This document shows positions 1-64,000 of a stretch of 64,000 bases of DNA, in pieces. The translations under genes were made by a program, and so were the position numbers. Origin of the DNA: Flaviramulus basaltis (lineage in GTDB: Bacteria > Bacteroidota > Bacteroidia > Flavobacteriales > Flavobacteriaceae). The notes below the pieces were generated by a model, which was not told the DNA's origin, made no database searches, and was given only the letters and a program-made list of their open reading frames with translations. Position 1 is the first letter of the stretch. The number at the start of each line of letters is the position of its first letter. The stretch spans positions 62,001 to 126,000 of the forward strand of contig NZ_FPKV01000002.1 of assembly GCF_900114265.1 (NCBI RefSeq), written 5' to 3'.

Positions 1-53
1 ATTAAACTCTTTATCTCTTAATTTTATTAGTTAGTTTAGTTAGATGAGATAAA

Positions 54-88
54 CAAAAAAAGCTCACCATTATTGGTGAGCTTTTTTA
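54..88. terminator. Bidirectional intrinsic terminator downstream of dnaN
   Basis: A perfect 9-bp stem (AGCTCACCA at 61-69, TGGTGAGCT at 74-82) with loop TTAT is flanked by an A run on the left and a T run on the right, so it can stop transcription on either strand. It lies beyond the 3' end of dnaN, which reads leftwards, and fits as its terminator. Confidence 0.85.
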
Positions 89-173
89 ATATTGCTAAAG
101 CTGTAAATCTTTGTTTTGGTTTAGTTGGTAAAAATTGTGGTGTTAAGATTTTGCAATAGCATAAAAATAATAA

Positions 174-1292
174 TTAACTGTTTAACATTACAGGCATTAC
201 TAGCATTGTAATATGTTCACCTTCGTCAAGACCATCAATAGGTGTTAAAATACCTGCTCTATTTGGCATACTCATTTCTAATTGTACATTATCAGAACTT
301 AAGTTATTTAGCATTTCAGTTAAAAAGCGTGAGTTAAAACCTATTTGCATATCATCACCTTGATAATCACAAGTTAAACGTTCTTCTGCTTTGTTACTGT
401 AATCGATATCTTCTGCTGAAATGTTTAATTCGGCACCTGCAATTTTTAAGCGTATTTGGTGAGTTGTTTTGTTTGAGAAAATACTAACACGACGTACAGA
501 GTTTAAAAATTGATTTCTATCAATTACCAATTTGTTAGGGTTTTCTTTAGGAATTACCGCTTCGTAATTAGGGTATTTCCCATCTATTAAACGACAAATT
601 AATTCTGAATTGTCAAAAGTAAATTTCGCATTAGATTCATTATATTCAATAGTTACATCATCTTCATTAGTTGCTAAAATTCCTTTTAAAAGATTTAAAG
701 GTTTTTTAGGCATAATAAATTCGGCAACTTGATTGGCTTTTATATCTTCTCGAGTATATTTTACTAATTTATGAGCATCGGTTGCAACAAAGGTCAATCC
801 TTCAGTTGAAAACTGAAAAAACACACCACTCATTACCGGGCGTAAATCGTCATTTCCAGCAGCAAAAATAGTTTTACTTATAGCTGTAGCCAATACATCT
901 CCAGTAACAACTGTTTTACTTGGGTCTTCAAGTTCAACAGCTTTAGGAAATTCATTTCCATCAGCGTAAGCTAAAGCATATTTACCATGGTTAGAGCTAA
1001 TTTCAACAGTATTGTTATCCTCTATAACAAAAGTTAAAGGTTGCTCAGGAAATGTTTTTAAAGTGTCTAAAAGTAAACGCGCAGGTATTGCAACGCTTCC
1101 TTTACTATCACTTTCTACATCTAAAGTAGATGCCATTGTGGTTTCTAAATCACTAGCTGAAACTGTGAGTTTTGTGTGGTCTAATTCAAATAAAAAATTA
1201 TCTAAAATAGGTAAGGTATTTGAGCTGTTAATAACACCACCTAAAACCTGTAATTGTTTTAATAAATAAGTACTTGATACTATAAATTTCAT
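174..1292 (-). CDS. dnaN: DNA polymerase III subunit beta (sliding clamp)
   Basis: The 372-residue product is a full-length beta clamp, the ring that tethers DNA polymerase III to DNA. It has the usual three-domain length and typical blocks: an opening MKFIVSSTYLLKQLQ, a central region with LRPVMSGVFF and VATDAHKLV, and a C-terminal ITMLVMPVMLNS, which matches the conserved hydrophobic end that forms the partner-binding pocket. It starts with ATG. A Bacteroidota-type promoter lies 130 bp upstream and a strong terminator lies 85 bp downstream, so it is probably monocistronic although it follows gldG on the same strand. Nothing is unusual about it. Identity is certain from the family pattern. 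Confidence 0.97.
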   Translation of the reverse strand: MKFIVSSTYLLKQLQVLGGVINSSNTLPILDNFLFELDHTKLTVSASDLETTMASTLDVESDSKGSVAIPARLLLDTLKTFPEQPLTFVIEDNNTVEISSNHGKYALAYADGNEFPKAVELEDPSKTVVTGDVLATAISKTIFAAGNDDLRPVMSGVFFQFSTEGLTFVATDAHKLVKYTREDIKANQVAEFIMPKKPLNLLKGILATNEDDVTIEYNESNAKFTFDNSELICRLIDGKYPNYEAVIPKENPNKLVIDRNQFLNSVRRVSIFSNKTTHQIRLKIAGAELNISAEDIDYSNKAEERLTCDYQGDDMQIGFNSRFLTEMLNNLSSDNVQLEMSMPNRAGILTPIDGLDEGEHITMLVMPVMLNS

Positions 1293-1418
1293 TTGTTGAA
1301 TTATATTTTTTTAGAGGTTACATGTAACATTTATATGGTAATTCTAAATGCAATAAATGTATTTAGGTATAAATGTTTCATATAATTTACTTAGTTTTAA
1401 TTGTAAATATACTACTTA

Positions 1419-1453
1419 CAAATATATCCCATACAGTCTATATTTGGAAACAA
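1419..1453 (-). promoter_or_regulatory. Candidate Bacteroidota promoter for dnaN
   Basis: Reading on the minus strand, TATATTTG (1419-1426) matches the Bacteroidota -7 consensus TAnnTTTG, and a TTG (1451-1453) lies 24 bp upstream as the -33 element. It sits between the gldG stop and the dnaN start and points to dnaN. The motif is seen; activity is inferred. Confidence 0.5.
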
Positions 1454-1465
1454 ACTTATTAACAT

Positions 1466-3133
1466 TTAGGAGGTGTGTTTTTTCTTCCTTAGGTAATTAA
1501 ATACAAATCCAAAAACACCCAATAATATTAGTGGTAATGCGATGTTTATAAGCTGCCACTTGGTTTTTTGCGATGCTATTTTTTGCTGATCTAAAAAGGC
1601 AACGGCTATTTCTTTTGACCGAATGTTTATAAGTCCACCATCGTCTAATAGGTAATTAACGGTATTCAATAAGAATTCTTTGTTGCCATAGGTTTGTCCG
1701 GTCCATCTATCAAAACCTAATTCTTGTGGCGCATTTCTAATCACATCATTCTTTATAACATCTCCATCGGCTATAACTACCATTTTTGTTGGGACGCTTT
1801 TGTTCTTGTCTTCTAATAGTTTAAAAGGTTTTACGCGATTACTATAAACAGAATTGAATTCGCCTTCCAACAACACAGCAAGTGTTTGATTTCCCTTATT
1901 GAAACTTGTAGGATCTTGCTCTTGAGTAACTACGTTTAAACTAACTTCTCGTGGTGTACCTTCTAGTTTTGTAAGTGGTGCAGATTCAAGTAGAATAGTC
2001 TTTTTAATACTATTTTTAAGGGTATCAATTTGATTGGCAAAATCAAACTTAACTAAGTTTAAATTATTGACAATGGGATGATTATTACTTGATGAGGCTA
2101 ATGGCGAATATGGCCACCTTAAATTTTGAAACTGAGATTCACTACCACTGCCCATAGCTAGTGTAATAGGAGCAGAGTAGAGCGAACTTACCATAACAGG
2201 GTTTACTCGAACACCATATTTAAAAAAGAAATCGGTTAAGTTTAAGTCTCTAGTTATTGCGAAATTTATACCTGTGTCATTATAAAGACTATCTTTTTCT
2301 ATAGCTACAGCATCAATTAGCCAAAGGCTTTTACCACCATTCATAGTATACTGGTCTAAAACAAATTTTTCTTCTTCAGTGAATGTTTCAGTTGGTTTGG
2401 CAGATATAATTAAATCGAAACTATTTAAATCTTTTAATGTTTTTTGTGGATTCGTAGAAACACTATCTAATGTAAAAGGTGCAATAAAATAATATTCTCC
2501 AATTTTTTTAACAAAATCTGCAATGTATTTATCTTCAAGTTGTTTGTTGCCTTTTAAAATAGCAATTTTATGTTGTTTTGGTCTGGTGAGTTTATTAAAC
2601 CCATCTGCAAATGCATATTCTAAATGTTGCACAGAATTACTAACCAAATCTTGTTGAGATGCGCCAATTTTATTTTTTACTAGCGGAATAATGACAGTCT
2701 GTTCGTTATAACTAGCTAGTGCCCAGGGGAAAATAATGGCTTGCGAAGATTTACCATTTTCTTGTACACTTAATTGCATAGGTGTTAAGCCACTTTGAGT
2801 GAGCTGTTGTATTCTTAACTCACGTTTTGATTCATCTTCTAAAGGATTAATAAAATTAAAAACAATGTTTTTATTTTTTGCTAAAAATTCTTCAAGTAAT
2901 TGTTTTGTTTCATTTTGAAGACGTCTAAATTCCGATGGAAAATCATCTCCTTCTAAAAAGACATCTATTACAATTGGAGATTCAATATCCTTTATAATAT
3001 TAATAGCAGATTCATTTAGTGTATAACGTTTATCTGTTGTTAAATCAAAGCGCTTGTAAATTTTACTGCTTATATAATTTATAGCAATTATACCTATTAT
3101 AAGGATTAGTATGTGTTTTAAATTTTTATTCAA
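1466..3133 (-). CDS. gldG: Gliding-associated ABC transporter substrate-binding component GldG
   Basis: This 555-residue protein has one N-terminal membrane segment (about residues 8-24), a long extracytoplasmic ABC_transp_aux-type region and a C-terminal membrane segment (about 530-549) ending in a basic tail RKKKHTS. That is the layout of GldG, which with GldF and the ATPase GldA forms the ABC transporter linked to gliding in Flavobacteriia. The opening motif YKRFDLTTDKRYTLNESA is characteristic of this family. The start overlaps the preceding small gene by 8 bases, so translation is probably coupled. No gldA is present in the window; it is often encoded elsewhere. Whether this strain glides cannot be told from the sequence. 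Confidence 0.93.
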   Translation of the reverse strand: MNKNLKHILILIIGIIAINYISSKIYKRFDLTTDKRYTLNESAINIIKDIESPIVIDVFLEGDDFPSEFRRLQNETKQLLEEFLAKNKNIVFNFINPLEDESKRELRIQQLTQSGLTPMQLSVQENGKSSQAIIFPWALASYNEQTVIIPLVKNKIGASQQDLVSNSVQHLEYAFADGFNKLTRPKQHKIAILKGNKQLEDKYIADFVKKIGEYYFIAPFTLDSVSTNPQKTLKDLNSFDLIISAKPTETFTEEEKFVLDQYTMNGGKSLWLIDAVAIEKDSLYNDTGINFAITRDLNLTDFFFKYGVRVNPVMVSSLYSAPITLAMGSGSESQFQNLRWPYSPLASSSNNHPIVNNLNLVKFDFANQIDTLKNSIKKTILLESAPLTKLEGTPREVSLNVVTQEQDPTSFNKGNQTLAVLLEGEFNSVYSNRVKPFKLLEDKNKSVPTKMVVIADGDVIKNDVIRNAPQELGFDRWTGQTYGNKEFLLNTVNYLLDDGGLINIRSKEIAVAFLDQQKIASQKTKWQLINIALPLILLGVFGFVFNYLRKKKHTS

Positions 3134-3611
3134 AAGTTTTTTCTAATTGATATTGTTTAATTGTTTTTACTCTATTTGTATTAAATACAATTTCAATACA
3201 TTCCTGCATATTATTTAAAGCACCGGGTTTAAAACCTAAGTTATAATTCCATTTTTGTGGCGAATTTGCTTTGAGTGAATCGTCCCAACCAAACCATTCA
3301 CTTTCACCTAAAAGATTCTTGATATCTTTTTTTGTTTTACCAGCAAATAAATTTTCATCGATAATATTATTACTCATTTCGTAACGTAAAGATGGTTTTT
3401 TTAACCATGTTTCAGCATTAAAATACTTTTCATGATGGTAACTACTAAATATGTTTAAAAAGGGGTAGAATAAGTAAAAGTAAACAATAGGAGTTAGTAC
3501 TAAACTAATTAAAAAACTAAGCCATTTACGTTTATCTATAGTGTTAGTAAATAGCCAAACGAGTATAAATACTACAGATAATAAAACAATAAATAGAGGT
3601 GTGTAAATCAT
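3126..3611 (-). CDS. Small membrane protein with BamE/SmpA-like region, between gldF and gldG
   Basis: 161 residues. Two membrane segments (about residues 5-22 and 31-52) are followed by a soluble part. Residues about 80-135 contain a pattern reminiscent of the BamE/SmpA/OmlA fold: a leucine-led GKTKKDIKNLLGE followed by an aromatic WNYNLG strand. I do not recognise it as a named Gld protein. It overlaps the gldF stop by 4 bases (ATGA) and the gldG start by 8, so the three genes are translationally coupled. This suggests the protein is made in step with the transporter, but a functional link is inference only. Base composition matches its neighbours. Confidence 0.8.
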   Translation of the reverse strand: MIYTPLFIVLLSVVFILVWLFTNTIDKRKWLSFLISLVLTPIVYFYLFYPFLNIFSSYHHEKYFNAETWLKKPSLRYEMSNNIIDENLFAGKTKKDIKNLLGESEWFGWDDSLKANSPQKWNYNLGFKPGALNNMQECIEIVFNTNRVKTIKQYQLEKTFE

Positions 3612-4327
3612 TTTGCTTCTTTGTTAATATTTAGTTTTGTTAATATTAAAAAGAAAATGGTGATGCTTAAAAAGTATAAAATATCTCTTGTATCAATAAT
3701 ACCCCGACTCATACTTTTATAATGATTACTCATACCTAATTGATCTATAAAATTACTAGAAGTAAATTCAGATATACCTTCAAAACCAATATAAAACAGG
3801 AAGCAAATAAAAACGGCAATGATGAAAGCTACAATTTGATTATCTGATAATGTTGAAGCAAAAATACCTATAGCGGTATAAGCAGCAATTAAAAAAAGTA
3901 ACCCAAAATAAGATCCAATTGTACTACCAATATCTAAATTCCCAACAGGATTTCCTAATTGATAAACGGTGTAAACATAAATCAATGTTGGTAAGAGCGC
4001 TATAAGTATTAAGATAAAAGCACCAAAATATTTACCTAAAACAATGTTTAAATGCGATATGGGTTTAGTAAGTAAAAGCTCTAAAGTCCCTTGTTTTTTT
4101 TCATCAGAAAAACTTCGCATGGTTACCGCAGGAATAAGGAAAATTAGTATCCAAGGCGCTAATAAAAAGAAAGATGATAAATCGGAAAAACCATAATCAA
4201 GAATATTAAATTCGCCTTTAAATAACCATAAAAACAAACCATTTAAAACTAAAAAAATAGCAATGACTAAATAGCCAATTGGTGATGCAAAAAATGAGTT
4301 TATTTCTTTTTTTAAAATTGCTAGCAT
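3608..4327 (-). CDS. gldF: Gliding-associated ABC transporter permease GldF
   Basis: 239 residues with about six membrane segments and the family opening MLAILKKEINSFFASPIGYLV, typical of GldF-type ABC-2 permeases. The cytoplasmic loop TMRSFSDEKKQGTLELLLTKPIS (about residues 68-90) is the conserved ABC-2 loop after the second membrane segment, which contacts the ATPase. It would form the membrane channel of the GldAFG complex. Overlapping downstream genes place it first in a gldF-unknown-gldG operon. The ABM-domain gene upstream is only 13 bases away and may be cotranscribed. Confidence 0.93.
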   Translation of the reverse strand: MLAILKKEINSFFASPIGYLVIAIFLVLNGLFLWLFKGEFNILDYGFSDLSSFFLLAPWILIFLIPAVTMRSFSDEKKQGTLELLLTKPISHLNIVLGKYFGAFILILIALLPTLIYVYTVYQLGNPVGNLDIGSTIGSYFGLLFLIAAYTAIGIFASTLSDNQIVAFIIAVFICFLFYIGFEGISEFTSSNFIDQLGMSNHYKSMSRGIIDTRDILYFLSITIFFLILTKLNINKEAK

Positions 4328-4340
4328 TTGTTGTTTTTAA

Positions 4341-4637
4341 TTAATCTAAAGTCTCAAATTTTTCAACACTCCAGGCTTTTGCTGTTTTACTAAAAAGAGG
4401 TTTAATGTTAGACCAGACCATTTTAAATAGTTCAGATTTTCTATAACCTTCTAAAGCTTCTTCAGATTCCCAATAGCTATAAGTAAAAAAAACCGTAGGA
4501 TCATTTACATCTCTATATAATTCTAAAAACAGGCAGCCTTCAAAATTTCTAATTTTTTGTTTAGTTACATCAAAATTAGAAAGAAAGGCTTCTATATTCT
4601 GTTTGTAAAATCCCATTTTAACTATTCTTACTATCAT
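4341..4637 (-). CDS. Antibiotic biosynthesis monooxygenase (ABM) domain protein
   Basis: 98 residues forming a single ABM-type ferredoxin-like barrel domain. The pattern of a first strand (MIVRIVKMGF), a central NFEGCLFLELYRD, then FTYSYWESEEALEGYRKSE is characteristic. Members are small dimeric proteins, some of which oxidise quinone-like or haem substrates, and many have no known role. It lies 13 bases upstream of gldF and 18 bases downstream of the SAM hydrolase gene on the same strand, so it could share a transcript with them. The substrate cannot be inferred from the sequence. Confidence 0.8.
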   Translation of the reverse strand: MIVRIVKMGFYKQNIEAFLSNFDVTKQKIRNFEGCLFLELYRDVNDPTVFFTYSYWESEEALEGYRKSELFKMVWSNIKPLFSKTAKAWSVEKFETLD

Positions 4638-4655
4638 AAATTGATGTCTTTTTAA

Positions 4656-5549
4656 TTAATAGTCACTAGCTTTTGAATAATCCTGAGGTATCTCCATTCC
4701 TTTAGGAATGATGGAAGATGGTATGAAGTGAACACTAACAGAATCCATTAAACCTAAGCCTAATAGTGTAGATGCACTACCCACAGTATCGCTATTACTT
4801 TTATAAACTGCAATTTCTAAAAAATTACCCGAATTAAAAACTACCAATTTTCTACCTTCATCGTGTCGTTTATTTTCAGGAATTTCAAAGTTTACAATAT
4901 CACTGTATTTTTGATGTATTTTTTTAAACGTATAGTTACGTGCAGAAATTTCAAAATTACGTCCTTTTTGTATGGCTTCAAAAAAGTTACGCTTAATATT
5001 AGTTACTACATTTCCGTAATTATCAATGTATATAATACTGCCAATAATTTGAGTTTTATCATCATTTACATATGGCACTATGTTTTTTATTGGTTTTATT
5101 TCTGGTATGTTTTTACCAATTACTTCCAATGTACCACCACGAGCAATATGGCAAGCTACTTTTACAAACACATCCAATACAGGAAAACTGGTTTGTATTT
5201 TATCGTGGATATTAATTTCAACAATTTTTTCTGGAGCAATTTCAGAGCAAATCATACTCATAATTCCATTATTTGCACAAATAAAATAATGATCATCTAA
5301 TTTAACAGCAATATGTTTATTTTCTGCATTTATTTCAGAATCTATACCAATAATATGAATAGTACCTTTTGGAAAACTACTATAGGCATTTTGAATAATA
5401 TATGCTGCTTCAGGAATATTAAAAGGCGATACTAAATGTGAGATATCAACAATTCGAACATCAGGTAGTTCACTGTGAATAGCACCTTTAGTTGCACCAG
5501 CAAAGTAATCTTTTTCACCAAAATCGGTGGTTAATGTTATTATCGCCAT
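4656..5549 (-). CDS. SAM hydroxide adenosyltransferase (DUF62 family)
   Basis: 297 residues from the ATG at 5549. An upstream in-frame TTG at 5555 is less likely, since relatives begin at MAIITLTTDFG. This is the S-adenosyl-L-methionine hydroxide adenosyltransferase family, which splits SAM to adenosine and methionine using water and is related to fluorinases and chlorinases. The N-terminal motif TTDFGEKDYFAG and the later FICANNGIMSMI and IDNYGNVVTNI are family signatures. It lacks a signal peptide and is cytosolic. It is divergent from phoH, and the 144-bp gap between them must hold both promoters. Confidence 0.88.
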   Translation of the reverse strand: MAIITLTTDFGEKDYFAGATKGAIHSELPDVRIVDISHLVSPFNIPEAAYIIQNAYSSFPKGTIHIIGIDSEINAENKHIAVKLDDHYFICANNGIMSMICSEIAPEKIVEINIHDKIQTSFPVLDVFVKVACHIARGGTLEVIGKNIPEIKPIKNIVPYVNDDKTQIIGSIIYIDNYGNVVTNIKRNFFEAIQKGRNFEISARNYTFKKIHQKYSDIVNFEIPENKRHDEGRKLVVFNSGNFLEIAVYKSNSDTVGSASTLLGLGLMDSVSVHFIPSSIIPKGMEIPQDYSKASDY

Positions 5550-5693
5550 TGGCAAAATTGTTGATATGTTTTTAGTAAAAGGTCACCCAAATTTATGTAT
5601 TTTTGAGTTTCACACAAAACTAATAAATCATTTGGTCTGAATAAGTATAAATTTCAATTAATCAAATGAAACTTTAAAATAAAACTTACGCCT

Positions 5694-6647
5694 TTGAACG
5701 AAATCATAATTGAACTTGAAGAGATTACTCCAAAAGAGTTTTTTGGAGAACAAAACACCAACATTGAACTACTAAAAAAATACTTTCCAAAACTTAAAAT
5801 TGTAGCAAGAGGTAATAAGATTAAAGCCTTTGGTGATGAAGAATTACTTGAAGAATTTGATCGACGTATCACCATGTTATTAAAACATTATGCTAAGTAC
5901 AACAAACTTGATGAAAATACTATTGAGCGTGTTTTAACAAGCCAAAGTAGCGATGATTATACCACTTCAAAACAAAGTGGAGAAGTTATTGTGCATGGTG
6001 TTGGCGGAAAACTTATTAAAGCGCAAACGGCAAACCAACGCAAAATGGTTGAGCTTATGCGAAAAAACGATATGGTTTTTGCTATAGGTCCCGCAGGAAC
6101 AGGAAAAACTTATACAGGTGTGGCTTTAGCGGTACAAGCTTTAAAGAACAAAGAGGTTAAGCGTATTATTTTAACACGACCAGCAGTTGAAGCAGGGGAG
6201 AATTTAGGTTTTTTACCAGGTGATTTAAAAGAAAAGTTAGATCCGTATATGCAACCACTTTATGATGCGTTACGTGATATGATTGCTCCAGAAAAATTAG
6301 CACTTTATATTGAAAATGGCACCATACAAATAGCACCTTTAGCTTTTATGCGTGGTCGTACATTGGATAATGCTTTTGTTATATTAGATGAAGGCCAAAA
6401 TACAACACATGCCCAAATGAAAATGTTTTTAACACGTATGGGTAAAAATGCGAAGTTTTTATTAACAGGAGATCCTGGTCAAATAGATTTACCACGCAGA
6501 ACCATTTCCGGATTAAAAGAAGCCTTATTGATTTTAAAGAATGTAGAAGGTGTTGGAATGATATTTTTAGACGATAAAGATGTGATACGTCACAAATTGG
6601 TTAAAAGTGTTATTGAAGCTTATAAAAGCATTGAAAATAGAGAGTAA
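5694..6647 (+). CDS. phoH: PhoH-family ATPase
   Basis: 317 residues starting at TTG; the N-terminal text [17 protein letters not shown] matches the start of flavobacterial PhoH proteins, which supports this non-ATG start. There is a Walker A motif GPAGTGKT at residues 132-139 and a Walker B region VILDEGQN near residue 230, followed by [11 protein letters not shown]. PhoH proteins are P-loop NTPases linked to RNA metabolism and ribosome quality control. The upstream gap contains TATTTTTG (5598-5605), a possible -7 element. The stop overlaps the purC start by one base (TAATG), so the two are probably coupled. Confidence 0.93.
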
Positions 6648-7594
6648 TGAGTAGTACCATAATAGACACAAATTTCAATTTTCCAAACCAAAAAAGTGTT
6701 TACAAAGGAAAAGTAAGAGAAGTATATAATATTAACGATGAGCAATTAGTAATGATTGCTACAGACAGACTTTCAGCTTTTGATGTGGTAATGCCAAAAG
6801 GTATTCCATACAAAGGTCAAATATTAAATCAGATTGCCACAAAAATGATGGCAGCAACTCAAGATTTAGTGCCTAATTGGTTAACCGCCACACCAGATCC
6901 TAATGTAGCAGTTGGGCATTTATGTGAACCGTTTAAAGTTGAAATGGTAATTCGTGGTTATATGTCTGGTCATGCTGCACGCGAGTACAAAGCAGGTAAA
7001 CGTTTACTTTGTGGCGTACCTATGCCAGAAGGTATGAAAGAAAACGATAAGTTTCCAGATCCAATAATTACGCCTGCCACAAAAGCAGAAATGGGAGACC
7101 ATGATGAAGATATTTCACGTGAGGATATTTTAAAAAGAGGTATTGTTAGTGAAACAGATTATTTAGTTTTAGAAGATTATACTCGTAAACTTTTTAAACG
7201 TGGAAGCGAAATCGCAGCAAGTAGAGGATTAATTTTAGTGGATACTAAATATGAATTTGGTAAAACTAAAGATGGTAAAATAGTGTTAATTGATGAAATT
7301 CACACACCAGACTCTTCGCGTTATTTTTATGCAGAAGGTTATAAACAACGCCAAGAAAATGGAGAGTCACAAAAACAATTAAGTAAAGAGTTTGTACGCC
7401 AATGGTTAATAGCAAACAATTTTCAAGGTCTAGAAGGACAAACCGTACCTTTTATGAGTGATGAATATATCGCAACAGTTAGTGAACGTTATATTGAACT
7501 TTACGAAAATATTACTGGAGAAGAATTTGTTAAAGGCGATGTTAGTAATATACAACAACGTATTGAAGACAATGTTTTTGAGTATTTGAAGTAA
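6647..7594 (+). CDS. purC: Phosphoribosylaminoimidazole-succinocarboxamide synthase
   Basis: 315 residues. SAICAR synthase condenses CAIR with aspartate using ATP in de novo purine synthesis. Signatures seen include [12 protein letters not shown] at the nucleotide-binding start, [37 protein letters not shown], and [11 protein letters not shown] with [12 protein letters not shown]. The length matches the longer eukaryote-like form found in Bacteroidota rather than the about 240-residue enterobacterial form. It follows phoH with a one-base overlap and ends at a strong terminator. Confidence 0.95.
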
Positions 7595-7611
7595 TTTTAT
7601 CTTAATATAAT

Positions 7612-7648
7612 AAACAAAAAAGACCTTTATAAAAGGTCTTTTTTGTTT
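7612..7648. terminator. Bidirectional terminator between purC and the PorE-like gene
   Basis: A 17-bp near-symmetric stem (7612-7628 with 7632-7648, loop ATA) has a GACCTTT/AAAGGTC core and A and T runs on either side. It lies between convergent genes and can serve both. Confidence 0.85.
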
Positions 7649-7676
7649 GCAGAAATTTTAAAATTTTACGACGTTA

Positions 7677-9605
7677 TTATTCCATTTTGATAACAATAAA
7701 CTGAGTACGTCTATTTTGTTGATGTTCTTTTTCGGTACATCTTATGGTGCCATCACATTTATTTACTAAATTCTGTTCACCGAAACCTTTATATTCAGTA
7801 ATCCTTTCAGGATTAACACCATGATCAACTAGATATTTATAAGCAACAATAGCTCTTTCCTTAGATAATTTTTCGTTGTATTCTGATGGTCCTCTAGAAT
7901 CGGTGTAAGACTCAATTTTAATAGTCATATTTGGATATTTATTCACCATAAGGCCAACAATTCTATCTAGTTCTGAAGTTCCATCTTTTCTTATATCAGA
8001 TTTATTAAAGTCAAAATATATAGGATAAAACTCTGCAATTTGAATGACTTCTTTTTTCTTCACATCTTCATTCAGTTCAAAATCTGCAATAATACTTTTA
8101 GTATGCCTTTCAATATTTTTTGATGTTACAGGTTTGCTACTCTCTATATAATTATCTTTTTTAATGTTAAGATTATAGTCAGCATCTCTATCAATAATCA
8201 TTTCATAATAACCATTTTCGTCTGTTTCAACAAAGGCAATGTCGTTACCATCTGTGCTTAATAAAGTTACCACGGCATTTTGTATTGGCTCATTTGTTAT
8301 AATATCTGTTGCTGTACCTTCTACTTTTAATTGTGGAATTCTATCATATGCATAAATATCGTCGCTACCAATACCACCATTTCTATTTGAAGCGAAATAA
8401 CCCGATAACCCATCAGAATTCATAAAGAATGAAAAATCATCTTTACTAGAATTTACTGGCACTCCAAGATTTAAAACATTTATAATTTTGTTGTTTTTAT
8501 CCGCAACGGTTCCGAAAATATCTAATAAGCCTAATCCTGGATGTCCATCTGAAGCAAAAAAGAGAACCCCTTCACTATTTACAAATGGGAATTTTTCATT
8601 TTTATCTGTATTTACAACATTTCCTAAGTTTTGTGGTGTTCCAAAAGAACCATCATTATTAATATCTACGTAATAAATATCAGATCCGCCATAACCTCCA
8701 AACTTGTTTGAAGCAAAATATAATTTGGTTTCATCTTCGTTTAATGCAGGATGTCCATTTGAAAAATCGTTACCATTAAAAGGAAGCTCTTCAATGTTTT
8801 TCCATTTATCTTCAACTAAAGATGCCTTATATATTTTAAGATTAGTAATACCTTCTTCATCATTTCCTAAAATATTTTTAGTGAAATTGGTTCGAGTAAA
8901 GTACATGGTTTTACCATCTTTAGTAATGGTAAGAGGTCCTTCGTGGTAAACCGAATTAATATTGCCTTTTAATTTAGATTTATGATCTACAATAGTATCA
9001 TTAGCACTTTTGTTTGTTACATAAATATCAAGAAAAGGTTCATTATTCCAACCATAAACATGTTTTGTTGAAACACCATTATCTCGTGAAGACGCAAAAT
9101 AAATATTTCCATTATGCTCATAGGCTCCAAAATCACTATATTTTGAATTGAAGTTTACATCGTTTAAAAAATACTGTTGTTTAGCATTGAAGATAGAATT
9201 GATAAAATCGGAATCTTTTAAAAAAGCTTCGTCATTAATTTTGCCACCTTCATTTTTAAAGCGCTTCATCCAAACACGATACGCTTGATAATCTTTAACC
9301 CCTCTTAATGCCTGTGCGTAATTATAATAATATTCAACAGGTACATGTTGTTGTTTTACTGCTTTTTCATAATATATTACAGCACTATCAGGGTTTCTCA
9401 TAAAAGCATAACTATCGGCTAACTGTCTAGTAGCATAGTCTGCGTTATAGTTTTTATCTATAAGATTATGATAAGCTTCTGCAGCATTAACAAAAGCAAA
9501 TTTATTAAATAGATTATCGGCCTTTTTTAGTGCACCATTTTGAGCAGAGGTAATAAAACTAATGATTAGTATGATACTTGTTATGATATAGTTTTTTAAT
9601 TTCAT
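7677..9605 (-). CDS. PorE-like OmpA-family protein (TPR, propeller, CRD, OmpA) A
   Basis: 642 residues. A signal peptide is followed by a TPR-like region (to about 110), a PD40/WD40-type propeller (about 150-420) with repeated YFASNKFGGYGGSDIY-like blades, a carboxypeptidase-regulatory-like domain (about 430-500), and an OmpA C-terminal domain (528-642) with YFDFNKSDIR and NRRTQF, the peptidoglycan-binding residues. This is the PorE domain order; PorE links the type IX secretion machinery to peptidoglycan. It is the last gene of a four-gene run behind the big secreted protein and a PorP/SprF-like gene, so it probably serves that module rather than being the core PorE. It is a tandem paralog of its neighbour. 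Confidence 0.9.
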   Translation of the reverse strand: MKLKNYIITSIILIISFITSAQNGALKKADNLFNKFAFVNAAEAYHNLIDKNYNADYATRQLADSYAFMRNPDSAVIYYEKAVKQQHVPVEYYYNYAQALRGVKDYQAYRVWMKRFKNEGGKINDEAFLKDSDFINSIFNAKQQYFLNDVNFNSKYSDFGAYEHNGNIYFASSRDNGVSTKHVYGWNNEPFLDIYVTNKSANDTIVDHKSKLKGNINSVYHEGPLTITKDGKTMYFTRTNFTKNILGNDEEGITNLKIYKASLVEDKWKNIEELPFNGNDFSNGHPALNEDETKLYFASNKFGGYGGSDIYYVDINNDGSFGTPQNLGNVVNTDKNEKFPFVNSEGVLFFASDGHPGLGLLDIFGTVADKNNKIINVLNLGVPVNSSKDDFSFFMNSDGLSGYFASNRNGGIGSDDIYAYDRIPQLKVEGTATDIITNEPIQNAVVTLLSTDGNDIAFVETDENGYYEMIIDRDADYNLNIKKDNYIESSKPVTSKNIERHTKSIIADFELNEDVKKKEVIQIAEFYPIYFDFNKSDIRKDGTSELDRIVGLMVNKYPNMTIKIESYTDSRGPSEYNEKLSKERAIVAYKYLVDHGVNPERITEYKGFGEQNLVNKCDGTIRCTEKEHQQNRRTQFIVIKME

Positions 9606-9634
9606 GGGGTCTTTTTTAATTAAAAAATCTTGTA

Positions 9635-11629
9635 CTATTCCATTTTAACCACAATAAATTGGGTACGTCTGTTTAATTGATGTTGTTCTTCTTTACAGAC
9701 TACGCCATCTGCACATTCATTAATTAATTTACGTTCTCCATAACCTATATATGATTCAATGTTTGATGGGTTTATACCTTTTGAAATTAAATAGTTATAG
9801 GTTGATTTGGCTCTATTGTATGATAGTCTATCATTATATTCTGTAGTTCCACGAGAATCTGTGTGAGCTTCAATTCTAATAACCATTTCAGAATAATCAA
9901 CCGTCATTAGTTTCACTATTTTATCCAATTCTAAAGCATATTCTTTACGTATATTATACTTTTCAAAATCAAAATAAATAGGGTTGAGTTGCGAATTTTT
10001 TACGTTTGTGGAATCGCCATCAACTTGATTTTTTTCATAATCAAAATTCTCCGTATTTAAATTGGCTAGCTTAACCACATCAGGCTCTGGATTTAATAAC
10101 AGGTTAGCATTAATTGTTATAAGTTCTGTTTGAATATTTTTTGATGTAAATGTGCGGTAATCATCTATATATTTATCTTGACTTGCAACAATTTTATAAT
10201 CTTGATTTCTATCAATATTTATTTGATAATACCCATTTTCATCTGTTTCCATGTAAGCAACTTGGTTGTTGTCTTTGTCATACAAAGTGATTTTGGCATT
10301 AGGTACTGGATTTGAATTAATAGCATCTGTTACAACGCCTTCAACATTTAATATAGAAACTCTATGAAATGCATAAATATCGTCACTACCACGACCACCT
10401 TGACGATTTGAGGCAAAATAGCCTGTAATTCCATTTGGATTCATAGAAAAAGAAAAATCGTCTGCATTAGAGTTTACTGGAGTACCAAGGTTTATAACAT
10501 CAACAATACTTTCTTCATCTTCTTCACCTTTTATAGTGGCAAAAATATCTAATAAGCCTAAACCTGTATGACCATCTGAAGAAAAGAATAAAACACCTTC
10601 ATTATTTATAAATGGAAAACCTTCTGCACTTTCTGTATTTACAACATCTCCAAGGTTTTCAATATCTAAAAGCGTGCCGTTTGGATAAATATTTATAACC
10701 CAAATATCTGAACCTCCTTTAGTTCCAGGTCTATCTGACGCAAAATATAACTTTGTATCATCAATATTTAAAGCAGGATGTTGAGTTGAAAAGTTATCTC
10801 CATTAATTGGTAAATCTTCAATATTTGTCCATTCACCATCTACTAAAGTAGCACGGTAAATTTTCATATTGGTTAATCCTTTTTTGTCTTTAACCTCAAT
10901 ATCTTCATTAAAGTTATTTCTTGAAAAATACATGGTTTTACCATCTTTAGTAATGGTTACTGGTCCATCATGATAAATTGAATTGACTTCACCTTTTACT
11001 TTATCGGTATGATCTGCATTTTTTTTGGAGTTAACATCAGTAACGTAAACATCTAAAAAAGGTTGTTCATTCCAGCCATATACTCGTTTTATGGCAACAC
11101 CTTCATCTCTAGAAGAGGCAAAATAGACTTTGCCATTTTGTTCAAAAGCTCCAAAATCACTGTACTTTGAGTTAAAGCGAACCCTATCTAAAAAATATTG
11201 CTGTTTTGCCCCAAAAACACTAGTTATAAAATTGATGTCTTTTGAAAAATCATTAGCATTTACAACACCTCCAGAATCTTTATAACGTTGAAGCCAAACT
11301 TGAGAATCTTCATATTTTTTAATACCACGCAGCGATTGCGCATACTTGTAATAATATTCTACAGGAACATTTTTTTGATTAACTACATTTTTATAATACC
11401 TAGAAGCGTTTCTTGGGTCTCTTAAAAAAGCATAACAATCTGCAAGTTGCCGTGTTGCATAATCCTTATTGTAATTATTATCTATAAGCTCTCTATAAAC
11501 TTTGGCAGCTTTTATAAATGAAAATTTATTGAATAAAGTATCGGCTCTTTTTTGTTTTCCTTGTTGAGAAAACACTGAAAAACTTAGCATTAATGCAATA
11601 CAAACTAATATGTAATTTTTATTTTTCAT
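9635..11629 (-). CDS. PorE-like OmpA-family protein (TPR, propeller, CRD, OmpA) B
   Basis: 664 residues with the same domain order as the adjacent paralog: signal peptide, TPR region, propeller with YFASDRPGTKGGSDIW-like blades, carboxypeptidase-regulatory-like domain, and an OmpA domain from about residue 550 ending NRRTQFIVVKME. It differs mainly by an extra acidic linker of about 20 residues (around 520-545) before the OmpA domain. It would bind peptidoglycan in the periplasm and contact outer-membrane partners. It lies 11 bases downstream of the PorP/SprF-like gene and 29 bases upstream of the second copy, so all are likely one transcript. Confidence 0.9.
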   Translation of the reverse strand: MKNKNYILVCIALMLSFSVFSQQGKQKRADTLFNKFSFIKAAKVYRELIDNNYNKDYATRQLADCYAFLRDPRNASRYYKNVVNQKNVPVEYYYKYAQSLRGIKKYEDSQVWLQRYKDSGGVVNANDFSKDINFITSVFGAKQQYFLDRVRFNSKYSDFGAFEQNGKVYFASSRDEGVAIKRVYGWNEQPFLDVYVTDVNSKKNADHTDKVKGEVNSIYHDGPVTITKDGKTMYFSRNNFNEDIEVKDKKGLTNMKIYRATLVDGEWTNIEDLPINGDNFSTQHPALNIDDTKLYFASDRPGTKGGSDIWVINIYPNGTLLDIENLGDVVNTESAEGFPFINNEGVLFFSSDGHTGLGLLDIFATIKGEEDEESIVDVINLGTPVNSNADDFSFSMNPNGITGYFASNRQGGRGSDDIYAFHRVSILNVEGVVTDAINSNPVPNAKITLYDKDNNQVAYMETDENGYYQINIDRNQDYKIVASQDKYIDDYRTFTSKNIQTELITINANLLLNPEPDVVKLANLNTENFDYEKNQVDGDSTNVKNSQLNPIYFDFEKYNIRKEYALELDKIVKLMTVDYSEMVIRIEAHTDSRGTTEYNDRLSYNRAKSTYNYLISKGINPSNIESYIGYGERKLINECADGVVCKEEQHQLNRRTQFIVVKME

Positions 11630-11640
11630 TGAAAACTATA

Positions 11641-12567
11641 TTAGAAATATCTTGGCGATTTTAATTTAGAACTTAAGAATTTAAACTCGTAAATAAGTAA
11701 TATTTCGTGAGTACCGGTTGTGTAATCTGCAATTTCTGAAATTGGTTTTTCATAAGCATAACCTATACGTAATTGTCTGGACACTTGAAAATCTGCAATA
11801 CCTCCAATAGCGGCTGTTTGCTCATTAATTCTATATGATCCACCTAACCAAAACTTTTCATTAAATAAGAAATTTGCAGTTAGATCATATGAAATAGGAG
11901 CACCATTAGTTGCTTTTATTAATGCAGCAGGTTTAAATTTAACTGACTTACTCAAATCTATAACACCTCCAGCTGTAAAATAATAACTAATACGTTCTAA
12001 TGCTTTAAAATCACTTTTATTGCTTGTATCATTATTTAATATTCTTGGAGTTGATAAACCGGCATATATTCTATTGGTACTCCAATAAATACCAGCACCT
12101 ATATTTGGTGTCCATCTATCTTCTGTACCGTAAATTAATGGATCGTTTATATTAGATTGATCTGAACGAAAATCAGTATCAAAACTAAATTGTGTAAATC
12201 CTGCTTTTAAACCAAAGGCCAATTTACCATCTGTACCTGTTGGTAATGAATATGAAAAGTCACCGTATAAATATGTGAAATTTTGAGGTCCCAAATCGTC
12301 TTCAATAAAAGATAAACCTAAACCAATTCTATCATTTCTTAAAGGTGTGTGTATAGAAAGTGTCTGTGTTATAGGACCACCTTTAAAACCAACCCACTGG
12401 CTTCTATGCAGAGCAACAATGCTTAAAGCTTCTCGGCTCCCAGCATATGCAGGGTTTACAGAGATTGTATTATACATATACTGTGTGAATTGCGGTAATT
12501 GTTGCGCAATTCCAACTGTACAGCTAAACAATGCAATAGCAATTATGTTATGTTTTATAAATTTCAT
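11641..12567 (-). CDS. PorP/SprF family type IX secretion outer-membrane protein
   Basis: 308 residues with a signal peptide and an outer-membrane beta barrel. The opening LPQFTQYMYNTISVNPAYAGSRE and the following HRSQWVGFKGGP are diagnostic of the PorP/SprF family. In Flavobacteriia these proteins are partners of specific cargo proteins that carry type B C-terminal signals, as SprF is for SprB. Here it lies 9 bases downstream of just such a cargo gene, so it most likely serves that protein. The terminal KSPRYF strand fits a barrel end. Confidence 0.93.
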   Translation of the reverse strand: MKFIKHNIIAIALFSCTVGIAQQLPQFTQYMYNTISVNPAYAGSREALSIVALHRSQWVGFKGGPITQTLSIHTPLRNDRIGLGLSFIEDDLGPQNFTYLYGDFSYSLPTGTDGKLAFGLKAGFTQFSFDTDFRSDQSNINDPLIYGTEDRWTPNIGAGIYWSTNRIYAGLSTPRILNNDTSNKSDFKALERISYYFTAGGVIDLSKSVKFKPAALIKATNGAPISYDLTANFLFNEKFWLGGSYRINEQTAAIGGIADFQVSRQLRIGYAYEKPISEIADYTTGTHEILLIYEFKFLSSKLKSPRYF

Positions 12568-12576
12568 AGGTTAATA

Positions 12577-15500
12577 TTATTTGGTTCCTAAGTAAATTGG
12601 TCCAGTTAAAGGACTTAATCCACTATTTCGTAATTTAATTATGTAATAATATGTTCCGTTTGGTAATTTACCAGAAGCACCAATTGATGATGATGGTGAA
12701 GATCCATCCCAATCTCCTTTTGCACCAGAAGTTTTAATACTACCTAATGTATAGTTATTAGATTCGTATACTAAAGCTCCCCAGCGGTTAAATATTTTTA
12801 ACTCGGCAACAAAACCACATAAATCAATTCCTTCAATGTCAAATGTTTCATTATAGCCATCTCCGTTAGGTGTTATTGCTTTAGAAATTACTATATCATT
12901 TTCACCACACGGTAGTACCACACAATCTGCATGTACATTCATAGTAACTTCTGTGATGCTTATACAACCATCATTTGTTGTTGTGTACCTAAATCTATAA
13001 TTTATTCCACCACTACCCGGTAAGAAATCTTCACTTAATTCAAGTGTAGTAGGATCAAAAATACTACCATTAAGAACTGCAGTTGGATTACCCTCTAATA
13101 ATTCCCAAGTACCGGTGGTATTTAGTGTATCAGATATTAAGTTGTTTAGATTTACAATGCCTTCATCATAACATCTATCTTCAGCGACTATTTCTGAGTA
13201 TATTTCATCTAGAGTTACATTTAGCGTTTGTGTATAAATAGCTTCATTATTACATTCATCGCTAACAGTCCAAGTTCTTATTATTTGATAGTCTTCAAAT
13301 ACATTTTCATTAAATAAGTTTGTTTCATTAAATATTACAGTAATATTTGATGAACAATTATCTTCAAATTCTAACTCAAGCGCATCAGGGATGTTTGTAC
13401 AACTTACATCTAATGTTTCATCATAAGTTGTTTTAGGCGTTGGTGCCTTAGTATCTTGTACTGTTATAATTTGTGTATGTTTTGTTGTTAACCCACATTC
13501 ATCAGTAGCCGTCCAAGTACGTGCAATAAAGTAATTTGAAGGACAGTTTCCATTTGTTTTAACATCACTTACACTTACTACAGAATTACCGCAGTTATCA
13601 GAAGCTGTTACTGTGGTAACATCAGGAATATTATCACATTCAACTGTTACATCTCTTGGAGGGGTTTGATCAAATGTAGGAGGAGTTGTATCCTTAACAG
13701 TTATAGTTTGTGTATGAGTAGTTGTTAGACCACATTCATCCGTTGCTGTCCAAGTACGAATTAATTTATAACTATTTGGGCAACTTTCATCAGTTTTAGT
13801 ATCGCTTACAGTTACTGAAGCCGAACTACAACTATCTGTTGCTGTTAAAGTTTCAGGGGCTGGAATACTATCACATTCAACAACTAAGTTAGCCGCAGGA
13901 AGTGTTGTTTCAATAAAAGTAGGAGGTATAGTATCTTGTACTGTTATAGTTTGAATATGTGTTTTTGTTAACCCACAATCATCAGTAGCAGTATAAGTTC
14001 GTTTAATTGTATAGTTGTAATCACAATTTCCGTCTGTTCTAACATCTTCAACTGTTACTACTGCATTTCCACAATTATCGGTAGCTGTTAATATTTCTGC
14101 AGTTGGAATAGCATTACATTCAACAACAATATCTTCAGGAAGTGTAGTTTGGTCAAAATCTGGTGCAGTTGTATCTGATGTTGAAATTATCTGATTCGCA
14201 GTGGCAATATTCCCACAAGCATCTGTAGCTGTCCAAGTACGTGTTATAGTATAAGTTCCAGAACAAGCACCATCTGTTCTAACATCATTAAATGCTACAA
14301 TTGGGCTAGAATCACAATTATCTGTAGCTGTAGCTGTACCAAAAATTATAGGTGATAAATCATCACTACATTGAGCAGTTAGATTTACAGGTAAATCAAG
14401 TACTGGAGGCGTTGTATCTTGAACTGTAATTGATTGTGTATGTATTGCTTTTAATCCACACTCATCAATTGCTGTCCATGTTCTTTTTAATTCATAATAA
14501 GAAGGGCATTTTCCATTAATTCTAATTTCCGCATAGATAACATTAACATTTCCACAACTTGTTGAAGCAGTAAGAACTTCAGCTTCTGGCACCTCATTAC
14601 ATTCAATATCTATTACATCAATAGGAAGGTTTTGTTGATCAAAAACAATGGGGGTAGGTGGAATTACCGTAAAGGTCGCAGTATCTTGCCCAGACTCACA
14701 TAAGTCAGTGACATTATAGGTTACAACAGTAGCTCCACCATCACATAAAGCAGGAGCAGTGTAAGTTGCAGCAAATTGACCGTTAGGTGTTACCCCACCA
14801 GAGACAGTAAAGCCAGCAATCCAAGATTCAAAGGCCGTATTTAAAGCAGCTTGATCTGAATAATCACAAGCGTTTACTGTTAGATTTTGTACATCACTAA
14901 TGACTAATGCATCAGCGCCTTCTACAGTGAAGGTTGCTATGTCTAGACCAGACTCACATAAGTCGGTAACATTATATTGAATATCAACATATCCACCACA
15001 TAAAGCAGGAGCAGTATATGTTGTTGCAAATTGCCCTAGTGGGTTACAACCACCCCTTACAGTGAAATTCGTTAACCAAGTTGCAAAAGCAGCATCTAAA
15101 TCATTTTGAGTGGTATAAGTTCCAGCGACTATGGTTTCATTAGATACATCGCTAATTACTAAGGTTGTAGGCTTTGTTACTGTAAAGGTTGCAGTATCCT
15201 GACCAGACTCACATAAATCAGTGACATTATAGGTTACCGCTGTAGCTCCACCATCACATAAATCAGGAGCTGTTAATCCACTAATATCTGTAGCTTGTGG
15301 GTTACATCCTCCAGAGACAGTAAAGCCAGCAATCCAAGATGCAAAGGCCATATTTAAAGCAGCTTGATCTGAATAATCACAAGCATTTACTGTTAGATTT
15401 TGCACATCGCTAATCACTAAGGCAGCAGGCTTAGTTACCGTAAAGGTCGCAGTATCTTGCCCAGACTCACATAAGTCAGTGACATTATAGGTTACAACAG

Positions 15501-18069
15501 TAGCTCCACCATCACATAAATCAGGAGCTGTTAATCCACTAATACCTGTAGCTTGTGGGTTACACCCTCCAGAGACAGTAAAGCCAGCAATCCAAGATTC
15601 AAAGGCCGTATTTAAAGCAGCTTGATCTGAATAATCACAAGCGTTTACTGTTAGATTTTGGACATCGCTAATCACTAAGGAAGGAGTAGTAACATTAATA
15701 GTTTGTGATTTACTAGCAGAATTATTACAATCATCAGTAGCTGTCCAAGTTCTTATTAATTTATAATTACCAGCACAACTTCCGTCTTCTCTAGTTTCTG
15801 TAAAAGCAACATTTAAAGTATTTCTACTACAATTATCTGTGGCTGTTACTTCAGTAGCAGGTGGTATATTTGTACATTCAACATCAATATTATCAGGTAC
15901 ACCAACTAATGTAGGAGGAGTTGTATCTACTACAATAAAACTAGCTGATGTAGATGATTCATTACCACATTCATCTGTAGCTATAAAAGTCACTAAACCA
16001 GATCCAGCCGCACCACAAGTTGAAACAAAATCTGTAAAGTCATTTAACCAAGTAATAGACGAACAATTATCAGAAGCAGTTGCGCCACCATTTGAACTTA
16101 ACCAAGCAATTAACTCAGCTGAATTATCTCCATCACATTCTACAGTTTTGTTACTAGCTACTGTATTAATTGTAGGATCAATGTTATCTAAAACAGAAAT
16201 AGTTTGTGTAGCATCTGTTGAATTTCCGCAAATATCCTCTATTGTATAACGTCTAGTTACTACTAAAGGACAACTTGTATTTGGTGTAACAATATCAATA
16301 TAAGTTATACTTAAAATGGTACTTTCACTATCATCATTTGCACTGTAACCAGTACTTGTAAATGTATCTTTTATATTGTTTGATTGAGTTGTGTTAAATG
16401 GGTATCTTGAATTTGCTGACGTAATGCTATTTTCATCACATCCCACAACATCTAAGGCATTTGGAACTGTTATTGATGGATCAGTATTATCAGAAGTTGA
16501 AGTAATTTCAAAGTCATCTGATATTGAACATCCATTTGAATCCGTTACTACTACTGTGTATGTATTAGCAGTTAAATTTTCTAAATCTTCTGAAACTGCA
16601 GAATTACTCCATAAATAAGAATAAGGAGGTGTTCCACCAGAAACACTTATATTAATGGATCCATTAGGGTCAGATTTACACACAACATTATCATCCATTA
16701 TGGTTCCAGTAAGTTCTAAATTATCTGGAATAATTACGCTAGTTGTTGATGTTCTGTCGCAATTTGTATATGTGTTTTTTACTGTTAATGAAAATGAAGT
16801 TTCAGTTAGACCTGTAAATGTGGTATCTGTTTGATAATTAAGTCCATTATCTATTGAATATTCATATTGATTAGAATTAGTATTTAAAGGACTAGTAACT
16901 GTAATTGAAAAATTATCATTAGTTGAATTACAACCTATATTAAAGGTCGGTGTAGGAGGGTAATCTACATATGATAAAGTAGCTTTTCCTGAATCGCATA
17001 CAGATTCATTAGGAAAAGGTAGACATAATTGATAGCTAAATGTTACATCACCTGTAAAACCAGGAGATGGGGTATAAGTATAAGTTCCATCAGTATTTAA
17101 AATAAAAGATTCTCCAACATTAGAAGGAGGATCAATTAGTGTATATGCTGAATTCTCTGGAGCATTATTTTGAATAGTTAAATCACCATTATAAGCTTCA
17201 TCTAAACACTCTATTAATTGTTGATCAACAGCATATTTTTGTAGTAAAAAAAACTTCCCGTCACCATGATCTCTTGATGATCCAACAAATACAATTCTTG
17301 TAATGCTAGAACCAGTTGGCGCTAAGTCATTTAAATAAAACAAACCTATAGATATAGTTTGCCCGTTTTCATTTTTACGTCCTGATTTCCAATAATCAGA
17401 GCCAAGATTTGGAGCACCAGGAGTAGTATCATAATAATTACCACTAGTTCTAACAAAAGTATCACCTAGTTTTTGTTCAGATCCACCACCTAAAGGAATA
17501 CCCCATACTTCAATATAAAAGCAGTTGTTTCCCCCTCTTTCAGTAACGGCTAATACACCACCCGTATTTGAAGGAATTGAAGGATTATAAAAGATTGTTT
17601 GTTTTTGTGCTAATTGTGCTGTACTAAGTGGATCATTTGCAGCATTAAAATTGCCACAAAAATCCCAGCCATTTGGATTTGCTGTAAAATAATGATTTAA
17701 GTTTTGATCTTGGAAAGCAGATAAAGCTAAACTATTCCAGTTAGAAACACCACTATTACCAGCTGGGGTAGCACTATTTTCTTTAATTTGGTTAGCTCCA
17801 TTACCATCAGGACCCAATCTTGTCATTTCATAACTCGATGGAACCACAAAAGTATTATATAATTTATCATCAATTGTGATAGATTGAATTGTCGCAGGAT
17901 TACTATTGTTAGCTTGGGTATCTGCCCATTGAAATTCTACTCCGGTTCGAATTGAGGGAGCCTGAACACCAAGTTGAGCAGTTATCAAATTCGAAAAAGT
18001 AGCAAAAACAACTATAATAATTGTTTTTGTTATAGTTATTAATGAAATACAATCGTATTTATTTTTCAT
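12577..18069 (-). CDS. Large secreted repeat protein with type B (CHU_C) T9SS C-terminal domain
   Basis: 1830 residues. N-terminal signal peptide; a unique domain to about 320; a region with one SprB-like repeat (about 465-525, GSINISVSGGTPPYSYLWS); HYR/Ig-like repeats with the theme TWTATDECG and TVQDTTPP; four 85-86-residue LVISDV repeats at 798-1140; more HYR-like repeats; and a C-terminal CHU_C/gliding-associated domain (1721-1830) with ITPNGDGYNETF and FNRWG. The last domain is a type B signal for type IX secretion and surface attachment. It is rich in Cys, Thr and Asp, as in adhesins. A gliding or adhesion role is inferred from domain types and from the PorP/SprF-like and PorE-like genes behind it. 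It is the first gene of that operon. Confidence 0.9.
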   Translation of the reverse strand: MKNKYDCISLITITKTIIIVVFATFSNLITAQLGVQAPSIRTGVEFQWADTQANNSNPATIQSITIDDKLYNTFVVPSSYEMTRLGPDGNGANQIKENSATPAGNSGVSNWNSLALSAFQDQNLNHYFTANPNGWDFCGNFNAANDPLSTAQLAQKQTIFYNPSIPSNTGGVLAVTERGGNNCFYIEVWGIPLGGGSEQKLGDTFVRTSGNYYDTTPGAPNLGSDYWKSGRKNENGQTISIGLFYLNDLAPTGSSITRIVFVGSSRDHGDGKFFLLQKYAVDQQLIECLDEAYNGDLTIQNNAPENSAYTLIDPPSNVGESFILNTDGTYTYTPSPGFTGDVTFSYQLCLPFPNESVCDSGKATLSYVDYPPTPTFNIGCNSTNDNFSITVTSPLNTNSNQYEYSIDNGLNYQTDTTFTGLTETSFSLTVKNTYTNCDRTSTTSVIIPDNLELTGTIMDDNVVCKSDPNGSINISVSGGTPPYSYLWSNSAVSEDLENLTANTYTVVVTDSNGCSISDDFEITSTSDNTDPSITVPNALDVVGCDENSITSANSRYPFNTTQSNNIKDTFTSTGYSANDDSESTILSITYIDIVTPNTSCPLVVTRRYTIEDICGNSTDATQTISVLDNIDPTINTVASNKTVECDGDNSAELIAWLSSNGGATASDNCSSITWLNDFTDFVSTCGAAGSGLVTFIATDECGNESSTSASFIVVDTTPPTLVGVPDNIDVECTNIPPATEVTATDNCSRNTLNVAFTETREDGSCAGNYKLIRTWTATDDCNNSASKSQTINVTTPSLVISDVQNLTVNACDYSDQAALNTAFESWIAGFTVSGGCNPQATGISGLTAPDLCDGGATVVTYNVTDLCESGQDTATFTVTKPAALVISDVQNLTVNACDYSDQAALNMAFASWIAGFTVSGGCNPQATDISGLTAPDLCDGGATAVTYNVTDLCESGQDTATFTVTKPTTLVISDVSNETIVAGTYTTQNDLDAAFATWLTNFTVRGGCNPLGQFATTYTAPALCGGYVDIQYNVTDLCESGLDIATFTVEGADALVISDVQNLTVNACDYSDQAALNTAFESWIAGFTVSGGVTPNGQFAATYTAPALCDGGATVVTYNVTDLCESGQDTATFTVIPPTPIVFDQQNLPIDVIDIECNEVPEAEVLTASTSCGNVNVIYAEIRINGKCPSYYELKRTWTAIDECGLKAIHTQSITVQDTTPPVLDLPVNLTAQCSDDLSPIIFGTATATDNCDSSPIVAFNDVRTDGACSGTYTITRTWTATDACGNIATANQIISTSDTTAPDFDQTTLPEDIVVECNAIPTAEILTATDNCGNAVVTVEDVRTDGNCDYNYTIKRTYTATDDCGLTKTHIQTITVQDTIPPTFIETTLPAANLVVECDSIPAPETLTATDSCSSASVTVSDTKTDESCPNSYKLIRTWTATDECGLTTTHTQTITVKDTTPPTFDQTPPRDVTVECDNIPDVTTVTASDNCGNSVVSVSDVKTNGNCPSNYFIARTWTATDECGLTTKHTQIITVQDTKAPTPKTTYDETLDVSCTNIPDALELEFEDNCSSNITVIFNETNLFNENVFEDYQIIRTWTVSDECNNEAIYTQTLNVTLDEIYSEIVAEDRCYDEGIVNLNNLISDTLNTTGTWELLEGNPTAVLNGSIFDPTTLELSEDFLPGSGGINYRFRYTTTNDGCISITEVTMNVHADCVVLPCGENDIVISKAITPNGDGYNETFDIEGIDLCGFVAELKIFNRWGALVYESNNYTLGSIKTSGAKGDWDGSSPSSSIGASGKLPNGTYYYIIKLRNSGLSPLTGPIYLGTK
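14652..15678 (-). repeat. Four tandem 85-86-residue repeats inside the surface protein gene
   Basis: Four consecutive units start at 15678 (R1), 15420 (R2), 15162 (R3) and 14907 (R4), so the period is 255-258 bases. R1, R2 and R4 are almost identical over long stretches of DNA; R3 is diverged. R4 has flanks like R1 but a central section like R3. Each unit starts LVISDV and ends with NVTDLCESG and an ATFTV strand. Confidence 0.92.
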
Positions 18070-18479
18070 TTTATGGCAAAATTAAATTTTAATAAAACTT
18101 TATAAATATTAAAGTCGCAGTATTAGTAAAAACTATATTGAACTAGCATTACGATTTTTAATTAAAAGACATGAACAGTTTTTTGAGGGAAAAAACAGGA
18201 GGGATAAGCATTGTTTTATAATGCTACGGTTAAATGTTAACTTTTGATTTAGGGTCATAATTTAAATATTGTAGGTACAGCAAAAAAAAACATATCATAT
18301 TACTTGTTCAAAAATAAATGGTAAATCACTTATATATTCGATTAAAAGCTGTTTTGTATAAATTTATCGTTATTATAAACTTTATAGCGGTAATTATATA
18401 ATGTATTCTTAATCAATATGAATATTGTTTTAGAATAATAATTACATTTTTTTAATTAAATTTAATAACAAATAAAATG
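18070..18479. other. Divergent intergenic region
   Basis: This AT-rich gap between the divergent surface-protein operon and the sixA cassette contains no convincing coding sequence. It must hold the promoter of the 10-kb surface operon, but I found no perfect TAnnTTTG on the minus strand. A degenerate TTCGATTAAAA near 18338-18350 resembles the repeats found just before sixA. Confidence 0.5.
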
Positions 18480-18532
18480 AAATTTATCGATTAAAAATAC
18501 GTTTAATCGATAAATTTAAACGTTTAATCGAT
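18480..18532 (+). promoter_or_regulatory. Three-arm TTTAATCGAT repeat upstream of sixA
   Basis: Arm 1 (18480-18495) and arm 2 (18502-18517) form a perfect 16-bp inverted repeat around a 6-base loop. A third copy of TTTAATCGAT (18523-18532) lies 21 bp after the second and only 5 bases before the ATG. As DNA this could be an operator set with helical phasing; as RNA the third arm could compete for arm 1. The repeats are seen; the function is inferred. Confidence 0.7.
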
Positions 18533-18537
18533 GGAAT

Positions 18538-19023
18538 ATGAAAAAAATAATTTTAGTTCGACATGCAAAATCTTCATGGGAACATAATGTGATTGATCAT
18601 GAAAGACCTCTTAATAATAGGGGGCTAAATGACACTAATTTGATTTCTAGTAAATTACTAGAAGATAAATTAGATTTAGACTTAGTTTTATCTAGTGATG
18701 CTATGCGAGCTAAGACTACGGCTAATATTTTTGTTTCTAATTTAAATATTGATAAAGATATTTTTTATTTAAACCATGATTTGTATGATTTTTCTGGAAG
18801 TAATCTTACAATGGTTATCAAAGCATGTGATGATTCAATTAATAATCTCATGATTTTTGGACATAATCATGCTATAACAGCTTTTGTAAATACTTTTGGA
18901 GACCTTTATATAGATAATGTACCAACATGTGGTGTAACTATTATTGATTTTGATATTGAAAGTTGGAGTGATTTAAAACAAGGGGAAACAATAAAAACTT
19001 TGTTCCCAAGAGATTTAAAGTAA
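18538..19023 (+). CDS. sixA: SixA-type histidine phosphatase
   Basis: 161 residues of the histidine phosphatase superfamily, SixA branch. The catalytic RHA motif is at residues 8-10 (LVRHAKSSW), the second histidine region is FGHNHAIT (about residues 113-120), and no other domain is present. SixA in enterobacteria removes phosphate from phosphohistidine on HPt or phosphotransfer proteins. Here it precedes ppk1 and ppx, which suggests a role tied to phosphate or polyphosphate metabolism; that is inference from position. A strong repeat structure sits directly before the start codon. Confidence 0.85.
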   Translation: MKKIILVRHAKSSWEHNVIDHERPLNNRGLNDTNLISSKLLEDKLDLDLVLSSDAMRAKTTANIFVSNLNIDKDIFYLNHDLYDFSGSNLTMVIKACDDSINNLMIFGHNHAITAFVNTFGDLYIDNVPTCGVTIIDFDIESWSDLKQGETIKTLFPRDLK

Positions 19024-19104
19024 TAATTTTTTTATTTTGAAGTTTTTGTAATCAATTGGCAAATTCATATCAATTTTTTAACCTATAATTAAGCTCAAAT
19101 AGAA

Positions 19105-19112
19105 TATATTTG
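19105..19112 (+). promoter_or_regulatory. Candidate -7 promoter element for ppk1
   Basis: TATATTTG matches the Bacteroidota TAnnTTTG consensus and lies 29 bases before the ppk1 start in the 118-bp gap after sixA. No clear TTG at the expected -33 position was seen, so it is tentative. Confidence 0.35.
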
Positions 19113-19141
19113 TTTGGTAATTAAAATTTAAAAGCATCTAA

Positions 19142-21205
19142 ATGATAAAAACAGAAACTATAAGTAATAGTTATGTAAACAGAGAAATAAGTTGGCTTCA
19201 GTTTAATGCAAGAGTTTTGCAAGAAGGTTCAGATGAAACAGTTCCTTTAATAGAAAGACTAAGGTTTATAGGTATTTTTTCAAATAATTTAGATGAATTT
19301 TTTAAAGTAAGATATGCCACAGTAAAACGTATTGTTGAAGCAGGTAAAGGAGGGAAAAGCGAGCTTGGTGGCATTAGAGCGAAGGAATTACTTGAAATTA
19401 TTACTCAAATTGTAATTGAACAACAAAGTGAGAGTTTAAAAATTTTAAAAACTATTCATAAAAGATTAGAAAAAGAAAACATATATATAATCAATGAAAC
19501 ACATATTAATAATGTGCAGCATGATTTTATAAAAAACTATTTTTTACGAACAATAAGTCCCGCTTTGGTGACAATCATTCTTAATGATTCTGTTATACTT
19601 CCAAATTTAAAAGATAGCGCTGCTTATTTGGCTGTTAGGATGCAAATGGCAGATGATAAAAAGCAATTTGCTTTAATAGAAATTCCAAAATCAATAGATA
19701 GATTTGTAGAATTACCTAAAGAAGGGGATAAGAGTTATATAATAATGATAGACGATTTACTTCGTCATTGTTTAGGTGATATTTTTAACATTTTTGATTA
19801 TAAAAGTATATCAGCTCACATGGTTAAAATAACCAGAGATGGTGAGTTAGATTTTGAAAGTGATTTAAGTAAAAGTTTTATTGAAAAAATATCTGATAGC
19901 GTAAAACATAGGCAAATAGGAGAGCCAGTAAGATTTGTTTACGACAAAAAAATAGACCAAGAAACGCTACAATATTTAATGTCTAAAATGGGTATTGATA
20001 ATACAGATAGCATAATACCTGGTGGTCGTTATCATAACAGAAGAGATTACATGGGTTTTCCAAGCTTAGGAAGAACAGATTTAATGTATGATAAAATTGA
20101 AGCTTTACCTATAAAAGGACTTAGTTTACAAGACAGTATTTTTGAAGCCATTGCAAAAAAGGATTATTTACTTCACGCGCCTTATCAAACTTTTTCATAT
20201 GTTGTTAAGTTTTTGCGAGAAGCAGCATTAGACCCAGAGGTAAAAACAATAAAAATAACTATTTATCGTCTTGCAGAAATCTCTCATATTGCAAGTTCAC
20301 TTATAAATGCTGCTATAAATGGTAAATCTGTTACTGTATCTATAGAGCTCCGTGCTAGGTTTGATGAGCAAGCAAATATTGATTATGCTCAACAAATGGA
20401 AGATGAAGGTATTAATTTAATCTTTGGTGTTGCAGGACTAAAAGTACATAGCAAAATGTGTGTTATTGAGCGAGAAGAAGATAGAAAAATTAAAAGATAT
20501 GGTTTTATAAGTACAGGTAATTTTAACGAATCTACAGCAAAACTTTATACAGATTATACATTATTCACATCATGTCAAAAAATATTAAAAGATGTAAATA
20601 AAATATTCAGTTTTTTTGAAACCAATTATAAAATTTATCGATATAAACATTTAATTGTTTCTCCACATTACACTCAAAAATCTGTTTTTAGACTAATAGA
20701 TAAAGAAATAGAAAATGTAAAAAACGGAAAAGAAGGACTTGTTAGATTGAAAATGAATAGTGTTTCTAGCTACACAATGGTTGATAAACTTTACGAAGCT
20801 AGTAGAGCAGGAGTTAAAATTCAAATGATTGTTAGAGGTATTTGCTGTTTAATTCCAGGAGTAGAAGGCATGAGTGAGAATATTGAAGTCATTAGTGTCA
20901 TTGATAAATTTTTAGAACACTCTAGAGTTTATATTTTTGGTCAGGACGCTGATGCGAAATTATATATTTCTTCTGCAGATTGGATGACAAGAAATATTGA
21001 GAATAGAGTAGAGGTAAGTTGTCCTATTTATGATGATGATATTAAAAAAGAAATTATAGATACATTTAACATTAGTTGGAATGATAATGTAAAAGCTAGA
21101 TTATTAAACGATTCTCAAGAAAACAAATACAGAATTGATAATAAAGATAAAGTAAGATCTCAGTTTGCTATTTACGATTATTACATTAAAAAATTAGAAA
21201 ACTAG
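19142..21205 (+). CDS. ppk1: Polyphosphate kinase 1
   Basis: 687 residues, full length for PPK1, which reversibly polymerises the gamma phosphate of ATP into polyphosphate. The N-terminal motif YVNREISWLQFNARVLQE is diagnostic. The autophosphorylated histidine lies in KVHSKM at residue 436, close to the position known in E. coli. The C-terminal phospholipase D-like domains include STGNFNESTAKLYTD and SADWMTRNIENRVEV. It has one base between its stop and the ppx start, so the two enzymes are cotranscribed. Confidence 0.96.
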   Translation: MIKTETISNSYVNREISWLQFNARVLQEGSDETVPLIERLRFIGIFSNNLDEFFKVRYATVKRIVEAGKGGKSELGGIRAKELLEIITQIVIEQQSESLKILKTIHKRLEKENIYIINETHINNVQHDFIKNYFLRTISPALVTIILNDSVILPNLKDSAAYLAVRMQMADDKKQFALIEIPKSIDRFVELPKEGDKSYIIMIDDLLRHCLGDIFNIFDYKSISAHMVKITRDGELDFESDLSKSFIEKISDSVKHRQIGEPVRFVYDKKIDQETLQYLMSKMGIDNTDSIIPGGRYHNRRDYMGFPSLGRTDLMYDKIEALPIKGLSLQDSIFEAIAKKDYLLHAPYQTFSYVVKFLREAALDPEVKTIKITIYRLAEISHIASSLINAAINGKSVTVSIELRARFDEQANIDYAQQMEDEGINLIFGVAGLKVHSKMCVIEREEDRKIKRYGFISTGNFNESTAKLYTDYTLFTSCQKILKDVNKIFSFFETNYKIYRYKHLIVSPHYTQKSVFRLIDKEIENVKNGKEGLVRLKMNSVSSYTMVDKLYEASRAGVKIQMIVRGICCLIPGVEGMSENIEVISVIDKFLEHSRVYIFGQDADAKLYISSADWMTRNIENRVEVSCPIYDDDIKKEIIDTFNISWNDNVKARLLNDSQENKYRIDNKDKVRSQFAIYDYYIKKLEN

Positions 21206-21206
21206 T

Positions 21207-22112
21207 ATGCTTTCAATAAAAAAATATGCAGCTATAGATATAGGTTCAAATGCTGTAAGACTACTTATATCAAACATAATAGAACAAAAAGGGAAACCTG
21301 TTCAATTTAAAAAAAACTCTTTAGTTCGTGTGCCAATTCGTTTAGGAGCAGATGTTTTTATAAAAAACAAAATTTCTAAAGAAAACACACAACGTATGTT
21401 AGATACCATGCTAGCATTTAAGTTAATAATGAAATCGCATAAAGTTGTTAAATATAAAGCTTGTGCAACTTCAGCAATGCGTGAATCTCAAAACGGTAAG
21501 CAAATTGTAGATTTAGTTTTAGAGCATTCAGGTATTAGTATTGACGTTATTGGAGGTGAAGAAGAAGCTGCAATAATTGCTGCAACCGATTTAAATAAAT
21601 TTATTGACGCAAATAAAACGTATTTGTATGTTGATGTAGGTGGTGGTAGTACCGAGTTTACTGTAATTCATCAAGGAAATCAAGTAACTTCAAAATCTTT
21701 TAAAATAGGAACAGTTAGGCTTCTTAACGATATGGTTAAAAAAGAAACCTGGCAAGAATTAGAAGTTTGGATAAGATCTAATGTTTTTGGCTACGAAAAA
21801 ATAGATGTATTAGGTTCTGGGGGGAATATTAACAAAATATTCAAAATATCAGGAAAACCAATAGGAAAGCCTCTTACATTTTTTTACATGACATCTTATT
21901 ATAATATGTTACAAACCTACTCATACGAAGAGCGTATTACCGAGTTAGACTTAAACCAAGATAGAGCCGATGTTATTATTCCTGCTATGCGTATTTATCT
22001 TTCTGCTATGAAATGGAGTGGTGCAAAAAATATATATGTTCCTAAAATTGGATTAGCAGATGGTATAATTAAAAGCATCTATTACGATACTGTTTCTAGT
22101 AATACACAGTAA
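21207..22112 (+). CDS. ppx: Exopolyphosphatase, short Ppx/GppA form
   Basis: 301 residues of the Ppx/GppA family. It has the phosphate-binding actin-like motifs AIDIGSNAVRLL (N-terminal) and YVDVGGGSTEFTV (about residues 145-157). It would cleave polyphosphate or pppGpp. It is about 300 residues, compared with about 510 for the E. coli enzyme, so it lacks the C-terminal HD-like domain; short forms like this are common outside proteobacteria. It directly follows ppk1 with a one-base gap. Confidence 0.9.
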   Translation: MLSIKKYAAIDIGSNAVRLLISNIIEQKGKPVQFKKNSLVRVPIRLGADVFIKNKISKENTQRMLDTMLAFKLIMKSHKVVKYKACATSAMRESQNGKQIVDLVLEHSGISIDVIGGEEEAAIIAATDLNKFIDANKTYLYVDVGGGSTEFTVIHQGNQVTSKSFKIGTVRLLNDMVKKETWQELEVWIRSNVFGYEKIDVLGSGGNINKIFKISGKPIGKPLTFFYMTSYYNMLQTYSYEERITELDLNQDRADVIIPAMRIYLSAMKWSGAKNIYVPKIGLADGIIKSIYYDTVSSNTQ

Positions 22113-22207
22113 AATTGTGCACTTCACCTTTTAAAATTGTACATTTTTAATATTATCATATATATTCGTAACTACATAATTTAAAATTATACCCAAACCT
22201 ATTAATT

Positions 22208-22801
22208 ATGAATAAAATATTACTATTAGCAATACTATTTGGATTTTCACTACATGGATTTACTCAAGATAAAGATTCTATAAAAGTAAAAAAAACCAAC
22301 TATAAGGAATCACCAAAATCAACAACTTTTCAAGGTGTAAAATATGGTGTTAGAGGTGGTTACAATATTTCTAATTTAGATTTTGATGGAGCTTCTAATG
22401 CTGAAAACAAACATAGAAACAGTATTTATATTGGTTTTTTTGCTAACATAGGCTTATCAAGAACTATATCAGTCGTACCAGAAATTCAATTTTCTGCTGA
22501 AGGTGCTAATGAAGAAGTTTTAAACTTAGATTATATACAAGCACCAATTTTTTTAAGATTTAGATTAAGTGAAAAAATACATGCTGGTTTTGGACCACAA
22601 GTAGGATTGAAAGTACATAAATATGAAGATGGTATAAGAAACTTTGCTTATTCGGGTGTTGCAGGTATTGATTATAAAATCAATTACGCCATATTTTTAG
22701 ATGCTAGATACACTTACGGATTTAGTAATATTTTTGATAATAAATTAGGAATTAAAGCTAAAAACACGAACCTTCAATTAGGTGTTGGTTATAAATTTTA
22801 A
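22208..22801 (+). CDS. Outer-membrane beta-barrel protein (PorT-like family)
   Basis: 197 residues with a signal peptide (cleavage likely after GFTQ) and a barrel made of alternating strands: KYGVRGGYNISNL, VVPEIQFSAEG, HAGFGPQVGLKV and a terminal LQLGVGYKF ending in phenylalanine, as outer-membrane barrels do. It fits the outer membrane protein beta-barrel family that includes PorT, but at under 200 residues it is probably a generic small barrel and not PorT itself. Its stop codon overlaps that of miaE on the other strand (TTAA). Confidence 0.82.
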   Translation: MNKILLLAILFGFSLHGFTQDKDSIKVKKTNYKESPKSTTFQGVKYGVRGGYNISNLDFDGASNAENKHRNSIYIGFFANIGLSRTISVVPEIQFSAEGANEEVLNLDYIQAPIFLRFRLSEKIHAGFGPQVGLKVHKYEDGIRNFAYSGVAGIDYKINYAIFLDARYTYGFSNIFDNKLGIKAKNTNLQLGVGYKF

Positions 22802-23379
22802 CCGTGTATAGTTTCGTTTTTTCCTAGATTACTCATAATTTCACTTTCATATACAAGAAGTTCTTGCCATTTTACATCAACTTCTTTTTTATTTCCATAT
22901 TTACGGGCAAAGCCTAAAAACATTGTATAATGGTTAGCTTCACTTACCATCAAATTTCTGTAAAATGTAGCCAATTCTTTATCTTGTAATTCTTCAGAAA
23001 GGAGTCTAAAACGTTCACAGCTTCTAGCTTCAATTAAAGCTGCGTAAAGCAATCTATGCACCAATTGCGTTGTTCTGCTACCACCTTTTGGGAAAAACTT
23101 TAGAAGTTCAATAACATAATCATCTCTTCTGTCTCTTCCTAAAACCCATCCACGCTTTAAAATTATATCATGCACCATTTTAAAATGACTTATTTCCTCT
23201 TTTACTAAAGCTGTCATTTCTTGTACCAACTCAGAATATTCAGGAAAACTAACAATAAGCGAAATAGCTGTACTAGTTGCTTTTTGCTCACAAAACGCAT
23301 GATCTGTTAATATTTCTTCAATATTTTTCTCAACAATATTTACCCATCTAGGGTCTGTGGGAAGTTTAAGTCCTAGCAT
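22798..23379 (-). CDS. miaE: tRNA-(ms(2)io(6)A)-hydroxylase
   Basis: 193 residues of the MiaE family, a diiron ferritin-like enzyme that hydroxylates the isopentenyl side chain of modified A37 in tRNA. The expected iron-ligand blocks are visible: CEQKATS, EEISHFKMVH, IEARSCERFRLL and SEANHYTMFLGFA. It is encoded 3 bases downstream of a lipoprotein gene. The gene ends convergently with the barrel gene, sharing four bases at the stops, so there is no space for a terminator between them. Confidence 0.9.
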   Translation of the reverse strand: MLGLKLPTDPRWVNIVEKNIEEILTDHAFCEQKATSTAISLIVSFPEYSELVQEMTALVKEEISHFKMVHDIILKRGWVLGRDRRDDYVIELLKFFPKGGSRTTQLVHRLLYAALIEARSCERFRLLSEELQDKELATFYRNLMVSEANHYTMFLGFARKYGNKKEVDVKWQELLVYESEIMSNLGKNETIHG

Positions 23380-23382
23380 GAT

Positions 23383-23949
23383 TTATATAATATTTGCAGA
23401 AATAGTTTTTTCTTTAATTTGAATTGACCCGTATTTATCAATTTTTATAATAAAATCCTTATAAGTTTCGGTTTCAGGAATGTTGAAAGATGTGTTTAAA
23501 TAAATTTCACTTTCTGTTGAAGCATTGTAATCTATCCAAACATATTGCATAATAGAATTCTCCCAAAACAAGTTAGTTTCAAATTGATTAAAAAGGTTTT
23601 TATCAATAATACTTTCATTTATAATTTCCCCATTTCTAATAACTTGTAGTTTGGCTTCAAAGTTTTTATAATGAACTTGAGTTACTGTGTCATTTTTAGT
23701 TTTTATGGTCTTTACAATGGAATTATTCTCAACAGAATTATATTTTATTTTAATTTCAAAACCATTATTTAAAATGGTATCAGTTACAATTTGAATATGC
23801 TGTTTAGGAATAAATTCAACCTTTTCTTTAAAAGAACTTAACAAGTTAGTTTCTTGTAAAACTTGTACATTACTTTTATATTTTCTATCTCTACCATCGC
23901 AACTTACAAATGCAATAGTTAACAAAACTAAAATTAATAACTTACTCAT
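23383..23949 (-). CDS. Lipoprotein of unknown function (possibly DUF4738)
   Basis: 188 residues from the ATG at 23949; another ATG at 23967 overlaps the dnaX stop. The chosen start gives a standard lipoprotein signal, SKLLILVLLTIAFVSCDG, with the lipidated Cys at residue 17. The mature part is beta-rich and lysine-rich, with no catalytic motif that I recognise; the overall form resembles flavobacterial DUF4738 lipoproteins, but I cannot verify this. It is likely cotranscribed with dnaX upstream and miaE downstream. Confidence 0.75.
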   Translation of the reverse strand: MSKLLILVLLTIAFVSCDGRDRKYKSNVQVLQETNLLSSFKEKVEFIPKQHIQIVTDTILNNGFEIKIKYNSVENNSIVKTIKTKNDTVTQVHYKNFEAKLQVIRNGEIINESIIDKNLFNQFETNLFWENSIMQYVWIDYNASTESEIYLNTSFNIPETETYKDFIIKIDKYGSIQIKEKTISANII

Positions 23950-23959
23950 ATATAGTTTT

Positions 23960-25699
23960 TTAAACATCTAAATCGAAAGCTTTTCTTAAAAGGTCAATAT
24001 TGGCGTTTTTCTCCTTTAATTTTTCAAATTTTTCAATGGTAGAATAAGCATATTGTTTTTCCATAACCTCGTTTATAGTAATGGATAAACTTATTTCATA
24101 ATTATTTAAAGATTTTCTAATATAAGATAAAAGATCATATTGCTGGCGTTCAACTTCAATTTTATTGGTTTCATTTGGAAACACTAAGTTTATTGTAGTT
24201 TTAGTAACTTTTGGAGTATCAATAGATAAAATTGAGGCTAAGTTATGTTTTCCTTTTTTTCTTATTTCTTCAATATAATTATTCCAAGTTGAAATAAGTT
24301 CGTTTTCTGTAAATGCCTCTTTTGGTAAATCTTCTTCATCAATAACAACATCCATTTGTTTTATAAGATGCTCTTTTTTGGCTCTTATACTGCTTAACGA
24401 AAGCCCAGATGTTCTTTTAGTTTCTTGTTTTAAAACAATTTTTGGTGGCTCTTTTACTTGAAAAGCTTCTATATTGGATGTTTTGGAAGCTGTAGATATT
24501 TTTAGTTTTTCTTCTTTTAATTCCGCGGAAGCGACATTACTATTTTCTTTAGGTTTAGGTATGTTTACAGGAATAGGGGTAATACCTTTATTTTTAAAGT
24601 AAGAAGCAGGTATTATGTAATGTTTGCTATTTTTTTTTTCTCCATCAAAAGTGATAGAGGCAAGCTGCATTAAACATAATTCAACAAGTAAGCGTTGATT
24701 TTTACTAGTTTTGTATTTGAGATCGCAATCGTTTGCTAGATTTATACCTTGCATTAAAAATTCCTGCGAAGTCTTTTTAGACTGTTTTAGGTACTTTTCT
24801 TTGGTTTGATCACCAACTTCAAGCAATTCTATAGTTTCGGGCGTTTTACTTACTAATAAATCTCTAAAATGTGATGCTAAACCTGCAATGTAATGATGAC
24901 CATCAAAACCTTTAGATAGTGTATTGTTAAATTGAAGAAGTAAATCTGGAATTTTATTTTCTAAAATAAGGTCTGTACTTTCAAAGTAAGTTTCATAGTC
25001 AAGCACGTTTAAATTCTCGGTAACAGCTTGTCTAGTTAAATTTTTCCCTGAAAAACTTACAACTCTATCAAATATAGAAAGTGCATCACGCATAGCGCCA
25101 TCTGCTTTTTGTGCAATAATATGCAATGCATCATCATCAGCCTTTATAGCTTGTTCTTCGGCAATGTATTTAAGATATTCTTTTGCATCTTTAACAGTAA
25201 TACGTTTAAAGTCAAAAATTTGACAACGTGATAAGATGGTTGGAATAATTTTATGTTTTTCTGTAGTTGCAAGTATAAAAATACAATGTTTTGGTGGTTC
25301 TTCTAAAGTCTTTAAAAAGGCATTAAAAGCCGCTTGAGATAACATATGTACCTCATCAATAATATAGACTTTATACTTTCCAACTTGTGGTGGTATTCTA
25401 ACTTGATCTGTTAAATTTCTAATATCATCAACAGAATTGTTTGATGCGGCGTCTAATTCAAAAATATTAAAAGCAAAGTCTTCATCACCAGTTTCAGATC
25501 CATCACTGTTAATCATTTTAGCTAAAATACGTGCACAGGTTGTTTTTCCAACACCACGTGGTCCTGTAAATAACAAGGCTTGAGCTAAATGATTGTTTTC
25601 AATAGCATTCAATAAAGTGTTTGTAATAGCTTGCTGGCCAACAACGTCTTTAAACGTTTGCGGTCTGTATTTTCTTGCCGATACTACAAAGTGTTCCAT
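23960..25699 (-). CDS. dnaX: DNA polymerase III subunit gamma/tau
   Basis: 579 residues. The reading frame stays open 300 bases further upstream, but that part overlaps the RNase P RNA gene and lacks similarity, while MEHFVVSARKYRPQTFKDVVGQ is the typical start, so ATG at 25699 is chosen. It is an AAA+ clamp-loader subunit: Walker A GPRGVGKT at residues 46-53, DEVHMLS as Walker B, and LEEPPKHCIFILATTE. The cysteine zinc module usual after Walker A in many DnaX proteins is absent, replaced by an acidic NSDGSETGDEDFAF loop. The C-terminal tau-like region is low in conservation. Confidence 0.95.
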   Translation of the reverse strand: MEHFVVSARKYRPQTFKDVVGQQAITNTLLNAIENNHLAQALLFTGPRGVGKTTCARILAKMINSDGSETGDEDFAFNIFELDAASNNSVDDIRNLTDQVRIPPQVGKYKVYIIDEVHMLSQAAFNAFLKTLEEPPKHCIFILATTEKHKIIPTILSRCQIFDFKRITVKDAKEYLKYIAEEQAIKADDDALHIIAQKADGAMRDALSIFDRVVSFSGKNLTRQAVTENLNVLDYETYFESTDLILENKIPDLLLQFNNTLSKGFDGHHYIAGLASHFRDLLVSKTPETIELLEVGDQTKEKYLKQSKKTSQEFLMQGINLANDCDLKYKTSKNQRLLVELCLMQLASITFDGEKKNSKHYIIPASYFKNKGITPIPVNIPKPKENSNVASAELKEEKLKISTASKTSNIEAFQVKEPPKIVLKQETKRTSGLSLSSIRAKKEHLIKQMDVVIDEEDLPKEAFTENELISTWNNYIEEIRKKGKHNLASILSIDTPKVTKTTINLVFPNETNKIEVERQQYDLLSYIRKSLNNYEISLSITINEVMEKQYAYSTIEKFEKLKEKNANIDLLRKAFDLDV

Positions 25700-25763
25700 T
25701 GATAATTCTTGAGATAACAAAGTTAAAAATTCAATCCATAATTTAGAATTCAGAACACAGAAT

Positions 25764-25797
25764 TTGATAGGAGTTATTAACAATTTATGTACTTTTG
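25764..25797 (+). promoter_or_regulatory. Promoter of rnpB
   Basis: TACTTTTG (25790-25797) is a perfect Bacteroidota -7 element, with TTG (25764-25766) 23 bp upstream. It ends 5 bases before the predicted 5' end of RNase P RNA. Confidence 0.75.
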
Positions 25798-25802
25798 CGT
25801 TC

Positions 25803-26104
25803 AAGTAAATCGCCTTATCGCTGCTTATTAAAATAAGTGGAGGAAAGTCCGGACACCAAAGTGCAACATAGTGGCTAATAACCACCAGTCGTGAGGCTAG
25901 GAAAAGTGCAACAGAAAGTATGTACAGGTCATGCTGTAGTGAAACCAGGTAAACTCTATGTGGTGCAATGTCATGTATACCAACGTTTGAGGGCTGCACG
26001 CTCGATTGTTGGAGGGTAGGCAGCTAAAGTGTATTGGTAACAATACACTCAGATAAATGATAAGGGCTCTTTTTGAGTACAGAATTCGGCTTATAGATTT
26101 ACTT
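25803..26104 (+). ncRNA. rnpB: RNase P RNA (bacterial class A)
   Basis: The catalytic RNA that trims tRNA 5' leaders. The conserved 5' block GGAGGAAAGTCCGGAC lies near 25838-25853, followed by conserved GTGAGGCTAGG and ACAGAAAGTATG-type segments and a 3' GAGGGTAGGC region. The 5' end AAGTAAATC (25803-25811) is complementary to GATTTACTT (26096-26104), forming helix P1 and fixing both ends. It is transcribed divergently from dnaX and is followed by a strong terminator. Confidence 0.95.
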
Positions 26105-26112
26105 TACCATAA

Positions 26113-26147
26113 AAAAACCCTTCTTAAATTATTTAAGAAGGGTTTTT
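26113..26147 (+). terminator. Intrinsic terminator of rnpB
   Basis: A 16-bp perfect stem (AAAAACCCTTCTTAAA with its complement, loop TTA) begins 9 bases after the end of RNase P RNA and ends in a T run. Confidence 0.9.
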
Positions 26148-26392
26148 GGTTAAAAAAAGGTTGGTTAATAATGCTTTTAGTTGGTAAAAGTTTTTTGTTA
26201 TTTAGAAAAATATTAATAGAAAAATTCTATTTACTTTAAAGTTTGAAATTTATTTTCAAACTAAGCCATAAATAAACACAAGAAAAGGTTGCTTTTTTTG
26301 TTGAGAGTAAATTATGTATAGAGTAAGGGACTCTTAAGGAGATGTCTAATGTATTGAAAAAAAAGTAATTATAAAAATAAAATTATATTAGC
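26148..26392. other. Intergenic region between rnpB and rsmD
   Basis: AT-rich and without a supported gene. It contains a small inverted repeat, AGTTTGAAA and TTTCAAACT, around 26239-26261. It has no flanking T run and no assigned role. Confidence 0.4.
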
Positions 26393-26926
26393 TCATTCAA
26401 AGAAGCTAAACATATTACCTCCATAGCTTTTAGAATAGCTATAGTTGCTTAGTTTTGACAAATCTGTATGTTTTGAATGCTCAACTATAAGTAAACCATC
26501 CTCTAATAGCAGGTTATTTTGAAAAATTAATTCTGGAATTTTAGCAAATTGCTCCTCAGAAAAACTATAAGGTGGATCTGCAAAAATAATATTGGCTTGT
26601 ATTTTAGATTTTTCTAAAAATTTAAATACATCACTTTTAATAGTTTGAATTGGCATTTCAAAAGATTCTGCGGTTTGGTTTATGAATTTAATACAACCAA
26701 AATCTTGATCTACACAAGTTATTTGCTCTGTACCTCTTGAAGCAAATTCGTAGCTTATATTACCTGTTCCAGCAAATAAATCTAGCACAGAAATATCATC
26801 AAAATAATAAAGATTATTGATAATATTAAATAAGGATTCTTTGGCCATATCTGTGGTTGGTCGCACAGGTAGATTTTTTGGTGCAACTATTTTTCTGCTT
26901 TTGTATATTCCTGATATAATGCGCAT
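26393..26926 (-). CDS. rsmD: 16S rRNA (guanine(966)-N(2))-methyltransferase RsmD
   Basis: 177 residues. It has the RsmD pattern MRIISGIYKSRKI, RPTTDMAKESLFNII, a SAM-binding VLDLFAGTGNISYEFASRG and the catalytic DPPY (in FADPPYSF). The enzyme methylates G966 of 16S rRNA during 30S assembly. The start codon shares one base with the stop of the upstream DUF3822 gene, so they are translationally coupled. Confidence 0.93.
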   Translation of the reverse strand: MRIISGIYKSRKIVAPKNLPVRPTTDMAKESLFNIINNLYYFDDISVLDLFAGTGNISYEFASRGTEQITCVDQDFGCIKFINQTAESFEMPIQTIKSDVFKFLEKSKIQANIIFADPPYSFSEEQFAKIPELIFQNNLLLEDGLLIVEHSKHTDLSKLSNYSYSKSYGGNMFSFFE

Positions 26927-27747
26927 TAAAAACTTTTTATTAAAGCAAAATTTGAATATTCAGCTTCAGGTTCGATATTATATGTATAAGAATCTTTACG
27001 ATTACCAAAACTAATATTTCTAATGTATTTATAAGCTATGTTATATAAATCATCATCTTTTTTAATATTACCAATTAAAACCAAATTTAGTGTTTCTGGG
27101 TTAAGTTTTAATTGTTCGGCAGTAAAGAGTATAAAATAAATAAAATCTTCTTTGGTATTGTGTTTAAAAGTATTGTAAAGCAAAAGTTTTCCTTGGGAAA
27201 CTATAATTATTTCAAAATGATTTTTGCTAACATTAATATAAACTTTTGTTGCTTCTATGTTTTTTTCGATTAGCAAAATATCACTAATTAAAATAGTAGA
27301 AATATGTTTGTAAGTAAATGTCCCAAATTTTTCATAAATAAAGTTATTTACATTAATGTAGGGCACATATACATTAATACTGTCATTTATTAAAAGCTCA
27401 TCAAAAGTTATAAAATCAGACTTAAGTATTTTAGAGTTAAATTTTAAATAGTCTGCTAAAAAATCTTCATTAAACAATGGTCTTGGTACTAGTGAAGATA
27501 AATCGTTATCGTGTATAACGTAGGTATTCGAAAATGTATCATTTAAAACATTTTCTGTATTAAACTGTTCTTTTAATGCATCTAAAAGTTCTAAAGGATT
27601 TAGTTTTTTATCAAAATGGACCTCTTTTAGAAAAGTGATTGTGTTTAAATCACGATTTAGTATACAAAAAGAAAGTCCACTCAAGCTTATTTGAATGGAC
27701 AATTCTATATTATTTAGTTTATTATAATTTTTATTCTGCAGAGCCAT
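26926..27747 (-). CDS. DUF3822 family protein
   Basis: 273 residues, soluble. It carries the DUF3822 pattern found in Bacteroidota next to rsmD, with SIQISLSGLSFCILN near the start and DNDLSSLVPRPLFNEDFLADYLKFN in the middle. The family looks like a degenerate actin/ASKHA-type fold, but its function is unknown. It overlaps the upstream gene by 17 bases and the rsmD start by one, so it is the middle gene of a coupled three-gene operon. Confidence 0.82.
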   Translation of the reverse strand: MALQNKNYNKLNNIELSIQISLSGLSFCILNRDLNTITFLKEVHFDKKLNPLELLDALKEQFNTENVLNDTFSNTYVIHDNDLSSLVPRPLFNEDFLADYLKFNSKILKSDFITFDELLINDSINVYVPYINVNNFIYEKFGTFTYKHISTILISDILLIEKNIEATKVYINVSKNHFEIIIVSQGKLLLYNTFKHNTKEDFIYFILFTAEQLKLNPETLNLVLIGNIKKDDDLYNIAYKYIRNISFGNRKDSYTYNIEPEAEYSNFALIKSF

Positions 27748-28465
27748 ATGTTATTGGCCAGTTTCCGATAGTTTTAACTTCGTCCATTGAACCTACTTTT
27801 AATTTGTCACCATTAACACCGTCTACCGATACTACTTGGTTTTCTTGTGCAACAAGATCTTTATTTTGATCAGCTAGAATAACATTTTTTAAAACTGAAG
27901 CTTCAAATACAGGTATTTTTATATCATTTTGCTCTATAAATCCAGCTTGCAGTTTAAATTTTTCACCTTCTGCACCTGGTACATTCATCATAGTTTTATA
28001 ACGACTTGAGGTTTTAAATAATGAATCTTTTACAGACTCAAAACCTAATGTATCAATAATTACAATATCTTTTGTGGTATCCACACCATATCGTTTTGTT
28101 AATTCCACATCAATAATACTAGAATCACGACGTTGTGTAATAGTATATTTAGCGGTATCAATAAATTTAATTAAGTTATCGAAATTATCAGTGAATTTTC
28201 CTGTTACTTGTTTATGAGCAAGTTCGGCATCTCTAATATCAATTAAACTTTTAATAACTTCTGCGTAACGTTTATTTTTTACTTTGTTAAATTGTATTGG
28301 TTCGTAAATAGACATATAAGTTTGATAACCTAAAAAGGCAATTAATAACCATAAGACTATGTTTAAAATAGGTTTAAACTTAGAAGGTATAAATTTATCA
28401 ACTAACTTAACCAAGCCAATTGTTACTAATATCACTGCAACTGCAATAAGAATGAATGTTAACAT
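27731..28465 (-). CDS. Conserved membrane protein of unknown function
   Basis: 244 residues. Two N-terminal membrane segments (about residues 2-24 and 31-51) are followed by an extracytoplasmic or cytosolic part with no recognised domain; motifs include KNKRYAEVIKSLIDIRDAELAHKQVTGKFTDNFDNL, a pattern seen in conserved Bacteroidota proteins of unknown role, which I break here only to point to its start. It overlaps the DUF3822 start by 17 bases. It is the first gene of the rsmD operon. Confidence 0.72.
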   Translation of the reverse strand: MLTFILIAVAVILVTIGLVKLVDKFIPSKFKPILNIVLWLLIAFLGYQTYMSIYEPIQFNKVKNKRYAEVIKSLIDIRDAELAHKQVTGKFTDNFDNLIKFIDTAKYTITQRRDSSIIDVELTKRYGVDTTKDIVIIDTLGFESVKDSLFKTSSRYKTMMNVPGAEGEKFKLQAGFIEQNDIKIPVFEASVLKNVILADQNKDLVAQENQVVSVDGVNGDKLKVGSMDEVKTIGNWPITYGSAE

Positions 28466-28592
28466 AGTATGTTTTTAATTAAAAAGTTATTAATGGTATT
28501 TAGCAAATCTACAATTTTTTTTTAATCGTAAAAACCAAAGAGAGTAAAAATCATTTCTATCTTTGAATAATTTATTAAAGTAACCCCAATAA

Positions 28593-30017
28593 ATGACTGC
28601 ATCCGAATTCTATTCTCTTATAAAACAACAGTTTCCGTTTAATCCAACCTTAAAACAAAATATTGTTCTACAACAGTTATCCGAATTTATTTTTAGTAAA
28701 GACGAAAATGCACTTTATTTACTTAAAGGATACGCAGGTACTGGTAAAACAACAATTGTTGGTACTATAGTAACTAATTTATGGAAAGCTAAAAAAAGTG
28801 CTGTTTTAATGGCGCCAACGGGTAGAGCCGCAAAAGTAATATCAAATTATTCAAATAAAGAGGCGTTTACAATTCATAAAAAAATATATTTTCCGAAGAA
28901 AGAAAAGAACGGTGGTGTAAAATTTGTTTTGCAACCCAATAAGCACAAAAACACCATTTTTATAGTAGATGAAGCTTCCATGATACCAGATACTCCTGGA
29001 GAATCAAAATTATTCGAAAATGGTTCTTTACTGGACGATTTAATGCAATATGTATATTCTGGACATCAATGCAAACTTCTTTTAATTGGAGATACCGCAC
29101 AATTACCGCCTGTTAAGTTAGATTTAAGTCCGGCTTTAGATGAAAGAACTTTAGCGTTAAACTACAATAAGGAGGTTACTAAAATGGAGTTAGATGAAGT
29201 GGTTCGTCAAGAACAAGATTCTGGTATACTTGCTAACGCAACCGTTTTACGGGAAGCTTTATCAAATTCCATTCACGATAATTTTAAATTTGATTTAGCA
29301 GATTTTAAAGATATTGTTAGACTTGTTGATGGATATGAAATTATGGACGCTATTAATGATTCCTATAGCGATTTAGGAAAGGAAGAAACCGCTATTATTG
29401 TAAGAAGTAACAAACGAGCCAATTTATATAATCAACAAATTAGAAACCGTATTCTATTTAATGAAAATGAATTAACTGCTGGCGATTATTTAATGGTAGT
29501 TAAAAATAATTATTTCTGGATTAAACCTACAACTGAAGCTGGTTTTATTGCAAACGGTGATATTATTGAAGTGCTTGAAATTTTTAGTATTACCGAACTT
29601 TATGGATTTCGCTTCGCGGAAGTGAAAGTACGCATGGTAGATTATCCAAAAATGACACCTTTTGAAACTGTTTTACTTTTAGATACTATCGATGCCGAAT
29701 CTCCTTCATTAACGTATGATGATTCAAACAGATTATATCAAGAAGTTATGAAGGATTTTGAGAGCGAAACAAGTAACTATAAAAAATTTTTAAAAGTAAA
29801 AGGAAGCAAGCATTTCAACGCACTTCAAGTTAAGTTTTCTTATGCTATTACTTGTCATAAGTCTCAAGGAGGGCAGTGGCAAACTGTTTTTGTAGAACAA
29901 CCTTATTTACCAAATGGTATAGATAAAGAATATTTACGTTGGCTTTATACAGCAGTAACAAGAGCTAAAGAAAAATTGTATCTTATTGGTTTTAAAGACG
30001 ATTTTTTTGAGGAATAA
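28593..30017 (+). CDS. RecD-like/Dda-type ATP-dependent DNA helicase
   Basis: 474 residues of superfamily 1B. Walker A is GYAGTGKTT (about residues 45-53), Walker B is IFIVDEASMI, and there is LLIGDTAQLPPV, a UvrD-like C-terminal TCHKSQGGQW, and the last motif YTAVTRAKEKLYLIG. The short length and absence of a RecD2 N-terminal extension suggest a Dda/RecD-like 5'-3' helicase in DNA repair, but the exact role is unknown. It is divergent from the membrane-protein operon, with a 127-bp gap. Confidence 0.88.
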   Translation: MTASEFYSLIKQQFPFNPTLKQNIVLQQLSEFIFSKDENALYLLKGYAGTGKTTIVGTIVTNLWKAKKSAVLMAPTGRAAKVISNYSNKEAFTIHKKIYFPKKEKNGGVKFVLQPNKHKNTIFIVDEASMIPDTPGESKLFENGSLLDDLMQYVYSGHQCKLLLIGDTAQLPPVKLDLSPALDERTLALNYNKEVTKMELDEVVRQEQDSGILANATVLREALSNSIHDNFKFDLADFKDIVRLVDGYEIMDAINDSYSDLGKEETAIIVRSNKRANLYNQQIRNRILFNENELTAGDYLMVVKNNYFWIKPTTEAGFIANGDIIEVLEIFSITELYGFRFAEVKVRMVDYPKMTPFETVLLLDTIDAESPSLTYDDSNRLYQEVMKDFESETSNYKKFLKVKGSKHFNALQVKFSYAITCHKSQGGQWQTVFVEQPYLPNGIDKEYLRWLYTAVTRAKEKLYLIGFKDDFFEE

Positions 30018-30037
30018 TTTTTTATAAATTATTAAAT

Positions 30038-30604
30038 ATGACATTTGAAACCATTATAAGTATTTGTCTTGGTGTTGGTTTATCAGCATCCGTAGGATTT
30101 AGGGTGTTTTTACCATTATTCGCTTTAAGTTTAGCTTCCTATTTTGATGTATGGCAACTTAATGAATCTTGGCAATGGATAGGAAGTACAGCAGCATTAA
30201 TTACACTAGGCGCTGCAACTATTGTAGAAATAGCTGCTTATTTCATACCTTATATAGATAATCTATTAGACATGATATCTGTTCCTCTAGCAGCATTAGC
30301 TGGAACCGCAATAATGCTTTCTACTGTAGCAGATTTAAGTCCCGTTATTACATGGTCCTTAGCTATTATAGCTGGTGGTGGAACTGCGGCGGCAATAGCA
30401 GGAACATCTAGTGCTACACGCTTAACATCTACAGCTACAACAGGCGGGTTTGCAAATCCTATAGTCTCTACTTTAGAAACGGGAACATCTCTTGTGATGT
30501 CTATTGTTTCAATTTTTCTACCAATTTTAGCTATTGTTTTGGTTATTATAATATTAGCCATCATTTTTCGCTTGTATAAAAAGTTTAAGTCTCCAAAAAC
30601 ATAA
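30038..30604 (+). CDS. DUF4126 membrane protein
   Basis: 188 residues with several membrane segments and alanine- and glycine-rich helices; GVGLSASVGFRVFLPLFALSL near the start and GGGTAAAIAGTSSATRLTSTA in the middle are typical of DUF4126. The function is unknown. It starts 20 bases after the helicase gene and lies 48 bases before kdsB. Confidence 0.82.
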   Translation: MTFETIISICLGVGLSASVGFRVFLPLFALSLASYFDVWQLNESWQWIGSTAALITLGAATIVEIAAYFIPYIDNLLDMISVPLAALAGTAIMLSTVADLSPVITWSLAIIAGGGTAAAIAGTSSATRLTSTATTGGFANPIVSTLETGTSLVMSIVSIFLPILAIVLVIIILAIIFRLYKKFKSPKT

Positions 30605-30652
30605 AACCATCAATAATTATTTTATTTTTGAATTAGAATTGATTTATAACAG

Positions 30653-31381
30653 ATGAAAATAATTTCTATGATTCCTGCACGTTACAGTGCATCACGTTTT
30701 CCTGCTAAACTTATGCAAGATTTAAGAGGTAAAACAGTAATTGTTAGAACTTACGAAGCTACAGTAGCTACAAAACTATTTGATGATGTGTTTGTGGTTA
30801 CAGATAGTGCTATTATTTATGATGAAATTGTAAATAATGGTGGTAAGGCAATTATGAGTAAAAAAGAACATGATTGTGGTAGTGATAGAATTGCCGAAGC
30901 TGTTGAAGATCTTGATATTGATGTTGTTATAAATGTTCAAGGAGATGAACCTTTTACAGATAAAGAATCGTTAGTAAAACTTATAGAGGTTTTTAAAAAT
31001 GATCCTAAAAAGGAAGTAGATTTAGCATCATTAATGGTACATATTACTGATGAAGAAGAAATTAATAACCCAAATACAGTAAAAGTAATTGTAGATCAGT
31101 CCGACTTTGCTTTATACTTTTCGCGTAGCCCAATTCCTTATCCTAGAGATAAAAGTGTGGCTGTAAAATATTACAAACACAAAGGCGTTTATGCTTTTAG
31201 AAAACAAGCTATATTAGATTTTTATCGTTTGCCAATGCTAACCTTAGAAGCCTCTGAGAAGCTAGAACAATTGCGTTATTTAGAATATGGTAAACGCATT
31301 AAAATGGTAGAAACCGATGTTCAAGGTGTAGAGATTGATACTCCTGAAGATTTAGAACGCGCTAAAAAATTATGGAAGTAG
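30653..31381 (+). CDS. kdsB: 3-deoxy-manno-octulosonate cytidylyltransferase
   Basis: 242 residues. CMP-Kdo synthetase activates Kdo for lipopolysaccharide core synthesis. The pattern [40 protein letters not shown] and [10 protein letters not shown] is complete. It overlaps the next gene by 10 bases. The KdnB-like enzyme encoded nearby raises the alternative that it prefers the 8-amino form Kdo8N; only assays would tell. Confidence 0.95.
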
Positions 31382-32076
31382 ATTATAAAAACATAAAAGT
31401 AATAGGTTTTGATGCCGATGATACCCTTTGGGTAAATGAAACCTATTTTAGAGATGCCGAGATAGAATTTGGTAAACTTTTATCAGAATACGAAACAATA
31501 AACAAAATAGACCAAGAACTTTTTAAAAAAGAAATAGGTAATCTTGATTTATATGGATATGGCGTTAAGGCTTTTACATTATCAATGGTTGAGTCTGCTT
31601 TAGAAATATCAAATTATAATGTATCAAGTAAAACTATTGAGTCTATTTTAAATATAGGTAAAGAAATGTTAAACAAACCTGTTGAATTGCTTGATGGCGT
31701 TGAAGAAGTTTTAAAAACTTTATCAAAAAAATACAAATTAATACTTGCTACTAAAGGTGATTTATTAGATCAAGAACGTAAATTAGAAAAATCTGGCTTA
31801 ACTAATTATTTTCATCACATAGAAGTTTTAAGTGATAAAAAAGAAGCTAATTATTCTAAATTATTAAATCATTTAGATATTAAACCTTCAGAGTTTTTAA
31901 TGATTGGAAACTCGTTAAAATCTGATATTTTACCATTAGTAAATATTAAAGCACATGCTATTCATGTCCCTTTTCATACAACCTGGGCACACGAGCAAGT
32001 AACAGAGAAAGAAACTAATGGAAAGGCTTATAAAACACTAAGCTCATTAATTCAAATTTTAAAAATATTAAGTTAA
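31372..32076 (+). CDS. HAD-family hydrolase
   Basis: 234 residues with the four HAD motifs: DADDTLW (nucleophile Asp near residue 15), LILATKGD, a later lysine, and [12 protein letters not shown]. It is a phosphatase-like enzyme with an alpha-helical cap. It overlaps kdsB by 10 bases, which would fit a phosphosugar phosphatase, but Kdo-8-phosphate phosphatase (KdsC) usually lacks a cap, so it is probably not KdsC. The substrate is unknown. Confidence 0.85.
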
Positions 32077-32077
32077 T

Positions 32078-32695
32078 TTGAGAATTTTAGATATAAATAC
32101 TTGGAAAAGAAAACAGCATTATGAGCATTTTTCTACCTTAGTAGACCCTTATTTTGCTGTTACTATACCATTTAATGTCACAAAGGCGTATAACTTTTCA
32201 AAAGAAAATAACATTAGTTTTTTTGCTAAGTATTTACACGACTCTATGAGGGTTATAAACAGTATAGAGAATTTAAAATATAGAATTGAAGATAATAATG
32301 TAGTGGAGTATGAGGTTATACATGCATCTTCTACAATCATGAGAAAAAATAATACATTTGGGTTTTCATTTATCGATTACAATGAAGATTTAAATGTTTT
32401 TATAAAGAATATTGAGAGCGAAAAAACGCGCATTATTAATTCTAGTGATTTATATCCACCAAAAAATGGATTAGATTGTATTCATTGCTCCGCCATGCCA
32501 TGGTTAAATTTTTCAGGACATAAAGAACCTGTTTCAGGTAAATTAGATTCTGTTCCTAAATTAGCTTTTAGTAAAGCTAGTAAAATAGGCAATGAATTAA
32601 TAATGAATGTTTCTATTAATGTTAATCATGCGTTGGTTGATGGTTATCATCTAGGACTTTTTTCCGACAAATTTCAGCAGTATTTAAACCAATAG
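32078..32695 (+). CDS. Chloramphenicol acetyltransferase-like protein
   Basis: 205 residues starting at TTG one base after the HAD gene. It is a CAT-type fold: WKRKQHYEHFSTLVDPYFAVT at the N-terminus, IHCSAMPWLNFSGH, and a C-terminal VNHALVDGYHLGLF carrying the catalytic histidine motif (HxxxDG). The family includes antibiotic acetyltransferases and many housekeeping relatives. Position among envelope genes argues for a chromosomal acyltransferase of unknown substrate rather than an acquired resistance gene, and composition matches the neighbours. Confidence 0.82.
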   Translation: MRILDINTWKRKQHYEHFSTLVDPYFAVTIPFNVTKAYNFSKENNISFFAKYLHDSMRVINSIENLKYRIEDNNVVEYEVIHASSTIMRKNNTFGFSFIDYNEDLNVFIKNIESEKTRIINSSDLYPPKNGLDCIHCSAMPWLNFSGHKEPVSGKLDSVPKLAFSKASKIGNELIMNVSINVNHALVDGYHLGLFSDKFQQYLNQ

Positions 32696-32743
32696 AATTT
32701 AAATTAATGGTATTTTTACCTTTTGTAAAAGAAAATAAATTAA

Positions 32744-33826
32744 ATGAGTTATAAGAACTTTCCAATGGTACCAAGAGTTATTTTTGGTAGAGGTAGTTTT
32801 AATCAATTAAATGAAGTTTTAGCCCCAAAACGCTTAGGCATTAATGCTCCGTTTATTTTTTTAATCGATGATGTTTTTAAAAACAATTCTTGGCTAAAAT
32901 CTAGAATAGAATTGTCTTACGACGATAAAATTATTTTTGTATCCTCTAAAGAAGAACCTAAAACTTCACAAGTAGATGCACTTGTTGAAGACATTATTTT
33001 AATGTCTAAAGAAAGGCCATCTGGAATTATAGGAATAGGAGGAGGAACCTTATTAGACTTAGCAAAAGCGGTTTCTATTATGTTAACTAATAATGGGGAA
33101 GCTAAAGATTATCAAGGTTGGGATTTGGTAAAAAACCCAGCACTATATCATGTTGGTATACCAACTATATCTGGTACGGGTGCAGAAGTTTCTAGAACTA
33201 CGGTACTTACTGGACCAGAAAAAAAATTAGGTATTAATTCAGATTACACACCTTTTGATCAGGTAATTTTAGATTCTGAACTAACAAAAGATGTGCCTAA
33301 AGCCCAATGGTTTTATACAGGTATGGATTGCTATATTCACTGTATAGAATCGCTAACAGGTACTTATCTTAACGCATTTAGTGAAAGCTATGGTAACATG
33401 GCTCTAGATTTGTGTAAACAAATATTTTTAGAAGACAACCTTTCGGATCTTGAATCTCAAGAAAAACTTATGATGGCTTCTTGGCATGGAGGTATGAGTA
33501 TTGCTTATTCTCAAGTAGGTGTAGCACATGCTATGAGTTATGGTTTGTCATATTTATTAGGAACAAAACACGGTATAGGGAATTGTATTGTTTTTGATCA
33601 TTTAGAAGAGTTTTATCCAGAAGGTGTTAAGCTTTTTAAGCGAATGAAAGAGAAACATAATATAACATTACCTCAAGGTATTTGTTCAGATTTAAGTGAT
33701 AGAGAGTTTGATATTATGATAAATATTTCTTTAGGTCTAGAACCTCTTTGGGAAAATGCTTTGGGCAAAAATTGGAAAAAAATAATGACTCCACAAAAGT
33801 TAAAAGATCTTTACAAAAAAATGTAA
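32744..33826 (+). CDS. Iron-containing alcohol dehydrogenase, KdnB-like (Kdo 8-oxidase)
   Basis: 360 residues of the iron-dependent alcohol dehydrogenase family. It has a GIGGGTLLDLAKAV dinucleotide motif, PTISGTGAEVSRT, and metal-binding His/Asp positions in GMDCYIHCIESL, VAHAMSYGLSYLLGTKHGIGN. The opening NFPMVPRVIFGRGSFNQL suggests the KdnB branch, which oxidises Kdo at C8 before amination to Kdo8N. No kdnA aminotransferase is in the window. Its position 1.3 kb after kdsB supports a Kdo link; the assignment is by resemblance only. Confidence 0.78.
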   Translation: MSYKNFPMVPRVIFGRGSFNQLNEVLAPKRLGINAPFIFLIDDVFKNNSWLKSRIELSYDDKIIFVSSKEEPKTSQVDALVEDIILMSKERPSGIIGIGGGTLLDLAKAVSIMLTNNGEAKDYQGWDLVKNPALYHVGIPTISGTGAEVSRTTVLTGPEKKLGINSDYTPFDQVILDSELTKDVPKAQWFYTGMDCYIHCIESLTGTYLNAFSESYGNMALDLCKQIFLEDNLSDLESQEKLMMASWHGGMSIAYSQVGVAHAMSYGLSYLLGTKHGIGNCIVFDHLEEFYPEGVKLFKRMKEKHNITLPQGICSDLSDREFDIMINISLGLEPLWENALGKNWKKIMTPQKLKDLYKKM

Positions 33827-33827
33827 T

Positions 33828-34376
33828 ATGCAGTGGCTAGCCAAGATTATTTATTTTAAAGTTTTAGGCTGGCAGGTTGTTGGTAACACTAATTTCTCAA
33901 AAGACAGTGTTAAAAAAGCAGTTATTATTGCTGTTCCCCACACAAGCTGGCATGATTTTCATATTGGTGTTTTATTACGTTCTGTTGCTAATTTAAAAAC
34001 AAATTTTATTGGTAAAAAAGAATTATTTGTATTTCCTATAGGTTGGTTTTTCAGAGCTTTGGGAGGTACTCCAATTAATAGAATATCTAATGAAAATAAA
34101 GTTGAAAGTATAGCTAAGTTATTTCAAGAAAGAAATGAGTTTAGAATAACATTAGCGCCTGAAGGTACTAGAAAAAAAGTAAAAGAATGGCGAACAGGAT
34201 TCTATTACATTGCTAAGCAAGCTAAAGTACCAATCATTATGTTTACTTTGGATTTTGAAAACAAGCAAAATAAAATTTCAGAACCTTTTTACCCAACAAA
34301 TAATGTAGAAGCAGATTTTAATTATATGCATGATTTTTTTAAAGGTGTAAAAGGGAAAAAGCCTGATTATTCATAA
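33828..34376 (+). CDS. 1-acyl-sn-glycerol-3-phosphate acyltransferase-like protein
   Basis: 182 residues of the PlsC/LPLAT family. The catalytic HX4D motif is in VPHTSWHDF (about residues 37-45) and the substrate motif is APEGTRKK (about 109-116). It is short and has little membrane sequence, as in the HX4D-only branch. It could acylate a glycerolipid or an envelope precursor. It starts one base after the KdnB-like gene, so they form an operon. Confidence 0.85.
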   Translation: MQWLAKIIYFKVLGWQVVGNTNFSKDSVKKAVIIAVPHTSWHDFHIGVLLRSVANLKTNFIGKKELFVFPIGWFFRALGGTPINRISNENKVESIAKLFQERNEFRITLAPEGTRKKVKEWRTGFYYIAKQAKVPIIMFTLDFENKQNKISEPFYPTNNVEADFNYMHDFFKGVKGKKPDYS

Positions 34377-34493
34377 TTTTTGCATTGTATAAAAACCGTG
34401 GCACAAAAATTGTCGTATGTATGGTATAGCACATGAAACATAAAGTAAACAATTCCTTGTTCCTAAAAAGAAACATCAGCTATCTCAAAAAAC

Positions 34494-34525
34494 AAAAGCT
34501 ACTCCATTAAGAAGTAGCTTTTTTT
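34494..34525 (+). terminator. Intrinsic terminator after the acyltransferase gene
   Basis: An AAGCTACT/AGTAGCTT stem (34496-34503 and 34513-34520) with a 9-base loop is followed by a T run. It lies between convergent genes and has an A run on its left, so it may act in both directions. Confidence 0.8.
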
Positions 34526-34547
34526 ATTGAGTGATATGTATTGCTTC

Positions 34548-37139
34548 TTATTTAATCTCTTTTATTGCATTATCAATAAGTGTTCTTAAATGTTGTTTAT
34601 GAGCTTTTGACGATATGTTTCCTGATGACGCTGCCATACTTCTTATATTTTTTAAATTATATAAAGCCATTGATTTGGCATTGTTAGTATATCTATCACT
34701 TTGTTTACCTGTAAGCATATCAATTAACATATTTGTATATTCTAATTGAAGATTCTGTCTAAAAGAATTTACATTACTATAAATATCTGTTTTAAAAATA
34801 GCATTATTTAAATCAGTCATAAAAGAAGATAAAGTATACTTGTTACCATATAACTCAGAATCTGTAATTCGTTGTAAAGTATTATAATGTAAAATATGAC
34901 GTAATACATTTATTTGATAAGTTAATACTTGCTCGTGAATTTTAGGATCTTCTGGAGTTCTAAAGTTGTAACCTCTACGTTGCATTGCCAAATAATTATA
35001 TAAATTGTTTGGAGCATCAAAAGCATCTGGTGCAAAAACATATTTACTTAATGCACTCATTGCTCTTTTTTGATCTTCCAAACTTACAGGGGTATACGGT
35101 TGAGTTTCTCCTTCTTGACCTGCCATAGCTCTATCTACATAAACACCACCAATAAATCTTGAAATAACATTAGCGGCACCTGCTTTTTGACCACTTAATA
35201 AGTAATAAACACGTCTTAATTCTTGATAAGATTCTCCACTTTTGGTAAACTTATCTTTAGCGTTTTTCATCAAATCATTAGATAGTTCAATTCTATCTAT
35301 TGAATAAGTGATTTGATCGTTTGATTGATCCCCGGTCATTATTCTAGGATCTATAGCTTTTCCAGGAGAACGCATATCATCTGCATCATTACCAAAAATA
35401 AGTTCAGGATTTGTGGACTTATTTAATAAATCATCTTTCTCTTTTCCTGTTTTAAAAGGGGTGTAACCAAATTGAATTGCCCAAATATCATAAGGACCAA
35501 CAGCAACATCATCATATTGACCTTGTTTACTTCTGTCTCTTGTAATGTTTAAAGTAGCATAATCCATAACAGATGCAGTTAAACATTTTCCTTTAATAAA
35601 TTCAGCATCAGCTAATTGTTCTGGAGAATATAACTGACTCGCTTTCATGTTATGATTAAGACCTAATGTATGTCCTACTTCATGCATAATTAAAGCAATC
35701 ATAGATTCTCTTTTAACACGTTCCATTTCTAGGTCTGAAGCTCCACTTGCCGAGGCTACAGCACTAGCAAACATAACATCTTGGTGTATTTGGTGACCCA
35801 AAGAGCAATATGCCACATCATTCTTCTTAAAATCTGAAGCTTCAAAAGGCTCTTCTAAAGTAGCTAATTCATAAACTTTATCGTATAACACTCTGTTTGT
35901 AAAATGTACATATTCAAGCATAATATCTGCTCCTAAAATCTGCCCTGTTTTTGGGTTTACAAAACTAGGTCCGTAACCACCAAAAGGAGGCTGTGGAGAA
36001 GATGTCCATCTTAACACATTGTATCTAATATCACCAGCATCCCAATCGGCATTATCAGGTTGGATTTTAACTGCCATAGCATTTTCAAATCCAGCTTTTT
36101 CAAAAGCGACATTCCATTGTAAAACAGCATCTTTTATGGTTTCTCTCCATTCTAAAGGTGTAGAGTTTTCTATCCACCAAGTAATAGGTTCAACAGGCTC
36201 AGATAGTGCTAATTCAGGGTTTTTCTTTTTCAAATTCCATCTATGTACTAAATCACGATAAGGCGTAGAACTTGTTGATGTTTGGTCGTCTACTTGTGTT
36301 AAAAAATAACCAACACGAGGGTCGTCAAGTCTAATTTCATAATCGTTGTCTGGCATAGCTATAAGGCTATGAAATACTTTTATACTTACATTTCTTCCAT
36401 CTGAAACGGCATCAGAACCTCCATTTAATACTGAAGGGGTGGAATACACATATTCCACAGATAAATCAGTATTTTCTTCATAATTTTTGATAGAATTTAT
36501 TTTAGTCTTATCCTTATCCAAATTTCCAAGTTTAAAATCTGTAGGAGATTGGCCTGGATAACTCGGATTTTTTATTTGAGAAAAAGTCTCTTTTAAAAAT
36601 AAATCATCCACTTTAATTAAATACAAACCTTTTTCCTTATCCTGAGCTTCTATCTTTAAGCTGGCCATATTTCCTTCACTAACATTAGCACTTTTAGATT
36701 TTGAAAGCGGACTTTCAGGATCGAAATAAAAGGATGAGTTTTGCGTAATAAACTCAATTTTATTAAAATACTTTTCAATTTTAAATACTTTTGAGTCTCC
36801 ATAAGCACCTCTAAATCTACCTGCATCTAAAACACCATCAGCAACTTGAGTAAAATGAATATACTCTTTACCTATTTGGTTTTCAGAAACAACCATTTGT
36901 AAAGTACCCGTAATAGTATCTTGATAAATTTTAAATAGACCATCTATTTCTTTACTCGATTTAACAAGTTCTTCAATAGTTTTTTCTTTTGTTTTTTCCT
37001 CAGGTTTAACAGGGGTTTCTGTTTCATCTTTCTTTTTCTTCTTCTTTTTATTTTGAGCTTCAGTATTATAAGAAGCTAAGAAGAAAATTGCTGCAAACAT
37101 TAAGGATGCAATTTTGATTGTAGTTTTTTGAATTTTCAT
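34548..37139 (-). CDS. Zinc-dependent metalloprotease (DUF5117/DUF4953 type)
   Basis: 863 residues. A signal peptide ends near residue 29, followed by a lysine-rich stretch. The zinc site HEVGHTLGLNH starts at His486 and has the extended metzincin form HExxHxxGxxH; a later VMDY, with methionine turn, fits. The protein belongs to the large Bacteroidota zinc-dependent metalloprotease group with DUF5117 at the N-terminal part and DUF4953 around the active site. It is probably periplasmic or exported. The substrate is unknown. Confidence 0.9.
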   Translation of the reverse strand: MKIQKTTIKIASLMFAAIFFLASYNTEAQNKKKKKKKDETETPVKPEEKTKEKTIEELVKSSKEIDGLFKIYQDTITGTLQMVVSENQIGKEYIHFTQVADGVLDAGRFRGAYGDSKVFKIEKYFNKIEFITQNSSFYFDPESPLSKSKSANVSEGNMASLKIEAQDKEKGLYLIKVDDLFLKETFSQIKNPSYPGQSPTDFKLGNLDKDKTKINSIKNYEENTDLSVEYVYSTPSVLNGGSDAVSDGRNVSIKVFHSLIAMPDNDYEIRLDDPRVGYFLTQVDDQTSTSSTPYRDLVHRWNLKKKNPELALSEPVEPITWWIENSTPLEWRETIKDAVLQWNVAFEKAGFENAMAVKIQPDNADWDAGDIRYNVLRWTSSPQPPFGGYGPSFVNPKTGQILGADIMLEYVHFTNRVLYDKVYELATLEEPFEASDFKKNDVAYCSLGHQIHQDVMFASAVASASGASDLEMERVKRESMIALIMHEVGHTLGLNHNMKASQLYSPEQLADAEFIKGKCLTASVMDYATLNITRDRSKQGQYDDVAVGPYDIWAIQFGYTPFKTGKEKDDLLNKSTNPELIFGNDADDMRSPGKAIDPRIMTGDQSNDQITYSIDRIELSNDLMKNAKDKFTKSGESYQELRRVYYLLSGQKAGAANVISRFIGGVYVDRAMAGQEGETQPYTPVSLEDQKRAMSALSKYVFAPDAFDAPNNLYNYLAMQRRGYNFRTPEDPKIHEQVLTYQINVLRHILHYNTLQRITDSELYGNKYTLSSFMTDLNNAIFKTDIYSNVNSFRQNLQLEYTNMLIDMLTGKQSDRYTNNAKSMALYNLKNIRSMAASSGNISSKAHKQHLRTLIDNAIKEIK

Positions 37140-37298
37140 AATAAGAACATACGATTATAAGGAATTCACCTTGTTATTTGAATTAGTCAGAGTAAAAATA
37201 ATGATAAACTAAAGTTAAAATATCTAAATAAAAGTTAAAATATTTAATTGATGTACTATTAAACCTCGGCTTTATATATTTCTTTATCTTTATCAATT

Positions 37299-38033
37299 AT
37301 GATAAAAGACACTAAAATTGCCGTATTAATAGATGGAGATAATATCCCATCAAAGTATATTTCTGAAATGATGGAAGAAATAACCAAATACGGAACACCA
37401 ACAATTAAAAGAATTTATGGAGATTGGACAAAACCCCATTTATCTAAATGGAAAAATGTTTTGCTTGAAAATGCTATAACACCAATACAACAGTACGGCT
37501 ATACTACTGGAAAAAACGCAACAGATTCTGCAATGATAATTGATGCGATGGATATTTTATATTCTGAAAAAGTGAACGGATTTTGTTTAGTATCATCAGA
37601 TAGTGATTTTACAAAACTTGCTACACGGTTGCGTGAAGCTGCCATGGTAGTTTATGGAATGGGAGAGAAGAAAACACCAAATCCGTTTATTGTAGCCTGC
37701 GATAAGTTTATTTATTTAGAAATTCTTGCTTCTGATGATGAGCATGAAAAAGATGATAAGGGTAGAAAAGCTAAAAAAGAAAATTTATATAATATTACAC
37801 CTAAAGTAATTAAACTTCTTCAGAATTCTGTGGATGATTCAGCAGACGATGACGGTTGGGCTTTTTTAGGAGATGTTGGTTCACTAATACTTAAAAAACA
37901 ACCCAATTTTGATTCTCGTAATTTCGGGTTTCAAAAGCTAACACCACTTTTTAAATCGTTGCCTCAATTTGAAATGGAACAAAGAGACCAAACTAATGGA
38001 CGTTTTAAATTGATTTTTGTTAAGAATAAATAG
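37299..38033 (+). CDS. NYN-domain ribonuclease-like protein with OST-HTH/LOTUS domain
   Basis: 244 residues. The N-terminal NYN/LabA-like PIN fold has the acidic catalytic positions in VLIDGDN, NATDSAMIIDAMD and VSSDSDFT. The C-terminal part (about residues 165-240) fits an OST-HTH/LOTUS winged-helix, which binds RNA. Such proteins are thought to be RNA-directed nucleases. It is monocistronic and divergent from the metalloprotease. An (AT)9 tract follows the stop. Confidence 0.88.
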   Translation: MIKDTKIAVLIDGDNIPSKYISEMMEEITKYGTPTIKRIYGDWTKPHLSKWKNVLLENAITPIQQYGYTTGKNATDSAMIIDAMDILYSEKVNGFCLVSSDSDFTKLATRLREAAMVVYGMGEKKTPNPFIVACDKFIYLEILASDDEHEKDDKGRKAKKENLYNITPKVIKLLQNSVDDSADDDGWAFLGDVGSLILKKQPNFDSRNFGFQKLTPLFKSLPQFEMEQRDQTNGRFKLIFVKNK

Positions 38034-38038
38034 CTTTG

Positions 38039-38056
38039 ATATATATATATATATAT
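38039..38056. repeat. (AT)9 dinucleotide tract
   Basis: Nine uninterrupted AT dinucleotides lie between convergent genes, 6 bases after the NYN gene. It could vary in length between strains, with no evident effect on coding. Confidence 0.9.
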
Positions 38057-38068
38057 TGATTTTCAACT

Positions 38069-39055
38069 TTATATAGTACCTAAAATTTTATCCATAACCC
38101 AACTTGTATGCAATGCGGTTAACCCTGTAGATGGATGCGAATCTTTAACTCCTGTTAAATAATCTCTCATGTTCTCTACATGATGAATTTGAATGTGTTT
38201 TGGATGTTCTATGAATAATTCTTCATTTTTCGAATCACTTTTTAAAATCACAGCATTATCATGGAATACGGAAAACTCTATGGTTCCCTTGCTTCCATAA
38301 ATGATGACTTGATCTAGATGTTCATTACAACCAAAATTCCATGTACCAGAACCTGTAATACCTTTTTTATGAATCCAACATCCTGTTACAGCATCTTTTG
38401 CTGTATAAAGGTTTTGTTGGTTTGTATTAACACCATAGGCTTCTTTAATATTTCCTAATAGATAAGTGAATAAATCGATACCGTGACTTGCTAAATCATC
38501 AAAATAACCAGCCGGAGCTATGTTAGCATCTGTTCGCCAATTATCTGTTTTTGATAAATCTATTTCACTTGGTGGTTTGCTTAAATGAGAATTAATATGT
38601 CTTACATCACCAATATAATTTTTATCAAGCCATTCTTTTACTTTTAAAAAACGAGGTAAAGAGCGTCTGTAATATGCAACAAATAGCGGTATATTTTTGT
38701 TGTTGAAAGCTTCATGAATTTCTAAAGCTTCATTATAAGTTGGTGTAATAGGTTTTTCAATACAACAAGGTTTACCTGCTTCAGCAACTTTTAAAGCATA
38801 ATGTTTGTGAGTATCTGGTGGTGTTGCGATGTAAACCGCATCAATATCTTTACTTTGAATTAACTCATCAGCATTTGTAAAATAAGTGTCTACATTATGT
38901 CTTAAAGCGTAGTCTTTAAGTTTTGTTATGTCACGTCGCATTACCGCTTTAAGTTTAAAGTTTTCAACTAGACTATATGGAGGTCCACTTTTTACCTCAG
39001 TAACATCACCACAACCAATAATTCCCCAATTAATTACTTTGTTAGTTTTCTCCAT
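38069..39055 (-). CDS. Gfo/Idh/MocA family oxidoreductase
   Basis: 328 residues. The N-terminal Rossmann domain has WGIIGCGDVTE and AVYIATPPDTH, and the central EKPITPTYNEA is the family hallmark with the catalytic Lys. The C-terminal alpha/beta domain follows. Members oxidise or reduce sugars and inositol with NAD(P). The substrate cannot be assigned, and the gene stands alone. Confidence 0.9.
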   Translation of the reverse strand: MEKTNKVINWGIIGCGDVTEVKSGPPYSLVENFKLKAVMRRDITKLKDYALRHNVDTYFTNADELIQSKDIDAVYIATPPDTHKHYALKVAEAGKPCCIEKPITPTYNEALEIHEAFNNKNIPLFVAYYRRSLPRFLKVKEWLDKNYIGDVRHINSHLSKPPSEIDLSKTDNWRTDANIAPAGYFDDLASHGIDLFTYLLGNIKEAYGVNTNQQNLYTAKDAVTGCWIHKKGITGSGTWNFGCNEHLDQVIIYGSKGTIEFSVFHDNAVILKSDSKNEELFIEHPKHIQIHHVENMRDYLTGVKDSHPSTGLTALHTSWVMDKILGTI

Positions 39056-39188
39056 ATTTATGTATCTCTAAGTTTTATCTCAAAATTATAATTTCTAAAT
39101 ATAAAAAACAGCTAATATTTTTTTAATTTTTTAAAACCCTCTTTTAAAAAATTACGTAGGTATGATTGAACCTTAAAAATTTGACAAA

Positions 39189-40220
39189 ATGAAACGATTA
39201 AACCTAATTAAAAGTTTAGCCCTATTAGCACTAATTAACCTAGCTTTCACATCATGTAGTGATGATGATAGTACTGGTATGGATGCATCTTTATCAACTT
39301 ACTTGTTTGCATCAAATAATTCTGATGGAAACGTAACAACTTATAATGTTAGCAGTATAAGTAATGTGACTTCTAAAACTTTAATAACACCATCTACTGC
39401 TGCAGATGGTATTTATTATGATAAAAATAATGATGTTGTTGTACAAGCCTCTAGATCTAATTTTAGTTTAGAAGGTTACTCTAATGTAGCATTAAGTATG
39501 GCAGGTTCTTCAATTTCTGTTGGAGTTTCTGGAAGTACAGATATGACTAGCCCACGAGAATTAGCTGTAAATGGTAATTTTTATGTAGTAGTAGATAACT
39601 CTGATCCCGATGGAGATACCAATACACCAGATGGAAGATTATTTATTTACTCTAAAAGTGGAAACAGTTTTACTTTAAGAAATGTAATTACAACAGATTT
39701 TAAATTATGGGGAATTACTTTTGATGGAGAAGATTTATATGCGATTGTAGATACAACTAATCAATTAGCAGTTTACACAAACTTTTTATCTAATATGGCA
39801 GACGCTACGTTATCTGCGTCTAAGACTATAGTTGTTGAAGGCATTGTTAGAACTCATGGCTTAACCTACGATGCCATGTCTGACACTATGGTTTTAACAG
39901 ATATTGCTTCTGCAATGAATGGACAAGATGATGGCGGTTTTCATATTATTGAAGGCTTTACATCAAAATTTAACAATACTGCAAATGGTGGAACTTTAGC
40001 TTTATCTCAACAAACACGGGTTGCAGGAAGTTCTACACTTTTAGGAAACCCTGTAGATGTTGCTTATGATAGTGCTACAAAAACTGTATTTATTGCTGAA
40101 GCCGGTAATGGCGGAGGGAGAATATTAGCCTTTAACAACATTGGTAGTGGTGGTAATATCGCACCAGTTGTTAATAATGACTTAGCCTCAGCATCATCAG
40201 TATTTTTATCTAAATATTAA
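39189..40220 (+). CDS. Propeller-type lipoprotein, possibly surface exposed
   Basis: 343 residues. Lipoprotein signal with Cys in TSCSDDDS; the acidic SDDDS after the Cys resembles the lipoprotein export signal of Bacteroidota, which directs lipoproteins to the cell surface. The rest is built of beta-propeller-like segments such as LFASNNSDGNVTTYNV, KLWGITFDGEDLYAIVD and TVFIAEAGNGGGRILAF, similar in style to NHL or lactonase folds. No catalytic site is recognised. It is monocistronic, with a good terminator. Confidence 0.8.
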   Translation: MKRLNLIKSLALLALINLAFTSCSDDDSTGMDASLSTYLFASNNSDGNVTTYNVSSISNVTSKTLITPSTAADGIYYDKNNDVVVQASRSNFSLEGYSNVALSMAGSSISVGVSGSTDMTSPRELAVNGNFYVVVDNSDPDGDTNTPDGRLFIYSKSGNSFTLRNVITTDFKLWGITFDGEDLYAIVDTTNQLAVYTNFLSNMADATLSASKTIVVEGIVRTHGLTYDAMSDTMVLTDIASAMNGQDDGGFHIIEGFTSKFNNTANGGTLALSQQTRVAGSSTLLGNPVDVAYDSATKTVFIAEAGNGGGRILAFNNIGSGGNIAPVVNNDLASASSVFLSKY

Positions 40221-40259
40221 TCGAATTAATCGCCTTTTTTGCCCCAAACAGAAAAGTAT

Positions 40260-40295
40260 AAAAAAAAGCTATCAATTTTTTGATAGCTTTTTTTT
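40260..40295. terminator. Bidirectional terminator between lipoprotein gene and yebC
   Basis: A 16-bp perfect stem with core GCTATCAA/TTGATAGC, loop TTTT, and A and T runs at the ends. It separates convergent genes. Confidence 0.9.
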
Positions 40296-40317
40296 ATGTT
40301 TTAATGTTGCTGATTTA

Positions 40318-41037
40318 TTAATCTTCACTCTCTTCCATAGTATGATATACATTTTGTACATCATCATCTTCTTCAAGTTTTTCTAAAAGTTTTTCTACAT
40401 CTTCTGCTTCTTCAGCAGTAAGTTGCTTAGTAACTTGTGGAATACGTTCAAAACCAGAAGATAATATTTCAATTTCTCTAGATTCTAATTCTGCTTGAAT
40501 AGCTCCAAAACTTTCAAAAGGGGCGTAAATTAATATACCATCATCATCGGCAAAAACTTCTTCAGCACCAAAATCTATAAATTCTAATTCTAATTCTTCA
40601 GGATCTAAACCTTCTGCATTAATTCTAAAATTACAAGTATGATCAAACATAAAAACGACAGAACCGGAAGTACCTAAACTGCCATCGCATTTATTAAAAT
40701 AACTACGCACATTGGCTACAGTTCTTGTATTATTATCGGTTGCAGTTTCAACTAAAACAGCAATTCCATGAGGTGCGTAACCTTCAAAAATCACTTCTTT
40801 ATAATCACCTTGACCTTTTTCACTTGCTTTCTTTATAGCACGCTCAACATTGTCTTTAGGCATGTTTACTGCCTTGGCATTTTGTATAACCGCTCTTAAA
40901 CGTGAATTACTGTCTGGGTCTGGACCACCTTCTTTAACAGCCATAACAATGTCTTTACCAATTCTAGTAAAGGCTTTACTCATTGCAGACCAACGTTTCA
41001 TTTTCCTTGCTTTTCTAAACTCAAAAGCTCTTCCCAT
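40318..41037 (-). CDS. YebC/PmpR family protein
   Basis: 239 residues. YebC/TACO1-family proteins help ribosomes through difficult sequences or act as transcription regulators. Signatures include MGRAFEFRKARKMKRWSAMSKAFTRIGKDI and AVNMPKDNVERAIKKASEKG in the N-terminal half, and an acidic C-terminus. MGRAFEFRKARKMKRW differs from the usual MAGHSKW start and is the form seen in Bacteroidota. A hairpin TTCCTG/CAGGAA (41051-41068) lies just upstream of its start. Confidence 0.92.
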   Translation of the reverse strand: MGRAFEFRKARKMKRWSAMSKAFTRIGKDIVMAVKEGGPDPDSNSRLRAVIQNAKAVNMPKDNVERAIKKASEKGQGDYKEVIFEGYAPHGIAVLVETATDNNTRTVANVRSYFNKCDGSLGTSGSVVFMFDHTCNFRINAEGLDPEELELEFIDFGAEEVFADDDGILIYAPFESFGAIQAELESREIEILSSGFERIPQVTKQLTAEEAEDVEKLLEKLEEDDDVQNVYHTMEESED

Positions 41038-41133
41038 AATAATATATGTTTTCCTGAAAAAACAGGAATTTTATTAAATTAAACTAAAATTTATTATTTG
41101 CGCAAAGTTAAAAACCTAGCAGTGAAAAACAAA

Positions 41134-41427
41134 TTATTCCTCATCTGGTTCTACAATAGTTTCTATAGCTTCTGCAAGTTTAAAATCTTTGTTTGTAACG
41201 CCATTGGCATCATGCGTAGATAAAGAGATAGTTAGTATATTGTAAACATTAGACCAATCTGGATGATGGTTTAAGGCTTCACACTCAAAAGCGATTCTAC
41301 TCATAGCACTAAAACAGTCTTTAAAATTTTCAAATTCAAATTCTGCGTGTATAGCGTTGTCATAATATTCCCAATCAGGAAAGTGAAGTAATTTTGCTTC
41401 TATGTCTTGTTCAGATAATTTACTCAT
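41134..41427 (-). CDS. 4a-hydroxytetrahydrobiopterin dehydratase
   Basis: 97 residues of the pterin-4a-carbinolamine dehydratase (PCD/DCoH) family, which recycles the pterin cofactor of aromatic amino acid hydroxylases. The active-site motif EALNHHPDWSNVYN is clear, as is LSTHDANGVTNKDFKLA. No phenylalanine hydroxylase gene is in the window. Confidence 0.92.
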   Translation of the reverse strand: MSKLSEQDIEAKLLHFPDWEYYDNAIHAEFEFENFKDCFSAMSRIAFECEALNHHPDWSNVYNILTISLSTHDANGVTNKDFKLAEAIETIVEPDEE

Positions 41428-41488
41428 AATATGTGGTTTTATAGGATGTAATTTTTACTAATTTAACAATTTCAAGTATTAACGGCAA

Positions 41489-42322
41489 TTATATTTTTAA
41501 CTCATTTAAAATTTCTTCGCTTACTAAATTTAAATTCTTTGGTAGTAGATTATATTTTGGCAAAACTGCTAAGTATCTATCATCGTTTGTTGTGTAAACT
41601 TGTTTTAATAGAACCTTATCTTCTAAATTTAGAGCTTTGATTATTTCTTTAACAAAATCGTCATGATGCACCAAATCACTACTTCCTAAATGAAATATAC
41701 CTGATTTATTTCGATTAATAATGTAATGAATTTGCTGTGTTACTTTACTATCTGTAGTCACATTCATTATTAAATTAGGAAAAACTTCGGTAGGCGTTTT
41801 TTCTTTTACATTTTGAAGAATTTCTAAAATTCGAGGAGATTGTGTTCCAAAAACCATAGGAAGTCTTAAAATAGCCACTTGTTTTTTAGGCAAGCGCAAT
41901 AGCATATTTTCTATTTTTATTTTGAAATGTCCATAAACACTATTACTGTATGTTTTGTCTTGCTCGTAACTTGGGTATTTGCTATAAGCATCAAAAACAT
42001 TGGCAGATGAAAGAAAAATAAGCTTTGTTTTATTTGATAGTAAATATTCTGCTAGATGTTGATGAAGGAGTACTTGTTTTGAAAAATCTCCACGAAGTGT
42101 CGAAATTATAATAGTTGGTTTTACAATATCTAGAATTTCAAAAACATCATCTTCTTCAAAGTTAAACTGAAAAAAGTGTTTATTTTTTTCTAGAGCTTTA
42201 TTACTAATATTATAGGTTCCAAATGTTCTAAAATAGGAGCAGAGTTCTTTATAAATAGCACTGCCTAGAAAACCACTGGCTCCTAAAATTAATATGCTAT
42301 GTTTGTCTTCTCGCTTAATCAT
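41489..42322 (-). CDS. NAD-dependent epimerase/reductase (RmlD-like SDR)
   Basis: 277 residues with an N-terminal GASGFLGS NAD-binding motif and a later short-chain-dehydrogenase pattern (VYGHFKIKIENMLL, with Tyr and Lys) resembling RmlD/dTDP-dehydrorhamnose reductases. The substrate is unknown. It starts 24 bases downstream of the glutaminase gene and may be in its operon. Confidence 0.82.
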   Translation of the reverse strand: MIKREDKHSILILGASGFLGSAIYKELCSYFRTFGTYNISNKALEKNKHFFQFNFEEDDVFEILDIVKPTIIISTLRGDFSKQVLLHQHLAEYLLSNKTKLIFLSSANVFDAYSKYPSYEQDKTYSNSVYGHFKIKIENMLLRLPKKQVAILRLPMVFGTQSPRILEILQNVKEKTPTEVFPNLIMNVTTDSKVTQQIHYIINRNKSGIFHLGSSDLVHHDDFVKEIIKALNLEDKVLLKQVYTTNDDRYLAVLPKYNLLPKNLNLVSEEILNELKI

Positions 42323-42346
42323 AAATTATTTTTTAAACTAAAGACA

Positions 42347-43261
42347 CTAAAAAATAGAAAGTTTTGTTTTTGTTGTAAACTGTTCTAATGCCAGCATGCC
42401 TAATTTAGAATTCCCTTTTATATTTAAACCTGGCGACCATGTAGAAATCACAAATTTTTCTGGTAAAAGCGCTACAATACCACCGCCAACACCACTTTTT
42501 CCTGGTAAACCAACTTCAAATGCAAATTCTCCAGCTTCATCATAAAAGCCACAAGTTAACATTAATGCATTAATACGTTTAACTTGCTGTTCTGTAATAT
42601 GTAATTTGTTTTTTAAACATTTTCCTTTATTAGCAAATAAGTAAAAAGCTTTAGAAAGTTGGCTACAAGTCATTTCTATTGAGCATTGATGAAAGTAAAA
42701 ATCTAAAACATCTTCTACTGGGTTATTTAAATTTTTGAAGGATTTTAAAAGATTAGCTGCTGCATAATTTTTAAAACCGGTTACTTTTTCTGAATGTGCT
42801 ACGGCTTTGTTAAAGTTTATAGTATTATCACCTGTAAGCTCTCTAACGTAGTTTAAGAAATCTTCTTTAGGATTTTTTAAATTTGAAATAAGCACATCTG
42901 CAATTACAATTGCTCCAGAGTTAATTAATGGATTTCTAGGAATACCGTTTTCAATTTCTAATAACGATAGAAAATTAAATGGGTTTCCGCTAGGTTCAAC
43001 ATCAATGCGTTCCCAGATATCTTCACCTATAAGTGACATCGCTTTTGAGAGTGCTAAAACTTTTGAAATACTTTGAATAGAAAATGGTTTATTATAATCG
43101 CCAACACCGTATTCTTTCCCATCGGATGTTCTTAAATGAATTCCTAAATTACCTTTATCAATATGGGCCAATTCCGGAATGTAAGTAGCTACTTTACCTT
43201 TATCATCAGCATTTATCGCATCGTGATAAATAGTTTCTAGTACAGCTTGAAAATTATGCAT
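42347..43261 (-). CDS. glsA: Glutaminase A
   Basis: 304 residues of the beta-lactamase-like glutaminase family. Catalytic Ser-Lys is in FSIQSISKVL, with conserved EPSGNPFN, NPLINSGAI and GLPGKSGVGGG. It hydrolyses glutamine to glutamate and ammonia. It lies 4 bases downstream of gcvT, so the two are probably cotranscribed. Confidence 0.93.
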   Translation of the reverse strand: MHNFQAVLETIYHDAINADDKGKVATYIPELAHIDKGNLGIHLRTSDGKEYGVGDYNKPFSIQSISKVLALSKAMSLIGEDIWERIDVEPSGNPFNFLSLLEIENGIPRNPLINSGAIVIADVLISNLKNPKEDFLNYVRELTGDNTINFNKAVAHSEKVTGFKNYAAANLLKSFKNLNNPVEDVLDFYFHQCSIEMTCSQLSKAFYLFANKGKCLKNKLHITEQQVKRINALMLTCGFYDEAGEFAFEVGLPGKSGVGGGIVALLPEKFVISTWSPGLNIKGNSKLGMLALEQFTTKTKLSIF

Positions 43262-43265
43262 ATAA

Positions 43266-44345
43266 TTATTTATAAAAAGGTAATTTTATTACCGTAGCAG
43301 GAACTGCATTTTTACGTATTTGAATATTGATTTTACTATTTACTTCTGCAAAAACAGTAGGAACATAACCTAAACCGATCCCTTTTCCTAAGCTAGGAGA
43401 CATAGTACCCGATGTAACTACACCAATTGTTTTTCCGTTACCATCAACAATATCATAACCATGACGCGGAATACCACGTTCGTCTAATTCAAAAGCAATA
43501 AGTTTACGTTGAGAACCATGTTCTTTTTCAGCTTTTAAAGCTTCAGAATTCGTGAAATCTTTAGTAAATTTTGTTATCCAACCTAAACCAGCTTCAATAG
43601 GCGAGGTGGTGTCATCAATATCGTTTCCGTAAAGGCAATATCCCATTTCTAAACGTAATGTATCGCGAGCTGCTAAACCAATAGGTTTAATACCAAAATC
43701 TGCACCAGCTTCTAAAACCTTGTCCCAAATTTGTTTGACTTCGCTGTTTTTACAATAAATTTCAAAACCACCACTACCAGTATATCCAGTTGCAGAAATG
43801 ATCACATAATCTATACCCGCAAAATCGCCAACAACAAAATTGTAGAATTTAATTTCTGATAAATCATGACTTGTTAAACTTTGCATCGCTTCAATGGCTT
43901 TAGGACCTTGAATGGCAAGTAGTGAATAATCTTCACTTAAATCACGCATGTTTGCACCAACATCATTTTTAGATGTTATCCAATTCCAATCTTTTTCTAT
44001 GTTACCAGCATTAACAACTAATAAATATTGTTCTTCTTTTAATTTATAAATAATTAAATCGTCTACAATACCACCATCATCATTAGGTAAGCAACTATAT
44101 TGTGCTTTCCCAATGGTTAATTTTGAAGCATCATTACTTGATATTTTTTGTATTAACTCTAAAGCATGTTCTCCTTCAATTAAAAATTCACCCATGTGAG
44201 ATACATCAAACATACCAACAGCTTTTCTAACAGTTTCGTGCTCGATATTTACACCTTCATATTGTACAGGCATATTGTAGCCTGCAAAAGGGACTATTTT
44301 TGCTCCAAGAGCTTTGTGAGTTGTTGTTAAAGCAGTATTTTTCAT
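43266..44345 (-). CDS. gcvT: Glycine cleavage system T protein (aminomethyltransferase)
   Basis: 359 residues. T-protein transfers the methylene group from the H-protein-bound intermediate to tetrahydrofolate, releasing ammonia. [10 protein letters not shown], the folate-binding [14 protein letters not shown], and the C-terminal [21 protein letters not shown] are family signatures. gcvH and gcvP are not in this window, as is common in Bacteroidota. A perfect 17-bp palindrome and a -7 promoter element lie just upstream. Confidence 0.95.
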
Positions 44346-44353
44346 GTACTAAA

Positions 44354-44370
44354 TATTCAAAATTTGAATA
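44354..44370 (-). promoter_or_regulatory. 17-bp palindrome at the gcvT 5' end
   Basis: TATTCAAA-A-TTTGAATA forms 8-bp arms around one base, 8 bases from the gcvT ATG. It could be an operator or an RNA hairpin. Role inferred only. Confidence 0.5.
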
Positions 44371-44371
44371 G

Positions 44372-44379
44372 CAAATGTA
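44372..44379 (-). promoter_or_regulatory. Candidate -7 element for gcvT
   Basis: On the minus strand TACATTTG fits TAnnTTTG, directly upstream of the palindrome. No convincing TTG was seen at -33. Confidence 0.35.
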
Positions 44380-44684
44380 TTGAAATTTTATAGAAAATGC
44401 TTTTACTGAAAGTTTAAAAGGTTTGTTAAACTTTTTGTTGATTGTAGAGTTAAATTTTAGGTTTTAATTAATGTATTTGTTTTTTTTAAGTTGAAGCTAG
44501 AAAACGAGTAAAAAGGTTTGTTTAGGCTAAAACTTGCATGTTATATCCAGCTTATTTTTATTTAATAAATCGATATGTTTTTCTTTTTGTAATTGTGTTA
44601 ATAGTTAAAAGCAGTTAATAGATTTTTTCATAAATACAATTACCTGCAATTCTGTGAATTATAATTAATTAATGTTCTCTGCTT
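44380..44684. other. Intergenic region between CE15-like gene and gcvT
   Basis: About 300 bases of AT-rich sequence without a supported coding region, RNA gene or terminator. Both flanking genes read leftward, so it is the tail of the esterase transcript plus gcvT upstream DNA. Confidence 0.4.
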
Positions 44685-45935
44685 TTAATTTTGTTTTATG
44701 AAAATAGGGTTCCCAGTTCCCCACCAATTATACCATTGTGCATAATCTACATCTTCAAACGGGTGTATTTGAACATTTGTATTTACATCTTTATTGCCAA
44801 GTAGAAACTTTGCTACAAAAGCTTCTACTTCTGGTTTTTGACTGTCTGGTAAAGCGCAGTGATTATGTCCTGCAACTATTGAAAACCCAAATCTATCTCC
44901 AATACCAAAAGTTTTCCAAACTTCATGTGCTGCTCTTGATGATACATAACCAGATTCATCAGCTAACCATTCATAATCTGGGTTTCCTAGAATTAACAAT
45001 GCACGTGGTGCTACCATTGCCATGAGTTCATGATGGTCGAATGGTAATTTTGGAACAGAATTGGAGAATTTAAATAAATCTTCAATAAACCAAGCATGAC
45101 TTGTTCGACCTAATGTTTCGACATTACCTAAAGTTTCTGAGACACGCCATGAAGCAGCACCACCGCCACCAGATTCTTGAGCTATTGTAAGCGCAATACG
45201 TTCATCAAAAGCACCAGCAAAAAGTGCCATTTTTCCAGCAAACGAACAACCGGTTACAGCTATATGTTTTAGGTCTATATTCAAATCATTAGAAACGAGT
45301 TCTAAACCATCTATTATTCTGCTAACACCCCAGGACCAAGCACTATAAGCTCCAAAATATTCAAGTTCTGGGTAAAGTTTGTTAATAGGCTCGTTGCCTC
45401 GTGTTTGCGTGTGAGACATTACCTGAGTAAAGTTAAAGGTAATTTGTGCTATATTTCGACTAGAGAAAATATCTTCTGGTAAACTTCCCGAACCACGACC
45501 AACACCTATAACAGCAGGAAAAGGACCGTTTCCATTAGGAAGAAGAATATGAGATGTTAGTGTAAGTGTATTTCCATTTACGGTTACATTTACGGTAAGT
45601 GTGTCATTTGAAAAACTAGCAGTAATGTTTTCAGGTCGATTTGGTTTTTCACCAATTTCATAATACTCAATTTCTGCTTTAATTTCTAATCGTCTGCATT
45701 TCCAATCTTCAAATTTAGTTGAGCGACCACTTTTATTAGACCACTCAAACGGATCTGTTAAAGGATTAATTATAGGAAGTTCCTCAATATTTGATAAAAT
45801 AGGTTCAGAGCAATTTATACCTGTATTCTCTAAATTATAAACTAAAGGAATGTTTTGAGCAGAAGATGTGACCACAAAAAAAATAGATAATAAAAGAAAT
45901 AGCACTGTTGGTTTAATATTTAGTTTGGTTGTCAT
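44685..45935 (-). CDS. Glucuronoyl esterase-like alpha/beta hydrolase (CE15-like)
   Basis: 416 residues with a signal peptide cleaved near SSAQ (about residue 27). The catalytic domain resembles carbohydrate esterase family 15: VTGCSFAGKMALFAGAFDERI with nucleophile Ser231, KLPFDHHELMA, LGNPDYEWL and AGHNHCALP with the catalytic His. CE15 enzymes cleave lignin-glucuronoxylan esters. The residue after the nucleophile is Phe232 where CE15 members normally have Arg (GCSRxGK), so activity may differ. A GH5 gene lies 1.4 kb away, supporting plant or algal polysaccharide use. Confidence 0.82.
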   Translation of the reverse strand: MTTKLNIKPTVLFLLLSIFFVVTSSAQNIPLVYNLENTGINCSEPILSNIEELPIINPLTDPFEWSNKSGRSTKFEDWKCRRLEIKAEIEYYEIGEKPNRPENITASFSNDTLTVNVTVNGNTLTLTSHILLPNGNGPFPAVIGVGRGSGSLPEDIFSSRNIAQITFNFTQVMSHTQTRGNEPINKLYPELEYFGAYSAWSWGVSRIIDGLELVSNDLNIDLKHIAVTGCSFAGKMALFAGAFDERIALTIAQESGGGGAASWRVSETLGNVETLGRTSHAWFIEDLFKFSNSVPKLPFDHHELMAMVAPRALLILGNPDYEWLADESGYVSSRAAHEVWKTFGIGDRFGFSIVAGHNHCALPDSQKPEVEAFVAKFLLGNKDVNTNVQIHPFEDVDYAQWYNWWGTGNPIFIKQN

Positions 45936-46047
45936 GTTTTGGTTTAATTGGTTGGTTTTAAGGATATTTTATGTTTAATAACTAAATTAGCAAAAAGGAA
46001 TGAAGTAAATAAAAAACTTGAGGATTTTTCTAAAAGGTTTTAAGTAA

Positions 46048-46605
46048 TTAATTATAGCTATTAATATTAATAGCTTTAATTTCTGCTATTACTTTGTCTG
46101 TTTTATTTTTCAATTCCATTTCTCCATCTATTTTCAAAACCTTACAATTGAGTAATTCAATCCAATTGTTATGTATATTTAGAGACCTGCCATCAAAGTT
46201 TGGGTTTTCATATTGGTTGGCCCATTCTAAAAAAGCATTTGAGTCATGCATTATTTTTTTGTCTGTTAATAGTTTATCACCGTAACGTTCAATTTCTCGT
46301 TTTTTAAGACGTTTTATTCTTTTATTATTGTTTAAACGAATAAATACAGCTAAATCGAATACTGTTTCCCATTCTTTCCCCCAACTTACCAAAGAACCGG
46401 TAACTATAATATTTTTGAACTTTTCAAAATCAGTTTTTAAGTTTTTATTTCTTTCTACAAATGATATTTTTTCTTGAAAAGGAGGATCAGTTTGTTTCCA
46501 ATAATAGTTATCAACATCCAAATGAATGAAATCTGTCATTTTTCCAACTTCTTTTCCTAATGTTGTTGTTCCGGAACCCGATGCTCCAAATATTAAAATT
46601 TTCAT
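46048..46605 (-). CDS. P-loop kinase, adenylate-kinase-like
   Basis: 185 residues. Walker A GASGSGTTTLGK (residues 7-18), then HLDVDNYYWKQTDPPF, and a basic lid region NNKRIKRLKKREIERYG. It looks like the small AAA/adenylate-kinase-related kinases of unknown substrate (FlaR-like). GSGTTT has Thr where GKT is usual. It stands alone. Confidence 0.82.
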   Translation of the reverse strand: MKILIFGASGSGTTTLGKEVGKMTDFIHLDVDNYYWKQTDPPFQEKISFVERNKNLKTDFEKFKNIIVTGSLVSWGKEWETVFDLAVFIRLNNNKRIKRLKKREIERYGDKLLTDKKIMHDSNAFLEWANQYENPNFDGRSLNIHNNWIELLNCKVLKIDGEMELKNKTDKVIAEIKAININSYN

Positions 46606-47046
46606 TTCAAATAAATATTTTTTTACTCTAGAAGATTACTTCTAATATTTATGCATGATAATAGTTACGCATTTCATCATATAACTTTTAAATATGCATA
46701 TAAATAAAGGCTACTATTAAGTTTATTAGCATACTTGCTCTCATATAAAATCAATATATGGTTCATTAAATGTACTTATTCTTAAATTAAGTTCAATTTA
46801 TCCGAAATTTATATTTATTGTATGATTTTTATCTGCTTTAAATTTTGACAAATTGTATGGATAACTCACAATGTTTTGTCGAGAATATTATCAATAAGTA
46901 TATAATATTCTAAGAAGGTGTTTTTTTATATTTCGTCATTCAATGAATTTATCTAAATAGAGATGCATTTTGATGAATTACTTATAAAACAAACAACAAT
47001 TATCTAAAAAAATGCCGAAGTAGTTTATTATAAAAAGAAATAGAAT
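46606..47046. other. Gene-poor AT-rich intergenic region
   Basis: No supported coding sequence, RNA gene, terminator or long repeat was seen in this 441-base stretch. It must contain the promoter of the kinase gene on the minus strand. Confidence 0.45.
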
Positions 47047-47280
47047 TTATTTCTTATACTTTATAAGCGCAAATAATGACACTAGGGCCCAAACACTTTC
47101 TAAAACAATAAAAGGCCAATAGTTTAAAAATATTGATGCCAAACAAGCCATTGAAGCTCCAATAAGGTTTAGCAAAATAAAAACTAAATGCTTATTTGAA
47201 ACTTTGCCACTAACATTTAAAACATAGGCTAGAAGTATTTGAAAAACACCCAAGAAACCAATCCAATCTGTTGAAGTCAT
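47047..47280 (-). CDS. Small membrane protein (CBU_0592-like)
   Basis: 77 residues that are nearly all membrane: three hydrophobic segments (about 8-23, 30-50, 53-73). The pattern DWIGFLGVFQILLAYVLN and NLIGASMACLASIFL resembles the CBU_0592-like domain found in small Bacteroidota membrane proteins. The function is unknown. It lies 18 bases downstream of the GH5 gene. Confidence 0.75.
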   Translation of the reverse strand: MTSTDWIGFLGVFQILLAYVLNVSGKVSNKHLVFILLNLIGASMACLASIFLNYWPFIVLESVWALVSLFALIKYKK

Positions 47281-47298
47281 AGATTTATAATCTTATTT

Positions 47299-48360
47299 TT
47301 AATAGCTTTTGTTTTTAGCTTTTAATTCGTTTCTTACTAGCTTACCAGATGTAGTTATTTCAGACTCTTGCCATCCGCCAGTAGCACTTGCGCCTGGTTT
47401 TAAAGCGGCTGCTAATTCTTCTTTATCGGCAATAGACCAGTTGCACCAAGATATGTTGTGTTCATCTAAGAAATCCCACCATAATTTAGATTCAGCTTCA
47501 TTAATTTCAACATCACCTGAAGCTTGGGTGGTACCAAATTCTGTAACAAAAAGAGTAATATCATTATTTAAAGCTTGAATTGCAATATCTCTGAGTTCTT
47601 GTTTATGAGTTGCTGCATAATAATGTAATGTATAAGCAATATTTGCATCGTTAATTTTATTACCAATAACATCATCAACATTTTGAGACCAATTTCTTGT
47701 GCCACAAACTATTATATTATCTGGGTCATGCTTACGAATTTCTGCAATAACAGCTTCATGATAAGGTTTTAAAACATCTTTCCACGACACATTTAATGGT
47801 TCATTATAAGTTTCATAAATAATATTTGGGACATTCCCATAAGTTTCGGCTATATCAGAAAAGAATGTTTTGGCTTCTTCTAGGTGTTTTTCAGCTTCAT
47901 GATCGTGCCAATCAATTAGCACATAAATACCTTCTTCAATAGCAGCATCGATAATGGTTTTTATTTTTGTTTTTTCAACTTCCGGATTAGCTAAATAACC
48001 ATCATGGTCTACTGCCATTGCTGCTCTAACAATATTGCAATTCCAGTCTTCCTTTAGCCACTTAACAGTTTCTTTAGTGTAATATTTACCAATCCATTGA
48101 CTCCAAAAGAAAGACATTCCTCTTAATTGTAAAGGTTCTCCGTTTTTATCAACTATTTTATTGCCAGAAATACTTAATTGTCCATGTTCTTCAACTGTAT
48201 TTGCAAACGTTTCAGGTACATTATCTATTTCAGTTTCATCTACAATTTCCTCATCAACAGGTGTGTCTTTTATTTCGTCAGAATTATTGCAATGCAAAAA
48301 TAAAGGCAAAAAGGCAAGTAAGAAAAGTAATTTATAATTATGAATAGTTTTTAATATCAT
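47299..48360 (-). CDS. Glycoside hydrolase family 5 (endoglucanase-like) lipoprotein
   Basis: 353 residues. The lipoprotein signal ends in LFLHC (Cys24), followed by an acidic linker to about residue 58. The GH5 barrel has RGMSFFWSQW, IDWHDH, the acid/base Glu187 in YETYNEP, and the nucleophile Glu274 in VTEFGTT, all fitting the GH5_2 cellulase group. No carbohydrate-binding module is present. It is probably anchored to the outer membrane. It follows thrC by 47 bases but is unlikely to be functionally part of that operon. Confidence 0.9.
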   Translation of the reverse strand: MILKTIHNYKLLFLLAFLPLFLHCNNSDEIKDTPVDEEIVDETEIDNVPETFANTVEEHGQLSISGNKIVDKNGEPLQLRGMSFFWSQWIGKYYTKETVKWLKEDWNCNIVRAAMAVDHDGYLANPEVEKTKIKTIIDAAIEEGIYVLIDWHDHEAEKHLEEAKTFFSDIAETYGNVPNIIYETYNEPLNVSWKDVLKPYHEAVIAEIRKHDPDNIIVCGTRNWSQNVDDVIGNKINDANIAYTLHYYAATHKQELRDIAIQALNNDITLFVTEFGTTQASGDVEINEAESKLWWDFLDEHNISWCNWSIADKEELAAALKPGASATGGWQESEITTSGKLVRNELKAKNKSY

Positions 48361-48407
48361 GATTTTTATTTTTTTACTTCTAAAAGTAACTAATTATTGG
48401 CTGTTCT

Positions 48408-49700
48408 TTAATTTAATAGAAAACTTTTTAAATCCTCGTAAGTAGAAATTACAATCGATTCTTTTTCTTTACCCATTACAGCTTGTATTTGCTTTGGTAA
48501 TGGTTGTTTTTCCTTAATAACATCTTCAACTACATATAAAAATTTAGTAGGATGGGCTGTTTCTAAAAACACACAATGTGAATCAGGATTTTTTACTAAA
48601 AATTCTTTGCAACCTAAATAACCAACAGCTCCATGAGGATCTGCAACATAATTGTAATTGTTATAGATTTCTAACATAGCTTCTTTGGTTTCATCATCAG
48701 AATAGCTATAGGAAGATAAATTATCTTTTAAAGTGTCAAATTTATTTTTGTAAATTTCTTGAATACGAATAAAATTACTTGGTGCACCAACATCCATAGC
48801 GTTAGAAATGGTTTGAACTGATGGTTTTGGCTCGTAAGTTTGAGATGTTAAATATCGTGTAACCACATTATTTGCGTTGTTTGATGCTATAAAATGATGA
48901 ATTGGCAAACCTAATTGTTGTGCCATCATACCTGCGCAAACATTACCGAAGTTCCCACTTGGTACAGAAAACACTATGTTTTCATATTTATTATGCAATT
49001 GCTTGTAAGCAAACATAAAATAGAACAATTGCGGTAACCAACGTGCTACATTAATAGAGTTTGCTGATGTTAATTGCATTTTACTTGTCAATTCATCATC
49101 AAGAAAAGCAGTTTTAACCATAGCTTGACAATCGTCGAACGTGCCATTAACTTCTAAAGCTTTTATGTTTTGACCTAAACTAGTTAGTTGCATTTCTTGG
49201 ATATCGCTCACTTTTCCGCTAGGGTAGAGTATAACGACGTTAACTCCTTTAACACCAAGAAATCCATTGGCTACAGCACCGCCAGTATCTCCAGACGTTG
49301 CAACTAAAACAGTTATCTCTTCACTATTATTTTGATTGAAATACCCTAAACAACGTGCCATAAAACGTGCGCCAACATCTTTAAATGCCATAGTTGGACC
49401 GTGAAATAACTCTAAAGTAGAAATGTTATCGTTAAGTTTTACAACAGGAAATTCAAATGATAAGGTTTCCTTTACAATAGTTTTTAAAACATCTTCAGGA
49501 ATTTCTGGAGAAACAAATTGTTTTATCGCTTCAAAAGCTATTTCTGAATAGGTTAAATCATCAATATTATCAAAAAAATCTTTTGATAAAGGGGTTATGC
49601 TTTCTGGAAAATATAATCCTTTATCTGGCGCTAATCCTTTTATAACAGCATCTTTAAATGATGTGTTTGGTGCTTTATGGTTTAATGAGTAATAGTTCAT
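48408..49700 (-). CDS. thrC: Threonine synthase
   Basis: 430 residues, PLP-dependent, converting O-phosphohomoserine to threonine. Motifs: opening MNYYSLNHKAPNTSFKDAV, PLP-lysine region GPTMAFKDVGARF, ATSGDTGGAVANGF, and NSINVARWLPQLFY. It starts 6 bases after the thrB stop. It is the last gene of thrA-thrB-thrC. Confidence 0.96.
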   Translation of the reverse strand: MNYYSLNHKAPNTSFKDAVIKGLAPDKGLYFPESITPLSKDFFDNIDDLTYSEIAFEAIKQFVSPEIPEDVLKTIVKETLSFEFPVVKLNDNISTLELFHGPTMAFKDVGARFMARCLGYFNQNNSEEITVLVATSGDTGGAVANGFLGVKGVNVVILYPSGKVSDIQEMQLTSLGQNIKALEVNGTFDDCQAMVKTAFLDDELTSKMQLTSANSINVARWLPQLFYFMFAYKQLHNKYENIVFSVPSGNFGNVCAGMMAQQLGLPIHHFIASNNANNVVTRYLTSQTYEPKPSVQTISNAMDVGAPSNFIRIQEIYKNKFDTLKDNLSSYSYSDDETKEAMLEIYNNYNYVADPHGAVGYLGCKEFLVKNPDSHCVFLETAHPTKFLYVVEDVIKEKQPLPKQIQAVMGKEKESIVISTYEDLKSFLLN

Positions 49701-49706
49701 TTTATA

Positions 49707-50627
49707 TTATAATATTTTGACTCCTTCAGTATTAATTTTTGACACATGTATGTCGAACTCAATTCCAGTTTTAGAGTATATTTTTTCAATCGCATCTTTC
49801 ACATTTATAGCACTTTCTAACCCTTTACATAAAGAGAATATTGAAGGTCCAGATCCAGAAATTCCTGTACCTAAAGCGCCATTTTGTAATGCTGCTTTTT
49901 TTACTTCATTAAAATGAGGAATCAATTGACTTCTATATGGTTCTACAATAACATCGTGTAATGAACTTTTTAATAATTCATAATCACTAGTGTGCAAGCT
50001 ATGTATTAAACTTCCAACATTTGCCCATTGTGTAATAGCATTTTGCAAAGGGACTTCTTTAGGTAAAATCGCCCGAGATTCAGATGTTTTTATTTCAATT
50101 TGAGGATGAATAATTGTTGCATACAAATTCTCTGGTGTTGGGATTTGTAAAATTTCTACAGGCGAAATGCTTTTAACCAAAGTAAAGCCACCAAAAAGGG
50201 CAGGAGCTAGGTTATCGGCATGTTCGCATTTACTTGCCACAGCTTCACCTTTAATAGCAAATTCAGTTAATTGTATTTTATTATATGGTCTTCCAAGAAG
50301 CTCGTTCATACCAAAAACACTACCAACAGCACTTGCAGCACTACTTCCAATACCACTACCAGGTTTTATGTTTTTATAAATTTCTATTTCAAAACCACAA
50401 TCTGGTTTTGCAGCCTCGTACATAGCTAAAGCAGAAACACCAGCGACGTTAAGTTCTGCTTCGTATGGTAAATCGAAACCTTCTATTTTAGTAATGTAAA
50501 TCCCTTTTTTATCGGTTTTCCTAATCACCATTTCATCACCAACACTGTCTAAACAAAAGCCTAAAACATCAAAACCACAGGATACGTTGGCTACAGTTGC
50601 TGGAGAAAATATTCTTATTTCGTTCAT
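49707..50627 (-). CDS. thrB: Homoserine kinase
   Basis: 306 residues of the GHMP kinase family. It opens EIRIFSPATVANVSCGFDVLGF, has the ATP-binding glycine-serine loop PGSGIGSSAASAVG and the GTGISGSGPSIFSL C-terminal motif. It phosphorylates homoserine in threonine synthesis. It lies 3 bases after thrA. Confidence 0.96.
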   Translation of the reverse strand: MNEIRIFSPATVANVSCGFDVLGFCLDSVGDEMVIRKTDKKGIYITKIEGFDLPYEAELNVAGVSALAMYEAAKPDCGFEIEIYKNIKPGSGIGSSAASAVGSVFGMNELLGRPYNKIQLTEFAIKGEAVASKCEHADNLAPALFGGFTLVKSISPVEILQIPTPENLYATIIHPQIEIKTSESRAILPKEVPLQNAITQWANVGSLIHSLHTSDYELLKSSLHDVIVEPYRSQLIPHFNEVKKAALQNGALGTGISGSGPSIFSLCKGLESAINVKDAIEKIYSKTGIEFDIHVSKINTEGVKIL

Positions 50628-50630
50628 ACC

Positions 50631-53075
50631 TTAATCATTTCCAATTCTAATAATGTCTGCAAATAAGCCAGAAGCAGTAACATCTGCTCCAGCACCAGCA
50701 CCTTTAATAATCATAGGTTGTTCTGGGTAACGTTGCGTGTAAAACATAACAATATTATCTTTTCCTTCTAAATTATAAAATGGATGACCTTCTGGAATTT
50801 CCTCTAATCCAACACTCGCTTTTCCATTATCAAATTTTGCCACATATTTTAATTGACAATCCTTTGCTTTCGCTGAAGTATACAAACTTTGGTAATGTGC
50901 TTCATCTGAAATTAATGTTTGGTAAAAATCATCAACAGTATCGCTTTTTATACCAGATTCAGATAGGAAAGGTGTGTTTTGAATATCTTCTAGATTCATT
51001 TCAACACCACTTTCTCTAGCTAAAATTAGGATTTTTCTAGCGACATCTACACCACTTAAATCAATTCTTGGGTCAGGTTCTGTGTAGCCTTCAGCAGCAG
51101 CTTGTTTTACAACATCATAAAATTTTGTAGTATCATTAAAATTGTTGAAAACAAAATTTAAACTACCTGATAAAACAGCCTGTATAGATGTTACTTTATC
51201 TCCAGATGCAATTAAATTGTTTAATGTGTCAATTATTGGCAATCCTGCTCCCACATTGGTTTCGAATAAATAAGGGGCATTGTATTTTAGTGAAAGTCTT
51301 TTAAGTAATTTATAATTTTCAAAAGTGCTAGAACACGCAATTTTATTACAAGCAACAACTCCAATACTTTGTCTTAAATAATCTGCATATAAATTAGCAA
51401 CATCTTTATTTGCTGTAACATCAACAAAAATGCTATTGCGCAAGTTTAATGATTTAGTTCTATCGAAAAAGCCGTCAAGCGTAGCGTGTTCACCATCTTG
51501 TAGTTGCTCTTTCCAGTTACTTAAATTGATCCCATCTTCATTAAAAATCATTTTTCTAGAGTTAGATAATCCAGCAACACGTAAACTTATTTTTAAATTT
51601 TCTTTTAAATATTTACGTTGCTGTTTTATTTGCTCAACTAATTTTTCTCCAACATTTCCAACACCTGTAATAAATACATTTAGTTGTTTAGTTTTAGATT
51701 CAAAAAACTGTTCATGTAGTGTGTTTAATGCTTTTTTTACATCTTTTTCTGCAATTACCGCTGAGATATTCTTTTCTGAAGCACCTTGAGCAATCGCTCT
51801 TATATTAATATTATTTTTACCTAAGGTGCTAAACATTTTACCACTAATACCTTGATGATTTTTCATGTTATCGCCAACTAAAGCAATAATGGAAAGTTCG
51901 GTTTCAACAATAATTGGATCTATTTTATGTAAAGCAATCTCGTTTTCAAATGTAGTGTCAACAGCTGTTTTTGCTCTTTCAGCATCATTTTCATCAATAC
52001 CTAAACAAATAGAATGTTCAGACGATGCTTGAGTAATTAATATCACATTAATTTTTTCTTGTGATAACGTTTCAAACAAACGCTTAGAAAACCCAGGAAT
52101 ACCAATCATACCACTACCTTGTAAAGTTAAAAGCGCGATATTGGATATGTTACTAATTCCTTTTACGGGTGAAGTAGAATTTGTTTCATCATTAGAAATT
52201 ATTGTTCCAACTGCTTCTGGCTCTAAAGTGTTTTTTATATGAATAGGAATATTTAAATCTAAAACAGGTTGAACCGTTGGTGGATACAATACTTTTGCTC
52301 CAAAATGTGATAATTCCATAGCCTCTTGATATGATATTTTATCAATAGGATAGGCTTGTTTTACTAATTTCGGATTTGTTGTAAACATACCACTTACGTC
52401 TGTCCAAATTTCTAGCTGTGTCACGTTTAAAGCAGCAGCAACAATAGCCGCAGTAAAATCTGACCCTCCACGACCCAAAGTGGTTTGTTCTCCAATATTA
52501 GATTTTGAAACAAAACCAGGAAGAATTGTTGTTTTTTGAGAAGCCGATTTAAAATAGTCTTGAATATTTTTATTACTAATACTATAATTTACTTCAGCTT
52601 TTGTAAAGTTTGAATTAGTAATAATTAGTTCTTGAGAGTTTTTACACTCTGCAGATAAACCACGAATTTTCATGGTTTCTGCAATAATGTATGATGACAA
52701 AATTTCTCCAAAACTCACTAATTTATCAGATGTTTTTGGTGATAATTCATTTATTAAATAAATACCATCTAGTAAACTCTTAAGCTCATTTAATTTTTCG
52801 TCTGCAAACGCTATAATATTTGAGCTTTCACCTAAGTTCAATTCATTTATAATATTAAAATGAATATCTTTTATGATATTGAAAGAGTCTGAATAATTTT
52901 TATTTTTATTTTGAGCTTCTTTGCCTGCTAATAAGAGTTTGTCTGTTATACCTCCAACAGCAGAAACGACGCATACAACAGAATCAGTTTTAGAATAATC
53001 TTCTAAAATCTTAATAACGTTATTTATGTTTTTTGAAGAACCAACAGAAGTTCCTCCAAATTTTAAAACCTTCAT
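50631..53075 (-). CDS. thrA: Bifunctional aspartokinase/homoserine dehydrogenase
   Basis: 814 residues. N-terminal aspartokinase (KFGGTSVG at residues 5-12, LGRGGSDFTAA, about 1-290), two ACT-type regulatory regions (about 310-450), and a homoserine dehydrogenase domain from about 460 (GVGNVGEKLVEQI, ACNKIACS, GSLNFVFNNF, EPDPRIDLSGVDVARK). It catalyses the first and third steps of the aspartate branch towards threonine and is usually feedback inhibited. A threonine-rich leader peptide gene lies 82 bases upstream, so transcription is probably attenuated. Confidence 0.97.
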   Translation of the reverse strand: MKVLKFGGTSVGSSKNINNVIKILEDYSKTDSVVCVVSAVGGITDKLLLAGKEAQNKNKNYSDSFNIIKDIHFNIINELNLGESSNIIAFADEKLNELKSLLDGIYLINELSPKTSDKLVSFGEILSSYIIAETMKIRGLSAECKNSQELIITNSNFTKAEVNYSISNKNIQDYFKSASQKTTILPGFVSKSNIGEQTTLGRGGSDFTAAIVAAALNVTQLEIWTDVSGMFTTNPKLVKQAYPIDKISYQEAMELSHFGAKVLYPPTVQPVLDLNIPIHIKNTLEPEAVGTIISNDETNSTSPVKGISNISNIALLTLQGSGMIGIPGFSKRLFETLSQEKINVILITQASSEHSICLGIDENDAERAKTAVDTTFENEIALHKIDPIIVETELSIIALVGDNMKNHQGISGKMFSTLGKNNINIRAIAQGASEKNISAVIAEKDVKKALNTLHEQFFESKTKQLNVFITGVGNVGEKLVEQIKQQRKYLKENLKISLRVAGLSNSRKMIFNEDGINLSNWKEQLQDGEHATLDGFFDRTKSLNLRNSIFVDVTANKDVANLYADYLRQSIGVVACNKIACSSTFENYKLLKRLSLKYNAPYLFETNVGAGLPIIDTLNNLIASGDKVTSIQAVLSGSLNFVFNNFNDTTKFYDVVKQAAAEGYTEPDPRIDLSGVDVARKILILARESGVEMNLEDIQNTPFLSESGIKSDTVDDFYQTLISDEAHYQSLYTSAKAKDCQLKYVAKFDNGKASVGLEEIPEGHPFYNLEGKDNIVMFYTQRYPEQPMIIKGAGAGADVTASGLFADIIRIGND

Positions 53076-53114
53076 TTTTTAATGAATTGATAATTAAAAA
53101 TAATACTTGAATTG

Positions 53115-53135
53115 TTGTAATTTTTTAAATTACAA
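53115..53135 (-). promoter_or_regulatory. Hairpin between leader peptide and thrA
   Basis: An AT-rich 8-bp stem, TTGTAATT/AATTACAA, with a 5-base loop lies 40 bases before the thrA ATG. The adjacent ATATTTGT can also pair with ACAAATAT inside the leader threonine codons, giving a mutually exclusive structure. The T tract after it is weak, so terminator function is uncertain. Confidence 0.45.
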
Positions 53136-53157
53136 ATATAGCCTGAAGAATATGTTA

Positions 53158-53265
53158 TTAGCAACCCCAAAGGGTTGTAATATTTGTTGTAGTAGCTAAA
53201 ATAGAAGTTGAACCTTTTACAAAAAAAGTATGAGTAAAACTTGTATTTTGGCTTAAATGATTCAT
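53158..53265 (-). CDS. Threonine operon leader peptide
   Basis: A 35-codon reading frame from ATG to TAA lies 82 bases upstream of thrA. Nine of 35 residues are Thr, concentrated near the end in ILATTTNITTLWGC, with Ile beside them. That is the composition of the E. coli thr leader and suits attenuation by threonyl-tRNA supply. A 6-bp GC-rich stem, CAACCC/GGGTTG (53162-53177), overlaps its last codons. A longer frame across this region (53072-53377) reads as low-complexity Phe, Tyr and Asn and is not believable as a protein. Confidence 0.82.
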   Translation of the reverse strand: MNHLSQNTSFTHTFFVKGSTSILATTTNITTLWGC

Positions 53266-53287
53266 TTATATTTAATGTAAAACTAAT

Positions 53288-53321
53288 CAAAAGTATTACT
53301 TTTAACTTGATAAAAAAACAA
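53288..53321 (-). promoter_or_regulatory. Candidate promoter of the thr operon
   Basis: On the minus strand, TACTTTTG (53288-53295), identical to the rnpB -7 element, has TTG (53319-53321) 23 bp upstream, the same spacing as rnpB. It ends 22 bases before the leader ATG. Confidence 0.6.
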
Positions 53322-53416
53322 AATATTTTTTTTTGACGTATTCTTATATTGAAGTAATTTTCTTTTAAGAATTCCAACGAATATAAAAAAGAATTGAAAA
53401 ATCAATAATTATATAA

Positions 53417-54976
53417 ATGAAAATTTTTTCTAAGGAACAGATTTACGAAGGAGACAAGATAACTACTGAAAGACAGCAAATTTCATCAACAGATTTAATG
53501 GAACGCGCAGCAACTCAAATTTTTAATTGGATACACATGCGCATGCAAGGCGCTCAAGTTCCTATACATGTTTTTTGTGGTATTGGTAATAATGGCGGTG
53601 ATGGTTTGGTATTAGCAAGACATTTAATTTTAGATGGCTATAATGTAAAAACCTATGTGGTTAATTGTAGTGATAAGCGTTCTAAAGATTTTTTAATCAA
53701 CTACGATCGTATTAAGAATGTTACAAAAGAGTGGCCAACGCTTTTAAAATGTGCAGAAGATTTTCCAGAAATAAATCCAAATGATATTATTGTTGATGCT
53801 GTTTTTGGAATTGGTTTAAATAGACCAATAGATGATTGGGTAAAGGGTTTATTTATGCATTTTAGAGCAAGTAAAGCGTTTACCTTATCTATAGATATTC
53901 CTTCTGGTTTGTTTCCAGATAAGGCTGTTGAAGATGAAGATGCTGTTGTATGGGCAGGTTACACATTAAGTTTTGCTTCACCAAAACTAGTATTCTTCTT
54001 GCCAGAAACTGCTAAGTATACTGTGCAATGGGAAGTTTTAGATATTGGTTTAGATCAAGAATTTTTACAAACAACCCAAACAGAAGTTGAATTAATTGGT
54101 AAGCATGAAGTGTTGCCTAATTACATACCAAGAGATAAATTTTCGCATAAAGGTCAATTTGGACACGCTTTAATTATTGGTGGAAGTTATGGGAAAATGG
54201 GTGCTGTTACTTTAGCAAGTAGAGCTACTTTATCTGCTGGCGCGGGCTTAGTTTCTGCATATATTCCTAAATGTGGATATACTGTTTTACAATCGGCATT
54301 TCCAGAAGCGATGGTTATTACTGACGCTGATGAGGAAAAAATAACCTCAATTTCTTTTGAAATAAAACCTACCGTCATTGCTTTTGGAATAGGAGTAGGG
54401 ACAGATGCAAAAACCTTAAATGCTTTTGAAGCCTTTTTGAAAACGAATAAAACACCTTTAGTTATTGATGCAGATGGTATTAATTTACTTTCAAAAAAGA
54501 AAGCCTTACTAAAATTGTTACCTGTAGAAACAGTATTAACGCCTCATCCAAAAGAATTAGAACGATTAATTGGTAAGTGGAAAAATGACTTTGACAAATT
54601 AAAAAAAGCCAAAGCCTTTTCAAAAAAGTATAACGTTATTTTGCTTATTAAAGGAGCAAATACCATAACACTTTTTGAAGATAAACTTTATGTAAATACA
54701 ACAGGAAATCCTGGTTTATCTACAGCAGGTAGTGGTGATGTATTAACGGGAATAATTACAGGTTTAATTTCACAAGGATATCATCCTGTAGTTGCAGCTA
54801 TATTTGGTGTGTATTTACATGGAAAGTCTGCAGATATTGCTGTTGAAGACTTTGGCTATCAAAGTTTAATTGCAACTCATGTTATTGAATATTTAGGTGA
54901 AGCGTATTTAGACTTGTTTAAACAACCAGAACCTATACAGCAAGAAGAAAGTACTGAAGAAAGTACTAAGGAATAA
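53417..54976 (+). CDS. nnr: Bifunctional NAD(P)H-hydrate epimerase/dehydratase
   Basis: 519 residues. The N-terminal YjeF_N epimerase domain (about 1-215) has FCGIGNNGGDGLVLARHL and SIDIPSG; the C-terminal ADP-dependent dehydratase domain (about 225-505) has HKGQFGHALIIGGSYGKMGA, LTPHPKELERL and TTGNPGLSTAGSGDVLTGI. It repairs hydrated NAD(P)H. The tail is repetitive, EESTEESTKE. A terminator follows directly. Confidence 0.95.
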   Translation: MKIFSKEQIYEGDKITTERQQISSTDLMERAATQIFNWIHMRMQGAQVPIHVFCGIGNNGGDGLVLARHLILDGYNVKTYVVNCSDKRSKDFLINYDRIKNVTKEWPTLLKCAEDFPEINPNDIIVDAVFGIGLNRPIDDWVKGLFMHFRASKAFTLSIDIPSGLFPDKAVEDEDAVVWAGYTLSFASPKLVFFLPETAKYTVQWEVLDIGLDQEFLQTTQTEVELIGKHEVLPNYIPRDKFSHKGQFGHALIIGGSYGKMGAVTLASRATLSAGAGLVSAYIPKCGYTVLQSAFPEAMVITDADEEKITSISFEIKPTVIAFGIGVGTDAKTLNAFEAFLKTNKTPLVIDADGINLLSKKKALLKLLPVETVLTPHPKELERLIGKWKNDFDKLKKAKAFSKKYNVILLIKGANTITLFEDKLYVNTTGNPGLSTAGSGDVLTGIITGLISQGYHPVVAAIFGVYLHGKSADIAVEDFGYQSLIATHVIEYLGEAYLDLFKQPEPIQQEESTEESTKE

Positions 54977-55006
54977 AAAATGCCGCTAATAGCGGCATTT
55001 TTTATT
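54972..55006. terminator. Bidirectional terminator between nnr and the TlpA-like gene
   Basis: ATGCCGCT (54980-54987) pairs with AGCGGCAT (54991-54998), loop AAT, extended by A and T runs to a 16-bp stem. It overlaps the nnr stop codon region and serves convergent genes. Confidence 0.9.
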
Positions 55007-55019
55007 TTAATTATAAATT

Positions 55020-56054
55020 TTATATGTTTAAAGAATTAAGCAATTCTGTAAGTTTAGGACTTGATGGTCTTGAAGCATCAGCATTAACAATATTACCTGC
55101 TGGATCAATCAATATAAATCGAGGGATTCCATTTATTCTATAACCTTGAATAAATTCAGATTTCCATCCTTCACCAGAGAATAATTGAATGCCTCCCATT
55201 TCTTTTTCAGCAATCATTTTTTTCCAACCTTCGTGAGCTGCACCAGCATCACCTCTATAGCCTCTTCCATCATCAACAGAAATACTTACAAACGCTATAT
55301 TTTTATCTTCAAATTGTTTTTCTAATTTTTTAAGTGAAGGAATTTCTGCAATACAAGGTCCGCACCAAGTAGCCCAAACATCAACGTAAACGTATTTTCC
55401 TTTTAAATCTGACAACGAAGTATTTCCACCTTTATAATTTTCATAGTTTTCAAAATTAGGAGATGGTTTTCCAACAAAATCTACAAATTTATTAGCTCTT
55501 GCTTGTTGTTGTGAATATGCATTTAAAAGACCTTCTGGTAATTTTTCAACAGCATTTTTATCATTTGCATAAACTATAGAGTCAAGATTTTTAGTGTTTT
55601 CTATTAATCCTAAGAATTCACTTTGAATTTCATTAACTTCTGTTTTAAAATCATTTTCTTCCATATCAAATAAAGCAGGTGAGAATCTGCTTTCTTGCAA
55701 TAAAGATTTTTTTGCTAAGTAGTTATTTGTTTCTGATCCTGATCCTGTATATTTAATTGTTTCGTCAAACTCCTTGGTGTCTAAAGTTACATTTAAATCA
55801 TAACCATTTTTAAGAAAGATTAAAGTAGCTTCATTTCCATCGTAGAAATTAAAAAAATCTGCTTTAACATTCAATGTGTCACTAAAAGTACCATCTTGAT
55901 TAACTTTAATAGTTTTTGAGTAATTTTGATTTCTAACAACTAGAGAATCGCTATTTTGGTTTATTATTTTTCCTGTTAGAGTAACATAATTTTTAGGTTC
56001 TTCTTGACAAGCTATTGTTGCAATTGCAAGTGATAATAAAAGTAATTTTTTCAT
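55020..56054 (-). CDS. TlpA/ResA-like thioredoxin-fold lipoprotein
   Basis: 344 residues from the ATG at 56054, chosen because MKKLLLLSLAIATIACQE is a proper lipoprotein signal; an upstream ATG at 56090 adds 12 residues. The N-terminal half is a DUF4369-like beta domain; the C-terminal half is a thioredoxin fold with WATWCGPC and GIPRFILID (cis-proline). It probably reduces disulfides in the periplasm. It stands alone. Confidence 0.88.
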   Translation of the reverse strand: MKKLLLLSLAIATIACQEEPKNYVTLTGKIINQNSDSLVVRNQNYSKTIKVNQDGTFSDTLNVKADFFNFYDGNEATLIFLKNGYDLNVTLDTKEFDETIKYTGSGSETNNYLAKKSLLQESRFSPALFDMEENDFKTEVNEIQSEFLGLIENTKNLDSIVYANDKNAVEKLPEGLLNAYSQQQARANKFVDFVGKPSPNFENYENYKGGNTSLSDLKGKYVYVDVWATWCGPCIAEIPSLKKLEKQFEDKNIAFVSISVDDGRGYRGDAGAAHEGWKKMIAEKEMGGIQLFSGEGWKSEFIQGYRINGIPRFILIDPAGNIVNADASRPSSPKLTELLNSLNI

Positions 56055-56136
56055 ATAATGAGTTTGTTTCTTCAAAAATAAAAACTTCAAAAGTGTTTTG
56101 TAATAAGTTTTTGTTAAAAATTAATATTGAAAACGG

Positions 56137-57003
56137 TTACAGTTCAAAAGTTAACTTTTCATAATCAACAATTTCAGGGATAATATTTAGTGCAAATAAT
56201 TCTTTTTGAGCTTTCATGACGGTTTCCTTATTAATTAAAGACTGAGACCATTCTGTAATACCTAGCCATTCTTGAACATCATCCAATTGTTGTTTGTAAC
56301 GATTTGCAATGGTTTTATCAATACTTGGGATGTCTTTAAACTCGGAAGTAGTATTATTAATTATTCTTAAAATAGTTTCTAAATCTTCACGATTTGATTC
56401 GATAAAATCTTCTCTTACTGCTATAACAAAGCAAGGCCATGGTGAAGGACAATTATCAATACGACGAAACGTACCATCATCTACCAAAGGTTTTGTGGTA
56501 AATTTTTCCCACATAAAATAATCTGCAGTTCCTTCGGTTAAGCCTTTAACAGCACCATCTAAATCTTTTATAACTTCAAAGTCTAGATCTTTTTCTAAAT
56601 CCCAATTATTATTTTCTGCATTAATATAAGCCATTAAATGAGAGCCAGAACCATATCTGCTAATAGCAGCCTTTGTTCCTTTTAAATCTTCAACAGTTTT
56701 ATATGGAGAATCATTACCTACATGAATACCCCAAATTAAAGGTGTTTGCACAAAAGTTTGCACAATTTTACTTGGGTTTCCATCAATAATATCTTTAATA
56801 ATACCCTCGGTAAGAATCACTGCTAAATCAATGTCTTTATTACGTAATGCTTTACACATAGCACCAGTGCCACCATAATAGTCATGCCAGCGTAAATTAA
56901 TGCCCTCGTCTTTATATTCGCCTTCTTTTAGCGTTAAATACCATGCTAAGTTAAAATGCTCTGGTACACCACCAATATTAACTTTCTTCATTAAATCAAT
57001 CAA
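56137..57003 (-). CDS. Solute-binding-fold protein without signal peptide
   Basis: 288 residues, with a likely second start at MKKVNIGGVPEHFNLAW (56991). The fold is that of SsuA/NMT1/MqnA-like type 2 periplasmic binding proteins: VNIGGVPEHFNLAWYL, AVILTEGIIKDIIDGN, TKAAISRYGSGSHLMAY. There is no signal peptide or lipobox, so it is probably cytosolic and acts as an enzyme or sensor. It overlaps the nucleoside phosphorylase gene by 8 bases and is the last gene of a five-gene operon. Confidence 0.82.
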   Translation of the reverse strand: MIDLMKKVNIGGVPEHFNLAWYLTLKEGEYKDEGINLRWHDYYGGTGAMCKALRNKDIDLAVILTEGIIKDIIDGNPSKIVQTFVQTPLIWGIHVGNDSPYKTVEDLKGTKAAISRYGSGSHLMAYINAENNNWDLEKDLDFEVIKDLDGAVKGLTEGTADYFMWEKFTTKPLVDDGTFRRIDNCPSPWPCFVIAVREDFIESNREDLETILRIINNTTSEFKDIPSIDKTIANRYKQQLDDVQEWLGITEWSQSLINKETVMKAQKELFALNIIPEIVDYEKLTFEL

Positions 57004-57874
57004 TTTTTTCTATAATTCTATTAAGTGTATAAGTAATTAAATCTTCAATAACTTTTGATGGGTTTTCACTAAAGGTTCCAGATGCTCTGTTTGCAATAAT
57101 AGCATTTAAAGATATGGCGTGATGCCCTAATAGTTTTGATAATCCATAAATAGCAGATGTTTCCATTTCAAGATTTGTAACACGAATACCATTATAATTA
57201 AAGGCATCCATGTGTGTGTTTAAGTCTGGATCTTGAATGGCTAATCTTAAAACACGACCTTGAGGCCCGTAAAAACCTCCTGCAGTTGCTGTTAAACCTT
57301 TATGTGTTTTAGCACTTCCAAATATTTTTTCTAGTTTCTCACTACCTTGTACAACAATGGGTTTAGATTTGTTTTGATGCCATTTTGTTTGAGTAATAAA
57401 AGCATTTTCAATATCTGGATTACTAATAGATTCTATTTTATAAGAATGAAGCATGCCGTTAAGGTCTAAACCATATTGACTCATAACAAAAGAATCTACA
57501 GGGATATCTTTTTGTAAAGAACCAGATGTTCCAATTCTAATAATATTAAGACTAGTAAGAGTTTCTTTAGGTTTTCGGGTTTTTAAATCTATATTAAATA
57601 GTGCATCTAATTCATTTAAAACAATATCAATATTATCCGGACCAATACCTGTTGAAATAACTGTAATACGTTTTCCTTTATAAAGTCCTGTTTGAGTTTT
57701 AAATTCCCGCTTTTGAGTGGTAAACTCGATAGTATCAAAATCTTTTGTTACTTTTTCAACACGATCTTGGTCTCCAACAAATATAATTGTACTTGAAACA
57801 TTTTCAGGTTTTAAATTTAAATGATAAACGCTACCATCAGAGTTTAGTATGAGTTCAGATTCTTTAATGAGCAT
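56996..57874 (-). CDS. Nucleoside phosphorylase (uridine phosphorylase-like)
   Basis: 292 residues of the PNP/UDP family. GDQDRVEKVTKDFD, IRIGTSGSLQKDIPVDSFV and NLEMETSAIYGLSKLLGH match phosphorylase signatures, including the ribose- and base-binding parts. It would split uridine or a related nucleoside with phosphate. It overlaps the upstream DUF1835 gene by 11 bases and the next gene by 8, so it is coupled to both. Confidence 0.88.
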   Translation of the reverse strand: MLIKESELILNSDGSVYHLNLKPENVSSTIIFVGDQDRVEKVTKDFDTIEFTTQKREFKTQTGLYKGKRITVISTGIGPDNIDIVLNELDALFNIDLKTRKPKETLTSLNIIRIGTSGSLQKDIPVDSFVMSQYGLDLNGMLHSYKIESISNPDIENAFITQTKWHQNKSKPIVVQGSEKLEKIFGSAKTHKGLTATAGGFYGPQGRVLRLAIQDPDLNTHMDAFNYNGIRVTNLEMETSAIYGLSKLLGHHAISLNAIIANRASGTFSENPSKVIEDLITYTLNRIIEKID

Positions 57875-58805
57875 TTAACACAGAATTTATTAGTTGATTT
57901 TTTGATTTACTGAATTGAAAGTTGATTTTTTTAACACCACCATATGTCATACCGTTATCAATTTCTGATGAAAAATTATACTGACTTAATAATGCTTCAT
58001 GTCCTTTTCTATTTAATATTAGGCTATCATCCTTAATCGTATAAAAAACACTTAATTGGTCTATTATTCTTGATAATTGCATGTCTCCATACCCGTAAAA
58101 ACCTTGATAATTAAGTGCATAACCTAATAAGTGGTTTTTTGAGGTAATAGCATGTTTTTCAATTATTTTGAGCAAATTTTTCTCTATAACATTTAATCCA
58201 TCAATAGAATCGGGGAAACGTTCTAAATGTGCTTTTAAGCAATTGCTTAAGTATTGAAATGATGATGGTTTTACAATATAAGGTTTTATTAAATTATGAT
58301 CAATTCCGCAGTAAATTCCCCAAACGGTAGTTGCTATATCGATATCATCGGGGTTTAATAAAACTTTATTTTTATAGTGTTTTAGTAATTGGCCTGATGA
58401 TAATTCAGATAAACCTTTTAAGCTTTTGCTGCCTTCAATTCTGCCACTACAAACTAAATATAAAGGTAAATTTATTTTTTTTTGCTGAATAAGACTAATA
58501 ACGGCAACCATATTTATGTGACAGAACAAATCATATTCAAACCAAAGTATAATTTCAGAGTAATTCTTAATATCATCTAATTTGTCTAACTCTTTTTTAA
58601 TCATTTTAATATCTAAGTCGATATCATAAAATTCACTAAAAAATGCCTTTCTAAGATTTAAGAATTCTTCAGAATATACAGCCTCTTTTGTTGGACCTTC
58701 GCATAACATTTCCTGCCATGTAAGTTTTTCGCCTTCAACTCCTAATTCGTTAAGTACGGTAGTTAAAGCATTACCGTTAGTAATATGAAGCTGTTTTTTG
58801 TCCAT
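57864..58805 (-). CDS. DUF1835 family protein
   Basis: 313 residues. The DUF1835 pattern is HITNGNALTTVLNEL at the N-terminus, then WQEMLCEGPTKEAV and ILWFEYDLFCHINMVAVI. Function is unknown; the name covers bacterial proteins often near nucleoside or stress genes. It lies 2 bases after the SUI1 gene. Confidence 0.85.
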   Translation of the reverse strand: MDKKQLHITNGNALTTVLNELGVEGEKLTWQEMLCEGPTKEAVYSEEFLNLRKAFFSEFYDIDLDIKMIKKELDKLDDIKNYSEIILWFEYDLFCHINMVAVISLIQQKKINLPLYLVCSGRIEGSKSLKGLSELSSGQLLKHYKNKVLLNPDDIDIATTVWGIYCGIDHNLIKPYIVKPSSFQYLSNCLKAHLERFPDSIDGLNVIEKNLLKIIEKHAITSKNHLLGYALNYQGFYGYGDMQLSRIIDQLSVFYTIKDDSLILNRKGHEALLSQYNFSSEIDNGMTYGGVKKINFQFSKSKNQLINSVLNAH

Positions 58806-58807
58806 TA

Positions 58808-59131
58808 TTATCCGCCTACACGTTTTACATTAAACCCTTTGTCTTTAAGGATTTTCATTATTTTGTCACGGTAATCTCCTTGAATTATGATTTTATCATC
58901 TTTAAAACTACCACCAACACTTAGCGTAGTTTTAATTTCTTTTGCAAGGATTTTAAAATCTTCTGTGGCACCTGTATAGCCTTCAAGAATTGTTATGGGC
59001 TTGCCTTTTCGCTTTTCATATTTGCAAATAATAGGATCATCTTGAAGCCAAATATCTGAATCTTCTTCTTTTGGAGTGTCTTCTTGAACATGATCTGGGA
59101 ACAAGTTTTTTAACTGGTCTTCTAAGTCCAT
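58808..59131 (-). CDS. Translation initiation factor SUI1/YciH-like
   Basis: 107 residues from the ATG at 59131; a frame starting at 59158 would overlap the oxygenase gene and has no clear family start. The SUI1 (eIF1-like) domain is KRKGKPITILEGYTG, then LSVGGSFKDDKIIIQGDYRDKI. YciH in bacteria can affect start-codon choice under stress. An uncommon gene in this operon position. Confidence 0.85.
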   Translation of the reverse strand: MDLEDQLKNLFPDHVQEDTPKEEDSDIWLQDDPIICKYEKRKGKPITILEGYTGATEDFKILAKEIKTTLSVGGSFKDDKIIIQGDYRDKIMKILKDKGFNVKRVGG

Positions 59132-59138
59132 GATGTTC

Positions 59139-60089
59139 TTACTTTTTAATAAGACCAAGCTCTATTAGGCGTTCTGTTAAAAATTCGCCAGCAGTAGTGT
59201 CATCAAATGCTTTAGGATTATTTTCATCAATACAGCCATCTAAAACATCAAGTTTCATGCTGCTTACAGGGTGCATAAAAAATGGAATAGAATAGCGTGA
59301 AGTTCCCCAAAGTTCTTTAGGCGGATTAATTACACGGTGTATTGTAGATTTTAATTTATTATTAGTATGTCTTGATAACATATCACCTACATTAATCATT
59401 AACTCATCTGGTTCTGCAATGGCATCAATCCATTCGCCTGTATGGTTTTGAACCTGTAAACCTCTACCTTGAGCACCCATTAAAAGGGTGATTAAGTTAA
59501 TGTCTCCATGTGCTGCTGCACGAACAGCTTCTTTTGGTTCTTCTTTTATTGGAGGATAATGTATAGGTCTTAAAATAGAGTTTCCGTTGTGTATATAGTT
59601 ATCAAAATAGGTTTCTTCTAAACCTAAATGTAATGCCAATGCTCTTAAAACATATTTTGCTGTTTTTTCAAGCATTTTATAAGTTTCTTTACCAACTTCA
59701 TTAAATTCCGGAAGTTCTTCAACTGAAACATTTTCAGGGTATTCTTCTTTTAGTTTTTCATCATCATCTACATATTGTCCAAAATGCCAAAACTCTTTTA
59801 AATCGCCTTCTTTTTTACCTTTTGCACTTTCTTTACCAAAGGACACATAACCACGTTGTCCGCCTATACCAGGTATTTCATATTTCCGTTTTGTTTCCGT
59901 CGGTAAAGTGAAAAAATTCTTAACCTCTTTATATAAGTTTTCAACTAAAACATCATCTAAAAAATGACCTTTTAATGCCACAAAACCTATCTCTTCGTAA
60001 GCCTTTCCTATAGCATTCACAAAATTCTGTTTTCTATTAGGGTCATTAGACGTGAAGTCTTTTAAATTGACACTTGGTATCGTATTCAT
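59139..60089 (-). CDS. Isopenicillin N synthase-like 2-oxoglutarate/Fe(II) oxygenase
   Basis: 316 residues of the 2OG-Fe(II) dioxygenase superfamily. Iron ligands His194 and Asp196 (AAHGDINLITLL) and His251 (KSTIHRVINPP) are present, with the 2-oxoglutarate-binding Arg265 in RYSIPFF. The N-terminal DIOX_N domain (IGFVALKGH, GQRGYVSFG) is complete. The substrate is unknown. It is the first gene of the five-gene operon. Confidence 0.9.
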   Translation of the reverse strand: MNTIPSVNLKDFTSNDPNRKQNFVNAIGKAYEEIGFVALKGHFLDDVLVENLYKEVKNFFTLPTETKRKYEIPGIGGQRGYVSFGKESAKGKKEGDLKEFWHFGQYVDDDEKLKEEYPENVSVEELPEFNEVGKETYKMLEKTAKYVLRALALHLGLEETYFDNYIHNGNSILRPIHYPPIKEEPKEAVRAAAHGDINLITLLMGAQGRGLQVQNHTGEWIDAIAEPDELMINVGDMLSRHTNNKLKSTIHRVINPPKELWGTSRYSIPFFMHPVSSMKLDVLDGCIDENNPKAFDDTTAGEFLTERLIELGLIKK

Positions 60090-60162
60090 AAGGATGATAT
60101 TTTAAAATATGCGAAATACAAATGTACAAAAACATTGTAAATTTTCAGGGATTACTTTTTTA

Positions 60163-60190
60163 TTGATATTCTCTTTTTATGGTATATTTG
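60163..60190 (+). promoter_or_regulatory. Candidate promoter of the E1 dehydrogenase gene
   Basis: TATATTTG (60183-60190) matches TAnnTTTG and TTG (60163-60165) lies 17 bp upstream. It sits within the longer possible reading frame from 60179, which argues that translation starts at the downstream ATG 60236. Confidence 0.5.
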
Positions 60191-60235
60191 ATAAGGTGTT
60201 ATTATGCATCTATAAATCAAACAGTTTCAATTATT

Positions 60236-62212
60236 ATGAAGTATAACATTGACAATCTTGACACTACTATTTTATTAGAATTGTACAAAAACATGCTAAA
60301 ACCAAGGTTGATAGAAGAGAAAATGTTAGTGTTATTGCGTCAAGGTAAAATAAGCAAATGGTTTTCTGGTATTGGACAAGAAGCCATCTCGGTTGGAATT
60401 ACTATGGCTTTGAATAAAGATGAATATATTTTACCCATGCACAGAAATCTGGGGGTTTTTACCACTAGAAAAATTCCTTTATATAGATTGTTTGCACAAT
60501 GGCAAGGAAAAGCTTCAGGTTTCACAAAAGGCAGAGACCGATCTTTTCATTTTGGTACACAACAATATAAAATTGTTGGAATGATTTCGCATTTGGGTCC
60601 GCAGTTAGGTGTTGCAGATGGTATTGCTCTAGCTTCAAAATTGAAAAATAAAAATCAAGTCACAGCAGTTTTTACAGGAGAAGGAGGCACAAGCGAAGGC
60701 GATTTTCATGAAGCATTAAACGTTGCGTCTGTATGGCAATTACCAGTTATGTTTTGTGTCGAAAATAATGGCTACGGTTTATCAACACCTACTAGTGAAC
60801 AATATTATTGCGAAAACATAGCCGATAAAGGTGTTGGCTATGGTATGGAATCACACATTATTGATGGAAATAATATTATAGAAGTTTATAAAAAAGTAAG
60901 TGATATTGCTGAAAGTATTAGAAAAGAACCTAGACCTGTTTTATTAGAATTTAAAACGTTTAGAATGCGAGGACATGAAGAGGCAAGTGGTACAAAATAT
61001 GTTCCACAAGAGTTAATGACTGCTTGGGGAGAAAAAGATCCTATTTTAAATTTTGAATCATTTTTATTTAATCAAAGTATTTTAAATGAAACTAATAATT
61101 CACAGTTTAAAGAAGAAATAACAAAGGAAATAAACGAACATTTAGAAGTTGCTTTTAACGAAGATGATATTAAATCTATTGAAATTAATGAATTAGATGA
61201 TGTTTTTCAAGATTTTGATTATCAAGAAGTTAAAAATAATTCAAATAATAAAGAAATTCGATTTATTGATGCTATTTCTGATGGTCTAAAACAGAGTATG
61301 GAGCAGCATGAAGATTTAGTAATCATGGGGCAAGATATAGCAGAATATGGCGGAGCTTTTAAAATAACCGATGGTTTTGTTGATCAATTTGGAACAGAAC
61401 GTGTGAGAAATACACCCATTTGTGAATCGGCTATTATTGAAACAGCTATGGGATTATCTATTGTTGGTATAAAGAGTATTGTTGAGATGCAGTTTGCAGA
61501 TTTTGTTTCTTCTGGTTTTAACCCTTTAGTTAATTATTTAGCAAAATCGTATTACAGATGGAGTCAAAATGCAGATATTGTAATAAGAATGCCATGTGGT
61601 GGAGGCGTAGCAGCAGGACCGTTTCATTCACAAACAAACGAAGCGTGGTTTACTAAAACACCAGGTTTAAAAGTAGTTTACCCTGCATTTCCTTATGATG
61701 CAAAAGGATTATTGGCAACTGCAATTAACGACCCTAATCCTGTATTGTTTTTTGAACATAAAGGCTTGTACAGAAGTATTCGTCAAGATGTTCCTACGGA
61801 TTATTATACACTTCCTTTTGGTAAAGCCTCGTTAATAAAAAAAGGTCATGATGTTACTATTATAAGTTATGGAGCTGCGGTACATTGGGCATTAGAAACT
61901 TTAAATAATAACCTTGAAATATCAGCAGATTTAATTGATTTAAGAACGCTTCAACCTTTAGATATTGAAGCGATATACAGCTCAATTAAAAAGACAGGTC
62001 GTGCTATTATTCTACATGAAGATTCCTTGTTTGGTGGTATTGCAAGCGATATTTCGGCATTAATTATGGAAAATTGTTTTGAATATTTGGATGCACCTGT
62101 AAAACGAGTTGCAAGTATGGAAACTCCTATTCCTTTTGCTAAACAGCTTGAAGATCAATATTTACCAAAAGGTAGATTTGAAGCTGATTTAAAAGCAATT
62201 TTGGCCTACTAA
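60236..62212 (+). CDS. 2-oxoacid dehydrogenase E1, alpha and beta fused (branched-chain type)
   Basis: 658 residues from the ATG at 60236. The alpha part has GIGQEAISVGI, the thiamin-diphosphate motif GEGGTSEGDFHEALN through ENNGYG, and FKTFRMRGHEEASGT. The beta part begins near residue 325 with FIDAISDGLKQSMEQHEDLVIMGQDIAEYGGAFK and RMPCGGGVAAGPFHSQ. It decarboxylates branched-chain or other 2-oxoacids for an E2 encoded elsewhere. An alpha-beta fusion is seen in Bacteroidota. The longer frame from 60179 is rejected because it contains the promoter. Confidence 0.93.
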   Translation: MKYNIDNLDTTILLELYKNMLKPRLIEEKMLVLLRQGKISKWFSGIGQEAISVGITMALNKDEYILPMHRNLGVFTTRKIPLYRLFAQWQGKASGFTKGRDRSFHFGTQQYKIVGMISHLGPQLGVADGIALASKLKNKNQVTAVFTGEGGTSEGDFHEALNVASVWQLPVMFCVENNGYGLSTPTSEQYYCENIADKGVGYGMESHIIDGNNIIEVYKKVSDIAESIRKEPRPVLLEFKTFRMRGHEEASGTKYVPQELMTAWGEKDPILNFESFLFNQSILNETNNSQFKEEITKEINEHLEVAFNEDDIKSIEINELDDVFQDFDYQEVKNNSNNKEIRFIDAISDGLKQSMEQHEDLVIMGQDIAEYGGAFKITDGFVDQFGTERVRNTPICESAIIETAMGLSIVGIKSIVEMQFADFVSSGFNPLVNYLAKSYYRWSQNADIVIRMPCGGGVAAGPFHSQTNEAWFTKTPGLKVVYPAFPYDAKGLLATAINDPNPVLFFEHKGLYRSIRQDVPTDYYTLPFGKASLIKKGHDVTIISYGAAVHWALETLNNNLEISADLIDLRTLQPLDIEAIYSSIKKTGRAIILHEDSLFGGIASDISALIMENCFEYLDAPVKRVASMETPIPFAKQLEDQYLPKGRFEADLKAILAY

Positions 62213-62255
62213 TAATTTTATTGCTTATATTTAAAAAGATTTAAATTAAGCGTTT

Positions 62256-62663
62256 TTGAGAATTATTGTCTTCCTTTTTCTATTAGTATTCTTAAGTTGT
62301 AAAGAGCATAAAAAGTCTTTTGAAGATAGTTTTTCTTGGAATTCTGCAATGGTTACTGCCACAGCTTACAACTCACTTGCTTATCAAACAAATTCCAATC
62401 CACATATTACAGCTTTTGGAGACAGTTTATTTCCAGGGTTAAAATATATTGCTGTATCTAGAGATTTATTAAAAAGAGGCTTAAAACATAATATCCCTGT
62501 CAAGATTGAAGGACTTGAAGGGATATATATTGTTAAAGATAAAATGCATTCTCGTTGGAAAAATCGCATCGATATTTACATGGGTTTAAATGTTGAAGCA
62601 GCAAAAGAGTGGGGTAGAAAAAGGGTTTGTATCGATTACGGTATACCAATTAAACATAAATAA
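62256..62663 (+). CDS. 3D-domain lipoprotein
   Basis: 135 residues starting at TTG. Lipoprotein signal with Cys in VFLSCKEH (Cys15). The mature part is a 3D domain, named for conserved aspartates, as in MltA-type lytic transglycosylases: VTATAYNS, IAVSRDLLKRG, and a C-terminal DKMHSRWKNRIDIYMG. It probably acts on or binds peptidoglycan. The stop lies one base from the exbD stop on the opposite strand. Confidence 0.85.
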   Translation: MRIIVFLFLLVFLSCKEHKKSFEDSFSWNSAMVTATAYNSLAYQTNSNPHITAFGDSLFPGLKYIAVSRDLLKRGLKHNIPVKIEGLEGIYIVKDKMHSRWKNRIDIYMGLNVEAAKEWGRKRVCIDYGIPIKHK

Positions 62664-62664
62664 T

Positions 62665-63219
62665 TTATTTGGTTTCAGCCTCTGATAGTATAAACGGATA
62701 AGCTTCTTTAACTTGCATCAATTCCTCTTTTGATAATTTTTCAGGCAATTTATTAAACACCTTTAAACTGTAATTATTTCGCAATTCATAATAGGCTTTT
62801 GTTAATTCATTTTGAACTGCAACAAACTGTTTATAAGTGGTATTTTTGCCATTTTGTAAAGAAACTACAGCTTGTTTTGGATTATCTGATGCATCTGAAG
62901 CTTTTAATCCATTACAATAGTCACAAGTATTTTTACCGTTATTATCTATAAAGTTTTTAGTGATGTCTTTTAATTCGTTTATAGAAATAATTTCGTCTTC
63001 TATCATAACCTCATCATTGTTGTTGATTATGATTCGCAAAATATTATGTTCAGCAATAGTAGCATTACAATCTCCTGTGGGACAATCTTTAGGAAGTATT
63101 CTGTTAATACCTTCATCTGAAGAAATTGTTGCTGTTACAAGAAAAAAGATAAGCAATAAAAACGCAATGTCTGCCATAGATCCTGCGTTAACTTCGGGTA
63201 CTAGTTTTGAATGTCTCAT
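62665..63219 (-). CDS. ExbD/TolR family biopolymer transport protein
   Basis: 184 residues. One membrane segment (about residues 16-36, with DIAFLLLIFFLVTATI including the functional Asp), then a periplasmic domain. It energises outer-membrane transport together with ExbB and TonB, but neither is in the window. The periplasmic part has two cysteine pairs, CPTGDC (about 45-50) and CDYC (about 98-101). A C-terminal helix rich in Lys/Glu follows. It is downstream of the small-gene array. Confidence 0.88.
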   Translation of the reverse strand: MRHSKLVPEVNAGSMADIAFLLLIFFLVTATISSDEGINRILPKDCPTGDCNATIAEHNILRIIINNNDEVMIEDEIISINELKDITKNFIDNNGKNTCDYCNGLKASDASDNPKQAVVSLQNGKNTTYKQFVAVQNELTKAYYELRNNYSLKVFNKLPEKLSKEELMQVKEAYPFILSEAETK

Positions 63220-63287
63220 GATTATAGTTTAAATGTTAATAAAAACTTAAATCACAAAAACAATACCATAACTAATTTATTATCAGA

Positions 63288-63422
63288 TTAATGTGCATAA
63301 CGCTTAGAACCTTTCCAAATGTAGTTATTTGAAGTGTGAAAATCTATAATTCGATTATTAGTAAATAAATTTTCTTGAACTATACTATTTAAACGTCTTG
63401 ATATTTTATTGATTGAGTTCAT
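63288..63422 (-). CDS. Mini-gene C, 44-residue basic protein of unknown family
   Basis: 44 residues from ATG to TAA. The end NYIWKGSKRYAH has the same Trp-to-KRY layout as the two 28-residue neighbours. The sequence before the start (ATCAATCAATTT, then CAATCAAAAA) is shared with that of mini-gene A, which supports common descent. Net charge is positive, with no signal peptide or membrane segment. I recognise no family. It lies 68 bases upstream of exbD. Confidence 0.6.
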   Translation of the reverse strand: MNSINKISRRLNSIVQENLFTNNRIIDFHTSNNYIWKGSKRYAH

Positions 63423-63466
63423 TTTTTGATTGAATAAAAATTGATTGATGAAAGTTGGTTGGTTTT

Positions 63467-63496
63467 AAAAGACGTTACTTATCTGTAACGTCTTTT
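63467..63496 (-). terminator. Inverted repeat enclosing the mini-gene A stop codon
   Basis: AAAAGACGTTAC and GTAACGTCTTTT form a perfect 12-bp stem; the 6-base loop AGATAA contains the stop codon. A short T run follows on the minus strand, so it may terminate transcription. The matching site after mini-gene B has lost the second arm. Confidence 0.65.
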
Positions 63497-63565
63497 GCTA
63501 TTCCATTCTTTACTTTTTGAACCGTTGAAAGTTCCAGTTAATTGATTGTTGTTTAAAGTTCTCAT
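63479..63565 (-). CDS. Mini-gene A, 28-residue basic peptide
   Basis: 28 residues. The first 12 (MRTLNNNQLTGT) and the last five (KRRYR) are identical to mini-gene B, 23 of 28 overall. It is rich in Asn, Lys and Arg, with a single Trp. Four of the DNA differences from B are silent third-position or Leu changes, which suggests the peptide is translated and conserved. The stop codon is in the loop of a 12-bp hairpin. No known family. Confidence 0.7.
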   Translation of the reverse strand: MRTLNNNQLTGTFNGSKSKEWNSKRRYR

Positions 63566-63620
63566 GATTTTTGATTGATTTAAATTGATTGATGAAAAAT
63601 TTTATTTAATAAGTTAATAC

Positions 63621-63707
63621 TTATCTGTAACGTCTTTTACAGTTCCACTGGTTACTTTTTGTACCATTTAAAGTTCCTGTTAATTGATTGTTGTTTAGAG
63701 TTCTCAT
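63621..63707 (-). CDS. Mini-gene B, 28-residue basic peptide
   Basis: 28 residues and first of the array in the direction of transcription. It shares the N-terminal dozen and C-terminal KRRYR with mini-gene A; differences are F13L, S16T, K19N, E20Q and S23C, all mild. The Cys at residue 23 could allow a disulfide-linked dimer. A longer in-frame ATG at 63803 would add 32 hydrophobic residues without similarity to A, so the short start is preferred. No known family. Confidence 0.7.
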   Translation of the reverse strand: MRTLNNNQLTGTLNGTKSNQWNCKRRYR

Positions 63708-64000
63708 AATTGTTTTGTTTTTGATTAATTGATTTATAATAGATAGACGACCATAAATTAAAAATGTTACAGTACTATGTATAACAAAGTAATAAATTAA
63801 CAAATTTTAACTATTTTTAGTAGAGTAGTAGCTATTTAATCGTATAATTTAAGTAGGAGTTTAAGTTTTAGGAATGATTATTGTTAAACCCATACTAAAT
63901 ATTGAATAGTCATTAGGTGTATTTTCAGATAATAAAATATCTTTGAAACATCTAAGTTATAATTAAACGGATTAAATATATAAGATTGATGAAAACTTAT
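63708..64000. other. Right-edge region with possible partial gene
   Basis: Apart from the leader of mini-gene B (related CAATTAATCAAAAA near 63715-63736), no complete gene is seen. On the minus strand, a frame ending at 63861 reads SENTPNDYSIFSMGLTII, which looks like the end of an outer-membrane barrel, but it is closed upstream by a stop at 63957. A second frame is open to the window edge until 63884. This may be a broken gene end or chance. Confidence 0.3.

Follow-up and report, generated by a model that had tools for sequence, protein, structure and literature searches.

Tandem genes for 28-residue basic proteins behind an ECF-sigma-type promoter in Flaviramulus basaltis and other Flavobacteriaceae

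Three open reading frames of 28, 28 and 44 codons lie in tandem ahead of an exbD-type gene in a 64,000-nucleotide stretch of the F. basaltis genome (the window), raising the question of whether they are genes and, if so, what drives their expression and what their products might do. A preliminary description of the locus had proposed a small duplicating protein-coding family, with a shared 5' leader and of no recognised family, and this proposal was borne out by the comparisons reported here.

Coding character and distribution of the peptides

All three frames run from ATG to stop on the minus strand, exactly where they had been placed: gene B (MRTLNNNQLTGTLNGTKSNQWNCKRRYR) at 63621-63707 and gene A (MRTLNNNQLTGTFNGSKSKEWNSKRRYR) at 63479-63565, each of 28 residues, and gene C, the 44-residue terminal member of the array with a WKGSKRYAH tail, at 63288-63422. 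The gaps between them measure 55 and 56 bases, as claimed, the former being the leader of gene A with its CAATCAA repeats (63566-63620, minus strand) and the latter a spacer plus the leader of gene C with CAATCAA-type repeats (63423-63478, minus strand); the downstream neighbour belongs to the ExbD/TolR family (Pfam PF02472; 62665-63219, minus strand). The reported likeness of B and A was also confirmed, with 23 of 28 residues in common (82% identity over 28 residues), six silent changes in 16.75 sites and five amino-acid changes in 67.25 sites, and both genes are contained in a 110-nt direct repeat of 83% identity whose copies lie 142 nt apart. The C terminus of gene C (W-K-G-S-K-R-Y-A-H) is similar to that of A and B (W-N-x-K-R-R-Y-R), as had been noticed.

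None of the three peptides matched Pfam, NCBIfam, PHROGs or PADLOC, and the 28-mer profile gave just two matches among PDB sequences, at E 5. One C3-type peptide matched DUF2860 at E 0.011, below the cut-off of that model. Of 49 distinct peptides, 41 went into A1, whereas A2 combined the window with 39 of 49 references. A structure model of C showed two helices at low confidence (pLDDT 69, pTM 0.31). The strings MRTLNNNQ, MRTLNSNQ, MRTLDSNQ and MRTLNTNQ were absent from the open-access PMC literature; marine biofilm isolate ribosome profiling that includes Flavobacteriaceae frames, to judge from the available part of that source, may hold data on these peptides (PMC11683478). In Rfam, the sole match at gathering thresholds over the whole window was a bacterial RNase P class A RNA (RF00010; 25802-26109, plus strand).

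The search for homologous frames in related genomes, suggested at the outset, recovered relatives of the 28-mer at E<=1e-3 in 30 of the 149 genomes searched, all of the same family, Flavobacteriaceae; 60 of the 90 same-family genomes in that set, family membership being read from the order of the genome labels, were without one at this threshold. An order-wide sample yielded a 28-mer in at least 10 of 395 genomes, again all of the same family, a lower bound with at most 21 first-look candidates scored among the matches listed. In a genome collection, 274 stretches encoded a relative, and the best 79 of these loci were kept, most of them titled as Algibacter, Lacinutrix, Flavivirga, Wocania, Hyunsoonleella, Mangrovimonas, Winogradskyella, Aquimarina and other Flavobacteriaceae, two being titled just 'Bacteroidia bacterium'. 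A mobile or viral origin was rejected, as viral contigs contained no relative and plasmids and phages gave no tblastn match.

Frames of the 28-mer type were selected by at least nine of 12 key residues (W21, R25 and R26 included) and not by openness, and duplicate nucleotide sequences were counted once. Internal stops were found in none of the 189 distinct genes thus obtained, a set from which frameshifted copies would escape, and the stop fell exactly at codon 29 in 173 of them; likewise, no stop interrupted any match better than E 0.08 in the 149 genomes. Neither sequence-based objection foreseen at the outset, a lack of homologous frames or frameshifts in close relatives, was borne out. W21, R25 and R26 were invariant, which is partly built in because the frames were chosen by key residues, and R2, T3, L4, N7, N22 and K24 were conserved in at least 90% of the set. 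The suggested codon substitution test revealed silent-biased change: pN/pS was 0.20 over 65 disjoint 28-mer pairs, with 112, 103 and 306 changes at the first, second and third codon positions, 0.23 over 78 tandem 28-mer pairs and 0.29 over 17 disjoint pairs of the C family. Judged by these patterns of conservation and substitution, B, A and C are real genes, the array, with its presence in many genomes, fixed length, lack of internal stops and silent-biased change, is far beyond chance, and both the 28-mer and the C genes are under selection as proteins.

The net charge was +5 to +7 in 183 of 192 peptides, and a residue table of 170 distinct 28-mers was, by eye, polar or basic at most columns. 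A type I toxin small protein needs a hydrophobic membrane-spanning peptide, and this candidate was rejected on the same table. A special role of the stop codon was dropped as weak: TGA was used by none of the 189 28-mer genes versus 16 of 318 long ORFs (Fisher p 0.003, TAG against TGA, on counts that are not independent).

Promoter elements and candidate regulators

The most informative part of the locus, its control region, goes unmentioned in the preliminary description. Upstream of gene B, on the minus strand, we found an ECF-sigma-type promoter (63744-63771; -35 TGTAAC, spacer of 16, -10 CGTCTA), with 36 nt separating the end of its -10 box from the ATG, together with the palindromic operator TACTTTGTTATACATAGTACT, PadR-type by comparison (63771-63791, minus strand), and TGTTAA-like half-sites in direct repeat with a 10-bp period (63797-63812, minus strand; here aGTTAA-N4-TGTTAA). 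These elements were counted in 111 arrays, left from 121 after removal of identical local sequence and drawn from the loci most similar in sequence to the peptide of the window, the sample for which the promoter frequency holds. GTAAC-N16-CGTC was present, at most 260 nt ahead of the first copy, in 101 of the 111 arrays versus none of 2220 shuffles, a palindrome like TACTTTGTTATACATAGTACT in 88 arrays versus 12 shuffles, and TGTTAA-N4-TGTTAA with at most one mismatch in 90 arrays versus 16 shuffles; here, as in the regulator counts below, the shuffles permute two-base blocks, not exact dinucleotides. The distance from the palindrome core to GTAAC was exactly 3 nt in all 87 arrays having both. 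That the TGTTAA repeat could be a response-regulator box is offered as an idea only. Gaps between copies contained the ECF element in just one of 81 cases, so the copies within an array share one promoter.

The exact ECF element was missing in 10 of the 111 arrays, several of which precede other genes. At loci without it, 28-mers were found directly before ABC ATPase-like (L083, L102), RND adaptor-like (L085, L173), histidine kinase-like (L099) and hydrolase-like (L071) genes, all of them named by eye, and this position points either to broader involvement in stress or efflux operons or to a leader role. The RND adaptor operon of L085 and L173 lies behind what we take, from its apparent motif, to be a sigma-54 promoter, which suggests an efflux operon beginning with 28-mers under sigma-54 control. 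The stretches upstream of the 28-mers in these two loci contain TGTTCGnnAAnGAACA-like palindromes and a TGGCAC-N5-TTGCT box, the latter clear in L173.

Within the F. basaltis genome, TGTAAC-N16-CGTC occurred 10 times and its backward control three times. Seven of the ten sites were located 27-52 nt before an accepted gene, these being the array, an ECF sigma gene, and the genes for Pmp3, DUF4870, DUF456 (Pfam), an 84-aa protein that has a hydrophobic end and matches nothing in Pfam, and a protein whose repeats resemble ankyrin by eye. Of the remaining three sites, one precedes a 28-aa frame that was not counted and two precede none. The products of the genes sharing the promoter are mostly membrane proteins. 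The sigma operon also includes an anti-sigma-like frame of 161 aa, without Pfam match, and two DUF4252 genes. The sigma gene was matched in 35 of 60 genomes, and among the 30 loci read the promoter element stood before it in 26, versus one of 1500 shuffles; the arrays thus carry the same -35/-10 pair, at the same fixed spacing, as the operon of the sigma factor itself. A transcriptome of F. psychrophilum independently supports a CGT-type ECF promoter class in flavobacteria; its SM6 promoters resemble the array promoter in the CGT box of their -10 region and have an ECF sigma/anti-sigma pair among their targets (PMC9723704). The part of that article available to us leaves open which of seven ECF factors acts at SM6, and the selection of targets given there (T9SS components, Band-7 proteins and the RNA Rfp11) names no such small-protein array (PMC9723704). 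An SM6 promoter also drives Rfp11, which is described there as a putative regulatory RNA (PMC9723704) and might itself hide such small frames.

At all but two positions the array operator agrees with a site immediately ahead of the DUF4870-PadR-PspC-DUF2807 operon of the same genome, in which the Pfam domains PadR, PspC, LiaI-LiaF-TM, Toastrack and DUF2807 were recognised. The padR gene was matched in 48 of 60 genomes, and a like palindrome was present within 1450 nt upstream of it in 27 of the 30 loci read versus 13 of 600 shuffles, so that arrays and padR operons share an operator. A second operon, with an HTH_34 regulator, has a similar palindrome as well (22 of 23 loci, three loci without anchor being excluded, versus 7 of 460 shuffles); the PadR assignment is therefore not unique, and we regard it as likely from the comparison of sites. 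By eye, the padR operon has a housekeeping-type TATATTTG box after the palindrome and no ECF element, hence PadR and the ECF sigma factor would be linked at the arrays only. PadR beside PspC and Toastrack has been described as an envelope-stress module, HAAS-PadR, with no small-peptide targets described in the accessible part of that source (PMC11237479). The padR operon found here has an upstream palindrome similar to that of the array. The match of the F. basaltis genome to the HAAS model was below the Pfam cut-off. A membrane protein gene and that of an HTH_34 winged-helix regulator lie between two CTTTG-N5-CAAAG palindromes (L119:3939-3959 and 4905-4925; C19:970938 and 971904 in the F. basaltis genome). 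Taken as predictions from conserved sites, the regulatory parts of the model presented below are well supported.

Array anatomy and other peptides in the same slot

The 111 distinct arrays had one (49), two (50), three (8), four (1) or five (3) copies of the 28-mer, and usually a different small frame comes after the last one. In the 93 arrays with a strict promoter, this terminal frame followed the C pattern (38-48 aa, with W and then KR or ER plus an aromatic residue near the end) in 53, was an acidic peptide of 22 aa in seven and a 44-aa MKTxRNxxKR peptide in five, and fell under 'other' in 28, the classes being set by pattern and many of these 28 being visibly C- or C2-like. The C2-type terminal peptides, of 22 aa, are acidic and without the W tail. 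At L067:8789-8848 (plus strand), a shortened peptide of 19 residues without the middle part (MRTLNSTKSYQWNSKRRFR) immediately precedes a normal copy, which is followed by a secreted-looking frame of 113 aa.

The CAATCAA-type leader, noted in the preliminary description before all three genes, is a real feature but not a universal one, as it was found within 60 nt upstream of 95 of 185 distinct 28-mer genes versus 3 of 415 ORFs that measure 150 aa or more, a control weakened because starts were taken as the first in-frame ATG and some of them must be wrong. Leaders of ATCAATCA type were also observed before the Pmp3, 84-aa and DUF4870 genes (L275, L276 and L279, all in the F. basaltis genome), all sharing the ECF promoter, so the leader may be regulon-wide.

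A 12-bp hairpin (AAAAGACGTTAC-AGATAA-GTAACGTCTTTT, -14 kcal/mol; 63467-63496, minus strand) has a loop that contains the gene A stop codon. When last copies stopping exactly at codon 29 were considered (98 of 111), a hairpin with at least 10 of 12 pairs was present in 36 of these 98 versus 2 of 76 other copies, indicating that the hairpin belongs to the junction with the terminal gene. In the 18 distinct cases 11.1 of 12 positions were paired, more than in any of 2000 arm swaps (mean 10.6, maximum 10.9), and some pairs had changed in both arms. We infer that this hairpin might act as a partial terminator or uncoupler.

A search with the operator plus the -35 element (at most three mismatches) gave matches in 25 of 89 genomes, with no backward-control match among the matches listed, and all 14 sites away from known 28-mer arrays were read. 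Eight of them were followed by two to four tandem peptides of 36-38 aa ending like QWAQYRNFNR, one by two C-like 43-aa peptides ending VWNSKRRFSY, one by a 31-mer behind a -10 box that reads AGTC, and four by larger proteins, of which one is encoded in an operon with a PadR gene and three lack the ECF -10 box. Different short peptides with aromatic or basic tails thus occupy the same place. The tandem 36-38-aa peptides, of MKATITKTATESKTGQYFS...KRAQWAQYRNFNR type (L125-L132, in G026, G037, G025, G032 and G018), are apparently a separate peptide family; in three of these loci (L127:3001-3124, plus strand, a position worked out from offsets, L130 and L132) the 37-mers are preceded by a 38-40-aa frame (MKTIYPHQ.., METLPQYLLRPKIYF..). 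Comparison of the 28-mer and C profiles gave a probability of 1.1% and E 0.046, over the tail only, and a common origin of the two was not established.

These observations may mean, at rather less than even confidence, that what is conserved is a slot in the regulon, from which envelope stress would drive tandem, interchangeable tiny proteins forming an abundant micro-protein class that coats the inner membrane or ribosomes. The shared feature would then be mainly the aromatic, Arg-rich C-terminal tail, and the dose would be set by gene copy number. Such micro-proteins would have been overlooked because each is 22-44 residues long.

Possible roles and a model of expression

We consider it probable, from the arrangement of frames and sites, that the array is one operon, part of the output of an envelope-stress regulon, and encodes several copies of a basic protein of 28 residues and one basic protein of 44. 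In unstressed cells PadR would block the -35 region and an anti-sigma factor would hold the ECF factor; membrane stress would release both, and the operon would be transcribed as one mRNA whose cistrons would each be initiated from an A-rich CAAUCAA-type leader. Tandem duplication would raise the dose of the 28-mer, and the hairpin over the last 28-mer stop would lower or uncouple expression of the terminal cistron. We propose, tentatively, that the 28-mers may be peripheral proteins of the cytoplasm that attach by their W-N-x-K-R-R-[YF]-R tail to an anionic surface, most probably that of the stressed inner membrane. This target is favoured because the F. basaltis genes sharing the promoter encode mostly membrane proteins and because Trp, Arg and aromatic residues abound in the tail; regulon company and composition are the grounds for it.

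We would rank the inner-membrane surface first and RNA or the ribosome second as targets. That the Trp and Arg-rich tail is an RNA-binding motif, by which the peptides tune translation or protect ribosomes under envelope stress, is a less likely reading: the tail is nearly invariant (partly through the search itself), the high charge of 183 of 192 peptides goes with the absence, by eye, of a hydrophobic stretch, the leader repeat (95 of 185 versus 3 of 415) could serve as an RNA target, and 28-mers also precede quite different genes, but about half of the copies lack the leader element and the company of the promoter is mostly one of membrane proteins. It seems more doubtful still that the 28-mer is a leader peptide, with read-through into C, exbD or other genes governed by its translation up to the stop within the loop of the hairpin. 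The covarying hairpin does straddle the stop of last copies (36 of 98 versus 2 of 76), 28 residues would fit in the exit tunnel, and without the ECF element 28-mers stand directly before the ABC ATPase-, RND adaptor-, histidine kinase- and hydrolase-like genes. However, instead of one short ORF regulating a fixed downstream gene we found arrays of one to five copies, repeats that attenuation does not need, and no common large gene downstream in the 33 loci with arrays found by a simple pattern, of 41 fetched; moreover, 62 of 98 last copies lack the hairpin and selection spans the peptide from its first residues. When downstream ORFs of 80 aa or more were considered, ExbD came first in just 11 of those 33 loci, which lends no support to the regulation of exbD, put forward earlier, as a general role. 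An exbD-like short frame follows the array in at least one more locus (L075).

A secreted peptide, also suggested earlier, is unlikely, and a precursor of a secreted or antimicrobial peptide is very improbable: cationic Trp/Arg-rich tails resemble those of some antimicrobial peptides, but by eye there is neither a signal peptide nor a hydrophobic stretch nor a double-glycine leader, the length of 28 aa is fixed and conserved to the first residue, and no exporter or modification gene of the RiPP kind was recognised by eye among the 14 largest clusters of neighbours grouped by similarity. A non-coding RNA or chance repeat with incidental frames would agree with the conserved leader motif, the hairpin and the short units, yet pN/pS of 0.20-0.29, the third-position bias and the lack of stops in 189 genes leave it hardly any credit.

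SpoVM and TnaC are further examples of very short, overlooked genes under regulated expression. Stress small proteins such as TimP, as portrayed in the part of the source at hand, share these traits with the array (PMC7667032). Unlike all three, the array consists of tandem copies of one 28-residue protein with, by eye, no hydrophobic helix, and Pfam, NCBIfam and PDB sequences revealed no sequence relation of the 28-mer to small proteins of these types. The array represents a small-protein family without a name, set in a stress regulon of a known kind and unusual in its tandem dosage and exchangeable peptides.

To our knowledge, few outputs of flavobacterial envelope stress have been described. 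The present family adds a strongly selected protein of fewer than 30 residues with a defined promoter and two candidate regulators, and it shows that a scan for regulon promoters, instead of long frames, can reveal tandem micro-genes. If the slot holds unrelated peptides with the same tail, the tail is likely to be the function, which would narrow the search for the target. The predictions concerning the sigma factor, the PadR operator, the hairpin and the tandem dose are directly testable in culturable marine flavobacteria.
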